Positions 1-41,996 of a stretch of DNA of 41,996 nucleotides are shown piece after piece (position 1 is the first letter of the stretch; each line of letters opens with the position of its first letter). Source of the stretch: Actinomycetes bacterium (GTDB lineage: Bacteria > Actinomycetota > Acidimicrobiia > Acidimicrobiales > RAAP-2); the NCBI GenBank assembly GCA_021810205.1, contig JAJZJC010000022.1, positions 1 to 41,996 of the forward strand, in the 5' to 3' direction. The notes below the pieces were generated by a model. That model was not told where the DNA came from and did not search any database. It saw nothing but the letters and a program-made list of their open reading frames with translations. Made by a program: the position numbers and the translations under genes.

Positions 1-96
1 GCCTGTCGTGGCGCTGCCGGTCGTGCCTGTCGTGGCGCTGCCGGTCGTGCCTGTCGTGGCGCTGCCGGTCGTGCCTGTCGTGGCGCTGCCGGTCGT
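1..96. repeat. 24-bp tandem repeat, four exact copies, cut by the window edge
   Basis: Four identical 24-bp units occupy 1-24, 25-48, 49-72 and 73-96, followed by shorter degenerate copies to about 140. The period is a multiple of three, so it encodes an 8-residue repeat (TTGSATTG) in the tail of the minus-strand sigma factor. The array probably continues to the left. Confidence 0.95.
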
Positions 97-1317
97 GCCG
101 GTCGTGCCGGTCGTGCCTGACGTGGCGCTGGCGGTGCTCGTCGTGCCGGTCGTAGTGCCGAGCACTGTTCTTACAACCGAGGTCGCCGTTGTGAGCGTCG
201 AGGTCGCCGCTGTCACGACGGCGCCCGCGGCACCGCCCACGGTGCCCGCCACCGCGCCGCCGACTGTGCTGCTCGCGGCGCCCGTCGCCGTGCCGCCGGC
301 TGTTCTCGTCGCAGCGGGGCTCGAGGGAGCTGTGCCTCGTGTTCGGGGGAGGAGCCCCGCCAGCCAGCGCGATGCGGGGCTGCCGCCTGTGGTGCTGCGC
401 GACGACGCCAGGGCGTTCGTGTGGGTGGTCGCCGGCGAGGCGTTCCCGGCGGTGCCGGTACCCGAGCGTGACGCGCCGGACGCCCCGCTTGTGGCGGGTG
501 CACCGGTCTGTGTACTGACCGTCGTCCCGACTCGCGGCGGCGGGTGCGCGGGTGCCTGGCCGATGAGCGCGACGCTGCCACCGGCGATGGCGGCACCCGC
601 GACGGCGACCGTGGCAGCGACCACGCCGGGAGCTCGCGGTGCGCTCAGCACGGGGGCGAGCACGGACGACAAGCGTGCGCCGAGCCGCCCGATGCCGCGT
701 CGTAGTCCCGCGACACCGATGCCGAGGACTGCTGCGAGGCCGCCGCCGGTCTCCGACAGCGCGGCGAACTCGCGTTTGAACGCCTGGCGTGCCCGCCACA
801 AGAGCGTGTCGACCGCTGGCGCGGCCAACCCTTCGTGCTCGGCGATGCGCTGGGCAGACCACTCTGTCGCCTCGCGCAAGCGCAACACGCGCTGGTGGCG
901 GTCGGACAAATTTCCGAGCGCCTCGCTTGCGAGCGCGAGATCGACCTGGCGAAGGAGCTGCTCGTCGATCTCGGGCACACCGACCTCGAGATCACGCGCC
1001 GGCACTTCGCCCATCGGCACCGTGCGAGACCGGCGTCGCAACATGTCGGTGCAGACGTTCCCTGCGATCACCGTTAGCCAGGGGTAGAAGCGACGCTCGC
1101 CCGCGAAACGCGGGAGCGCGCGCCACGCCCGGGCGAACGCTTCTTGCACGGCCTCTTCCGCGTCGTCCGACGCGTGGAGCCGCCGCACGCAGAAGCGATG
1201 CAGCCGTCGCTGGTAGCGCTGGTAGAGCTCGGCAAACGCCCGCTCGTCGCCCTGTTGACAGCGCTCGACAAGCTCGCGGTCGCGCGCCAAGTCCACGGCG
1301 CCGTCCAACGTAGTCAC
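1..1317 (-). CDS. ECF sigma factor with C-terminal membrane segment and repetitive Ser/Thr/Gly tail (3' end outside window)
   Basis: The minus-strand frame is open from a GTG at 1317 to the window edge, so at least 439 codons. The GTG follows GGAGGT and GGGAG in the purine-rich stretch just upstream. Residues about 19-80 match sigma-70 region 2 (ERAFAELYQRY, DDAEEAVQEAFARAWR) and residues about 135-190 match region 4 (LSDRHQRVLRLREATEWSAQ). After region 4 come a hydrophobic segment at about 230-252 and then a low-complexity Ser/Thr/Gly/Ala tail, which ends in 8-residue repeats (TTGSATTG) at the window edge. An ordinary ECF factor stops soon after region 4. The layout suggests a sigma factor held at the membrane with its tail outside; topology is inferred from hydrophobicity only. 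It is divergent from a sortase cassette, which is its likeliest target. The sigma assignment is firm; the regulatory mechanism is not. Confidence 0.85.
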   Translation of the reverse strand, partial: MTTLDGAVDLARDRELVERCQQGDERAFAELYQRYQRRLHRFCVRRLHASDDAEEAVQEAFARAWRALPRFAGERRFYPWLTVIAGNVCTDMLRRRSRTVPMGEVPARDLEVGVPEIDEQLLRQVDLALASEALGNLSDRHQRVLRLREATEWSAQRIAEHEGLAAPAVDTLLWRARQAFKREFAALSETGGGLAAVLGIGVAGLRRGIGRLGARLSSVLAPVLSAPRAPGVVAATVAVAGAAIAGGSVALIGQAPAHPPPRVGTTVSTQTGAPATSGASGASRSGTGTAGNASPATTHTNALASSRSTTGGSPASRWLAGLLPRTRGTAPSSPAATRTAGGTATGAASSTVGGAVAGTVGGAAGAVVTAATSTLTTATSVVRTVLGTTTGTTSTASATSGTTGTTGTTGSATTGTTGSATTGTTGSATTGTTGSATTG

Positions 1318-1539
1318 CGGCTCCCTCTACCTCCTCCGGGACGCTGCGACAACCCCAATACCTTAGCTTCGCGCTTCGCGCTACCCCCGAAGGCCGTCTA
1401 CGAAACCGCCGTGACAGGGCCACAGCGTGCGTCACGCACTTTTTTCGAGCGCAGCGAAAGATGAGCGTCTCATCCCCGTTTCACCGCGCGATGGGGGACG
1501 TCCGGAGCGCCGGTCGCGTGAGGCAGGAGTGGTCCGTAT

Positions 1540-3069
1540 ATGGGAGCAAGGTGGGAACGAGCAATTGCGGGGGCCGCAGCAGTCGTCCTCGGCGTCGCGG
1601 GTGGCGCAGGAATACTGGCGTCCGTCGTCGGCGCAACGCCGGCCGCGTCGGCTGCGATCGCCTCTTACCAGGTGACCGGCTCAGGGACCGGGCTGAAGGT
1701 GACGCTCGGCGGGACGTCGCTCGTGGGCGGTACGTCGTCGGTGAGCGCGGGGACGGGCGCGCCGGTGGTCGCGAAGGCAGCGGGCGAGCTCACCCCCCAG
1801 GTGGTGGCCGCGGTCCAGGCCACCGCGACCTCGCCGGGGACCTCCGAGACGCTCGCCCAACGCTGCGACCAACCCTCCACGGCGCCGCCTGCGCCGCTCG
1901 GCACAGTCGTTCACCTCGGTCTTTCCTGCGCCGCCGCGTCGGCCGCGCGGAGCACATCGGATATGCCGACTGCCACGTCGGCGGGCAAGGTCGGCACGCT
2001 GAACCTCACCCCAGCGGCGAGCGGCACGACAGCGTCGAGCGCGCTCAGCAGCGTTCTGCCGACCACCGTCCTGCCGAACAGCGCGCTCGCGGGACAGCTG
2101 ACATCGATCCTGGGCACCATGCCGTCGCTGCCTGCCTCGGGCCTGCCGCTCGGCACAGTGCTTCGGCAAGTGGCCAAGTCGACCTCGGGCACCGCGGTGA
2201 CCTCTCTCGCGTCGACGACAGTCGGTCCGACGACCTCGACCCTCGCCACCACCGGTGACGTCGTCACGGCCAGCGTGAAGTCGACAGGTGCCACAGTCGA
2301 TCTCCTTGGTGGGGCGGGCGCCGGCGGTGGCCCCCTTCTGAAAGTCCACGTCGGCCAGGCCGACGCGATCGTCCACGTGGACACCGCGACCGGCACGACG
2401 ACGGCGCAGGCGACTGGGGCGGCAGTGACGGTGACCATCGCGCCGCCAGCGGGCACAGCGCAGACCATCTCGATCGCCCCCGGCGGGTCGAAGAGCTTCC
2501 TCACAGGTACGCCGCTGCAGACGACGGTGGTCGTCGGCGCCTCCTCGACCACAGCTGCCAAGGGCACGGCGACGGCGAACGGCGTGGAGATCGACCTCGC
2601 GACGGGAGCGGGCGCCACGAACGCCGCAGGCTCGAACGGCGGCGTGCAGCTCGTCCTCGGCCAGGCCACGGTGGCGGGAAGTGGGCCCGCACCAGCGGTG
2701 GCCACCGCGGCGGGGAGCACACCAACAGCGTCGTCCAGGCTCGGGTCGTCGAACGGCGCCGCCCAGACACCGTCTGGCACCCTCACGGGTGCGACGACAG
2801 TGCACACCGGTGAGCCCTGGTCAGGGATGCTCCCGATCGCGCTGCTCTCCATGTCGCTGCTCGCTGGTCTCGGGCTGGTCGCCCGGCGGCAGCTGGTCGC
2901 AGTGGTCCACCTCGCCGGTCGGACGACCGGCCGGGTCGCCCGTGCGGTCAGGCCGGTGAGCCGTGGTTCCGCCGGGCCCGGTCTCCGGGATCTCCTCCGT
3001 TCCCCCTCTGGTTCCGGGCCGGGCTCGGCGGCCCACCACTTCGGCCCGGCGGGTCGTGAGGATGACTGA
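1540..3069 (+). CDS. exported Ser/Thr/Ala-rich surface protein with degenerate sortase signal
   Basis: A 509-residue protein starting at an ATG 9 bp after GGCAGGAG. Residues 1-38 form a signal peptide (Arg residues, hydrophobic stretch, then TPAASA before the likely cleavage site). The mature part is rich in Thr, Ser, Ala, Gly and Val, with predicted beta-strand character and one Cys pair near residues 108 and 128 that could form a disulfide. Near residue 421 is HTGEPWSG, then a hydrophobic helix (MLPIALLSMSLLAGLGLVA) and Arg residues. This resembles an LPxTG sorting signal with Leu-Pro replaced by Thr-Val. Unusually, about 58 basic, Pro/Gly-rich residues follow the helix, where most sortase substrates have only a few. 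The stop overlaps the sortase start by one base (TGATG), so the two are probably translationally coupled. No enzyme motif was recognised. Confidence 0.75.
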   Translation: MGARWERAIAGAAAVVLGVAGGAGILASVVGATPAASAAIASYQVTGSGTGLKVTLGGTSLVGGTSSVSAGTGAPVVAKAAGELTPQVVAAVQATATSPGTSETLAQRCDQPSTAPPAPLGTVVHLGLSCAAASAARSTSDMPTATSAGKVGTLNLTPAASGTTASSALSSVLPTTVLPNSALAGQLTSILGTMPSLPASGLPLGTVLRQVAKSTSGTAVTSLASTTVGPTTSTLATTGDVVTASVKSTGATVDLLGGAGAGGGPLLKVHVGQADAIVHVDTATGTTTAQATGAAVTVTIAPPAGTAQTISIAPGGSKSFLTGTPLQTTVVVGASSTTAAKGTATANGVEIDLATGAGATNAAGSNGGVQLVLGQATVAGSGPAPAVATAAGSTPTASSRLGSSNGAAQTPSGTLTGATTVHTGEPWSGMLPIALLSMSLLAGLGLVARRQLVAVVHLAGRTTGRVARAVRPVSRGSAGPGLRDLLRSPSGSGPGSAAHHFGPAGREDD

Positions 3070-4286
3070 TGAGGCCCCGTCGGGGTTCGAAGGTGCCGAC
3101 CGGGGACGCATACGCCACCGCCATCGGGGCTGAGCGCGGACGCGACGACGGCCTCCGCAAGCGCGGCGGGCGGGGGGCAAGGGGGCGTCGTCTCGTCGTG
3201 GGCGCCCTCGGCGCCGCGCTCGTCTGGGGTGCGCTCGGCGCGTTCGGTTACATCGCTGGCTGGGAGTCGCATGCGCACCGTGGTGGGGCGCGCCTGGTCG
3301 AGACCGCACAGGCGCTCGACAACCGCGCGGCCGGCGACGCCTCGAACGCGCACGGTGCGCAGGGGGCCTGCGTGGTCAGCGCGACGGGGAACGGGCAGCT
3401 CGTCGGGCTGCTCGAGATCCCTGCGATCCATCTAACGGCACCGGTCGAGGAGGGGACGACAGCAGCGGTGCTGAGCGTCGCCGTCGGCCACGATCCGTCG
3501 TCGGTGTGGCCGGGCGACGCTGGGACCGCAGCCTTCTTGGCCCACGACGTCAGCTACTTCGTGCACCTCGGCGAGCTGCAGGCGGGCGACCGCGTCGTCT
3601 ACCGCACGGCGTGCGGCACCGAGACGTTCGAGGTGACGCATCGCGCAGTCGTCTCCCAGGGGACCGCGATTCCCGATCCGGCGCGCCCGGCGATCGTGCT
3701 CGACACCTGCTATCCGTCCAACGCCCTGTTCTTCACGACGCAGCGGCTGCTCATCTTCGCCGACGAGGTCCGCAGCACCGCGCCCCGCGCCAAGGGCGGT
3801 ACGGCGGCGATCGGCGTGCCGGCGGCGGATCGCGTCACCTACCGCGTGCCCGCCCCGGCGGCGCTGGTGGCCCAGGGGCTGACGCTCCAACAGAACTCAG
3901 CGCCCATGGGGACGTTGTCGTTGAGTGGAGACACGTCGCCGGCGTGGGCGCAGTCCCCCGGGCCGCTCGCCCTCGAGACCGCCGCGCTCGAGGCGTACTT
4001 CGGCGGGCTGCACGCGGCGTCCGAGCGGCGCAACGCGTGGTGGGCGGACATCGCGCAGCCCGGACTGGGGCCGCCCGGGGCGCTCCAGGGGGCGACCGTG
4101 GCCGGTGCTGATGCCCCGCTCGATGTCGACATCGTGTCGAGCGCCGGGACGCCGACCTCGGTGGTGCTCAGCACGGAGGTCACCTTGTCGGGCGGGATGG
4201 CCCCGGGCACCTACGAGGAGACGGTCACCGCGGTCGTCCACGCCACGACGGTGACGCTGGGGAGCTGGACGCTGCGGGCCGCCTAG
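3069..4286 (+). CDS. sortase family transpeptidase with long C-terminal extension
   Basis: A 405-residue protein. An N-terminal basic region and a membrane segment at about residues 36-60 anchor it. The sortase domain runs from about 95 to 240 and shows the three expected catalytic residues: His159 in FLAHDVSYF, Cys214 in LDTCYPSN and Arg226 in TTQRLL. Sortases cut a sorting signal after Thr and join the product to a wall or protein amine outside the cell. The fold and the TCYP...TTQRLL spacing fit the actinobacterial class D/E/F sortases, and I cannot choose between them. About 165 residues after the catalytic domain (from about 240) resemble no family I recognise; they may bind substrate or the wall. 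The gene is coupled to the surface-protein gene just before it, its likely substrate. Confidence 0.85.
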   Translation: MRPRRGSKVPTGDAYATAIGAERGRDDGLRKRGGRGARGRRLVVGALGAALVWGALGAFGYIAGWESHAHRGGARLVETAQALDNRAAGDASNAHGAQGACVVSATGNGQLVGLLEIPAIHLTAPVEEGTTAAVLSVAVGHDPSSVWPGDAGTAAFLAHDVSYFVHLGELQAGDRVVYRTACGTETFEVTHRAVVSQGTAIPDPARPAIVLDTCYPSNALFFTTQRLLIFADEVRSTAPRAKGGTAAIGVPAADRVTYRVPAPAALVAQGLTLQQNSAPMGTLSLSGDTSPAWAQSPGPLALETAALEAYFGGLHAASERRNAWWADIAQPGLGPPGALQGATVAGADAPLDVDIVSSAGTPTSVVLSTEVTLSGGMAPGTYEETVTAVVHATTVTLGSWTLRAA

Positions 4287-4349
4287 CGCCAGGGCCGCAC
4301 GAATCAACACGAGGGGGCGGCCGCCCTGCGCCACGGCCGCGGAGAGGAA

Positions 4350-5171
4350 GTGAGCACGCACATGGACGAGCAGCGGATCGAAAAGTGGGACCGGACGACG
4401 GCGGCGCCGGAGGAGGACGCCGCGGGAGGCGAGGAGCACCGGCGCACCGCGCCCCACGGTGCACTGCGCCGCCTCGGCCGTTATCGCGGCGCGGCAGTGC
4501 TGACGCTCGGCGGGCTCGGCGCGTTCGCTGGCGGGGCGTTCGCGGCGGGGGTCTTCGCCAACGCGGCGGTCGTGCCTGCGGCGGTGCACCCTCTCCTCGC
4601 CGAGGCCGGCGCCTCGGACGCCGTGCCGAGCCTGCCGACATTGCCCGGCGGTCGGGCGTTCGCGCTCGCCCAGCGCACCACGCAGATCGCGCTCGCCCAG
4701 CGCACCACGCAGATCGCGCCCTCTCCGGCGAAGACGGGCAACGCGCCCTTTGGCACCTCCCCCACCTCGTCGGGCGCGGCGCCGAGCGGGTCGACCACGA
4801 CGTCGAGCGCCCGCACCAAGGCGGGTTCGACAGCACGCGCCACCGTGCCGGGCACTGCCGCGACGACGATCCCCTCGTCGAGCGGTGCCGGGTCTGCAAG
4901 CACGTCGCAGACGGGTGCTGCGTCGCCCGGGTCGACAGGGACAGGCACGGGCACGGCCGCTGGCAGCGTGCTACCAGGATCCACCACGACGACGGGCGTG
5001 ACGACCCCGGCCCTCAGCGTGCCATCGATCGTGCCCGTCGGTGCGACACAGGTGTGTGCGGGGACGACGGGCATCTCGTCCACGTCGGGCACCACGTCCA
5101 CGTCGGGCACCACGTCCGTCGGGGTGTCGACAACGGCGACGAGCGGCGTCGAGGTCTGCGCGACGCGCTGA
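4350..5171 (+). CDS. single-pass membrane protein with Ser/Thr/Gly-rich outer region
   Basis: A 273-residue protein of unknown function. The GTG at 4350 follows GGAGAGGAA; an in-frame ATG at 4362 is the alternative start. Residues 1-45 are charged and hydrophilic, about 46-72 form one membrane segment (AAVLTLGGLGAFAGGAFAAG), and the rest is a low-complexity Ser/Thr/Gly/Ala tail, probably outside the cell. Two short tandem duplications lie inside it: a 9-residue unit (ALAQRTTQI) and a 6-residue unit (STSGTT). Two Cys residues near the C-terminus (about 233 and 271) could pair. It follows the sortase by 63 bp in the same direction and shares the tail composition of the divergent sigma factor, so it probably belongs to the same surface module. 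Confidence 0.7.
   Translation: MSTHMDEQRIEKWDRTTAAPEEDAAGGEEHRRTAPHGALRRLGRYRGAAVLTLGGLGAFAGGAFAAGVFANAAVVPAAVHPLLAEAGASDAVPSLPTLPGGRAFALAQRTTQIALAQRTTQIAPSPAKTGNAPFGTSPTSSGAAPSGSTTTSSARTKAGSTARATVPGTAATTIPSSSGAGSASTSQTGAASPGSTGTGTGTAAGSVLPGSTTTTGVTTPALSVPSIVPVGATQVCAGTTGISSTSGTTSTSGTTSVGVSTTATSGVEVCATR
4662..4715. repeat. 27-bp tandem duplication inside the membrane-protein gene
   Basis: Two exact 27-bp copies at 4662-4688 and 4689-4715. The length is a multiple of three, so the frame is kept and nine residues are duplicated. Confidence 0.95.
5078..5113. repeat. 18-bp tandem duplication inside the membrane-protein gene
   Basis: Two exact 18-bp copies at 5078-5095 and 5096-5113, followed by a partial third. 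The frame is kept; six Ser/Thr/Gly residues are repeated. Confidence 0.95.
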
Positions 5172-5230
5172 GCCGGTCTCGCCTCATCCGCCGGGGTGGG
5201 CGTCGGCGTCGATCGCCGCCGCGCAGTCCC

Positions 5231-6901
5231 TCACGCGTGGCCCGCCGCGGCATTCTGCCGGCGCGACATGGTGGCGTCGAGCTTCTTCCACGCCTTGGCG
5301 TCCAATGCGTCGAGGGCGCGGGCGGCGCCGTGCCGGAGCTCGTCGGACTCGCGACGGAATCTCTCTGCGATGCCGCCGATGAGGAACACGGTCGTATACG
5401 GCAGCGGGCCGGTCCGCTCGTGCGCGGTGGTCGCGAGCGCGAAGAGGCGCGTGGCGGCAACCTCCGCGTCCTGCATGGCGCCGAGCTGCTCTTGGACGCC
5501 GGTGAGCTTCTTGACGAACCGGTCGGTGTCGCCGCCGTAGATGCCGGCGGCGAACTCGAGGGCGTACCGCAGCCGCTTGCCACGTATCCGCAGGCGGTGG
5601 TAGTCGGCGGGAATGCCGGAGCGCCGCGCCCGCCGCGCCGCGCGCACCATGTCGGCGTGCCGCTCGCGCACGAGGGTGGGCAACGCGACCACCGCAGGCA
5701 CTGTCGCGTACGGCGGACGACGCCGCGCGCCTTGGCGCGCGAGCGCGAGGAGACCGGCGATGAGCCGCTCTCGACGCGCGGAGTCGAGCGCCGCGAGCAG
5801 TGCCCGTCGGGCGTCCGCGCGCTCGGCGACGAGGAGCGCGCGAAGTGGCGAGAGCGCCAGCTCACCGTCGCCGCCCGTCCAGCTCGCCGTCCATGCGGTC
5901 ATCTGCGCCAGGCGTGCGAGATGCACGTCGAGATCGCGCACGGCGCCGAGCGCGTCCGCGAGCCACCCGAGCTCTCGCCGCAAGGACTGCGCGCGCGCCG
6001 GCAGCGCGGCGGCGAACAGATCGATCGCCGCGCGCAGTCGTCGGGTCGCGACGCGCATGTCGTGGAGCGCCTCTATGTCCTCGCCGAGGCGCGTCGCTGC
6101 TTCGTGCGCCAGCAGCTCGCCAAGCTGCCGGCGTACGACGGCAGCCGCAAGGTCTCCGATCGAGGCATCTGGCGCGACCGCGGTGGGGCCGAGCTCGGGT
6201 GCACCCGGCAACGTGACCCCGGAGACCTGGAGCCCTGCGTCGAACTTGGAGAGCGTGGCCGGGACGAGCCCGCAGTGCTCCCGCAGGTGCTCGACGACGG
6301 GCGCCAGCTGCGCCGTCGACCCTGTGGTGACCTCTACTTCCACTCGGCGGAGCCTGAGGGCTGCCACGCCGGGCGCCGCAGAGACGGTGGTGTCGTCGAT
6401 GGCGACCTCGGCGACCTCGACGCCGCCGGTGCGCAGCGAGAAGGGCAGCCGACGGGTGCGCACCTCGAACTTCTCGACGAGCGGGCGCCCTCCGCCGACT
6501 GCGGCGACGCGACGGCCCACGGGACCGTCGCCTCCGAGCTCACCGATGGTGCGAGCGCCCAGGGCTTCGGTGACCTCGAGTCGGTGGCGCAGCCCGTCGG
6601 CCGCCGCCGGCTGCAAGTCCTTCATGGTCGCCTCGACGCGTCGTCCGCACCGGCGCGTGCGCAGGACCAAGCCGGATCTGGCGATCCGCCAGTCCTCGGT
6701 GTCCATGTAACGGTCGACGAGGCGTCGCGGGGGCTTCGCGAGGACCGTGAACGTCGGCTGTCCTTCACCGAAGCTGCGCGAGGGGAGCGCGGCGAGCCAC
6801 TGGTGGACGACTCGCAGGTCGTGCGCGTCGAACTGCCACTCGAGCTCGTCGGATCGCTCCTCGGGACCTGCAGTCGCGCTGTCGGCAGTCGCCGAGTCCA
6901 T
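5231..6901 (-). CDS. CYTH and CHAD domain protein
   Basis: A 556-residue protein on the minus strand. Residues about 17-215 form a CYTH (triphosphate tunnel) domain with the usual alternating charged beta strands (RRLVDRYMDTEDWRIARSGL, RTRRCGRRVEATMK, LEVTEAL). Residues about 255-545 form a CHAD domain rich in conserved His, Arg and Lys (HDMRVATRRLRAAIDLF, DYHRLRIRGKRLRYALEF). CYTH domains bind or hydrolyse triphosphates and CHAD domains bind polyphosphate, so a role with inorganic polyphosphate is likely. The N-terminal strand reads ELEWQFDA rather than the usual ExExK, so catalysis by the tunnel domain is uncertain. It converges on the membrane-protein gene and is divergent from the Nudix gene. 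Confidence 0.88.
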   Translation of the reverse strand: MDSATADSATAGPEERSDELEWQFDAHDLRVVHQWLAALPSRSFGEGQPTFTVLAKPPRRLVDRYMDTEDWRIARSGLVLRTRRCGRRVEATMKDLQPAAADGLRHRLEVTEALGARTIGELGGDGPVGRRVAAVGGGRPLVEKFEVRTRRLPFSLRTGGVEVAEVAIDDTTVSAAPGVAALRLRRVEVEVTTGSTAQLAPVVEHLREHCGLVPATLSKFDAGLQVSGVTLPGAPELGPTAVAPDASIGDLAAAVVRRQLGELLAHEAATRLGEDIEALHDMRVATRRLRAAIDLFAAALPARAQSLRRELGWLADALGAVRDLDVHLARLAQMTAWTASWTGGDGELALSPLRALLVAERADARRALLAALDSARRERLIAGLLALARQGARRRPPYATVPAVVALPTLVRERHADMVRAARRARRSGIPADYHRLRIRGKRLRYALEFAAGIYGGDTDRFVKKLTGVQEQLGAMQDAEVAATRLFALATTAHERTGPLPYTTVFLIGGIAERFRRESDELRHGAARALDALDAKAWKKLDATMSRRQNAAAGHA

Positions 6902-7138
6902 CAGATCGCCCCGAAGGGACCGGCGGCTTCAGCCGTCAGAGAAGTCACCACGTGGAAGGCTACTGCCGCTGCATCGACACGCGTCCTCGGAGCCCTGCCT
7001 GCTTCCCGGGCATCTTTGCGTGTCGACGTAGAGGGGCAGAGGGATGGCGCATGCGCTCTGTCGCCGCCGGTAGGCTCCACCTGCATGGGTCGGGCGCTCT
7101 GTTCGATGCGAGAGTCCGTGCAGTGCCGGGAGGATGTG

Positions 7139-7561
7139 GTGCACGCGGCAGGTGGCATGATCGTGCGGCGCACCCCCGAGCGCGAGCTGCAGGTGGCGAT
7201 CGTGCACCGCCCACTTCGCGAGGACTGGACGTTCCCCAAGGGAAAGGCAGAGCCCGGCGAGACCCTCGAGGCGTGCGCGCTGCGCGAGGTCGAAGAGGAG
7301 ACCGGTCTTCGCTGCGAGCTCGGAGGGTTCATCGGACACACCGAGTACCGCGATCGCAAGGACCGCCCCAAGGTGGTCGCCTACTGGCTCATGCGGGCGC
7401 ACGACGGGCAGTTCGTCCCTGGCCGCGAGGTCGACCAGCTCCGGTGGGTGACACGGGCCGGCGCGGCGCGACTGCTCAGTTACGAGCGCGACCGCCAGTT
7501 GCTCGACGCGTTCGCCGCGGCCGCGAGCGAGCAGTTCGGCATCGACGGCGCCGACGCCTAG
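7139..7561 (+). CDS. Nudix hydrolase
   Basis: About 140 residues with a complete Nudix box, G-x5-E-x7-REVEEETGL, starting at about residue 35 (GKAEPGE, then TLEACALREVEEETGL). The enzyme binds a divalent metal at this box and hydrolyses a nucleoside diphosphate linked to another group; the substrate cannot be told from sequence. WTFPKGKAEPGE resembles MutT1/Ap4A-type Nudix proteins. I chose the GTG at 7139 because GGGAGG lies 5 bp before it and the conserved domain begins at once (HAAGGMIVRR). In-frame ATGs at 7085 and 7106 would add 11-18 residues. The gene is divergent from the CYTH-CHAD gene, as Nudix and CHAD genes often are, so a phosphate-metabolism role is possible. Confidence 0.85.
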   Translation: MHAAGGMIVRRTPERELQVAIVHRPLREDWTFPKGKAEPGETLEACALREVEEETGLRCELGGFIGHTEYRDRKDRPKVVAYWLMRAHDGQFVPGREVDQLRWVTRAGAARLLSYERDRQLLDAFAAAASEQFGIDGADA

Positions 7562-7615
7562 CGAGCACGCGAGCCGCCCACCTCTCGCTCGAGCCCTGGG
7601 CCGTAGTCTTGGGTC

Positions 7616-8290
7616 ATGTGCGGTCGCATTGCGCAGAGTGAGCCATCGCGCTATGCCGAGCGACTCCAGGCGATCTACGAGCCGCCCGTCGCTTGGCGAC
7701 CGAGCTGGAACATCGGGCCAACGGCGCCGATCTTGGGCGTGCGCGAGGACGGCGGCTCGCGCCGGCTCGCGGAGTTCGCGTGGGGTCTTCTTCCGGACTG
7801 GTGCGACGACGTGAAGGCCGCATCGCGCTGCTTCAACGCTCGCGCCGAGTCCGTCGCCACCAAGCCGATGTTCCGCGCGGCGTTCCGTCGTCGGCGCCTC
7901 CTCGTCCCCGTCGACGGCTTCTACGAATGGGCGGTGGTGCCGGGGTCCAGGCGGAAGCAGCCGTACTACTTCCGGCGCGCCGACGGCGATCCCGTCGTCC
8001 TCGCCGGTCTGTGGGAGTACTGGTCGCGTGGCGGCGCCGAGCGGCGCAGCGCGACGGTGCTCACCTGCGCGGCGGGACCGGACATGCCCGTGCACGATCG
8101 GCAGCCCGTGGTGCTCGAGCCGGCGCTTTGGGAACGGTGGCTCGATCCCGAGCTGGACGACGTCACCGAGCTGGCGGCCATGGTGGTGCCGCGCGTGGCA
8201 GTGCTCGTGCATCACCCCGTGACCTCCGACGTCGGCTCGGTCCGAAACGACGGCGCCTACCTTGTCGACGAGGTCACGCCCATCGCCTGA
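7616..8290 (+). CDS. SRAP/HMCES-type abasic-site crosslinking protein (YedK family)
   Basis: A 224-residue protein with all the SRAP hallmarks: Cys2 directly after the initiator Met (MCGRIAQSE), which becomes the DNA-linking residue once Met is removed; PSWNIGPTAP; FNARAES; VPVDGFYEW with the catalytic Glu; and MPVHDRQPVVL with the active-site His. These proteins form a thiazolidine crosslink to abasic sites in single-stranded DNA and protect them. Most homologues have HDRMP where this one has HDRQP. It lies 54 bp after the Nudix gene in the same direction. No LexA box (GAAC-N4-GTTC) is visible in front of it. Confidence 0.92.
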   Translation: MCGRIAQSEPSRYAERLQAIYEPPVAWRPSWNIGPTAPILGVREDGGSRRLAEFAWGLLPDWCDDVKAASRCFNARAESVATKPMFRAAFRRRRLLVPVDGFYEWAVVPGSRRKQPYYFRRADGDPVVLAGLWEYWSRGGAERRSATVLTCAAGPDMPVHDRQPVVLEPALWERWLDPELDDVTELAAMVVPRVAVLVHHPVTSDVGSVRNDGAYLVDEVTPIA

Positions 8291-8361
8291 GTGCCCTCGT
8301 GCGGGCCAGCGCGATCTCTGGGCGCAAGCTGCGTTCGCGCAGGGGGCGAGCACACAGGTGT

Positions 8362-11300
8362 TCAGGGCCGGAGGGGTAACGGTGGGATGGAGCGGTCCGG
8401 GCGAGTGGCCGGGTCCGGCGGGGTTGCGGCAGGGTGCTCGTCGAGCGCCGCGAGGACGAGCTCGATCGCGCGCTCGAGCTGCGGGTCCCGCCCGGCGGCC
8501 CAATCCTGCGGAGCCATGCGGACCTCGACGTCGGGGTCGACGCCGTGGTTCTCGACGTCCCAGCCGAGCCCGTAGAACCAGAAGGCGTAGCGCGGCTGGG
8601 TGACCTGAGTGCCGTCGACGAGCTGGTAGCGGCTGTCGATGCCGATGACGCCGCCCCACGTGCGCGTGCCGACCACCGGGCCAAGGCGTCGCTGGCGGAA
8701 CGCGGCAGTCACGATGTCGCCGTCGGACCCGGCGTGCTCGTTCACCAAAAGGATGCGCGGGCCGCGTAGCGCGTGCTCGGGATAGGTGTCCGTGCCGCGG
8801 TGGCGAGCGGTCACCCATGCCTGCACCGTGCGGCCGATCGTCTCGAGGACGAGCGAGGAGACGTGGCCCCCGCGGTTGTCGCGCACGTCGACGACGAGCG
8901 CGTCGCGCGCGACCTCCGCGCGCAGGTCCCGGTGCAGCTCGGCCCAGCCGTAGCCCATCATGTCGGGGATGTGGAGGTAGCCGACACGGCCGCCGGTCGT
9001 CTCGTGGACCTGGGCACGCGTCGCTGCCACCCACGCCTGGTAGCGCAGCGGGCGCTCGTCGGAGAGGGGTTGGACGACCACCTCGCGCGAGCGGCCGTCG
9101 CGGGCGCGGATCCCGAGGACGACGGGCCGGTTCGCTGCCCCGACGAGCGACGCGGCCGGGCCGCGACGAGCGTCGACGCGCTTGCCGTCCACGTGCACGA
9201 TCGCGTCGCCCGGCTCGAGCACGACGGCGGGCGCGCGCAGCGGTGAACGGGCGCCGAGCACCGAGGACTCCCCGGCCAGCACGCGCCGAAGCACCCACGC
9301 GCCCTGTTCGTCGCGCGCGAGGTCCGCGCCGAGATGACCGAGCCTGCGCTCGTCTTCGAGGGGGCGCGGCGGCGGCATCTCATAGGCGTGGGACGACCCG
9401 AGCTCGCCCTGGAGCTCCCAGAGAACTTCGGAGAGGTCGTCGCGAGTGGCGACCTGGTCGAGCAACGGACGGTAGCGCGCGACCAGCGCGTCCCAGTCGA
9501 CCCCCGCCATGTCCGCGATCCAATAGTGGTCGCGCATGAGCCGCGCGGCCTCCTCGTACATCTGCCCCCATTCGACTGGCGGGTCGATCTCCACGCGCAC
9601 CCGCCCGAGGTCGACGTCGACGACGTCGGGATCTGCTTCGCCGCCGGAGCCCGTCGGCCCGGCACGATGTCCGGCGGCCACGGCACGCAGCTGCGGGCCG
9701 TCGCGCACCACGATGGTCTTGCCGTCGCCGCTCACCTCGAACCCGTCGAGCGCGTCGACGAGCACGGTTTGGTGGTTCGCCGCCAGGTCGAAGCGCACGA
9801 GCGACGCGCGTGGGGCCGGTGCGTCGAGCGCGGCTCGGCCCTCGCCCAGAACGCCGGCGAGCGGCATGGACAGCCAGGCGAAGCCGCCGTCGACGGAGGC
9901 CAGGCTCGAGAAGCGACCGGCATCGACGGGGAAAGGGACGACCCGGTCCGTGAGGCCCTCCACGTCGAGGTGGGTGCCCTCGCCGCCCGCATCGGGTGCC
10001 GCCGCGCCCGCATCGGGTGCCGCCGCGTCCGCATCGGGTGCCGCCGAGCCGCCGTCACCGCCGCTCTTGTCGCCTGGGGGTGCTCCCTCTCCCGGGCGCG
10101 GCCGGCCCTCGAGCTCGGGGTCGAACGGCGAGGGCGTGCGCGAGGAGAGCGTGAGGAGGTACGGCCGAGTCCCGGCCACGAAGGAGAGGTCGAAGACGTG
10201 CGCGTCGTAGAGCGGGTCGAAGGTGCGGGCGGAGAGGAACGCGAGGAACCTACCGTCAGTGCTGAAGGCGGGTGTCTCGTCCACGAAGCGCAACGGGGTG
10301 GCGTCGAGCACCGTGACGTCCCGCCCCTGCCGTCCCCCGTCGCCGGGGCGTTCGGTGCCGGTGGCGAGATCGGCGAGCTTGATCTGGCGCAGCGGCTCGG
10401 GACCAGCGTGCGACCATGCGAGCAGGCGCGAGTCGGGCGAGAAGCGCAACCCCGTCGCGTCGCCGTGGTCCGAGCGGGCGATCGTCTCGAACGTTGCGGC
10501 CTCGAGGTCGACCAGCAGCACGCGGCCGTCGTGGGCGGCCACGGCGGCACGGGTCCCGTCGGGCGAGACCGCGAGCTCGAGCACCCTGCCCAGCGAGCCC
10601 GCCCCGACGCGTCGCGGCGCTGCTGGCGGCGCTCCTCGCACTGCAGTGATCTCGAGGGCGTCGTCGCCTTGTGCATCGGTGACGACGACGACACGCCGCG
10701 CATCGCCCGTGCCCGCCACCTGCGGGAGGCGCGCCCGTGCCGGTCCGCCACCCGCGAGCAGGCGCGCGGGTCCCTTGGCGTGGGTGAGCCAGTGCACCTC
10801 GCCGCGCACCTCGACGGCGCTCGCTCGGCCGTCGTGGTCGACGGCGAACGCGCCGAGTGCCTCGCCCGCACGCAGCACCCGGGGGGCGCGGCCGCTCCTG
10901 GGTGCTGCGAGGGTGATGTCGATGCGCTCGGCGACGGAGTCCCGAGCGAGGTCGTCGAGGCGGAAGAGCTGCCCTGCGGACTGGTAGACGACGGTGCGGC
11001 CGTCGCTCGACGCGGCCCGCGCGTAGAAGTCGGCATGATCGGTGTGCCGGCGCAGGTCGACCCCCCCAAGGCCTGTCGCACTCTTGGCGTCGTGCACGGC
11101 CGCGCTCTTCGCCACGTCGACCGAGTAGACGTTGCCGACGCCCTCGTGGTCCGAGATGAAGACGAGCCGATCGCCGACGACCGCGGGATCCTCGAGCTGG
11201 CCGGCGAGCTCGCGAAGGAACGGCACGAACTGGCTGTCGCCCAAGGGATCGATCCACAGCGCCGCCGCCGTCCCGCCGCGGTAGCGCTTCCACGCCGCGC

Positions 11301-11778
11301 CCCGGCGCAGGCTTTGGTTCACCCCGAGGACGGTCGCCCGACCCGGGCCGCGGGCGATCGCGCTCACCGGCCCGTAGGGCAGGCGCGTAGCGTCCGTGCC
11401 ATCGACGGAGATCGCGTACGCCCAGGTGCGCGAGGTGAACGGCTCGCCGACGCCGGACACGACGAGGACGCGACGATCGTCGTCCCACCCGATGGTGCGG
11501 GTCGTGGGGTCGCCGAAGTAGGTGAGGCGCCGCAGGTCCGAACCGTCCGTGGCGACCACGAAGGCCTCGGGGGTCCCGTCGCGCTGGCTCGTGAACGCGA
11601 TGCGCGTGCCGTCGGGTGAGAGCACCGGAAAGGCCGCTGGCGCACGGTCCGCGGTCAGCCGCCGTGCGGTCCCCCCGGTCGACGCCACGAGCCACACGTC
11701 GTCGTCGGCGACGAAGGTCAGGGCATCGCCGCGTACCGAGGGAAACCGGAGGTAGCAAGGATGGGAGTCGTCTGGCAC
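8362..11778 (-). CDS. tricorn-type S41 peptidase
   Basis: About 1138 residues from a GTG at 11778 (VPDDSHPCYLRFPSVRGD), close to the usual size of tricorn core protease. The order is: an N-terminal beta-propeller with WD40-like repeats (LSPDGTRIAF, SPDGTRAAVA, FSPDSRLLAWS), a second propeller half, a C1 helical region, a PDZ domain (EPGDAIVHVDGKRVD) and the C-terminal S41 domain. Catalytic candidates are Ser1018 in NEHAGSDGD and His797 in LGSSHAYEM. Tricorn trims peptides released by the proteasome or other ATP-dependent proteases. A Gly/Ala/Asp/Pro linker built of a 7-residue repeat sits between propeller segments near residue 585. No clear ribosome binding site precedes the GTG, so the start is moderately uncertain. 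Confidence 0.88.
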   Translation of the reverse strand: MPDDSHPCYLRFPSVRGDALTFVADDDVWLVASTGGTARRLTADRAPAAFPVLSPDGTRIAFTSQRDGTPEAFVVATDGSDLRRLTYFGDPTTRTIGWDDDRRVLVVSGVGEPFTSRTWAYAISVDGTDATRLPYGPVSAIARGPGRATVLGVNQSLRRGAAWKRYRGGTAAALWIDPLGDSQFVPFLRELAGQLEDPAVVGDRLVFISDHEGVGNVYSVDVAKSAAVHDAKSATGLGGVDLRRHTDHADFYARAASSDGRTVVYQSAGQLFRLDDLARDSVAERIDITLAAPRSGRAPRVLRAGEALGAFAVDHDGRASAVEVRGEVHWLTHAKGPARLLAGGGPARARLPQVAGTGDARRVVVVTDAQGDDALEITAVRGAPPAAPRRVGAGSLGRVLELAVSPDGTRAAVAAHDGRVLLVDLEAATFETIARSDHGDATGLRFSPDSRLLAWSHAGPEPLRQIKLADLATGTERPGDGGRQGRDVTVLDATPLRFVDETPAFSTDGRFLAFLSARTFDPLYDAHVFDLSFVAGTRPYLLTLSSRTPSPFDPELEGRPRPGEGAPPGDKSGGDGGSAAPDADAAAPDAGAAAPDAGGEGTHLDVEGLTDRVVPFPVDAGRFSSLASVDGGFAWLSMPLAGVLGEGRAALDAPAPRASLVRFDLAANHQTVLVDALDGFEVSGDGKTIVVRDGPQLRAVAAGHRAGPTGSGGEADPDVVDVDLGRVRVEIDPPVEWGQMYEEAARLMRDHYWIADMAGVDWDALVARYRPLLDQVATRDDLSEVLWELQGELGSSHAYEMPPPRPLEDERRLGHLGADLARDEQGAWVLRRVLAGESSVLGARSPLRAPAVVLEPGDAIVHVDGKRVDARRGPAASLVGAANRPVVLGIRARDGRSREVVVQPLSDERPLRYQAWVAATRAQVHETTGGRVGYLHIPDMMGYGWAELHRDLRAEVARDALVVDVRDNRGGHVSSLVLETIGRTVQAWVTARHRGTDTYPEHALRGPRILLVNEHAGSDGDIVTAAFRQRRLGPVVGTRTWGGVIGIDSRYQLVDGTQVTQPRYAFWFYGLGWDVENHGVDPDVEVRMAPQDWAAGRDPQLERAIELVLAALDEHPAATPPDPATRPDRSIPPLPLRP
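9985..10047. repeat. 21-bp triplicate repeat in the tricorn linker
   Basis: Three 21-bp units at 9985-10005, 10006-10026 and 10027-10047 with one or two mismatches in the third. The frame is kept; it encodes a repeated Ala/Asp/Pro/Gly linker (AAAPDAG). Confidence 0.92.
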
Positions 11779-11961
11779 CGCCGGCCACGCTAACGGGACG
11801 GGTGCCGCCGCGCCCCGGCCACCGCACTCCGGCTCGGCGTGCCGACGTCTGCGGTCCACGGCGCTGCCTGCGGTGCCCCGGACGCCCGGCGGCCTGCGCG
11901 GCGTAGGATCTCGGTCGGTCCGTTCTCGTCGCCGGGACGCCGGCAGCGAGAGCAGGCCACT

Positions 11962-12050
11962 GGAGAGGTGCGAGAGCGGCCGAATCGGACTCACTGCTAA
12001 TGAGTTGACTGGGGGAACCCGGTCCGAGGGTTCAAATCCCTCCCTCTCCG
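11962..12050 (+). tRNA. tRNA-Ser(GCU)
   Basis: An 89-nt class II tRNA. The acceptor stem pairs GGAGAGG (11962-11968) with CCTCTCC (12043-12049) and G is the discriminator. The anticodon loop in CTCACTGCTAATGAG carries GCT, which reads AGC/AGU Ser codons. A long variable arm precedes the T arm (GAGGG-TTCAAAT-CCCTC). CCA is not encoded. It lies 98 bp before rimO. Confidence 0.95.
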
Positions 12051-12148
12051 CTGGACCGGCCAGGCGTGGGGCCGTTGTCGCAGCGGCAACGGCCCGGGGG
12101 CGCACCGCGGGGCGAAGGAGCAGCTCGATCGAGGAGAGAGGACGTCGC

Positions 12149-13666
12149 ATGCCCGACGGGCGCTACTGGCTGCAGACGCTGGGCTGCCCGAAGAACCAGG
12201 TCGACTCCGACAAGCTGGAGGGCGTGCTCGCCGCCCAGGGGTATCTGCCCGCGTCGGTCCTCGACGAGGCCGACCTCGTCGTGGTCAACACCTGTGCCTT
12301 CATCGACGCTGCCCGCCAGGAGTCGATCGACACCGTGCTCGAGCTGGCGGAAGACCGGGCCCCGGGCGCCCGTCTCGTGGTGACCGGCTGCATGGCCGCG
12401 CGCTACGGCGACGAGCTCGCCGAGGCGATGCCCGAGGTCGATCTCGTGGCCGGCTTCGGTCAGTCCCTGACCGCTCGGGCGCCGTCGCCGGCGCCCGTCG
12501 CGTTGGGTCGCCGGCGGCCCGCGCGCACCGCTGCAGGTGCCGCCTGCGCAGCCGACGCTGGCCAGAGCCCCAGTGTCACGCAGCCCGATGCCGTCACTCC
12601 AAGCGCAGCGGCGTTCGACCTCCTCTCGCTGCCGCGCCCGCCTTCCCGGGTCCCGTGGGCGTACGTGAAGGTGGCGGAGGGATGCGACCGCCGTTGCGGC
12701 TTCTGCGCGATCCCGTCGTTTCGCGGCGCGCAGCGCTCGCGCCCTGTCGCCGACGTCCTCGCCGAGGTCGCCTCGCTCACCGCCAGCCGCGAGATGCCCG
12801 TCCAAGAGGTGGTCCTCGTGGCCCAGGACCTCGCCTCCTACGGACGTGATCGGTCGGATCGGCGCCGCCACCACGAGGGCGCGGACGCTTCGTCGAACGC
12901 CGCCGGCCGGCCGACGCCGCTCGTCGCCTTGGTCACGGAGATCGCGCGCGCGGTGCCGCGCACCCGCCTTCTCTACCTCTATCCGTCCGGTCTCACCGGC
13001 GAGCTGATCGAGGCGGTGCTCTCGACGGGAGTGCCGTACTTCGACCTGTCGCTCCAGCACGTCTCGCGCCCCCACCTCGCGCGCATGCGGCGCTGGGGCG
13101 AGGGCGAGCGCTTCCTCGCGCGCATCGAGGCGATCCGCCGCATGGCGCCCGAGGCGACCTTCCGCTCCTCGTTCATCGTGGGCTACCCCGGCGAGACCGA
13201 CGAAGACCACGATGCACTGCTCGAGTTCCTTGCCGCGGCGCGCCTCGACTGGGCAGGGTTCTTCGCGTTCTCCCGGGAGCCGGGCACCGCCGCGGACACC
13301 ATGGGCGACCAGGTGCCCGAGCCACTCGCCCTCGAGCGATTGCGCGAGTGCACCGAGCTGCAGGACGCGATCACCGCCGAGCGGCGCGACCTCCTCGTCG
13401 GCGAGGTGCGTGAGGTGCTCGTGGACGCGCCCGGCATCGGGCGCAGCATCCACGAGGCACCCGAGATCGACGGTGTCGTCCACGTGCCCGCGACACTGCC
13501 GGTCGGCGCGCTCGTCGCGTTGCGCATCACCGAGGCCCTGGGGACCGATCTCGTCGCCGGGCAGCTCGGCGCCGGGCAGCTCGGCGCCGTGCCGGTCGCT
13601 GCGTCGGACGCACATCGTGGCGCCGGCGCCCCTGTTGGGGCCTCGAGCGTGGCGAGCGGTAGGTGA
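12149..13666 (+). CDS. rimO: ribosomal protein S12 methylthiotransferase RimO
   Basis: A 505-residue radical SAM enzyme that adds a methylthio group to an Asp of ribosomal protein S12 using two iron-sulfur clusters. The UPF0004 domain shows Cys in TLGCPKNQVDSD, VNTCAFIDAARQESID and VVTGCMAARYG. The radical SAM cluster is Cys179, Cys183 and Cys186 in GCDRRCGFCAIPSFRG, and the TRAM domain lies near the C-terminus. The CPKNQVDSD signature separates RimO from MiaB. It is longer than the usual 440 residues because of two low-complexity inserts (about 110-155 and 232-250). The ATG at 12149 follows GGAGAGAGG. It overlaps pgsA by 4 bp (GTGA) and starts a rimO-pgsA-cinA operon common in actinobacteria. 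Confidence 0.95.
   Translation: MPDGRYWLQTLGCPKNQVDSDKLEGVLAAQGYLPASVLDEADLVVVNTCAFIDAARQESIDTVLELAEDRAPGARLVVTGCMAARYGDELAEAMPEVDLVAGFGQSLTARAPSPAPVALGRRRPARTAAGAACAADAGQSPSVTQPDAVTPSAAAFDLLSLPRPPSRVPWAYVKVAEGCDRRCGFCAIPSFRGAQRSRPVADVLAEVASLTASREMPVQEVVLVAQDLASYGRDRSDRRRHHEGADASSNAAGRPTPLVALVTEIARAVPRTRLLYLYPSGLTGELIEAVLSTGVPYFDLSLQHVSRPHLARMRRWGEGERFLARIEAIRRMAPEATFRSSFIVGYPGETDEDHDALLEFLAAARLDWAGFFAFSREPGTAADTMGDQVPEPLALERLRECTELQDAITAERRDLLVGEVREVLVDAPGIGRSIHEAPEIDGVVHVPATLPVGALVALRITEALGTDLVAGQLGAGQLGAVPVAASDAHRGAGAPVGASSVASGR
13556..13585. repeat. 15-bp tandem duplication near the 3' end of rimO
   Basis: Two exact 15-bp copies (GCCGGGCAGCTCGGC) at 13556-13570 and 13571-13585, duplicating five residues after the TRAM domain without a frameshift. 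Confidence 0.95.
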
Positions 13667-14250
13667 GCGCGACGGGGACCGCGGGGCCGAGCTACGGGCC
13701 GACGGCGCTCGCCACGCCGGCCAACGCGTTGACCGCCGCACGGCTGCTCGTCGCACCGGTGTTCGTCGGGCTGATCGTCTCGGAAGGCCCGAGCTGGTTG
13801 ACGGCCGCGGTCGGCGTCGCGGTGGCCGGCAGCGACGGGATCGACGGCTGGCTCGCGCGCCGGCACGGCGCGACGCGCTCCGGGGCGTTCTTGGACCCGC
13901 TCGCCGACAAGTTCGTCGTGCTCGGAGCCTTCTCCGCGCTGGCGTTCCAGGGCAAGCTGCCATGGGTGCCCATCGGCCTGATGGCGGCACGCGAGATCGG
14001 GATGAGCGGATACCGCTCCTGGGCGGCCCGGCGCGGGATCTCCATCCCGGCCCGTCGCTCGGCGAAGATCAAGACGCTCGTCCAGGATCTCGCCATCGCG
14101 ACCTGCGTGGTGCCACCGCTCGCCGATCAGCGCGGGCTGCAGCTCGTCGCAGTGTGGGCCGCCGCCGCCCTCACCCTCACGAGCGGGGCTCAGTACCTGC
14201 GTGACGGGCGCGCGGCGATGCGTGCGCGGCGTAGGGAAGGAGGCAGATGA
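13663..14250 (+). CDS. pgsA: CDP-diacylglycerol-glycerol-3-phosphate 3-phosphatidyltransferase
   Basis: A 195-residue membrane enzyme of the CDP-alcohol phosphatidyltransferase family, making phosphatidylglycerol phosphate in the cytoplasmic membrane. The family signature D-x2-DG-x2-AR-x8-G-x3-D-x3-D is complete: DGIDGWLAR followed by GAFLDPLAD. Several hydrophobic segments surround it. The GTG start overlaps the rimO stop (GTGA) and the stop overlaps the cinA start (ATGA), so the three genes are translationally coupled. The choice of PgsA over PIS-type enzymes rests on its position between rimO and cinA and on overall similarity. Confidence 0.9.
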   Translation: MSATGTAGPSYGPTALATPANALTAARLLVAPVFVGLIVSEGPSWLTAAVGVAVAGSDGIDGWLARRHGATRSGAFLDPLADKFVVLGAFSALAFQGKLPWVPIGLMAAREIGMSGYRSWAARRGISIPARRSAKIKTLVQDLAIATCVVPPLADQRGLQLVAVWAAAALTLTSGAQYLRDGRAAMRARRREGGR

Positions 14251-15548
14251 GGGTCGAGATCGTCGCTGTCGGCACCGAGCTCCTGCTCGGACAGATCGCG
14301 GACACCAACGGGCAGTGGCTCGGCGAGCACCTCGCAGCCGCCGGGGTCGACTCGTACTTTCACCAGGCAGTCGGGGACAACCACGCGCGCATCGTGACAG
14401 CGCTGCGCACGGGGCTCGCGCGCGGCGACGCCCTCATCGTCTGCGGCGGGCTGGGCCCGACCCAGGACGACATCACCCGTGACGCACTTGCCGAGGTGAT
14501 GCACGTGCCGCTCGTGCGCGACGAAGCCGTTGCGCGCCGCATCGAGGAGCTGTTCTTGGCCCGCGGGCGCTCGATGCCCCGGAACAACTTCCGTCAGGCC
14601 GACGTTCCACTGGGCGCGCAAGTCATCGAGCAGACGCGGGGCACCGCGCCGGGGCTCATCTGTCCAGTCGGGAACAAGGTCGTCTACGCGGTGCCCGGTG
14701 TGCCTCATGAGATGGCCGAGATGTTCGAACGCGCGATCCTCCCGGACCTCCGCCGGCGCATGGCCGATTCGGGGGAAGAGGGGGTCATCACGAGCCGCGT
14801 GTTGCGCACGTGGGGCACGAGCGAGTCCGCCCTCGCCGAGGCGTTGCAGGACAGGATCGACGCGCTGGACGCCGACGTCGGCCCTGAGGGAACCGTGACG
14901 CTCGCGTTCCTGGCGAGCGGCATCGAGGGCATCAAGGTGCGGCTCACGGCGCGCGCGCGCGACACCCGGCGTGCCGAGGCCCTGCTCGACGCGGAGGAGC
15001 AGGAGGTGCGTGCGACGCTCACCGCACGCCTGGGCGACGTGGTCTTTGGTGTCGACGAGGTGACGATGGAGCAGGCGGTAGCCGCCGAGCTCATCTCGCG
15101 CGGGCTCTCGTTCGCTGTGGCCGAGTCCCTCACGGGCGGGCTGATCGCCTCCCGCTTGGTGGACGTGCCAGGTGCAAGCAACTGGTTCCGCGGTGGGGTC
15201 GTCGCCTACGACTCGGCGGTCAAGCACTCGGTGCTCGGCGTGCCCGAGGGCCCGGTGGTCACCGCCGACGCCGCGGTTGCCATGGCCGAGGGTGCCCGCC
15301 GGGTGCTCGGCGCGGACGTCGCGCTCGGCATCACCGGCGTCGCGGGGCCGGAGCGCCAGGAAGGCGTCGCGCCCGGAACCGTGTTCGTCGGCCTCGCGTT
15401 CGCCGGCGCACCGTCGTTGCGGCGCGAGCTGCACCTCCCGGGCGACCGCGCGCGAGTCCGCCAGTACTCGGCGATCTCCGCGCTCGACCTCTTGCGCAAG
15501 ACCCTGCTCACACGCGAGCGCGGCGTCGACGCGCCGTCGCTCGGCTGA
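14247..15548 (+). CDS. cinA: competence/damage-inducible protein CinA
   Basis: A 433-residue two-domain protein. Residues about 1-170 form the MoCF-like domain (VEIVAVGTELLLGQIADTN, GGLGPTQDDITRDAL, NKVVYAVPGVPHEM), linked to ADP-ribose pyrophosphatase activity. Residues about 265-425 form the nicotinamide-nucleotide amidase domain (FAVAESLTGGLIASRLVDVPG, RGGVVAYDSAVK, ALGITGVAGP). It probably recycles the NMN released by DNA ligase and other NAD users. It follows pgsA with a 4-bp overlap. Confidence 0.94.
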   Translation: MRVEIVAVGTELLLGQIADTNGQWLGEHLAAAGVDSYFHQAVGDNHARIVTALRTGLARGDALIVCGGLGPTQDDITRDALAEVMHVPLVRDEAVARRIEELFLARGRSMPRNNFRQADVPLGAQVIEQTRGTAPGLICPVGNKVVYAVPGVPHEMAEMFERAILPDLRRRMADSGEEGVITSRVLRTWGTSESALAEALQDRIDALDADVGPEGTVTLAFLASGIEGIKVRLTARARDTRRAEALLDAEEQEVRATLTARLGDVVFGVDEVTMEQAVAAELISRGLSFAVAESLTGGLIASRLVDVPGASNWFRGGVVAYDSAVKHSVLGVPEGPVVTADAAVAMAEGARRVLGADVALGITGVAGPERQEGVAPGTVFVGLAFAGAPSLRRELHLPGDRARVRQYSAISALDLLRKTLLTRERGVDAPSLG

Positions 15549-15568
15549 GCGGGGGCCTGCGCGCTGGC

Positions 15569-15600
15569 GCGGCGCACGAGGCGCGCGGCGCACGAAGCGC
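15569..15600. repeat. 16-bp tandem duplication between cinA and the toxin gene
   Basis: Two 16-bp copies with one mismatch (GCGGCGCACGAGGCGC and GCGGCGCACGAAGCGC) at 15569-15584 and 15585-15600. Confidence 0.92.
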
Positions 15601-15617
15601 GCCCGACCGTTCGGGGC

Positions 15618-15974
15618 GTGGCTGCACGCATCGGTATCGAGGTCTCCGAGGAGGTCGCCAAGTGGTACGCGCGCCTCGGGTCACGTGACCGCGCCTATGC
15701 GGACCGGGCGCTCGACCGCCTCACCGAGGCCGGACCGGGCATACGGATGCCTCATGCGCGATCGCTCGGGAACGGCCTGCACGAGCTGCGCTTCTCGTGC
15801 CAAGGTGTGTCGAGGCGCATCACGTACGCGCTCGACCGCGATGGCCAGGCGCGGATGCTGACGACGTTCGCCAAGCAGCGCGGGCTCGAGCGCCACGAGA
15901 TCGAGCGGGCCCGTCGTGCGTTGGTCCGGACCCTGGGCCGCGAGGCCCCCACGGCACGAGAGAGGTCCCGATGA
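15618..15974 (+). CDS. HigB/RelE-family (Gp49-like) toxin of a type II pair
   Basis: A 118-residue small basic protein of the phage Gp49-like/HigB group: an N-terminal helix (VAKWYARL), a Leu-Gly-Leu-x-E-L-R strand (LGNGLHELRFS), RITYALDRDGQARMLTTFAKQ typical of the RelE core, and a basic C-terminal helix. Family members cleave mRNA at the ribosome. The gene is followed by an XRE gene with a 4-bp ATGA overlap; toxin before antitoxin is the HigBA order. The GTG start has a weak upstream site. It lies between cinA and recA. Confidence 0.82.
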   Translation: MAARIGIEVSEEVAKWYARLGSRDRAYADRALDRLTEAGPGIRMPHARSLGNGLHELRFSCQGVSRRITYALDRDGQARMLTTFAKQRGLERHEIERARRALVRTLGREAPTARERSR

Positions 15975-16300
15975 CACTCGACGACCTGCGACGACGGATC
16001 CCCGTCGAGGATCAGGCGAGCTACGACGCTGCCTACGCCGAGGCGGTGGCTGCCGAGCGTCTCGGCGATGCCGTCCACCGGCTCCGTGCGGCCGCCGGCC
16101 TCTCGGAGTCCGCGCTCGCCGTACGCATGGGCGTCGACGCATCGGAGGTCGAGCGGGCAGAGGAGGGGGACCCGGCGACCCCTATGGCGTTCTTCCTCCG
16201 CCTTTGCAGGGCCCTGGGTGTCTCGTTGACCGTTGCCCTGGGCGACGCCGTCGTCGACATGGGTCAGTGGCGGCTGCCGGACGATGGTGCGCGAGCCTGA
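15971..16300 (+). CDS. XRE-family regulator, likely antitoxin of the HigBA pair
   Basis: A 109-residue protein whose helix-turn-helix spans about residues 38-90 (AVHRLRAAAGLSESALAV, VDASEVERAEEGDPATPMAFFLRLCRALGV). The start overlaps the toxin stop, which supports an antitoxin that binds the toxin and represses the pair. In many actinobacteria the XRE regulator ClgR sits between cinA and recA; this gene holds that position but is paired with a toxin, so it is probably not ClgR. It overlaps the thpR start by 17 bp. Confidence 0.82.
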   Translation: MTLDDLRRRIPVEDQASYDAAYAEAVAAERLGDAVHRLRAAAGLSESALAVRMGVDASEVERAEEGDPATPMAFFLRLCRALGVSLTVALGDAVVDMGQWRLPDDGARA

Positions 16301-16871
16301 GCCGAGTGCCGCGGCTGCGCCCCCTTTCGGGGTCGAGCCCGTGGCGACCCTGCGCCTCTTCGCCGGCGTCTGGCCGTCCGAGGAGGTGGTCGCTGCGCTC
16401 GCGGCGCTGCCGCGCCCCGCCGTGCGCGGCGTGCGCTGGACGACGGTCGCGCAGTGGCACGTCACGGTCGCCTTTCTGGGCGCCGTCGCCGAACCGGCGC
16501 TCGGCGCGCTCGGTGCGGCGCTCCGTGACGCCGTCGCCTGCGCTGACCCTGTCGAGGCGCGTGTGGGGCCGGCGACTGAGCGGCTCGGACGGTCGTTGCT
16601 CTGTGCGCCGGTGACCGGGCTCGACGCGCTCGCGGCGACGACGCGCGCGGCGCTCGCCGCCGCGCTCCCCACGCCGGTGCCGGACCCGGTCCCTTTCCGA
16701 GGGCATCTCACCTTGGCCCGAGCGCATCGTCGCCACGCGATCCCCGCGTCGCTCGTGGGCACCCCCGTCGCCGGGAGCTGGACGCCGGGTGCTGTCTGCC
16801 TCGTCCGCTCCGAGCTGGACCCCGACGGCGCGCGCTACACCACGCTCGTGGAAGCGCCCGTTCCCCACTAG
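16284..16871 (+). CDS. thpR: RNA 2',3'-cyclic phosphodiesterase (2'-5' RNA ligase family)
   Basis: A 195-residue member of the 2H phosphoesterase superfamily, shown by two HxTx motifs: HVTVAFLG (about residues 58-65) and HLTLARAH (about 143-150). LRLFAGVWPSEEV at the N-terminus is typical of ThpR, which opens 2',3'-cyclic phosphate ends of RNA. The ATG at 16284 lies inside the last codons of the XRE gene; a later in-frame start near 16340 cannot be excluded. Co-transcription with an RNA-cleaving toxin whose products may carry cyclic phosphates is suggestive but unproven. Confidence 0.88.
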   Translation: MVREPEPSAAAAPPFGVEPVATLRLFAGVWPSEEVVAALAALPRPAVRGVRWTTVAQWHVTVAFLGAVAEPALGALGAALRDAVACADPVEARVGPATERLGRSLLCAPVTGLDALAATTRAALAAALPTPVPDPVPFRGHLTLARAHRRHAIPASLVGTPVAGSWTPGAVCLVRSELDPDGARYTTLVEAPVPH

Positions 16872-16906
16872 TGCCGCGCACCTGGCAGGACCGGAGCATC
16901 CAACAC

Positions 16907-16920
16907 CGAACAGGCGTTCG
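16907..16920. promoter_or_regulatory. LexA (SOS) box upstream of recA
   Basis: CGAACAGGCGTTCG is a dyad of GAAC-N4-GTTC, the Bacillus/actinobacterial LexA consensus, about 98 bp before the recA ATG. RecA-stimulated cleavage of LexA would relieve repression of recA here. Confidence 0.85.
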
Positions 16921-16940
16921 CCATTAGTGTCGGAGTCACC

Positions 16941-16968
16941 CGTCACACCGAGTCCGTCACACCCAGTC
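16941..16968. repeat. 14-bp imperfect tandem duplication in the recA leader
   Basis: CGTCACACCGAGTC and CGTCACACCCAGTC lie in tandem at 16941-16954 and 16955-16968, between the LexA box and the recA start. Confidence 0.85.
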
Positions 16969-17017
16969 CGTACAGTCGCCGACGGCGCACGCAAGACCAC
17001 CACCCAGGAGAGAATCG

Positions 17018-18064
17018 ATGGCAACAGAGGACCGCGACAAGGCGCTGACGATGGCGCTCGGGCAGATCGAGAAGCAGTTCGGCAAGGGCTCCGTCATGCG
17101 GATGGGGGAGAGCCTCGACCTGGGCATCGAGTCCATCCCGACCGGGGCTCTCTCCCTCGATCTCGCCCTCGGGATCGGCGGCCTGCCGCGTGGCCGGATC
17201 GTGGAGATCTTCGGCCCCGAGTCCTCGGGGAAGAGCACGCTCGCGATGCACGTGGTGGCCGAGGCGCAGCGCAATGGCGGCATCTGCGCGTACGTCGACG
17301 CTGAGCACGCCATGGATCCGACCTACGCCCGGGCTATCGGGGTGAACGTCGACGATCTCCTCATCTCCCAGCCCGACACCGGTGAGCAGGCGCTCGAGAT
17401 CGCCGACATGCTCATCCGCTCGGGCGCGATCGACGTGATCGTCATCGACTCGGTCGCCGCGCTGACGCCGCGGGCCGAGATCGAAGGTGAGATGGGCGAC
17501 AGCCACGTCGGGCTGCAGGCGCGGCTCATGTCCCAGGCGCTGCGAAAGCTCACCGGCACCTTGAGCAAGTCCAACACCATCGCCGTGTTCATCAATCAGC
17601 TGCGCGAGAAGATCGGTGTGATCTACGGGTCACCTGAGACCACCCCCGGTGGTCGCGCGCTGAAGTTCTATTCGTCGGTGCGCCTGGACATCCGCCGCAC
17701 CGAGTCGATCAAGGACGGCGCCGACATCATCGGCAGCCGGACGCGGGTGAAGGTCGTGAAGAACAAGTGTGCCTCGCCATTTCGCCAGGCAGAGTTCGAC
17801 ATTATGTACGGGACGGGAATCAGCCGAGAGGGTTCGCTGCTCGACGTCGGTGTGGATTTGGGCCTGATCAAGAAGTCTGGCGCCTGGTTCACCTACGAGG
17901 GGGAGCAGCTCGGCCAAGGTCGCGAGAACGTGAAGACCTTCCTCCGTGAGAACCCCCAGCTGATGGCCGAGATCGACGACCGGGTCCGCCAGCAGCTCGC
18001 GCCCAAGCCGGCCGAGGCCGACATAGCAATGGACGCGGACAGCCAGCCGATCACCCTCGACTGA
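17018..18064 (+). CDS. recA: recombinase RecA
   Basis: A full-length 348-residue RecA. The Walker A loop is GPESSGKST (about 66-74) and Walker B is [10 protein letters not shown]; the L2 loop region contains [12 protein letters not shown] and [12 protein letters not shown]. It forms filaments on single-stranded DNA, drives strand exchange and triggers LexA cleavage. The ATG follows CAGGAGAGAATCG. No recX follows, although recX is the usual partner in actinobacteria; the next gene is on the opposite strand. Confidence 0.98.
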
Positions 18065-18068
18065 GGGC

Positions 18069-18084
18069 CACGCCGTCGGGCGTG
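18069..18084. terminator. short hairpin between convergent recA and DUF3048 genes
   Basis: CACGCC-GTCG-GGCGTG is a perfect 6-bp stem with a 4-nt loop, 5 bp after the recA stop. There is no T tract, so it may act only as a weak or bidirectional terminator. Confidence 0.4.
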
Positions 18085-18107
18085 AGCGACCAGTGGTGGC
18101 GTCGCCG

Positions 18108-19265
18108 TCAGCCCGAGGGCGGTGTCGTGGTGACCGTGACGTATGTCGGTACCAGCTCGACCCACGTGGTGCCGGGCTGCAGCGAGATGGGCGCACCGGT
18201 AGTCGTCGTGAACTGCGTCGGCTGTGTGATCCCGTTGCGCGACCACTGGCCGGGAATCTCCACGCCGTTGCGGAACACGAGCGCGCTCCCGCTCGCCTGT
18301 GTGTAGAGATTGGCCTGTACTTCGAGGGCACCCTGGGAATTCTCGGCCCATGGCCCATAGGTGACGTGCACGTACTGGACGACCACGTTCGCCGCGCTGT
18401 TCTGCACGCCGTTCAAGAGGGTGTCGGGCGTCGAGCCGAAGTAACGCAGGAAGTGGCGAGTCTTTGCGTCGTAACGCCAGACGACCGGCGAGTAGCTCGA
18501 GAACGGGATCGAGACCGAGGATACCTGCTGGCCTGCTGGCACTGTGGCCGAGTAGGAGAAGAGGGGGTTGGGCGCGGCGTCTGCTGTCGGACGTAGGTGC
18601 CAGACAGCTGTCGTCGAGGTGTAGGTGTCGTAGGGAGCCACCCTGCCGACGGGGTGCTGGATGATCGATGTGTAGTCCCAGAGCTCGAAGTCGTCGATCG
18701 GAGAGGCGTGGATGTTCGCGAGGACTGGTGCGATCCCTCCGACGTGAACGAGAAGCGGGTGGCCGAGCTGCCCGAGAATGCCGATGTCGATGTTCCGGGC
18801 GGACCGGATGGGACCGACGGTCGACGTGCCGTGGCACTGGAAGACGGCGACGTAGCGGGTGATCCTGCCCTCGACCGGCTCCTCGAAGACGATGTCCGCG
18901 GCTGTGAGCCCCGACTGGGGTCGGGCTGTGGGGTAGTTGTCCACCTTCACCGCGAGCGCTGCGCGTGGCGGCACGACCCCACCGGGCGCGGGCAGCCCGG
19001 TGAGCGGACAGTCGGGGCCGTGTGCCACCGCAGCGGCGGAAGCGGTCGTAGAAGGCGAGCTCGTCGGCGTCGCGGCGGGTGCGTTCGTCGGCGCGGGTGC
19101 CTTGGTTGGGGCCGCGCTCGGGAGGCCGGCCGCACAGCCGGCGAGGACGGCACCTGCCGCGCCAAGGGCGAGGAGCCGGACCGTCGCTGCCCCTCGGCGG
19201 GAGCGAGTGGGGGGCCGGGGGACGGCGCGAGACCTGAGGCGGTCCGTGGGACGCATTCGTGCCAT
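18108..19265 (-). CDS. DUF3048 (YerB-like) lipoprotein
   Basis: A 385-residue secreted lipoprotein. After a basic N-terminus, LLALGAAGAVLAGC gives a clear lipobox with the lipidated Cys near residue 39. A Thr/Ala/Pro-rich linker follows, then the DUF3048 domain: ALAVKVDNYPTARPQSGL, ADIVFEEPVEGRITRYVAVF, GPIRSARNIDI and a C-terminal half ending in strands. Its biochemical role is not known to me; homologues are cell-surface proteins. The ATG at 19265 (MARMRPTD) has a weak site; the ATG at 19256 is the alternative. It is convergent with recA and divergent from the acyltransferase. Confidence 0.85.
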   Translation of the reverse strand: MARMRPTDRLRSRAVPRPPTRSRRGAATVRLLALGAAGAVLAGCAAGLPSAAPTKAPAPTNAPAATPTSSPSTTASAAAVAHGPDCPLTGLPAPGGVVPPRAALAVKVDNYPTARPQSGLTAADIVFEEPVEGRITRYVAVFQCHGTSTVGPIRSARNIDIGILGQLGHPLLVHVGGIAPVLANIHASPIDDFELWDYTSIIQHPVGRVAPYDTYTSTTAVWHLRPTADAAPNPLFSYSATVPAGQQVSSVSIPFSSYSPVVWRYDAKTRHFLRYFGSTPDTLLNGVQNSAANVVVQYVHVTYGPWAENSQGALEVQANLYTQASGSALVFRNGVEIPGQWSRNGITQPTQFTTTTGAPISLQPGTTWVELVPTYVTVTTTPPSG

Positions 19266-19376
19266 TGTCGACCCTGGATCGCCGCCGATGGGGGATGCCG
19301 GACGAGCTGCGTGCAATCCCTGGTGAGCGGCGTGCCCGAGCCAGGTGCCGGGCGCTGGGAGATAGCGTCGTCGTCG

Positions 19377-20042
19377 ATGGGATCGACGCGAGCACTGCGT
19401 GACGCCTTGCGCTGCATGGCTGCAGAGGCGGGGCGCCGAGCATGGGACTGGTCGCATGTCGCGCTGGCGATCGGCCCCGCCGACGCGCGCGCCCAGCACT
19501 TCGCGGCCTTCGGAGCAGGCAGCCTGCTCGCCTTCCCGACTGGCACCCTCTACAACGAGGGCTCCATCCACGTCGGAGAGGGAACCATGATCGGGCCCTA
19601 CGTCACGTTGACGGCCGGTATGGCACCCGGCCAGCAGATGCTGTCGTCCCCGGTGGTCCGCATCGGTGACCGGGTGGTCATCGGGCGGGGTAGCCATGTC
19701 GTCGGTCACTGGTCGATCGACATCGGCGACGACGTCCAGACGGGGCCTTACGTGTACATCACCGATCAGAACCACGGTTATGAAGACCCAGACGAGCCCA
19801 TCGGGCGGCAGTGGCCGGTCGACGCCGGCGTATCGATCGGCGTGGGGAGCTGGCTGGGTGCCCACGCGGTGGTGCTTCCTGGCGCGCAGATCGGGCGGCA
19901 CGTGGTCGTCGCGGCGGGCGCCGTCGTGCGCGGCGAGGTACCGGACCACTGCGTCGTCGCGGGAGTTCCCGCTCGCGTGGTACGGCGCTGGTCCGAGGAG
20001 ACCGGCTGGGTCGACGTGGCGCACTCCGCACCGTCGTCGTGA
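19377..20042 (+). CDS. hexapeptide-repeat (left-handed beta-helix) acyltransferase
   Basis: About 221 residues. The C-terminal two thirds carry hexapeptide repeats typical of a left-handed beta-helix (VGEGTMIGPYVTL, IGDRVVIGRGSHVVGH, IDIGDDVQTGPYVYI, GVSIGVGSWLGAHAVVLPGAQIG, VVAAGAVV). The likely catalytic His is in TDQNHGYEDPDEPI, and VAGVPARVVRRW is the family's usual C-terminal signature. Such enzymes acetylate sugars or similar acceptors from acetyl-CoA as trimers; the acceptor here is unknown. The ATG at 19377 lacks a clear ribosome binding site. A broken LOG-like gene follows directly. Confidence 0.87.
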   Translation: MGSTRALRDALRCMAAEAGRRAWDWSHVALAIGPADARAQHFAAFGAGSLLAFPTGTLYNEGSIHVGEGTMIGPYVTLTAGMAPGQQMLSSPVVRIGDRVVIGRGSHVVGHWSIDIGDDVQTGPYVYITDQNHGYEDPDEPIGRQWPVDAGVSIGVGSWLGAHAVVLPGAQIGRHVVVAAGAVVRGEVPDHCVVAGVPARVVRRWSEETGWVDVAHSAPSS

Positions 20043-20072
20043 GCACCAAGAGGAAGTGAGCACCAAGAGGAC
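20039..20072. repeat. 17-bp tandem duplication at the acyltransferase stop
   Basis: GTGAGCACCAAGAGGA occurs at 20039-20054 and 20056-20071. The first copy spans the acyltransferase stop (TGA 20040-20042) and the second supplies the GTG start of the broken downstream gene. Confidence 0.92.
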
Positions 20073-20480
20073 GTCGCGCGGCGTCCAGGTCGTCGTCGCG
20101 GTCATCGGCACCGGGCATGCCGACGGTGCGACGGAGGCCGCAGCCCGAGAGGTCGGCGCGTGCGTCGCCCGGGCAGGCGCCCTGCCCGTGACCGGGCGGC
20201 CTTGGCGGGGTGATGGCTGCAGCGTCGCGCGGTGCGCACGACGCTGGAGACGGTGCTCGGGCTGCCGCCGGGCAACCGGCGCACTGAGGCGAACCCGCGG
20301 GTCACCATCGCGGTCCCGACCGGCCTCGGGGAGCTGCGGAACTGGCTGGTCGTGCGTGCCGGCGCCGTGGCGCTCGCCCTGTGGCTCGTTGCCGGGCCCG
20401 GCGGCGCGGTCGGTGCGCCCCGCTCCAGGGTCGGCGCAAGCGGGCGGTCGGATGCGACGGCCGGTGATGCACGCAGGTGC
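20056..20480 (+). pseudogene. broken LOG/TIGR00725-like Rossmann nucleotide-binding gene
   Basis: Fragments of one protein family appear in order but in different frames. From the GTG at 20056 comes VVVAVIGTGHADGATE and CVARAGALPVTG; after a frame change, GLGGVMAAASRGAHDAG; then, after another change, GNRRTEANPRVTIAVPTG and GELRNWLVVRAGAVALAL. These match the N-terminal Rossmann strand, the GGLGGVM loop and the PTGLGE..NxLVVR region of TIGR00725/lysine decarboxylase-like proteins. The GGGxGTLSE loop, which should lie between VVRAG and VALAL, is gone. At least two frameshifts and one internal deletion make a working product very unlikely. The 3' limit is approximate. Confidence 0.7.
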
Positions 20481-20600
20481 AGCCCCTATTGTCCATCGGT
20501 GACCAGGGACGACGGCTTGGCCGCCAGGCACGTTGCAGCGCAGTGGGTGCTATACTTCTGCCATCTCGGGTCGGTGACTCGCTAGAGGGGTAGGTGGGGC

Positions 20601-20774
20601 ATGAAGCGTGGGGCTTGCGGCATCGACTGTGACGTCATGTCGCGCGACAGCCGTCCGTCCGCCTCGTCAGTGCGTGCATGTGTGCGCACCCCTCGGCTCG
20701 GTTATCACCTAGGAAGTCGCGGACCGTGTGGTTCCCTGTGCTCCATGGGCGGGGGTTTCTGTAACGGTCTGTGA
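20601..20774 (+). CDS. 57-residue Cys-containing small ORF ending at a strong terminator
   Basis: The ATG at 20601 follows GGGGTAGGTGGGG, and the 57-codon frame ends with TGA at 20772-20774, one base before a strong hairpin. It begins MKRGACGIDCD and ends CGSLCSMGGGFCNGL, with six Cys residues in all. A TATACT hexamer at 20551-20556 could be a -10 element, though no good -35 is visible. I recognise no family. The Cys pattern could suit a metal-binding or modified peptide, but the frame could also be chance within a non-coding RNA of about 250 nt bounded by the same promoter and terminator. It does not resemble tmRNA, RNase P RNA or SRP RNA. Confidence 0.4.
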   Translation: MKRGACGIDCDVMSRDSRPSASSVRACVRTPRLGYHLGSRGPCGSLCSMGGGFCNGL

Positions 20775-20832
20775 GGTGTCGGCCCCCCTTCCCCATCCCC
20801 ATCCCCCGGGGGGCCGACACCGACCTCTTTTT
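20775..20832 (+). terminator. strong rho-independent terminator
   Basis: GGTGTCGGCCCCCC (20775-20788) pairs perfectly with GGGGGGCCGACACC (20808-20821) across a 19-nt C-rich loop, and a T5 run follows at 20828-20832. The T run lies on the right, so it stops plus-strand transcription coming from the small ORF region. Confidence 0.9.
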
Positions 20833-20925
20833 GCTGACGCCTCGTTCGTGACGACGAGTGGGGCGGCCGTCTTTCCACCCGCCTCCCTCGCGCTGTCAGA
20901 GGGCTCTCTCGCGCTGGCCGAGGGC

Positions 20926-21621
20926 TCAGCCCGTCGGGGATCCCCGGACCGGATCGCGTCGACACGGGAGCGGCATCGCCGAGGCGCCAGGTAGGGGCGA
21001 GCGCGCGAAGCGTGCGATCACGAGGGCTTGCACCTCGGCGGCGCCAGCGTCGTGGAGCGCTGCTGCCGCGGACTGTAGGTGGGCGCCGGTGGTGTACACG
21101 TCGTCGAGGAGCAGCACGCGTCGTCCCGCGACGTCGGGCGAGGCCACGAACGCGTCGCGGCACGCCCGACGGCGCCCGACGGCGCCCGACCGCGCCGTGC
21201 GGACCGAGAGCCAGGGTGACACCGGCCCGAGACCGGCGTCCGCTGCCACCGTGCTCAACGGATGCGGCGGCGGCCGGCCGCCAGGGCCGGAGGGAACCAC
21301 CACGGTCGTGTCCGCGCTCCCCAGCGGCATGCTCGAAACATGGGCGTGAGCGAAGCCGGCGAGAAGGGAGGCGAGGAAGGCGGTCTGGCGCCGGGCGGCG
21401 ACATGTGTCGCGGACTTGTACTGGCGCAGGGCACGGTAGATGGTGCTCGACGAGGTCACGGTCGTGATCGCGCGCACCGGCAGCAGCGGACGCCCGAGCG
21501 ACACGGCGACATCCCGGCACGACGTGCACACCGAGTAGCGCCACGAGGCGGGACCCGCGCAGATCCTGCACACCGCGCTCTCGTCGGGACGCGTCGAGCG
21601 CGGGGCGACGAGAGGTCCCAT
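20926..21621 (-). CDS. ComF-family phosphoribosyltransferase-like protein
   Basis: A 231-residue protein. Near the N-terminus is a zinc-finger-like set of Cys (CRICAGPASWRYSVCTSC), and at about residues 160-185 is the PRPP-binding loop RRVLLLDDVYTTGAHL. Both are ComF/GntX hallmarks; ComF proteins support DNA uptake or recombination in some bacteria. The ATG at 21621 starts close to the zinc motif. The open frame continues upstream into a LigD-like remnant, which is not part of the family and is annotated separately. A 10-bp duplication in the middle of the gene adds Arg residues. Confidence 0.82.
   Translation of the reverse strand: MGPLVAPRSTRPDESAVCRICAGPASWRYSVCTSCRDVAVSLGRPLLPVRAITTVTSSSTIYRALRQYKSATHVAARRQTAFLASLLAGFAHAHVSSMPLGSADTTVVVPSGPGGRPPPHPLSTVAADAGLGPVSPWLSVRTARSGAVGRRRACRDAFVASPDVAGRRVLLLDDVYTTGAHLQSAAAALHDAGAAEVQALVIARFARSPLPGASAMPLPCRRDPVRGSPTG
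21161..21190. repeat. 10-bp tandem repeat inside comF
   Basis: GGCGCCCGAC occurs at 21171-21180 and 21181-21190 with a near copy, CACGCCCGAC, at 21161-21170. Because 10 is not a multiple of three, copy-number changes would shift the frame. Confidence 0.85.
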
Positions 21622-21691
21622 GGGCGCGGCAGCGTAGCGGAGGGGTGCGCGCAGGCCGCGAGCCCCTTGCCGCTCGCCGTCTTGCGACCGC

Positions 21692-21939
21692 TCAGCCCAT
21701 GTGGTTGCGCATCGGGTCGAACAGCGAGATGACCGGGTCCGCACCGTCACGGTCTCGATCCACCCAGGGCGCCGCGCGGGGGAGCGCTTTTGGAAGGACG
21801 ACTCACCTGTCGCGCCGTCGGGGTAGCGCTCGAGGACGGTCGGGCGCTCGTAGAGGTTGCTCGGGTTCGTGACCGTGACCGTTCGCCCCTCGGCCACCAC
21901 CTCGGTGTGTGACGACTGGCGAATCGGCATCGCGCCCAT
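21692..21939 (-). pseudogene. remnant of a LigD-type DNA polymerase/primase domain gene
   Basis: Minus-strand codons from 21939 read MPIRQSSHTEVVAEGRTVTV and TNPSNLY, then ERPTVLERYPDG, SSFQKR and GWIETVTV. These match in order the start of the LigD polymerase-type domain (GR-T-V-TNPDKVL, RPTxLERYPDG, FFQKxxP, WIxTVTV). The roughly 40 residues normally between the first two blocks (TKxDxxxYY) are missing, and nothing family-like follows WIETVTV. In a neighbouring frame DPVISLFDPMRNHMG runs to a stop at 21692; its origin is unknown. The stretch fills the 500 bp between comF and the ABC-F gene, which hold no other gene I can see. Confidence 0.65.
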
Positions 21940-22126
21940 TCTTCGCGCGCGCCGGCACTGCAGCGCTCAGCGACGCGTCACGCCGGCAAGCGCCAGGTGC
22001 CTGACGAGCGCAGCATCGCGGGGCTGTCCCCCAACGCAACAACCGCTCCACTTCCGCTTCACGGAGACGCAGGGGAAGCAAGGGGTGTTCGCCCGGATCC
22101 CTATGGCAGTGATCACACCCCGCCGG

Positions 22127-23725
22127 TCAGCGAAGCTCCACTTGATCGAGGAAGTCGTCGCGCCAGTAATCGAAACGCTCCTCGGGCAGGAGAAGCGCGT
22201 GCGTCGGCTCGAGCGCCTCCACGAAGCTCCGGTCGTGACTGACGGCGACGACCGTGCCCGGCCACGCGCTGAGCATGGAGGCGACCGCGGCGACGGACGG
22301 CGGGTCGAGGTTGTTGGTCGGTTCGTCGAGCACGAGGACGTTTGCCCATCCCGCCGCGAGCATCGCCAGGCCGAGCTTCGCGCGTTCGCCCCCTGAGAGG
22401 CTGCCCGCCATCTGGGTGGCGAGCTCTCCGGCAAGTCCGAACGAGCCGAGCAAGGCGCGCCGGTCCGCTTGGGCCACGAGGACGGTGTCATCGATGTTGT
22501 CGATCGCGCTCTTTTGGAGGTCCACCTGCTCGTGCTCTTGGGCGAAGTAGCCGAGGGTCACGTTATGGCCGAGGAGAACCTCACCTGCCACGGGTTCCTG
22601 TGCGCCGGCGATGCACCGCAAGAGGCTCGACTTTCCTGCGCCGTTGCGCCCCACCACGATGGCGCGTTCGCCACGGCGCAACGCCATCGAGACCTCGTGC
22701 AGGACGTGCACCGGGCCGTAGGAAACGGCCAGTCTCGAAACTTCGAGCGGCGTCTCACCGGCACGGGCTGGCGCTGGGAGGCGGAATTGGACGTGGCGCT
22801 CCCTGGTCGCCCGCGTCGTCTGGTGCTTCTTCAGGCGCTCCACTCGGGTATCGAACGACTTCGCTGCTCGTGCCCGCCTGGCGGTGCCACCGCGCATGGA
22901 GTCGGCGAGCGCGGACAGGCGCTTCACCTCTCGCTCTTGGCGCACGGCCAGTCGGTCCTGCTGGTCCCGGCGCGCCGACAGCTGCGCCCGGTAGCTGGTG
23001 TAGGTGCCCTTGAACTCCACGAGCGCGCCAGCCTGGAGATGCAACACCTTCGTGATCGACCGGTCGAGCAGGGTGAGGTCGTGGCTCACGATCAGCAGCG
23101 CGCCCGGGAACCGGTCGAGCTGCTCCATCAGCCACCGCTTGGCCGGCACGTCGAGGTGATTGGTCGGCTCGTCGAGGATCATGACCTCGGGTTGCCCGAA
23201 CAGCGCGCGCATGAGGTCGAGGCGCCGTCGTTGGCCCCCCGACAAGCTGTCAGCGTCCTCGAAGAGCAGCTCCTGGCGGAGGCCAAGTCCGTCGGCCATC
23301 CGGGCGAGCGTCGACTCGGCCTCGTAGCCCCCGAGTGCTCGATAGCGCTCCTCGGTCTCCGAGAAGACGGTGATGTGCTCCGCCGTGGGATCGGCGGCCA
23401 TGCGTTTGCGTGCCTCGGTGAGCGCTACGTCGAGGCGATCGAGTCCACGGGCGGACAGCACGTGCGACAATGCGCTCGGATCGGTGCCGAGGCCGGTGGC
23501 GACGGGCACCTGGGGGAGATAGCTCAACGACCCGCTCACCTGCACCTCACCGGTCGAGGCGAGGTGCGGCATCGACTCCCCGACGAGGACGGAGACGAGC
23601 GACGACTTGCCCGCTCCGTTGCGCCCAACGATGGCTGCCTTGTCGCCAGCGTTCACCACGAACGATGCGTCATGGAGCAGTTGGCGCCCGGCCACGGTGA
23701 CCGAGATGTTCGTGGCGGTGAGCAT
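22127..23725 (-). CDS. ABC-F family ATPase
   Basis: A 532-residue protein with two ABC ATPase domains and no membrane segments. Each has Walker A (IVGRNGAGKSS, VVGRNGAGKSS), a signature (LSGGQRRRLDLMRAL, LSGGERAKLGLAML) and Walker B (VMILDEPTNHLD, VLVLDEPTNNLD). A charged linker of about 80 residues between them is the P-site tRNA interaction motif typical of ABC-F translation factors. Some members protect ribosomes from antibiotics and others rescue stalled ribosomes; sequence alone does not decide. The ATG at 23725 (MLTATNISVTVAG) fits the domain start. The start lies inside the end of the upstream regulator frame. Confidence 0.9.
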   Translation of the reverse strand: MLTATNISVTVAGRQLLHDASFVVNAGDKAAIVGRNGAGKSSLVSVLVGESMPHLASTGEVQVSGSLSYLPQVPVATGLGTDPSALSHVLSARGLDRLDVALTEARKRMAADPTAEHITVFSETEERYRALGGYEAESTLARMADGLGLRQELLFEDADSLSGGQRRRLDLMRALFGQPEVMILDEPTNHLDVPAKRWLMEQLDRFPGALLIVSHDLTLLDRSITKVLHLQAGALVEFKGTYTSYRAQLSARRDQQDRLAVRQEREVKRLSALADSMRGGTARRARAAKSFDTRVERLKKHQTTRATRERHVQFRLPAPARAGETPLEVSRLAVSYGPVHVLHEVSMALRRGERAIVVGRNGAGKSSLLRCIAGAQEPVAGEVLLGHNVTLGYFAQEHEQVDLQKSAIDNIDDTVLVAQADRRALLGSFGLAGELATQMAGSLSGGERAKLGLAMLAAGWANVLVLDEPTNNLDPPSVAAVASMLSAWPGTVVAVSHDRSFVEALEPTHALLLPEERFDYWRDDFLDQVELR

Positions 23726-24564
23726 GAGCGGTGCTGAGCAAGAGGGACGCAAGTGGCGACACACGAGACGATCGACGCGCGCGGAGCAACGAGCCGATCA
23801 GTGTAGCGGGCAGGACCGCGCTCGCACTCGCTCCCGTGCCCGAGGCGGTGTCCCGGCGATGCTTTGCCTTGGACCAGGAGGTCCGCCCAGACGCACTTGC
23901 CGTCGATGCGAGGCTCGGTGCCCCATGCAACGCAGCGCATGGTCACGAGCATCAATCCTCGTCCATGCTCGGCGTTCAAGGCGGCCACCTTCGGTTCCGG
24001 CATGCCGCCGCCGTAGCCGAGCGTGAGATCGCGCGCGAAGTTGCGGTGGACGAGCGCATTGGCCACCAGCTCGCTTACGACGAGCGAGATGTCCTCAGTT
24101 GCGGCGGTGCAGTCGCAATCGCGGCAACGGTCGACGGCGAAACGCCGCGCTCTTGGCACCTCGCGGGTGCCAGGTCCCCCGTGGAGCGTTGCTGAACGGG
24201 GGGTGCGGTGACTCACGTCGTTGAGAAGGTCCACCACGTAGGCCATGTCCTGTGAGTTGCCGAGGAATGTGTCCGCCGCCTCGACTGCGACGGCACTGTC
24301 GGGCGAAGGGGAACCGCTGTCCACGGCGATCATCGCCGCCGGGCTCACTCGCCGGAGCGCGGTCAGCACCTCGTGGCCGGCAAGGTCGGGAAGGCCGAGA
24401 TCAAGCACCACGATGACGGGCTGGTGCGCCTTCGCGGGATCGATCGCGGCGACGCCGTCGGCCGCCTCGGCGACCACCTCGAAACCCCCGCGGGCATGTA
24501 GCAGGCCCTTGAGCGGGCCACGGAGCTCTGCGACGTCGTCGACCAAGACGACTTGGATGGGCAC
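23653..24564 (-). CDS. response-regulator/anti-sigma histidine-kinase fusion, probably degenerate
   Basis: About 303 residues from a GTG at 24564 (VPIQVVLVDDVAELR). Residues 1-118 form a receiver domain with the acidic pair VDD and the phosphoacceptor Asp in VLDLGLPDLAG. The conserved Lys after the fifth strand is missing (DTFLGNSQD, where KP or KS is expected). From about residue 125 comes an RsbW/SpoIIAB-like HATPase_c_2 domain with the N box ELVANALVH and G2 box HGRGLMLV. The strand holding the G1-box Asp seems deleted (DLTLGYGGGMPEP), so ATP binding is doubtful. About 70 unrelated residues then run into the ABC-F gene start. Probably once part of a partner-switching system. Confidence 0.65.
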   Translation of the reverse strand: MPIQVVLVDDVAELRGPLKGLLHARGGFEVVAEAADGVAAIDPAKAHQPVIVVLDLGLPDLAGHEVLTALRRVSPAAMIAVDSGSPSPDSAVAVEAADTFLGNSQDMAYVVDLLNDVSHRTPRSATLHGGPGTREVPRARRFAVDRCRDCDCTAATEDISLVVSELVANALVHRNFARDLTLGYGGGMPEPKVAALNAEHGRGLMLVTMRCVAWGTEPRIDGKCVWADLLVQGKASPGHRLGHGSECERGPARYTDRLVAPRASIVSCVATCVPLAQHRSCSPPRTSRSPWPGANCSMTHRSW

Positions 24565-24715
24565 GAGCGAGCAGCTTGGTGCATGCCGTGTGTCGGCACT
24601 CCGTCCGTCGTGTCCGGCTTCGTCTTCGCGTCGGATCACGCGAACGAGAGGAGCTCCGTAGTCGTCGCGCGTGGCGACGCCACGGAGTCTCGGCGGGGTC
24701 GGCTTCCGGGCCGCG

Positions 24716-24753
24716 GTGCTCGGGTGGAGCGTGCTCGGGTGGAGCGTGCTCGG
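24716..24753. repeat. 15-bp tandem repeat, 2.5 copies
   Basis: GTGCTCGGGTGGAGC occurs at 24716-24730 and 24731-24745, with the first 8 bp again at 24746-24753, in non-coding DNA before the response-regulator fusion. Confidence 0.93.
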
Positions 24754-24791
24754 CGATGATGAGGGTGTGGCGCTCGTGAGCAGAAGGTGGC

Positions 24792-24965
24792 ATGCCCATG
24801 TTGCGAATTCCACTGACCGAGCGGTTCTCGCTCGCCGAACCTGTTCTCGCCGCACCTGTTGTTGGGGCGCCAATGGCATTCGTCGGAGGCGGTGACCTCG
24901 TGCCCCGGTTTCCGCCGGCGGGGAAGATGAGGGGGACACTGGTGCCCGCACCGGTCGTCTCCTGA
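24792..24965 (+). CDS. 57-residue ORF resembling a nitronate monooxygenase N-terminal stub
   Basis: The ATG at 24792 follows AGAAGGTGG at good spacing. It begins MPMLRIPLTERFSLAEPVLA and APVVGAP, close to the first strand of nitronate monooxygenase/FMN-dependent dioxygenases (TPLTERF-x3-PVLAAPMAG). The FMN-binding barrel is absent: after GGGDLVPRF the frame reads unrelated residues and ends. It is best read as the surviving 5' end of a deleted gene; whether the stub is translated is unknown. Confidence 0.4.
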   Translation: MPMLRIPLTERFSLAEPVLAAPVVGAPMAFVGGGDLVPRFPPAGKMRGTLVPAPVVS

Positions 24966-25012
24966 GCCGGCAGGTGCCAGACCTCCCTCGTTGCGAGATA
25001 TCTTGCAGTCCC

Positions 25013-25088
25013 GGGCCGCTAGCTCATCGGGAAGAGCAGGGGACTTTTAATCCCAAGGTGCCGGGATCGAGACCCGGGCGGCCCACCA
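25013..25088 (+). tRNA. tRNA-Lys(UUU)
   Basis: A 76-nt tRNA with CCA encoded. GGGCCGC (25013-25019) pairs with GCGGCCC (25078-25084). The anticodon loop CTTTTAA carries TTT. The D arm is GCTC...GAGC. Two features are atypical: the T loop begins A-T-C (ATCGAGA) instead of T-T-C, and the first anticodon-stem pair is G-A. It may still be functional. An integrase remnant starts 25 bp after its 3' end, which marks it as a likely integration site. Confidence 0.88.
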
Positions 25089-25112
25089 GGTCACAGGCGG
25101 TAGGACCGTGAA

Positions 25113-25751
25113 TTGGCGAAGATGGTGGCGAAGGTCGACAAGGGCAACAAGGCGACGACGGTGCGGCGCGTGCACGCACTCATCGGTGTCGCGCTTCACC
25201 AGGCCGAGAAGTGGGACCTCGTCGAGCGCAACGTGGCCCGGCGCGCGTCCCCTCCGCCCGTGCACGCTCTACAGGTGACGGCATCCGGTCCCGCGCAGGT
25301 ACGGGCCATCGTGGTCGAGGCCGAAAAGGTCGAACCTGCGCTCGCCGTCATGCTGCTCCCCGCTGCTCGCGGTGGCTGGGTCGAGAAGGGGACGAAGACG
25401 CATCAGGTGCGCCGGATCGGCCTCGACGACTTCGCTACGGCCGTCCTGCAGCGGCCACCGTGCGGAAGTCGGCGCCCTGGCGTCGGCGCTCGGCCTGACG
25501 GTGTTTGAGGATGGGTCCATCTTCTCCAGGTCGCTGATCGGTGCCGAGCCGTACCGCCCGGATGTTGTCTCGAAGTTGACGCAGCGCGTCGCAAAGGCTG
25601 CAACGGTCAACACGCATCTGCACGCCCTACGCCATTTCTCCGCGTCTACAGCCACACCCTCGAGCAGCGCGACCGCGATCTTGCGGCTTCGCTCGGGAAG
25701 GTCCTCGCACCGAGGCCGGCCGGGCCGGGAGAACACCCGACGGCGGAGTAG
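25113..25751 (+). pseudogene. decayed tyrosine recombinase (phage/ICE-type integrase)
   Basis: Pieces of one integrase follow in order. The TTG frame at 25113 gives ATTVRRVHALIGVALHQAEK and WDLVERNVARRASPPPV (core-binding domain). LAVMLLPAARGGWVEKG then jumps past the TGxRRGE block, so the first catalytic Arg is lost, into KTHQVRRIGLDD. After a frameshift near 25450 the text continues AEVGALASALGLTVFEDG and NTHLHALRHFS (second catalytic region). Another deletion and frame change leads to RVYSHTLEQRDRDLAASLG with the nucleophilic Tyr, ending at TAG 25749-25751. The N-terminal domain is also missing. With two frameshifts and two or more deletions it cannot be active. It sits just after tRNA-Lys. 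Confidence 0.82.
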
Positions 25752-26031
25752 GTTTCCGCGAGATGTTCGACCCGCGCTCGTCACTCTTCGTGGTCCGCGT
25801 GATCGGAGGCGAAGATGCTCGTCTGGATCTGAGCGGGGTGGGGCCGCCGGTCGACTACCGCGCCCGCGACAGTTGCGCTCCCCCGAACGGCACCTCTGCG
25901 CGCTCGGGTCGTCATCGTGGGACTCGATGTCCGGGCGGTAGGTGACGCGAGGACACTTGGGCCCCACAGCCCAAGCCCTCTCGTGCTTGTGTGTTGACCT
26001 GCTCACGCTGTGGCTGTAGCGGGAGGGTGGG

Positions 26032-26652
26032 TCACCCGATCGGTCGAACGCGGTGCCCCAGCTCTACCGGAACTCCGTGGGGCCAGGCGGGCGGACCTGG
26101 TTCGCCAACCGCTTCGCGACGGTCCGTCGCTGCACCTTCAGGATCCACTTGTGACCGTAGAGTTTGTCTGCTCGCCGATCGGGGACGTCTCCCGCCTGAT
26201 GTACGAGCGCACATTCGGGGACAGTCCGATTGGCGCCCGACGACTGCGTCGCCGAGCAGTCGATCGGCCATCGGCGGCGTCCGGCCGTCGGACCGGGGCC
26301 GCAGGCGTGTGGCTGCCCATATGCCGCCGGACACGATCGCTGCGACGGCGAGGACGCTGGCGGCCTCGTAGATGTCACGCGACCAGATCAGCGAAGGCAG
26401 GTCGCCCGGGTGACTGTTGGGCAGGAGAAGCCCAGCGAAGAGCGCGACGGAGCCCAAGAAGGTCAAGACCAATGCGGCGTTCACCCATCGTGCGATCTGC
26501 TCAACCCGCCGGATGTGACTCGCCACTTCTGCCGGATCAGTGTCGTTCGGCGCTCCGGACCACGTATCGACCTGCCGCCAGCACACGCCGAGGACGCCAA
26601 GCAGCACAATGGCGAGCAACGGTTCGGCCCTGGGGTTCGCGAGCGTCGTCAT
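26032..26652 (-). CDS. hypothetical multi-pass membrane protein
   Basis: About 206 residues from an ATG at 26652 (MTTLANPRAEPLLAIVLLG). Three hydrophobic segments are visible: about 11-27 (LLAIVLLGVLGVCW), about 54-76 (NAALVLTFLGSVALFAGLLL) and about 95-115 (AASVLAVAAIVSGGIWAA). The first 120 residues look like a genuine protein. The C-terminal 90 are Arg/Pro-rich and may be read-through past a lost stop, so the gene could be frameshifted at its 3' end. I do not recognise the family. Confidence 0.45.
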   Translation of the reverse strand: MTTLANPRAEPLLAIVLLGVLGVCWRQVDTWSGAPNDTDPAEVASHIRRVEQIARWVNAALVLTFLGSVALFAGLLLPNSHPGDLPSLIWSRDIYEAASVLAVAAIVSGGIWAATRLRPRSDGRTPPMADRLLGDAVVGRQSDCPRMCARTSGGRRPRSASRQTLRSQVDPEGAATDRREAVGEPGPPAWPHGVPVELGHRVRPIG

Positions 26653-26724
26653 CGCCCCCCGCCGGATCTGCCACAAGCAGTTCATCGGGCATGTCATCGA
26701 ATCGTAGGTGCTACTCGCAGCGGC

Positions 26725-26802
26725 GAGGCGCTCCATCCGTGAGCGCCAGTGAGGCGCTCCATCCGTGAGCGCCAATGAGGCGTTCCATCCGTGAGCGCCA
26801 AT
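26725..26802. repeat. three tandem 26-bp units, each a perfect or near-perfect hairpin
   Basis: Units at 26725-26750, 26751-26776 and 26777-26802 differ by one or two bases. Each contains GGCGCTC-CATCCGT-GAGCGCC, a 7-bp stem with a 7-nt loop; in the third unit one pair becomes G-T. There are no spacers, so this is not a CRISPR array. It lies in the 290-bp gap between the membrane-protein and cupin genes, where I see nothing else. Confidence 0.93.
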
Positions 26803-26945
26803 ATCGATAGAGGGATCACCTCCACCACCAGCAGCGTCTCGGGCGGGGTGCCTTTCACGTGCGAGAGCAAGACGCGCAGTGGTCTCGGGCGGCTCGGCAT
26901 CCGCTGCTCTCCACACGGCTCGGGCTGTTCACCGATCGCCGCGGG

Positions 26946-27287
26946 TCAAGCGCGGGAATCCGCTGCGCCTCGATCAGCGGCGTGAAGGGCGAGCCATCGC
27001 GTTCCCGGAAGGGTGTCGACCAGCCGATGGGGAACATGCGCGGGCAGCAAGATCCAGTCACCACTGCTGAGGTTCACGAGCTCGCCTTGCACTTGGAGGA
27101 TCGCTGCACCGTCGAGCACCACGACCCACTCGTCGTGGGCTTGGTCGTAGTCGACGGGCGCTGCGAGATTCCCGCTCACGATGTGTTCGATGACGGTGCC
27201 ATCGATCCGAGCAATCTCCTCGGAGCGCTCGCCGAGCTCGGGAGCCTCGACGTCGGATGGGAGGCGGCCCCGAAGCAGGGGTGTCAT
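26946..27287 (-). CDS. small cupin-domain protein
   Basis: A 113-residue single-domain cupin. The core reads DEWVVVLDGAAILQVQG, then LSSGDWILLPAHVPHRLVDT, covering cupin motif 2 with its His; motif 1 (usually G-x5-H-x-H-x3-E) is represented by AHDEWVVVLDG, with one His and a Glu. The usual motif-1 HxH is not intact, so metal binding is uncertain. The function is unknown; such proteins often bind small sugars or act as sensors. It starts 10 bp after a short frame with helix-turn-helix-like character. Confidence 0.8.
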   Translation of the reverse strand: MTPLLRGRLPSDVEAPELGERSEEIARIDGTVIEHIVSGNLAAPVDYDQAHDEWVVVLDGAAILQVQGELVNLSSGDWILLPAHVPHRLVDTLPGTRWLALHAADRGAADSRA

Positions 27288-27296
27288 GTGAGGAGC

Positions 27297-27485
27297 TCAT
27301 GACGACAGGCGATGGTGCAGAGGATGCCTCACCATAGGGCACACTGCTGATGCGATAGGCGACAGTCGTGGCTCCGGCGCAGCGGGTGGTCCGGGGACGT
27401 GCGGTAGGGGGCGAAGCATGGCGACCAGCTCTTCCCACGTGATGCTGGGCGCGGCTCGATGGGCTTCCTCGAGCAACGTGAGCAC
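27297..27485 (-). CDS. short ORF, possible remnant of a DNA-binding regulator
   Basis: The frame is open from 27608 to 27297 without a good start; the GTG at 27485 gives 62 residues. Before that GTG the same frame reads DDGLRIAKPGYVSQRLTGR and after it VLTLLEEAHRAAPSITWEEL, helical text that resembles part of a helix-turn-helix protein. The tail is Pro-rich. It ends 10 bp before the cupin start, as an XRE-plus-cupin pair would. I could not identify the family, and it may be a fragment. Confidence 0.3.
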   Translation of the reverse strand: MLTLLEEAHRAAPSITWEELVAMLRPLPHVPGPPAAPEPRLSPIASAVCPMVRHPLHHRLSS

Positions 27486-27537
27486 ACGACTGGGGATCCT
27501 TCCCGTGAGTCGCTGGCTGACATAGCCTGGTTTCGCG

Positions 27538-28257
27538 ATGCGCAGGCCGTCGTCAGCCCGGAGGCCATCGCCTCGAAGACCGGAGCACTCGTTTCGGTCA
27601 CGGGCGGTTCACCGACGGCGCCGCACCCCGCGCGATAGGGCGGTGATCGTCTCGTCGGGCGCTGCCTCGCTCCTGCTCTTGGTTCTCGCCGCGTTCGCGC
27701 TCGCTGGCGGCTTTTCCAGCTCCCCGACCGGAACGTCGCGAGGCGGCCATTTCCCGACGACGCACGCTCCTTCGTCGACGTCCACCACTTCGCCTGCCCC
27801 TGCCTCCTCGTCCCAACCGTCGTCTGCTTCCTCCTCTTCGTCGCCCGGGGGGAGCGCCACGCCGACGTCGACCACCTCCACGACGGGTCCGTTCGGAACG
27901 AGCACGACGTCGGGCTCCTCCGCGTCGGCCGCACCATCCGGTTCCGCAGTGGTGGCGACTGTCTCGCCCGCGGAGGTGCTCGTCGAAGTGCTGAACGGCT
28001 TTGGCGGGAACGGAGCGGCGGCGGCGGCCGCGGCTGCGCTGCACAGCCAGGGATTCGCCATCAATGGAACGGGCAACGCGAGCAGCTTCGAGTATGTCGA
28101 CAACGTCATCGAGTACGCGCCGGGCAACCTCTCGGGCGCGTACACGCTCGAGTCGTACGTCACCGGCACCACCCAGATCGTCGAGAGCCTCGACGTTCCC
28201 GCCGGAGAGGTCCAGCTCGTGCTCGGCTCAACGTATGACGGCATCGCCGAGAACTAA
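27538..28257 (+). CDS. membrane-anchored LytR_C-type domain protein
   Basis: Up to 239 residues. An Arg-rich N-terminus precedes one membrane segment (about 36-58: VIVSSGAASLLLLVLAAFAL). A Ser/Thr/Pro linker spans about 60-150, and a C-terminal domain matches LytR_C (VLVEVLNGFGGNGAAAAAAA, LHSQGFAINGTGNAS, DNVIEYAPG, VQLVLGSTYDG). LytR_C domains are found on wall-linked proteins outside the cell. The ATG at 27538 is used, but a GTG at 27644 just before the membrane segment is also possible. Confidence 0.7.
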   Translation: MRRPSSARRPSPRRPEHSFRSRAVHRRRRTPRDRAVIVSSGAASLLLLVLAAFALAGGFSSSPTGTSRGGHFPTTHAPSSTSTTSPAPASSSQPSSASSSSSPGGSATPTSTTSTTGPFGTSTTSGSSASAAPSGSAVVATVSPAEVLVEVLNGFGGNGAAAAAAAALHSQGFAINGTGNASSFEYVDNVIEYAPGNLSGAYTLESYVTGTTQIVESLDVPAGEVQLVLGSTYDGIAEN

Positions 28258-28421
28258 CCCCTCGTCGGGTACCGCCGCGCAGTAGCGGCACAGGAACGGC
28301 GTACCGGGTGCACCGCATGTCGGCTGTGACTGAGTGTCGAGGGGGCGGGCTCCGGCGTGAGTACTGTCTGCATCGACAGCTTGGTTACCTCGCAGCGGTC
28401 GGAGCTCGACCGTAGGGTTGG

Positions 28422-29204
28422 ATGATGCAGGTTCACTCCCTCGGCTTCGCCACCGATCTCATGGTCCTTCGGGCCGAAGGTTCGTCGGTCGTCGACAAGG
28501 GTGACCACCTGGTCGTTCAGACGACACAGGAGCCCGGCTATTGGTGGGGCAACTTCGTGCTCGTCGACGGGGCGGACCACATCGGGCAGGGCTTGCGAGC
28601 CTTCCGACGCGAATTCCCGAACGCTCGTCACACGGCTGTCGGGGTGGACGGGACCGACGGAGAGGTGCCGCACATGTTCGGGGACCTCGGTCTCGAGCCG
28701 AACGTCAGCGTCGTGCTCACGGCATCCACGCTGGAACCCGCGCCCGCGGCCACCACCGATGTGCACGCGCTGTCGAGCGAGGCAGACTGGAAGGGGCTCT
28801 TCGAGCTGCGCCAACAAGACCGCTCTCCTGGGGCCGACGCATCCTTCCAGCGGGCCCGGGTGGCTGCAGCGAGACGCGTCACCGACTCCGGCAAGGGACT
28901 GTTCCTCGGGGCGTTCCGTGCAGGTCAGCTCGTCTCCACGCTCGGCATCGTCTCCGACGGGTCGGGAACGGCGCGCTTTCAGCATGTACAGACGCACCCC
29001 GCGCACCGTCGCCAAGGTCTTGGCACTCACCTGACCTCGGCCGCCGCCGCGATCGCCCAAAGGTGCTGGACAATCGATCGGCTGGTGATTGTCGCCGATC
29101 CAGCTGGCCCCGCCATCGGGCTCTATCGGTCCCTGGGCTTCGAGCAAGCCGAGCTCCAAGTGCAGCTGGCGAGCTCCGCGAAGTGGAGCACGAGGACTCT
29201 GTGA
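28422..29204 (+). CDS. GNAT-family N-acetyltransferase
   Basis: A 260-residue protein whose C-terminal half (about 150-250) is a GNAT fold: GLFLGAFRAGQLVSTLGIV, the acetyl-CoA loop VQTHPAHRRQGLGTHLT (Q/RxxGxG/A), and PAGPAIGLYRSLGFEQAE. The first 110 residues (YWWGNFVLVDG and following) resemble the N-terminal domain of two-domain GNAT proteins. The substrate is unknown. Start codons ATG 28422 and ATG 28425 are adjacent. The 160-bp leader contains CTGTC-TGCATC-GACAG at 28364-28379, a small dyad of unknown use. Confidence 0.87.
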   Translation: MMQVHSLGFATDLMVLRAEGSSVVDKGDHLVVQTTQEPGYWWGNFVLVDGADHIGQGLRAFRREFPNARHTAVGVDGTDGEVPHMFGDLGLEPNVSVVLTASTLEPAPAATTDVHALSSEADWKGLFELRQQDRSPGADASFQRARVAAARRVTDSGKGLFLGAFRAGQLVSTLGIVSDGSGTARFQHVQTHPAHRRQGLGTHLTSAAAAIAQRCWTIDRLVIVADPAGPAIGLYRSLGFEQAELQVQLASSAKWSTRTL

Positions 29205-29243
29205 ACGCGCCACCCGCCCGGTCGGGGCAAGGTGCGGAGCGCG

Positions 29244-30671
29244 TCAGCCGGCGATCACGGGCGGTGCCAGCTCGTCGATCAGCGCCCACAGCTCGTCGAC
29301 GTGCCGCCGCTCGGTCCACGTGCCGCCGATCGCGCAGCGGATCGTGTAGCGACCGTCGAGCACCGTGTGGCTGAGCAGGACTCGCCGCGTCGCGTTCAGC
29401 TCGTCCAGCAGGTGCTCGGTGGCGGCGTTGCCCGCTACGTGCGCGAAGCACAGGAGGCTCAACGCGGGCGGCGCGCAGAATTCGAATCGCTCGTCCGCCT
29501 CGAGGCGCGCGCGGAGGAGGTCGGCGAGCGCGACATGGTGCCGCAGGTGGCGCCGCAGACCTTCGGCACCGTACGCGCGCAGGACGAACCACAGCTTGAG
29601 GGCCCGGAATCGGCGGCCGAGCGGCACCTGCCAGTCGCGATAATCGACGACCGTGCCGGCGTTCGACGCGGCGTTCCGCAGGTATTCGGGGGTGACCGAG
29701 AGCGCGTCGGTGAGCGCCGCGCGGTCGCGCACGTAGAAGCAGTCGCAGTCGAAGTTCGTCAGGAGCCACTTGTGGGGGTTGAAGGCGTAGCTGTCGGCGA
29801 GCTCGATCCCGTCGTGGAAGCCGCGAAACTCGGGGCAGAGCGCCGCCGAGCCGGCCATGGCAGCGTCGACATGGAGCCAGATCTCCCCATCGCCACAGAT
29901 GGTGCCGATGGATCGCAGTGGGTCGAAGGCCATCGACGAGGTGGTCCCTGCAGTCGCCAGAGCGAAGCACGGGGTGAGGCCCGCCGCTCGGTCCTCGTCG
30001 ACCATGGCGGCGAGGGCCTCGGGATCCATGGAGTAATCCGCGAGCACCGGCACGTGGCGGAGCTGGTCCGGCGCGAAGCCGGCGACCTTCGCGCCCTTCG
30101 CCACCGACGAATGTGCTTCCGACGTGGCGTAGAGCGTGAGCCGGTCGAGTGGCGTGCCTCCCCGCCGAGCACGCTCGCGCGCGGCAACGAGCGCGCACAG
30201 CGTCGCCGAGGACGCCGAGTCTTCGATGACGCCGCCACCGGAGCCGCTGAAGCGGAAGTGCACGGGCAGTCCCAGCAGCTCGACGAGCCAGTCGAGCACC
30301 ACCATCTCGAGCTCGGTGCACGCCGGGCTCGTCGCCCACAGCATCCCGTTCACCGCCAGGGCCGCCGACACGAGCTCGCCCAGGACTGCAGGTGGCGACG
30401 AGCTGGCGGGGAAGTAGGCGAAGAAGCCGGGCGCCTGCCAGTGCGTGATCCCGGGCATGACCACTCGATCGAGATCGGCGAGGACGGTGTCGAAGGCCTC
30501 GGGCTGCTCAGGCGCGTGCGCCGGGAGGAGCGATGCGATATCGCCGGGAGCGACCGAGGAGGATACCGGATAGCTCTCCACTGCCTCCAAGTACCGGGCG
30601 ACCCAGTCGAGGGCCGCCGCGCCGTCAGCGCGGAAGTCGGCTGCCGTGACGACGCGCGCATCGTCGACCAT
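29244..30671 (-). CDS. PLP-dependent decarboxylase (aromatic-L-amino-acid decarboxylase type)
   Basis: A 475-residue group II PLP decarboxylase. The PLP lysine is Lys301 in SYAFNPHKWLLTNFDCDC. Other family blocks are ITHWQAPGFFAYFPA, GSGGGVIEDSASSATLCAL, YATSEAHSSVAKGAKVAG, LATAGTTSSMAFDPL and IWLHVDAAMAGSAAL. The HWQ-P-F-FAYFP and SEAHSS blocks match the tryptophan/DOPA/tyrosine decarboxylase clade rather than glutamate decarboxylases. The product would be an aromatic amine; the exact substrate cannot be set from sequence. It ends 39 bp from the GNAT gene, with which it converges. Confidence 0.92.
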   Translation of the reverse strand: MVDDARVVTAADFRADGAAALDWVARYLEAVESYPVSSSVAPGDIASLLPAHAPEQPEAFDTVLADLDRVVMPGITHWQAPGFFAYFPASSSPPAVLGELVSAALAVNGMLWATSPACTELEMVVLDWLVELLGLPVHFRFSGSGGGVIEDSASSATLCALVAARERARRGGTPLDRLTLYATSEAHSSVAKGAKVAGFAPDQLRHVPVLADYSMDPEALAAMVDEDRAAGLTPCFALATAGTTSSMAFDPLRSIGTICGDGEIWLHVDAAMAGSAALCPEFRGFHDGIELADSYAFNPHKWLLTNFDCDCFYVRDRAALTDALSVTPEYLRNAASNAGTVVDYRDWQVPLGRRFRALKLWFVLRAYGAEGLRRHLRHHVALADLLRARLEADERFEFCAPPALSLLCFAHVAGNAATEHLLDELNATRRVLLSHTVLDGRYTIRCAIGGTWTERRHVDELWALIDELAPPVIAG

Positions 30672-30811
30672 CGGGCGAGCCTATCCGCCCCGACCACCGT
30701 GGTTGCCCGTGGTGCTCGGCGTGATCCACTGCGCACATCGGCGACCATCTGCTCGCGCCGGCGCTTTGGAATCGCATTCCCGGCGACGTGACGCGACGGC
30801 AGGCGATCTCG

Positions 30812-31213
30812 CTACCCGCGCGTCGGATGTGACTTGTTCAACGCCACCGCGGCGCGTACGAGCGCCATGAACGCACTGGCGTCGACGGTCTCACCCTCGT
30901 GCACGTCGATGGCGCGGCGGACGTTGCCATCGAGGCTCGCGTTGAAGAGCCGGCGCGGGTCCTCTAGGGCGGCCCCCTTGGCGAAGGTCAGCTTGACGTG
31001 GTCCTTGTAGACCTCGCCGGTGCAGATCATCCCTGCGTCCGACCACACCGGGACACCTGCGGGATTCGAGGGCTTCTTCCACTTCAGTTCCTCGATGACG
31101 TCGTGGTCTGCCTGCTTGATGAGGCCACGCAGCCGCGCGAGTGCCTCACCCCGCCAGTCGCCGAGCGCGGCGAACATCGCGTCGATCGTCTGCGACGCCG
31201 AGTCCTCACCCAT
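30812..31213 (-). CDS. DUF1801 (YdhG-like) domain protein
   Basis: A 133-residue protein with the DUF1801 pattern: an N-terminal helix (ASQTIDAMFAALGDWRGEAL), EELKWKKPSNPAGVPVW, GMICTGEVYKDHVKLTFAKG, then LFNASLDGNVRRAIDVHEG. The family shares a fold with frataxin-like/YdhG proteins; its function is not established. It lies between two PLP-enzyme genes on the same strand and could be co-transcribed with them. Confidence 0.85.
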   Translation of the reverse strand: MGEDSASQTIDAMFAALGDWRGEALARLRGLIKQADHDVIEELKWKKPSNPAGVPVWSDAGMICTGEVYKDHVKLTFAKGAALEDPRRLFNASLDGNVRRAIDVHEGETVDASAFMALVRAAVALNKSHPTRG

Positions 31214-31304
31214 CGAAGGTCGTGCTCCTCTCGTGCCGCCGGCAGCGCGATCCTACGCACTGGCACCGGGCGCCCTCGGGCTGCCTCCCGCCCGGGTGGT
31301 CGCC

Positions 31305-32729
31305 TCAACCCTGGGCGCAGCCGCCACCGGCAGCGCTGCCCGCAGACCACCATCCCGGAACCGAGGTGTCGGCGAAGAAGTCGCCTGACAGCGGGTCCTG
31401 GCGATAGGGGACGGGCGCCTCGGTGCCCGCCGTCAGCTGGCGCAGCGCGTCGAGCAGGGCGTCGACGTCTGTGACGGTGGAGCCGAGGCCGACGCTCGCC
31501 CGGACCGCGCCGGGGATGGCGCTGCGATCACCCGAGAGCACGCGCGCCCGCGTCCCGGCCATGTCGCGGCACCCGAGGAGGCGCATGAGGTACGGATGAG
31601 CGCAGAAGCAGCCGTGCCGCACGCCGATGCCGTACTCGCATGCCAGGCGCGCGGCCACCAGCCCGTGGGGCATGCCGTCGACGAGGAAGCTGGCGACGGC
31701 CAGGGTCGGGATCTCGGGCGGCGGCCCGAGGAGCGTCACGCGCTCGATGCCAGCGAGCCCCGAACGCAGGCGGTCGCCAAGCGCAGCCTCGTGCGCGTCG
31801 ACCGCCGCCCACCCGACGCGCGCCATCTCCTCGACAGCTGCGCCGAGCGCGACGGCGCCGACGACGTTGGGCGAACCGGCCTCTTCGCGTTCGGGCGGTG
31901 GTGCCCATAGGACCTCGTCGAGGTCGACCAGCTCCACCGCACCGCCGCCCATCAGGAACGGCTCCCCCTCGGCGAACGCGCCGCGCGGGCCGATCAACGC
32001 GCCGGCGCCGAAGGGCGCGTACATCTTGTGGCCGCTCCATGCGACGAAGTCGGGGCCCCGAGGGACCAGACGATGGGGCGCGAGCTGCGCTGCATCGAGC
32101 ACGACCGGGACGCCGCGGTCGTGGGCCGCGTCGCAGATCGCGTCGACCGGCGGCATCCAGCCCGTGACGTTCGACGCGCCGGTGATGGCGAGGAGACGGG
32201 GGACTGGCTGGGCGCAAAGAGCTGCGACGACGTCGTCGACGTCGAACATGCCGTCGGTGCCGCACTCGACATATCGGCGACGCGCGTAGCGTGCCCAGGG
32301 CAGCAGGTTGGCGTGATGCTCGACGACCGTGGTGCACACGACGTCGTCAGGCTCCAGGCGAAGCCGGAACGCGAGGTGGTTCAGGGCTTCGGTCGTGTTG
32401 CGGCAGATGATCGCCGTGTCGTCGCCTCCCTCGCGGCCTACGTGCGCAAGAATGCGCCGTCGGGCGGTCTCGAAGGCTGCCGTGGAAGCCCGGGACTTGA
32501 AGCCGGCGCCACGGTGGACGCTCGAGTACATCGGCAACAGCTCGGTGACCGCGGCTGCGACCGGAGCTGCGGCGGGCGTCGACGCTGCAGCATCGAGGTC
32601 GCGTGCGAGCCGGACCGTGCCGTCGAGGCACTCCACCTCGGTCGCCGCGCCCACGAGCTCGAGCAGCGGCCGTCGAGCTACCTGGCCACGAGGGGGAGCG
32701 GTGCCTGCGGGCTGGGTTTCGAGGTGCAC
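31305..32729 (-). CDS. class V aminotransferase / cysteine desulfurase-like enzyme
   Basis: A 474-residue fold-type I PLP enzyme. The PLP lysine is Lys235 in VAWSGHKMYAPFGAG, preceded by VVLDAAQLAPHR. The catalytic loop RHGCFCAHPY holds Cys374 and Cys376; Cys376 aligns with the cysteine of SufS/Csd. VVEHHANLLPW is the SufS-type strand. SufS usually has RxGHHCAQP, so RHGCFCAHP marks a divergent group with a Cys pair. It may remove sulfur from cysteine or lyse another amino acid; no SUF or other sulfur-transfer genes lie nearby to help. The C-terminus extends about 35 residues beyond the domain and includes a Cys near the end (GGGCAQG). Confidence 0.82.
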   Translation of the reverse strand: MHLETQPAGTAPPRGQVARRPLLELVGAATEVECLDGTVRLARDLDAAASTPAAAPVAAAVTELLPMYSSVHRGAGFKSRASTAAFETARRRILAHVGREGGDDTAIICRNTTEALNHLAFRLRLEPDDVVCTTVVEHHANLLPWARYARRRYVECGTDGMFDVDDVVAALCAQPVPRLLAITGASNVTGWMPPVDAICDAAHDRGVPVVLDAAQLAPHRLVPRGPDFVAWSGHKMYAPFGAGALIGPRGAFAEGEPFLMGGGAVELVDLDEVLWAPPPEREEAGSPNVVGAVALGAAVEEMARVGWAAVDAHEAALGDRLRSGLAGIERVTLLGPPPEIPTLAVASFLVDGMPHGLVAARLACEYGIGVRHGCFCAHPYLMRLLGCRDMAGTRARVLSGDRSAIPGAVRASVGLGSTVTDVDALLDALRQLTAGTEAPVPYRQDPLSGDFFADTSVPGWWSAGSAAGGGCAQG

Positions 32730-32839
32730 GTTCCCAGACTACGGACGAGCGTGACGGGGGAGGAGGTCTTGCGGGCAAAGGTGGTGCCTGGACGGTCTCG
32801 GCGCGACACCGGCCCGGGGGCGGCGATAGCCTGCGCCCG

Positions 32840-33145
32840 ATGGATTGGGCGAAGGGATCCGACGCCGCGCGAGGCGCGAGAGCTTGCTCCCAGCCGCAGA
32901 CGGCAGCCGACCCCGGCATGGGACCCGGCGTGCTCGACGTCGAGGGGTACCGTGGACTGTTGCGCTCGTCCGAGGATGCTCTCGATGCGGTCGACCGCGC
33001 GCTCGTCCAGCTCGACGAAGGCAGCTACGGCACCTGCACGGAGTGCGGTCTGGCCATCGACGACGCTCGCCTCGAGGCCGACCCCACGTTGCAGCAGTGC
33101 GCGCGCCATGACGCGGCGGCGACAGACGCCCCGCTCACGCCGTGA
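32840..33145 (+). CDS. small DksA/TraR-like zinc-finger protein
   Basis: A 101-residue protein with a helical N-terminus (YRGLLRSSEDALDAVDRAL, then QLDEGSYGTC) and a DksA-type finger: CTECG, IDDARLEADP, QQCARH. The usual fourth Cys is His here, so zinc would be held by three Cys and one His, or not at all. The acidic coiled-coil tip of true DksA is not evident, so it is closer to the short TraR/YocK-like proteins of actinobacteria. The ATG at 32840 lies 111 bp from the divergent aminotransferase. Its 3' end overlaps the cupredoxin gene by 11 bp in convergent orientation. Confidence 0.8.
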   Translation: MDWAKGSDAARGARACSQPQTAADPGMGPGVLDVEGYRGLLRSSEDALDAVDRALVQLDEGSYGTCTECGLAIDDARLEADPTLQQCARHDAAATDAPLTP

Positions 33146-33926
33146 CGGCGTGGATCTCACCTTTCATGTAGCCGGGCGCCTGCATCGAGTACCCGTCGCA
33201 GGGAACGTCGCAGAACCACTCGAAGTAGCCCTTGTTCGGCGTCGTGAAGCTGAAGGTCGTCGTGGAGGGGTGCGACGTTGCCGGGCGGATCCAGACGTTC
33301 AGGCCGAGCGCCGGCGAGGTGAAGGTGTGCCACGCTGTGTCGTAGTTGACGATGGTCACGTGAACCGTCTTGCCGGCAGGGACCGCGAAGTACGCAGGTG
33401 AGAAGGCGTCTTGGACCTGCCCTGTGCCGCCGTACATGCCGCCGAGCGGCGGTGCGTCGACCTTGAGGGTGACTGTGGCGGACGGCGTCGAGACCATCAT
33501 CGGCGGCAGCGCCTTGGGCGCCGTCGCGGGGATGTCGGGCGTGACAATGGGCTGGTAGTAGGCCTGCGCTTGGGGGTGAGGAGCCCACGCATGGCTTGTA
33601 TGGCCGGCGAATGCCCCATAGGCGAGCCACCCGAAGAGCACGGCGAGCGCCAAGGCGCTTGCGAGCACGATGCCGCCGGTCGCGCCGAGGGAGTTCGCGC
33701 TCGCGCGACGCGCCGGGCCCTTGGCCCGGGTGCCCTGGAGCGCCCAACCGGTGTGCGGCCATTGCGGACCGAGCGCTGCGCCGGTGTCGGGGGCCGCCTC
33801 GTCGCCAGGTGCATTGGGCAGCAACACGAGCGGTGCCGCGGGCGCGCCAGCGCTGCGGTGTTCTTCGGACTCGCGCTGGTTCTCCGGCGGTTCGGGGAGC
33901 TCCAATGGGTACGTGGGAAATGCCAT
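33135..33926 (-). CDS. membrane-anchored cupredoxin (cytochrome oxidase subunit II-like copper domain)
   Basis: About 263 residues. A Pro-rich cytoplasmic N-terminus leads to one membrane segment (about 82-105: GGIVLASALALAVLFGWLA), then an outer linker and a C-terminal cupredoxin domain (about 150-263). Candidate copper ligands are His in TAWHTFTSP, the Cys pair in WFCDVPC and Met in YSMQAPGYM. The Cys-x3-Cys spacing is that of a dinuclear CuA site, but the His normally four residues after the second Cys is absent. It could be an altered CuA domain or a mononuclear electron carrier. No other oxidase subunits are in the window. The ATG at 33926 is preceded by dyads annotated separately. Confidence 0.72.
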   Translation of the reverse strand: MAFPTYPLELPEPPENQRESEEHRSAGAPAAPLVLLPNAPGDEAAPDTGAALGPQWPHTGWALQGTRAKGPARRASANSLGATGGIVLASALALAVLFGWLAYGAFAGHTSHAWAPHPQAQAYYQPIVTPDIPATAPKALPPMMVSTPSATVTLKVDAPPLGGMYGGTGQVQDAFSPAYFAVPAGKTVHVTIVNYDTAWHTFTSPALGLNVWIRPATSHPSTTTFSFTTPNKGYFEWFCDVPCDGYSMQAPGYMKGEIHAVTA

Positions 33927-33970
33927 GACCCCATGGTGCGGCCGACGGATGTTCGCTCCATCGGTCCAAG

Positions 33971-34007
33971 GGCCCATAAATCTGGGCCGAAGGTCCCGAA
34001 ATTCGGG
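33971..34007. promoter_or_regulatory. two inverted repeats upstream of the cupredoxin gene
   Basis: GGCCC-N8-GGGCC (33971-33988) and CCCGAA-A-TTCGGG (33995-34007) lie 45-80 bp before the cupredoxin start. Two neighbouring dyads suggest an operator. They do not match any regulator consensus I can name. Confidence 0.4.
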
Positions 34008-34095
34008 TCCTCACCATCTCGTCACTTGACATGCATATTGTCCACGCCGGCGGCACTACTCGCTCGAGCGGTGAACGAAGCGAGAGAAGTCGAAG

Positions 34096-34115
34096 CTGAA
34101 CAGAACAGAACAGAA
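34096..34115. repeat. 5-bp microsatellite
   Basis: GAACA is repeated three times and followed by GAACC, in the 304-bp gap between the cupredoxin and sodN genes. That gap also holds the cupredoxin operator dyads and the sodN terminator; I see no gene in it. Confidence 0.9.
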
Positions 34116-34166
34116 CCCTTGCCCTGGCGGTGCGTCGGCGTTGCCACGGGCGGAAGGGGCCCACGA

Positions 34167-34212
34167 CGACCACCGGGGCCCTGCGCGCAGGTGCGCGAGG
34201 CCCCGGTGGTCG
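34167..34212 (-). terminator. hairpin terminator downstream of sodN
   Basis: CGACCACCGGGGCC (34167-34180) pairs perfectly with GGCCCCGGTGGTCG (34199-34212), a 14-bp stem 19 bp after the sodN stop in the minus direction. No T tract follows, a pattern common in high-GC actinobacteria. Confidence 0.8.
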
Positions 34213-34230
34213 GGGCGCGTGAGCCCAAGC

Positions 34231-34650
34231 TCAGCCCTTCTTGGTCTCCCAGAAGATCTTTGTGATCTCCGCGATCTCGTCGAGGAGGCGCTGTCCCACC
34301 TCGGTGTCCGTGGTCTTCTTCGACTCGCCGGCCGACTTGGTCGCCTTCCAGAACAGCTCGTGGAGCTGGGGGAACTTCTCGAGGTGCTCGGGCTTGAAGT
34401 AGTCGGTCCACAGCACCCAGAGGTGATGCTTGACGAGGTCCGCGCGCTCCTCTTTGATCTGGATGGCGCGCTGACGGAACACGGGGTCGTCCGACGCGTT
34501 GTACTTCTCCTGGATCGCCTTCACGGACTCCGCCTCGATCCGCGCCTGCGCAGGGTCGTAGACGCCACAGGGCAGGTCGCAGTGGGCGTGAGCGGCCGCG
34601 GGAGGCACGAGCCGGTCAAAGGTGATGAGTGCTCGGTCGAGGATCCGCAT
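34231..34650 (-). CDS. sodN: nickel superoxide dismutase
   Basis: A 139-residue precursor. The nickel hook HCDLPCGVYDP occupies residues 23-33 after a 22-residue propeptide ending AAAHA; removal of the propeptide frees the amine of His23, which with Cys24 and Cys28 binds nickel. The rest is the helical bundle of the family (VKAIQEKY, RADLVKHHLWVLWTDYFK). The enzyme converts superoxide to oxygen and hydrogen peroxide as a hexamer. The ATG at 34650 follows AAGGAG at ideal spacing. It is divergent from its maturation protease, 57 bp away, and ends in a strong hairpin. Confidence 0.96.
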   Translation of the reverse strand: MRILDRALITFDRLVPPAAAHAHCDLPCGVYDPAQARIEAESVKAIQEKYNASDDPVFRQRAIQIKEERADLVKHHLWVLWTDYFKPEHLEKFPQLHELFWKATKSAGESKKTTDTEVGQRLLDEIAEITKIFWETKKG

Positions 34651-34707
34651 GTGGGTGCTCCTTCGGTTCGTCGGCAGGCGGCGCCGCCGGTCGTACACAG
34701 TGGGGGA

Positions 34708-35190
34708 ATGCACGTCGACCCCACACTACCGAGCGAGCCCTCCCGATGGCACGGCCGCTGCTGTCGGGTGCGGCAGGCGATGGACGCGGTGGCGCTCGGC
34801 CTGCTCGCGGCCGCCGGCGCGCTGGTCGCCGCCGGGGCGTGCCTGGCGACGTGCGCAGTGCGTCGCCTGGTCGTCGTAGGCGAGAGCATGGCGCCGACCG
34901 TTTGCGAGGGCGACCGGGTCCTCGTGGTGCGGGCGCCGCGCTGGCTGCAGCTGCGCCCAGGAGACGTCGTGGCGGCCTCCGATCCACGTGTCCCGAGCAG
35001 ACTGCTCATAAAGCGCGTCGCTGGGTTCACCGCGACCGGCGCCGTGCACCTCCTGGGTGACAACCCGCCTTGCAGCACCGACAGCCGTGAATTCGGCGCC
35101 GTCGAGCGCCAGACGGTATGGGGGCTGGTCAGGTACCGCTACGCCCCTGCGGTCCGTGCTGGGGTGATCGGGAGGGGTCCCAGAAGGTGA
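34708..35190 (+). CDS. sodX: nickel superoxide dismutase maturation protease (SodX, S26 family)
   Basis: About 160 residues of the type I signal peptidase family. A hydrophobic segment (about 28-50: AVALGLLAAAGALVAAG) precedes the catalytic Ser in VVVGESMAPTVCEGD and the general-base Lys in RLLIKRVAG. GDNPPCSTDSREFGAV is the usual C-terminal box. Its job is to cut the SodN propeptide. The ATG at 34708 has a G-rich but closely spaced site; the ATG at 34780, just before the hydrophobic segment, is an alternative. The divergent arrangement with sodN differs from the tandem order in Streptomyces. Its stop overlaps the STAS start (TGATG). Confidence 0.9.
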   Translation: MHVDPTLPSEPSRWHGRCCRVRQAMDAVALGLLAAAGALVAAGACLATCAVRRLVVVGESMAPTVCEGDRVLVVRAPRWLQLRPGDVVAASDPRVPSRLLIKRVAGFTATGAVHLLGDNPPCSTDSREFGAVERQTVWGLVRYRYAPAVRAGVIGRGPRR

Positions 35191-35615
35191 TGCCGGGGAC
35201 CTCGTGGTCGAGCCTGGGCCAGCCACTGCGAGGTACGCGGGCTCGGCGCGGCGTAGAGTCCCGGTCAGCTCGTTGGACGAAAAGCGACCACCACACCTTC
35301 TGCGAGGACCAGCTGTCGAGCGATTTCACGTTCGAGGTGAACGACTCCGAGCGCGTCCGCGTCGTCGCGCTCTACGGTCAGCTGGATCTGGCGAACGCCG
35401 AGCGTGTCCGCGAGTCGCTGGTGGGCGTCGCAGGCGACGCCGTGGTCGTCGACCTGTCAGGGCTCAGGTTCCTCGACTCGAGCGGCATCGCCGCGATCCT
35501 CGCCGCTCGACGGGAGATCGTCGACGCCGGCCATGGCTTCGAGCTGCGTGGGGCGACGGGCATCGTGCGCAGGGTCCTCGAGGTCACGGGTCTCACCTTC
35601 TTGCTCTCGGACTGA
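35190..35615 (+). CDS. STAS-domain anti-sigma factor antagonist
   Basis: The STAS domain runs from about residue 45 to the end: FTFEVNDSERVRVVALYGQL, DLANAERVRESL and VVDLSGLRFLDSSGIAAIL, where the first Ser of DSSG is the usual phosphorylation site. Unphosphorylated antagonists bind RsbW-type kinases and free their sigma factor. The domain is secure but the start is not: the ATG at 35190 overlaps the sodX stop and gives a 45-residue leader that does not look like STAS, while a GTG at 35337 would cut the first strand. The stop lies in the first copy of a 17-bp tandem repeat. Confidence 0.8.
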   Translation: MPGTSWSSLGQPLRGTRARRGVESRSARWTKSDHHTFCEDQLSSDFTFEVNDSERVRVVALYGQLDLANAERVRESLVGVAGDAVVVDLSGLRFLDSSGIAAILAARREIVDAGHGFELRGATGIVRRVLEVTGLTFLLSD

Positions 35616-35649
35616 ACCTGCTCTCGGACTGAACCTGCTCTCGGACTGG
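35602..35649. repeat. 17-bp tandem repeat spanning the STAS stop codon
   Basis: TGCTCTCGGACTGAACC occurs at 35602-35618 and 35619-35635, with most of a third copy at 35636-35647. The TGA in the first copy is the STAS stop; 17 is not a multiple of three. Confidence 0.95.
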
Positions 35650-35694
35650 GGCCGATCCCTGGGGCAGCGGCGACCCCGCCGGTACGCTGCGACC

Positions 35695-36165
35695 GTGGCA
35701 CCGGACCCCGTCGAGCGCTGGCGTGACCTCGGGGCCTTCATCCGCGAGCAGCGGGCGACGGCCCGGCTGTCGCTGCGGCGCCTCTCGGAGCTCGCGGGGA
35801 TCTCGAACCCCTACCTGAGCCAGATCGAGCGAGGGTTGCGCCGGCCGTCGGCCGACATCCTCCAGCAGATCGCGAAGGCGCTCCGTATCTCCGCAGAGAC
35901 CCTCTACGTCCAAGCAGGAATCCTCGACCCGCCCTCCGAGCACACGGATCTGGTACCCATGATCTTGGCCGACCCGTATCTCGGCGAGGGGCACAAGCAG
36001 GCGCTCGTCCAGATCTACCTCTCCTTTCGCCGCGAGCGCGAGGCGCGCGACGGCGCACCATCCCAGGCGAGCGCCACGTACGCAGGGGCCGTCGTGACAG
36101 ACACACACGCAGGCACCCCACAGCCAGGCGGCGCGCTACACGGAGGTCCCGAAGAGTCCCATTAG
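35695..36165 (+). CDS. XRE-family transcriptional regulator
   Basis: A 156-residue protein from a GTG at 35695. The helix-turn-helix covers about residues 10-65 (LGAFIREQRATARLSLRRLS, ELAGISNPYLSQIERGLRRP, SADILQQIAKALRISAETLY). A short C-terminal region with a helical segment (DPYLGEGHKQALVQIYLSFR) and a disordered tail follows. Similar regulators lie near mshA in mycobacteria. The target is unknown. It ends 12 bp before mshA and may be co-transcribed with it. Confidence 0.85.
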   Translation: MAPDPVERWRDLGAFIREQRATARLSLRRLSELAGISNPYLSQIERGLRRPSADILQQIAKALRISAETLYVQAGILDPPSEHTDLVPMILADPYLGEGHKQALVQIYLSFRREREARDGAPSQASATYAGAVVTDTHAGTPQPGGALHGGPEESH

Positions 36166-36177
36166 GCTCGGCGCCGC

Positions 36178-37461
36178 ATGCGCCGCCTCGCTGTGCTCTC
36201 TTTCCATACCTCCCCCCTCGCCCAGCCAGGGACCGGCGACGGGGGCGGGATGAACGTCTACGTGCGCGAGCTCGCGGCGGCGCTCGCCCGCTCGGGCGTC
36301 GCCTGCGACGTCTTCACCCGCGCCGAGGCCGAGGACCTGCCCGCGACGGTCGACGTCGAGCCTGGCTTCCGGGTGCACCACGTCGTCGCCGGGCCCAAGG
36401 CGGTGGTGCAGAAGGAGCGGCTCTTCGAGCTCGTGGGGGAGTTCACCGCCGGGGTGCTCGAGCTGATGGCGGGCGACGACGGGTTGCCGCTCGTCGACCC
36501 CGCCTCGGGCCCCTTCGAGGCGGTCCACGCGAACTACTGGCTGTCGGGGATCGCGGGCCACGCGTTGAAGCACGAGCTGGACCTCCCACTCGTCTCCACC
36601 TTCCACACGCTCGACCGTGTGAAAGCGGAGCTGGTCCCCGAGGAAGTCGAAGCGGACATGCCGCATCGGCGGGCCGAAGCCGAGGCGGCGGTCATCGCCT
36701 GCTCCGACGCCGTGCTGGCGTCGTGCAGCGTCGAGGCCGCGCAGATCGCCGAGCTCTATGGGGCGGACCCTGCGCGCATCGCGGTCGTGCCGCCAGGCGT
36801 CGACCACGCCTTCTTCGGCCCGGGCCACCGTCCCCAGGCTCGTCGGGCGCTCGGACTTCCTGCCGACGGGACGCTGCTGCTCACCGTGGGTCGCATCCAG
36901 CCATTGAAGGGGATCGAGGTCGCGATCCGCGCCCTGGCCGAGCTGTGCGCGGGCAGCCGCGAGGGCCGGGGCGGACCGTTCCGCCTGGTGCTCGTGGGCG
37001 GACCGAGCGGTCCGCACGGCGAGCAGGAGCTTGCTCGGTTGCTGCGCCTGGCAGACGACCTCTTGGTGGGGGGCAACCTCACCTTGGTGCCCCCCCAGCC
37101 CCACGAGCTGCTGTCGTCGTACTACCGCGCCGCCGACGTGTGCCTCGTACCGAGCCGCTCCGAGTCGTTCGGGCTCGTGGCCCTCGAAGCCGCGGCATGC
37201 GGCACGCCCGTCGTGGCCTCTGCTGTGGGCGGCCTCACGACCCTCGTCGACCACGGCCGCACGGGGTACCTCGTCGAGTCGTCGGATCCGGTCGCCTTCG
37301 CTGCGCATGCGCGGCGTATCGTCGAAGAGCCGCTGCTCGCCGAACGCCAGTCGACGGCCTCGGTGCTGCGGGCGCGCGGCTATACCTGGCGCGAGACGGC
37401 GGCTCGCCTGCGAGAGATCCACGACGAACTGCTGTGCAGCCGGCTCGTCGAGTGCTCCTGA
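36178..37461 (+). CDS. mshA: D-inositol-3-phosphate glycosyltransferase (mycothiol biosynthesis)
   Basis: A 427-residue GT-B retaining glycosyltransferase of family 4. The N-terminal domain has LSFHTSPLAQPGTGDGGGMN, the MshA signature, and VHANYWLSG and STFHTLDRVKAEL. The C-terminal domain has VPPGVDHAFFGPG, TVGRIQPLKGIEVAIRAL and the nucleotide-binding EX7E region SESFGLVALEAAACGTPVVA. It joins N-acetylglucosamine from UDP-GlcNAc to inositol 3-phosphate, the first step to mycothiol, the main thiol of actinobacteria. The following YbjN gene preserves the mycobacterial neighbourhood. Confidence 0.95.
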   Translation: MRRLAVLSFHTSPLAQPGTGDGGGMNVYVRELAAALARSGVACDVFTRAEAEDLPATVDVEPGFRVHHVVAGPKAVVQKERLFELVGEFTAGVLELMAGDDGLPLVDPASGPFEAVHANYWLSGIAGHALKHELDLPLVSTFHTLDRVKAELVPEEVEADMPHRRAEAEAAVIACSDAVLASCSVEAAQIAELYGADPARIAVVPPGVDHAFFGPGHRPQARRALGLPADGTLLLTVGRIQPLKGIEVAIRALAELCAGSREGRGGPFRLVLVGGPSGPHGEQELARLLRLADDLLVGGNLTLVPPQPHELLSSYYRAADVCLVPSRSESFGLVALEAAACGTPVVASAVGGLTTLVDHGRTGYLVESSDPVAFAAHARRIVEEPLLAERQSTASVLRARGYTWRETAARLREIHDELLCSRLVECS

Positions 37462-37477
37462 GCGCGCAGGTCGACGG

Positions 37478-37978
37478 ATGCCGCTCGTCGAGGTGACCGG
37501 CGGCGAGGACGCCGCAGCGGCGGTCGCGCGCATCGACGCCTGGGTGCAACGTGAGCGCTCCGAGGAGGGCACGTTCGGCCTGGTCGCAGCCGAGCGTCAG
37601 GCCGTCACGGACCGTACGGCGTCGCACCGGTGGTACCTGCGCTTTCGTGGCGAGGAGAAGGACTACATCACCGTGTGGCTCACGCTGCGCCAGCGCACCC
37701 TCCACCACGAGGCCCAGTTCATGCCGGCCCCCGAGGAGCGCCGCGAGGAGGTCTTCGCCTACCTCATGCGCCGAAACGCCGACATCTACGGCATGGCGTT
37801 CTGCCTCGGTCCCGAAGACGCCGTATACCTGGTGGGCCGGGTGCCGGTCGCGCTCGTCGACGACGACGAGCTCGACCGCATCGCCGGGTCCTCGATCGTC
37901 TACGTGGACGACCACTACCCCACGGCGATGACCCTGGGCCACCCCGCGATCTATCGGCGACGCCCCGGGCGGCGTTGA
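37478..37978 (+). CDS. YbjN-domain protein
   Basis: A 166-residue protein of the YbjN/type III secretion-chaperone-like fold: WYLRFRGEEKDYITVWLTLR, TLHHEAQFMPAPEERREEVF, YLMRRNADIYGMAFCLGPED, VYLVGRVPV. It is the gene usually found right after mshA in actinobacteria. Its molecular role is not known. The ATG at 37478 lies 16 bp after the mshA stop. Confidence 0.88.
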   Translation: MPLVEVTGGEDAAAAVARIDAWVQRERSEEGTFGLVAAERQAVTDRTASHRWYLRFRGEEKDYITVWLTLRQRTLHHEAQFMPAPEERREEVFAYLMRRNADIYGMAFCLGPEDAVYLVGRVPVALVDDDELDRIAGSSIVYVDDHYPTAMTLGHPAIYRRRPGRR

Positions 37979-38028
37979 TCCTGGCCGCACTGGCGCAGCC
38001 GACCGCCCCGCGCAATAGGGTCTCGCCC

Positions 38029-38835
38029 GTGACTGCATCTCTGCTCGTGGTCGGCGGCGGGCGCATGGGGGGCGCGCTCGTGGCGGGCCTCATCGGTCGC
38101 GGAGGCTACGAGCCGCGCGACCTCGCCGTGATGGATCCCGAGTCGGCCCGCCGCGCCGAGCTGGCGGACGCCCATCCCGGCCTCGAGGTCGTGGGCACGC
38201 TGCGCGAGGGGATCGTGACCGAGGACGGCGGCGCGGTACTGGCGGTGAAGCCGGACGTGGCGGAGGTCGCCTGCCGGGGGCTCGGTGCGGTGGGCATCCG
38301 GCGGGTCCTCTCGGTGGTGGCCGGCGTTGCCGCGGGCAGGCTCGAGGCGTGCCTACCCGACGGCGCAGTAGTGGTGCGCGCCATGCCGAATACCCCCGCG
38401 CTCGTCGGCGCGGGGACCACGGCGATCGCGGGCGGGAGCAACGCCCGAGCCGCCGACCTCTCGTGGGCCGAGACGGTGCTCGGGGCGGTCGGAACCGTCG
38501 TGCGGGTTCCCGAGCGCCACCTCGACGCGGTCACCGCACTGTCGGGTGCCGGCCCGGCGTACGTGTTCTTGATGGTCGAGGCCCTCGTGGAGGCGGGAGT
38601 CCTTTCCGGGCTCTCCCGGGAGCTCAGCACGACGCTCGCGGTCGGGACCGTCCGGGGGGCCGGGCTGCTCCTCGCCGAGACCGGCGAGCGGCCCGATGTT
38701 CTGCGAGCCGACGTCACCTCACCAGGCGGAGCGACTGCCGCGGGCCTCCGCGCGCTCGAGGCGCGCGCGACGCGCTCGGCGTTCATCGAGGCCGTCCTCG
38801 CGGCCCTCGAGCGCTCCCGGTCCCTCGGGCTCTGA
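38029..38835 (+). CDS. proC: pyrroline-5-carboxylate reductase
   Basis: A 268-residue enzyme of the last step of proline synthesis. The N-terminal Rossmann motif is LLVVGGGRMGGALVAGL (GxGxMG form). VLAVKPD, VRAMPNTPALVGAGTTAI and the C-terminal signature SGAGPAYVFLMVEAL, RADVTSPGGATAAGL identify ProC. The GTG at 38029 places the Rossmann strand at the N-terminus. It is followed by a small HTH gene, as in mycobacteria. Confidence 0.95.
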   Translation: MTASLLVVGGGRMGGALVAGLIGRGGYEPRDLAVMDPESARRAELADAHPGLEVVGTLREGIVTEDGGAVLAVKPDVAEVACRGLGAVGIRRVLSVVAGVAAGRLEACLPDGAVVVRAMPNTPALVGAGTTAIAGGSNARAADLSWAETVLGAVGTVVRVPERHLDAVTALSGAGPAYVFLMVEALVEAGVLSGLSRELSTTLAVGTVRGAGLLLAETGERPDVLRADVTSPGGATAAGLRALEARATRSAFIEAVLAALERSRSLGL

Positions 38836-39036
38836 CGCACCCTCGCTTCGGAGCAGCGTCGTCGAGGGACGCTTGGGCGTCGAACCGGGCACCCGCGGGG
38901 TATAGGAGGAAGTCCGCCCTGTCGGGCTGGCGCGCAGTGCATCGAGCGCTGCCCTTGTGCCGACCGAGGGCCGCATCGCACTTTCGCCACCGTCGTCGGG
39001 GGCGTACAGTCCAGGTCGGAGGAGAAGTCGGACACC

Positions 39037-39237
39037 ATGACTCAGCAGCTGGAGACCGCGCAACGCCAGTTCATGACCGTGGGGGAGGTCGCTGCCGTTC
39101 TGCGCGTGTCGAGCATGACCGTGTATCGCCTCATCAACGCCGGAGAGCTGCCGGCGGTCAGGATCGGGCGCTCGTTCCGGGTTCGCACGGAGGACCTGGA
39201 GCGCTACCTGGCTGACCGGTTCACGAAGGCGGGTTGA
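39037..39237 (+). CDS. excisionase-type helix-turn-helix protein
   Basis: A 66-residue protein with a winged helix of the MerR/excisionase type: FMTVGEVAAVLRVSSMTVYR, LINAGELPAVRIGRSFRV, EDLERYL. The ATG follows GGAGGAGAAG. Small proteins of this type sit after proC across actinobacteria and are thought to be chromosomal regulators, not phage excisionases. Its stop overlaps the next start by 4 bp (TTGA), so it is coupled to the SAM hydroxide adenosyltransferase gene. The 200-bp gap after proC is its likely promoter region. Confidence 0.88.
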   Translation: MTQQLETAQRQFMTVGEVAAVLRVSSMTVYRLINAGELPAVRIGRSFRVRTEDLERYLADRFTKAG

Positions 39238-40121
39238 GCGACCACCTACCTCCCGACGGCCAGGCCGCCGGGAGCACGGGACCACGACCGCCCGGTCCGC
39301 GGGCGCGCCCAGGCGCGCCCACGGTCTTCTTCCTCTCCGACTACGGCCTCGCCGACGAGTTCGTGGGCGTCGTCCATGCGGTGCTGCGCCGGATCGGGCC
39401 TACCCTCGGTGTCGTCGACCTGACGCACGGGATCGCGCCGTTCGACGTCCGCGGTGGCGCCGAGGCGCTCCGAAGAGCGCTGCCGCACCTTGGCCCAGGG
39501 GTCGTCCTCGCTGTCGTCGACCCCGGTGTCGGTGGTGACCGGCGCGGGGTCGCCGTCCGCTCTGGGGGTGGCCGGTGGTTCGTCGGCCCCGACAACGGTC
39601 TCCTGCTGCCCGCGATCGCAGAGGACGGGGGTGCCGCACACGCCGTCTCCCTCGCCAAGCCGCCCGAAGTGCCCGCCACCTTCGACGGGCGCGACGTCTT
39701 CGCTCCGGCCGCCGCCTCCCTGGCCCTCGGCCGGGACCCCGTGGCCCTCGGCGCCGCGCTCACGCCAGGGACACTCGTGGCGCTGCGCGCGCCGCTCGTC
39801 GAGCGCTCGGTCGACGGCGGGCGCTCACGCCTGCGTGCCGAGGTCGTGTGGTGCGACCACTTCGGGAACCTCCAGCTCGCCGTGGCCGGGCCCGACGGCC
39901 CGCCGCTTGTCGCCCCGCCGGAGGGTCCGCAGGACATCGAGGTCCACGTGGGCGGTCGCAGCGTGTCGGCACGTCGTGTCGCGACCTTCTCCTCGCTCGG
40001 CGGCGGGGAGCTGGGGGTCATCGTCGACTCCACCGGCAGGCTCGCGCTCGTCGTGTACGAAGGTTCTGCCGCCGCGGCGACCGGCGCCGGCCCAGGGAGC
40101 GTCGTCGAGCTCGCCTGGTGA
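39234..40121 (+). CDS. SAM hydroxide adenosyltransferase (SAM hydrolase, DUF62)
   Basis: A 295-residue member of the family that splits S-adenosylmethionine with water or hydroxide into adenosine and methionine. Hallmarks are FLSDYGLADEFVGVVHAVL, DLTHGIAPFDVRGGAEAL, AVVDPGVGGDRRGVAV, FVGPDNGLLLPA, TFDGRDVFAPAAASLA and WCDHFGNLQLAV. The TTG start overlaps the HTH stop; the first 28 residues are a flexible Pro-rich lead and a later start is possible. Confidence 0.9.
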   Translation: MSDHLPPDGQAAGSTGPRPPGPRARPGAPTVFFLSDYGLADEFVGVVHAVLRRIGPTLGVVDLTHGIAPFDVRGGAEALRRALPHLGPGVVLAVVDPGVGGDRRGVAVRSGGGRWFVGPDNGLLLPAIAEDGGAAHAVSLAKPPEVPATFDGRDVFAPAAASLALGRDPVALGAALTPGTLVALRAPLVERSVDGGRSRLRAEVVWCDHFGNLQLAVAGPDGPPLVAPPEGPQDIEVHVGGRSVSARRVATFSSLGGGELGVIVDSTGRLALVVYEGSAAAATGAGPGSVVELAW

Positions 40122-40147
40122 GGTGGGCGTCCGGGCTCGAGCTCGAC

Positions 40148-40183
40148 GGGAGATGCCCCTGTGGAGGGAGATGCCCCTGTGGA
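40148..40183. repeat. 18-bp tandem duplication upstream of rex
   Basis: GGGAGATGCCCCTGTGGA occurs at 40148-40165 and 40166-40183, in the 94-bp gap before rex, where a promoter or operator would lie. Confidence 0.95.
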
Positions 40184-40215
40184 GGGCTCCGAGCCCCTGT
40201 CGTACGCTTCGCGAG

Positions 40216-40905
40216 ATGGGACCTGACGCCATCGGCGTGCCGGCGCGTCGCATCCCCGAGGCCACCGTCGTCCGCCTGCCCGTCTACCAGCGCATCCTCG
40301 CCGACCTGCTCGAGGGCGGCATCACCACGGTGTCGTCCGAGGAGCTTGCCGAGCGCGCGGGGGTGAACGCGGCGAAGGTCCGGCGCGACTTCTCGCTCTT
40401 CGGCTCCTTCGGTACGCGCGGCACCGGCTATGACGCAGCCTTTCTTGCCGCCCAGATCGAGCACGCCCTCGGCGCCGACCGCGACTGGCCGGTCGTGATC
40501 GTCGGGATGGGGAACCTCGGGCGGGCGCTCGCGAATTCCGACGGGTTCCACTCCTACGGGTTCCGCGTGTCGGGTGTCTACGACGTGGACCCGGCGGTCG
40601 TCGGCGCGGCCGTCGGCGGGACTACGGTGCAGCACCTCGACCAGCTCGTCGACGCCACCGCGGTCGCGCCGATCGGCGTGATCGCCACGCCGGCGAGCGC
40701 CGCGCAGTCCGTGGCCGACATCCTGGTCGCCGCCGGCGCGGAGGCCATCTTGAACTTCGCGCCGAGAGTGCTCGTCGTTCCCGGTCCCGTGCTCGTGCGC
40801 AACGTGGACCTCTCCATCGAGCTCCAGGCGGTGAGCTTCTTCCTGGCCCGTCGGCCGGCCGTGCCCGCATGGCCCGATCTGCGCAGCGGTACCGGCACGT
40901 CGTAG
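40216..40905 (+). CDS. rex: redox-sensing transcriptional repressor Rex
   Basis: A 229-residue protein. The N-terminal winged helix covers VVRLPVYQRILADLLEGGIT, VSSEELAERAGVNAAKVRRD and FSLFGSFGTRGTGYD; the C-terminal Rossmann domain has VVIVGMGNLGRALAN and YDVDPAVVG, and ends with a swapped helix (VDLSIELQAVSFFL). Rex binds NADH or NAD+ and represses respiratory genes when NADH is low. No TTGTGA-type Rex dyad is visible in the upstream gap. It precedes hemA, the same order as the Streptomyces rex-hem operon. Confidence 0.95.
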   Translation: MGPDAIGVPARRIPEATVVRLPVYQRILADLLEGGITTVSSEELAERAGVNAAKVRRDFSLFGSFGTRGTGYDAAFLAAQIEHALGADRDWPVVIVGMGNLGRALANSDGFHSYGFRVSGVYDVDPAVVGAAVGGTTVQHLDQLVDATAVAPIGVIATPASAAQSVADILVAAGAEAILNFAPRVLVVPGPVLVRNVDLSIELQAVSFFLARRPAVPAWPDLRSGTGTS

Positions 40906-40914
40906 CGTGGTGCT

Positions 40915-40934
40915 GCGCCGCGATCGCGCGGCGC
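40915..40934. terminator. GC-rich hairpin between rex and hemA
   Basis: GCGCCGCG-ATCG-CGCGGCGC is an 8-bp perfect stem with a 4-nt loop, 9 bp after the rex stop. There is no T tract; it may attenuate or separate rex and hemA transcription. Confidence 0.5.
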
Positions 40935-41009
40935 GCGTCCGCCCCGGGTCACGGCATGTCGAGGACCCGGTCGGCGCACGGATCACGAGCTGAGGAAGGT
41001 CGTCTGGCG

Positions 41010-41996
41010 TTGTCGGTCGTCGTCGTGGGCATCGAGCACCAACAGGCGCCGCTCGACCTGCTCGAACGCGTCGCCATGGGCGAGACCACGATCACCAAGG
41101 CGCTCGAGACCGTGCGCTCGTGGGACAACGTAGAAGAAGTCGTGGTCCTCTCCACCTGCCTGCGCACGGAGATCTACGTCGTGGTCGACCGCTTCCACGA
41201 GGCGGTGAACGACGTGTGGGGGCTTCTCGCGGCCCATGCCGGGCTGCCGGCCGAGGCGATCCAGGCGCACACGACGGTCCGCTTCGACGACGACGTCGCT
41301 GTCCACCTGTTCTCCGTGGCCGCGGGGCTCGAGTCGGCCGTCCTCGGCGAGACCGAGATCCTGGGCCAGGTCCGCCGTGCCTGGGAGCGCGCCCGTGACG
41401 AGCGCGCGTGCGGGCCCGTGCTCTCGGGACTGTTCCGCAGCGCTGTCCAGGCGGGCAAGCGGGTGCGCTCACACACGGGCATCGCGCGTGGCACTACCTC
41501 GTTCTCGCATGCGGCCATCGAGCTCGCGGAGCAGCGCAGGGCCGGGGGGCTCCGGGGTGCGGACGTGGCGGTCGTCGGTGCAGGTGAGATGGGCGGGGGC
41601 GTGCTCCAGGCACTCGGGGACCTCCCTGTGGACCGGCGCCCGGCGAGCGTCGTGATCGCCAACCGGAACCGGGAGCGTGCACGCCGGCTTGCCGAGGCGG
41701 TGCCACCGGTGCTCGACGCACGCGCGGTCGGGATGGAGGACCTGGCGCGCACCGTCGCCGGCGCGCACGTCGTGTTCACCGCCGTCGAGTCCGGCGGCCA
41801 TCTGTTGAGCGCCGATCAGCTCGCCGACGTCGGCGCGGGTCGCGAGGACGGCGTGCTCGTGGTCGATCTCGGCGTGCCCCGGAACGTCGACCCTGCCGCT
41901 GGTGCGCTCGACGGCGTCACCCTCCTCGACATGGACGACCTGCGCTCGGCAGTGACACGCGCGATCGACGAGCGCCGGGCCGAGGCCGAGCGCGCG
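41010..41996 (+). CDS. hemA: glutamyl-tRNA reductase (C-terminus outside window)
   Basis: The frame is open from a TTG at 41010 to the window end, 329 codons. It shows the HemA layout: VVVVGIEHQQAPLDLLERV, the catalytic Cys in LSTCLRTEIYVV, FSVAAGLESAVLGETEILGQ, FRSAVQAGKRVRSHTGIARG, then the NADPH-binding domain VAVVGAGEMGG and VVIANRNRERARRLAE. It reduces glutamyl-tRNA to glutamate-1-semialdehyde, the first step of tetrapyrrole synthesis. GAGGAAGG lies 10 bp before the TTG; a GTG at 41025 would shorten the first strand. The C-terminal dimerisation domain is cut off by the window edge. Confidence 0.95.
   Translation, partial: MSVVVVGIEHQQAPLDLLERVAMGETTITKALETVRSWDNVEEVVVLSTCLRTEIYVVVDRFHEAVNDVWGLLAAHAGLPAEAIQAHTTVRFDDDVAVHLFSVAAGLESAVLGETEILGQVRRAWERARDERACGPVLSGLFRSAVQAGKRVRSHTGIARGTTSFSHAAIELAEQRRAGGLRGADVAVVGAGEMGGGVLQALGDLPVDRRPASVVIANRNRERARRLAEAVPPVLDARAVGMEDLARTVAGAHVVFTAVESGGHLLSADQLADVGAGREDGVLVVDLGVPRNVDPAAGALDGVTLLDMDDLRSAVTRAIDERRAEAERA

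Follow-up and report, generated by a model that had tools for sequence, protein, structure and literature searches.

A sigma factor of a soil-type actinobacterium, apparently anchored in the membrane with a long tail outside the cell, most likely turns on neighbouring surface-attachment genes from one conserved promoter. On balance, we favour a switch made of one protein, in which a membrane-tethered ECF sigma factor would be released by proteolysis and would drive the adjacent operon from an element at positions 1455-1480, and in which the sortase encoded by that operon would anchor a substrate carrying an HTG motif. As read from sequence, this view is built on the architecture of the sigma factor, the absence of any recognised anti-sigma domain and of an anti-sigma gene next to it, the genomic linkage, an element of fixed spacing and the match between sortase and sorting motif. 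The window, that is, the whole stretch of DNA analysed, comprises the 41,996 nucleotides of contig C16. It belongs to a 3.0-Mb assembly of 177 contigs (71.65% complete), which is taken to be a metagenome assembly.

The sigma factor gene (P0001) occupies positions 1-1317 on the minus strand and is cut by the left end of the window. Its ECF sigma domain, regions 2 to 4, is encoded at 766-1275 (minus strand; Pfam PF04542, PF07638). Of the sigma regions, the protein has only 2 and 4 (residues 31-99 and 131-179), the combination that marks an ECF sigma factor, and it scores above the family cut-offs for PF04542 (65.9 bits; cut-off 24), PF07638 (33.8; 21.1) and TIGR02937 (86.2; 42.9), with PF08281 just below its own (23.1; 25.7). 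A profile of its orthologues matches solved ECF sigma structures, including 6in7 and 1or7. Region 4 is followed by a net positive stretch, by 22 charge-free hydrophobic residues (approximately 232-253; positions 559-624, minus strand) that hydrophobicity predicts to form a membrane helix, and then by a tail rich in Ser, Thr, Gly and Ala (positions 1-558, minus strand), predicted from its composition to lie outside the cell. Domains and composition bear out the sequence-only reading of an ECF sigma factor that carries a hydrophobic segment and a repetitive Ser/Thr/Gly tail and whose gene diverges from those for an exported protein, a sortase and a membrane protein.

A clear orthologue of the sigma factor was found in 14 of 41 related genomes (E <=1.5e-43; next match 3.8e-30). 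The profile built from these 14 (A1) returned 48 loci in 44 of the 298 genomes of the order, as counted from the listed rows, with a gap from 222 to 181 bits below the accepted loci. Seven genomes were common to both samples, and the final set holds 55 sigma loci, all of which match sigma regions 2 and 4. Within the genus of the window, an orthologue was found in 4 of 13 genomes, some of the remaining genomes being incomplete. A further scan of contigs gave 80 loci; 78 encode ECF sigma factors sharing 26-41% identity, and these 78 were left out of the study.

The tail of the window protein consists of 83% Ser, Thr, Gly, Ala and Pro and contains no Asp or Glu. Only about 186 residues follow the hydrophobic segment inside the window, because the gene runs off the contig end; the expectation of at least 230 outer residues is approached, at about 230, once a piece of contig C81 from the same assembly is added. 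C81 ends with sequence like residues 345-439 (92-93% identity), its frame runs on to a stop (...GSTSTASGGFLTLRALLGG), and the probable end of the tail is GGFLTLRALLGG. A 24-base in-frame tandem repeat of 5.9 copies lies at the contig end in the window (positions 1-135, minus strand). The copy number of this short repeat differs between C16 and C81, indicating that the two are probably strain variants of one gene, and the join between them is a putative one. Tandem repeats occur in 18 of the 50 sigma tails long enough to test and in none of 50 sigma domains. Repeat-driven change in length and the lack of a conserved tail sequence speak more for a stalk or bulk sensor than for a ligand-binding domain. 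No carbohydrate-binding family is listed for the sigma members, one of which matches Extensin_1 weakly. The tail had also been proposed to be anchored itself. That proposal was abandoned, and with it the idea that the sortase acts on the tail: its probable end on C81 carries no recognisable sorting signal, and no printed tail ends, judged by eye, in a motif followed by a hydrophobic stretch and basic residues.

The sequence-only reading saw no anti-sigma gene, and none adjoins the sigma gene in the window or at the end of C81. The next gene past the tail on C81 is convergent. Over most of its length it shares 69% identity with a gene of G003 that flanks the sigma gene there and encodes Lhr-type helicase domains. 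Only about 65 bases separate the stop codons of the sigma and helicase genes, leaving no room for an anti-sigma gene, and the other side of the sigma gene is taken by the exported protein gene. Of the 32 Pfam families for the 55 members, the 25 listed include no zinc-finger or anti-sigma family, and no Cys follows region 4 in any of the 14 orthologues examined.

A substrate-sortase pair (SUB and SRT) adjoins the sigma gene in 14 of the 55 loci, 12 of them divergent and 2 co-directional (G142, G173), and this linkage spans four family codes of the order. Genes of the mce type for lipid transport lie near the sigma gene in 16 loci. In 13 of these they are divergent yrbE-type permeases; the other three (G105, G305, G056) have only a downstream MlaF-like ABC ATPase, an assignment that is weaker because this ATPase family is common. 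By label counts, 24 loci have a cassette or mce genes and 6 have both, with the gene order sigma, SUB, SRT, yrbE, mce in G014, G226, G176, G247 and G088. A third context, in which the sigma gene adjoins queA and, where the contig continues, ruvB, accounts for 14 loci. Neighbours are of other kinds or unreadable in 17. The sequence-only reading had paired the sigma gene with a sortase cassette; the pairing is real, but it is one of three contexts. The cassette, mce and ruvB-queA labels are clustered on the sigma tree, with none of 500 shuffles as low, compared to 93 of 500 for the combined label. Twelve of the 14 cassette-linked sigma genes fall in one tree group of 17. A single origin of the cassette link was considered and dropped, since this group is weakly supported (89/87) and two of the genes lie outside it.

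The window carries a candidate ECF-type promoter element, CGAAAG-N16-CGTT, at 1455-1480 on the plus strand, with boxes at 1455-1460 and 1477-1480 and the SUB start codon at 1540, 60 bases past its last base. A different promoter, at 1402-1433, had been suggested earlier. It was discarded, as its form GAAAC-N17..21-CGTG occurs in the window only among the 55 sigma loci. The pattern CG[CAT]AAG-N14..19-[CG]GTT, within 700 bases and reading toward the divergent gene, is present in 21 of the 24 loci linked to a cassette or to mce genes, and all 21 include a match whose spacer is 16 bases. In 200 shuffles of these 24 loci the mean was 0.41 and the maximum 3. The count of 21 is partly post hoc, since the element was spotted when 20 of the 24 loci were inspected visually, and was tested afterwards. 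Of the four loci not displayed beforehand, G105 has the element, G142 has it before SUB, and G056 and G173 are without it; the element of G226 sits beyond the stretch that was read before the pattern was framed. Toward the divergent gene, the element occurs in none of the 14 ruvB-queA loci and in one of the 17 other loci, there with a 19-base spacer.

The consensus of the 21 elements is ACCG[CA]AAGGT-N13-CCGTT. In the window, the -35 part (AGCGAAAGAT) departs from the more typical ACCGCAAGGT. The locus G145 shows a further match, with a different spacer. In 9 of 12 loci, 48-107 bases separate the element from the first in-frame start of SUB, against only 7-18 bases in the cassette loci G145, G226 and G305. 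For yrbE, the first in-frame start is 9-11 bases past the element in four loci and more than 350 bases away in G032 and G131a. Toward the sigma gene, the 16-base form is found in 6 of the 55 loci (G016, G145, G056, G037, G311, G066), which may reflect autoregulation in a minority of loci. These six divide as 3 of 24, 2 of 14 and 1 of 17 among the cassette or mce, ruvB-queA and other loci, versus shuffle means of 0.07, 0.03 and 0.04 (sum 0.14). The element is not wholly absent from the ruvB-queA class, since G037 and G311 carry it in this direction.

Genome-wide, the strict form of the element is at background, with 35 matches in the 298 genomes versus approximately 67 in a reversed control (hand count). 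Six of the 35 lie between this sigma gene and its divergent neighbour, and one more, in G037, precedes the sigma gene in the sigma direction. The looser pattern is likewise not enriched in the genome of the window (3 matches versus 4 in the control). As neither form is in excess genome-wide, the element is read as a dedicated local target. The match at L034:5817 was rejected as a second target; it lies inside the coding start of an ice-binding-like gene that has GGAGG before its start. Two more matches to the looser pattern in the same genome lie on contigs C29 and C98.

The exported protein SUB (1540-3069, plus strand) has a signal peptide, a beta-rich domain and a C-terminal sorting-type signal. 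The predicted sorting motif, VHTGEPWSG (2800-2826, plus strand), is followed by a hydrophobic stretch and RR. The motifs of the sortase classes are LPxTG, LAxTG and LPxTA; the signal of SUB has the TG, the hydrophobic stretch and the basic residues without the Leu-Pro, and in the genus of the window about 60 more residues follow it. The adjoining gene (3069-4286, plus strand) encodes a sortase with an N-terminal membrane segment, a catalytic domain at 3411-3767 and a C-terminal extension of 172 residues, scoring 62.6 bits with PF04203 (cut-off 26.6). The sortase active site consists of His, Cys and Arg, and AHDVSYF, DTCYP and TTQR of the window protein align by eye with AHDVS, DTC and TxxR of similar sortases. 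Class D and class E sortases share the PF04203 domain and are the best NCBIfam matches. The window sortase differs from them in scoring far below the cut-offs (60.6 of 165 and 51.5 of 160 bits, respectively), in its at least 147 residues after the catalytic domain and in the HTG substrates nearby. All 14 sigma-adjacent sortases have at least 168 residues after the catalytic domain.

The relation between this extension and the HTG motif was compared in 24 loci that have a sortase with at least 147 residues after the catalytic domain and a readable substrate: the 14 sigma-linked loci, G054 and G016 (other SUB), and eight from the genome of the window or its genus mates (L034, L206-L212). In all 24, the end of a substrate near the extended sortase consists of HTG[ELA]x[WF] followed by a hydrophobic stretch and then basic residues. 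In L206 to L211 the substrate is not adjacent to the sortase frame but precedes it by 0.7 to 1.2 kb, and L207 and L212 each have one extra frame without the motif. All six substrates beside sortases that lack the extension end in LP[FRY]TG. Left out of the count were G004 C50 (no substrate found), G036, G282 (HTG substrate, no sortase on the contig), and G219 and G242 (LAFTG, no sortase in the stretch). The HTG substrates differ in Pfam make-up: SUB matches no family, P0005 and the substrate of L212 are ice-binding-like (PF11999), and those of L206 and L210 have DUF11/DUF7927 repeats. This difference argues that the motif is a signal and does not reflect shared ancestry alone. A profile of SUB weakly matches two fragments of the repeat type (E 9e-6, 9e-5), and by this sequence likeness the two types may not be wholly unrelated; the same search gave no such match to the ice-binding-like type. 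Genus mates in which no sigma orthologue was found likewise contain HTG substrates together with extended sortases.

The third cassette gene (4350-5171, plus strand) encodes a small single-pass membrane protein with a low-complexity tail similar to that of the sigma factor, in agreement with the earlier description. It gave no tblastn match below E 1 in G002, G003, G004 or G014. By eye, G002, G003 and G004, all three of the genus mates with a cassette, have after the sortase an open frame of like layout, made up of an N-terminus, a membrane segment and a low-complexity tail.

The hydrophobic segment could be tested in 51 of the 55 orthologues, four being too short after region 4, on a hydrophobicity scale and with 48 frames of RuvB, QueA, MlaF or helicase proteins as soluble controls. 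In 50 of the 51, a 19-residue window after region 4 is more membrane-like than the best control frame. G038 passes this threshold narrowly (4.23 versus 4.27), and in G210 the most hydrophobic window sits elsewhere, directly after region 4. The membrane tether proposed from the sequence agrees with these values but not with the AlphaFold2 model (14 sequences, shallow alignment), in which the sigma domains are confident and no helix is formed at the hydrophobic stretch (pLDDT <50). The membrane role consequently rests on hydrophobicity, position and charge bias. The model would suit a cytosolic ECF sigma factor whose hydrophobic stretch is not a membrane helix and whose disordered, low-complexity tail is of a kind common in GC-rich genomes. 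So would the Ala/Gly-rich and only moderately hydrophobic character of the segments, and the finding that shuffles of the same composition often reach equal hydrophobicity (17 to 800 of 1000). A cytosolic protein nevertheless seems improbable. The segment is without charge in 47 of the 51 orthologues, its N-terminal flank is more positive than its C-terminal flank in 46, and it mostly lies 36-73 residues past region 4 (outliers G210 and G201b). Its hydrophobicity overlaps that of the sortase membrane anchors, and repeats that occur in the tails but not in the sigma domains fit a surface-exposed stalk.

A rather unlikely explanation, though a stronger one than a cytosolic protein, is that the sigma factor drives its divergent neighbours while its C-terminal part acts as an unreleased intramolecular inhibitor or constant membrane localiser, with activity set by conformation or by an unlinked anti-sigma factor. 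A long helix in the model continues from region 4 to residue 213, the stretch before the hydrophobic segment is net positive in most orthologues, and ECF41-type extensions are proposed to act by conformation in the available text of PMC8999054. This explanation is opposed by the poor conservation of the sequence after region 4 among orthologues and by the lack of a regulatory domain among the families listed for the 55 members. It is very improbable that the cassette is controlled through the element by a different sigma factor or by an activator, with the tethered sigma gene a neighbour by inheritance. In most loci the element is indeed placed for the divergent gene and not for the sigma gene. 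However, it accompanies those 21 of 24 sigma-adjacent loci, and among SUB genes not neighboured by a sigma gene it is absent from the 700 bases upstream of all 10 with enough sequence to search (an eleventh begins at a contig end and was excluded). The observation made in the sequence-only reading was confirmed in part, and its interpretation is partly supported.

Membrane-fused ECF sigma factors are already known (ECF48, ECF52, ECF53), and the window family is a variant without the zinc finger. The ZAS-type zinc-finger part found between sigma domain and membrane in these three groups was not recognised in the window family, nor was the C-terminal carbohydrate-binding module of ECF52. SCO4117, the ECF52 protein of Streptomyces coelicolor, has a zinc finger and a carbohydrate-binding module in the available text of PMC5826349; the window family resembles it in its ECF domain, predicted membrane segment, long low-complexity outer part and actinobacterial origin, and differs in that neither module was found. 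A sortase cassette beside SCO4117 is not reported in that text (PMC5826349), whereas the window gene has one. The window family was not filed in ECF52, known here by description, because the zinc finger and carbohydrate-binding module were not found. In the accessible portion of PMC8999054, ECF48, ECF53 and IutY (ECF243) have a sigma domain fused to a membrane part, as predicted for the window family, but their descriptions include an anti-sigma or zinc-finger part, and no such part was recognised in the window family. The same portion has IutY activated by proteolysis and proposes proteolytic activation for SCO4117 (PMC8999054). By analogy, the window family may work like ECF48, ECF52 and ECF53.

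BldN of Streptomyces, which governs chaplins, is similarly an ECF sigma factor controlling cell-surface proteins, but is itself controlled by a separate anti-sigma factor, RsbN, where the window protein has none recognised (PMC4255298, as far as its text is available). The BldN promoter, CGTAAC-N16-CGTTGA, has the same layout as the window element (PMC2375139, available part). With the BldN family model TIGR02952, the window protein scores 73 bits, below the cut-off of 206.45. Sortase has a role in the BldN-RsbN/chaplin system. Among the literature titles and abstracts listed, with most subscription papers outside reach, no description was found of the window sigma family, of an HTG sorting motif or of a regulator of mce lipid-transport operons in this order.

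In the tethered-switch mechanism that we favour, a single helix following region 4 would fasten the ECF sigma factor to the membrane, its mucin-like tail exposed on the outer side. The tether itself would keep the sigma factor from the chromosome or RNA polymerase, making a separate anti-sigma factor unneeded. A signal at the envelope would lead to loss of the tail or helix, most likely by regulated proteolysis, and the freed sigma domain would direct RNA polymerase to 1455-1480, turning on the exported substrate and its dedicated sortase. In relatives it would also switch on the mce lipid-transport operon. The sortase would recognise HTG instead of LPxTG and fix the substrate to the cell surface. 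We infer membrane insertion, recognition of the element, release, the anchoring reaction and the signal. General ECF biology underlies the view that this sigma factor recognises the element and is restrained by its tether, and release by proteolysis is a guess modelled on IutY and SCO4117.

A wider generalisation can be offered tentatively. The Acidimicrobiales may possess a family of one-protein transmembrane sigma factors, without an anti-sigma factor, in which a fast-evolving stalk built of repeats is the sensor and many copies serve a single adjacent envelope operon, encoding an mce importer and/or an extended sortase with its HTG code. If true, a signal would pass from envelope to transcription in one protein with the usual partner absent, and stimulus and output could be tested together because the target is a single neighbouring operon. 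It would also mean that a sortase-substrate code exists outside LPxTG, common to substrates of different Pfam make-up, and would provide a candidate regulator for the mce lipid-transport operons of this order.

The length of the Ser/Thr/Gly/Ala tail of the predicted membrane-tethered sigma factor appears not to be fixed. The tail repeat occurs in unequal copy number on two contigs of a single assembly (window positions 1-135 versus 5814-6205 of fetched locus L033), which suggests that tail length varies between strains. A distant, second kind of ECF sigma factor is encoded elsewhere in the same genome (contig C4, L049:6899-8395) and in the related genome G002 (L050:147-2483). Both of these proteins combine a hydrophobic segment with a tail rich in Ser/Thr, which in G002 additionally contains a longer, less repetitive region.

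The gene that follows the sortase cassette (5231-6901 of the window) encodes a CHAD/CYTH domain protein by Pfam, and each of the four genus members with the cassette has a homologue directly after it. Extended sortases also occur away from the sigma gene. On contig C80 of the same genome, a PF11999 ice-binding-like protein with a signal peptide (L034:5794-7167) has the C-terminal sequence SVHTGEPWAGW followed by a membrane stretch, and the genome's second extended sortase gene comes after it; G002 has a similar pair (L212). Repeat proteins were found near extended sortases in genus mates that yielded no tethered-sigma orthologue (L206-L211). These proteins terminate in HTGEP[WF]AG and an arginine run, and the two scanned, from L206 and L210, are DUF11/DUF7927 proteins by Pfam.

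The sigma factor orthologues encoded at ruvB-queA loci (L043-L047 and others) have mostly shorter, more charged tails, several with a G-x-DP motif near the end, as judged by eye. The conserved ECF-type promoter element was not found facing queA at these loci and faces the sigma gene in 2 of 14. At other loci, including L039, L040 and L167, a divergent yrbE-mce operon lies on one side of the sigma gene and a gene encoding an MlaF-like ATPase on the other. This position makes the tethered sigma factor a candidate for regulating mce lipid transport in the order.
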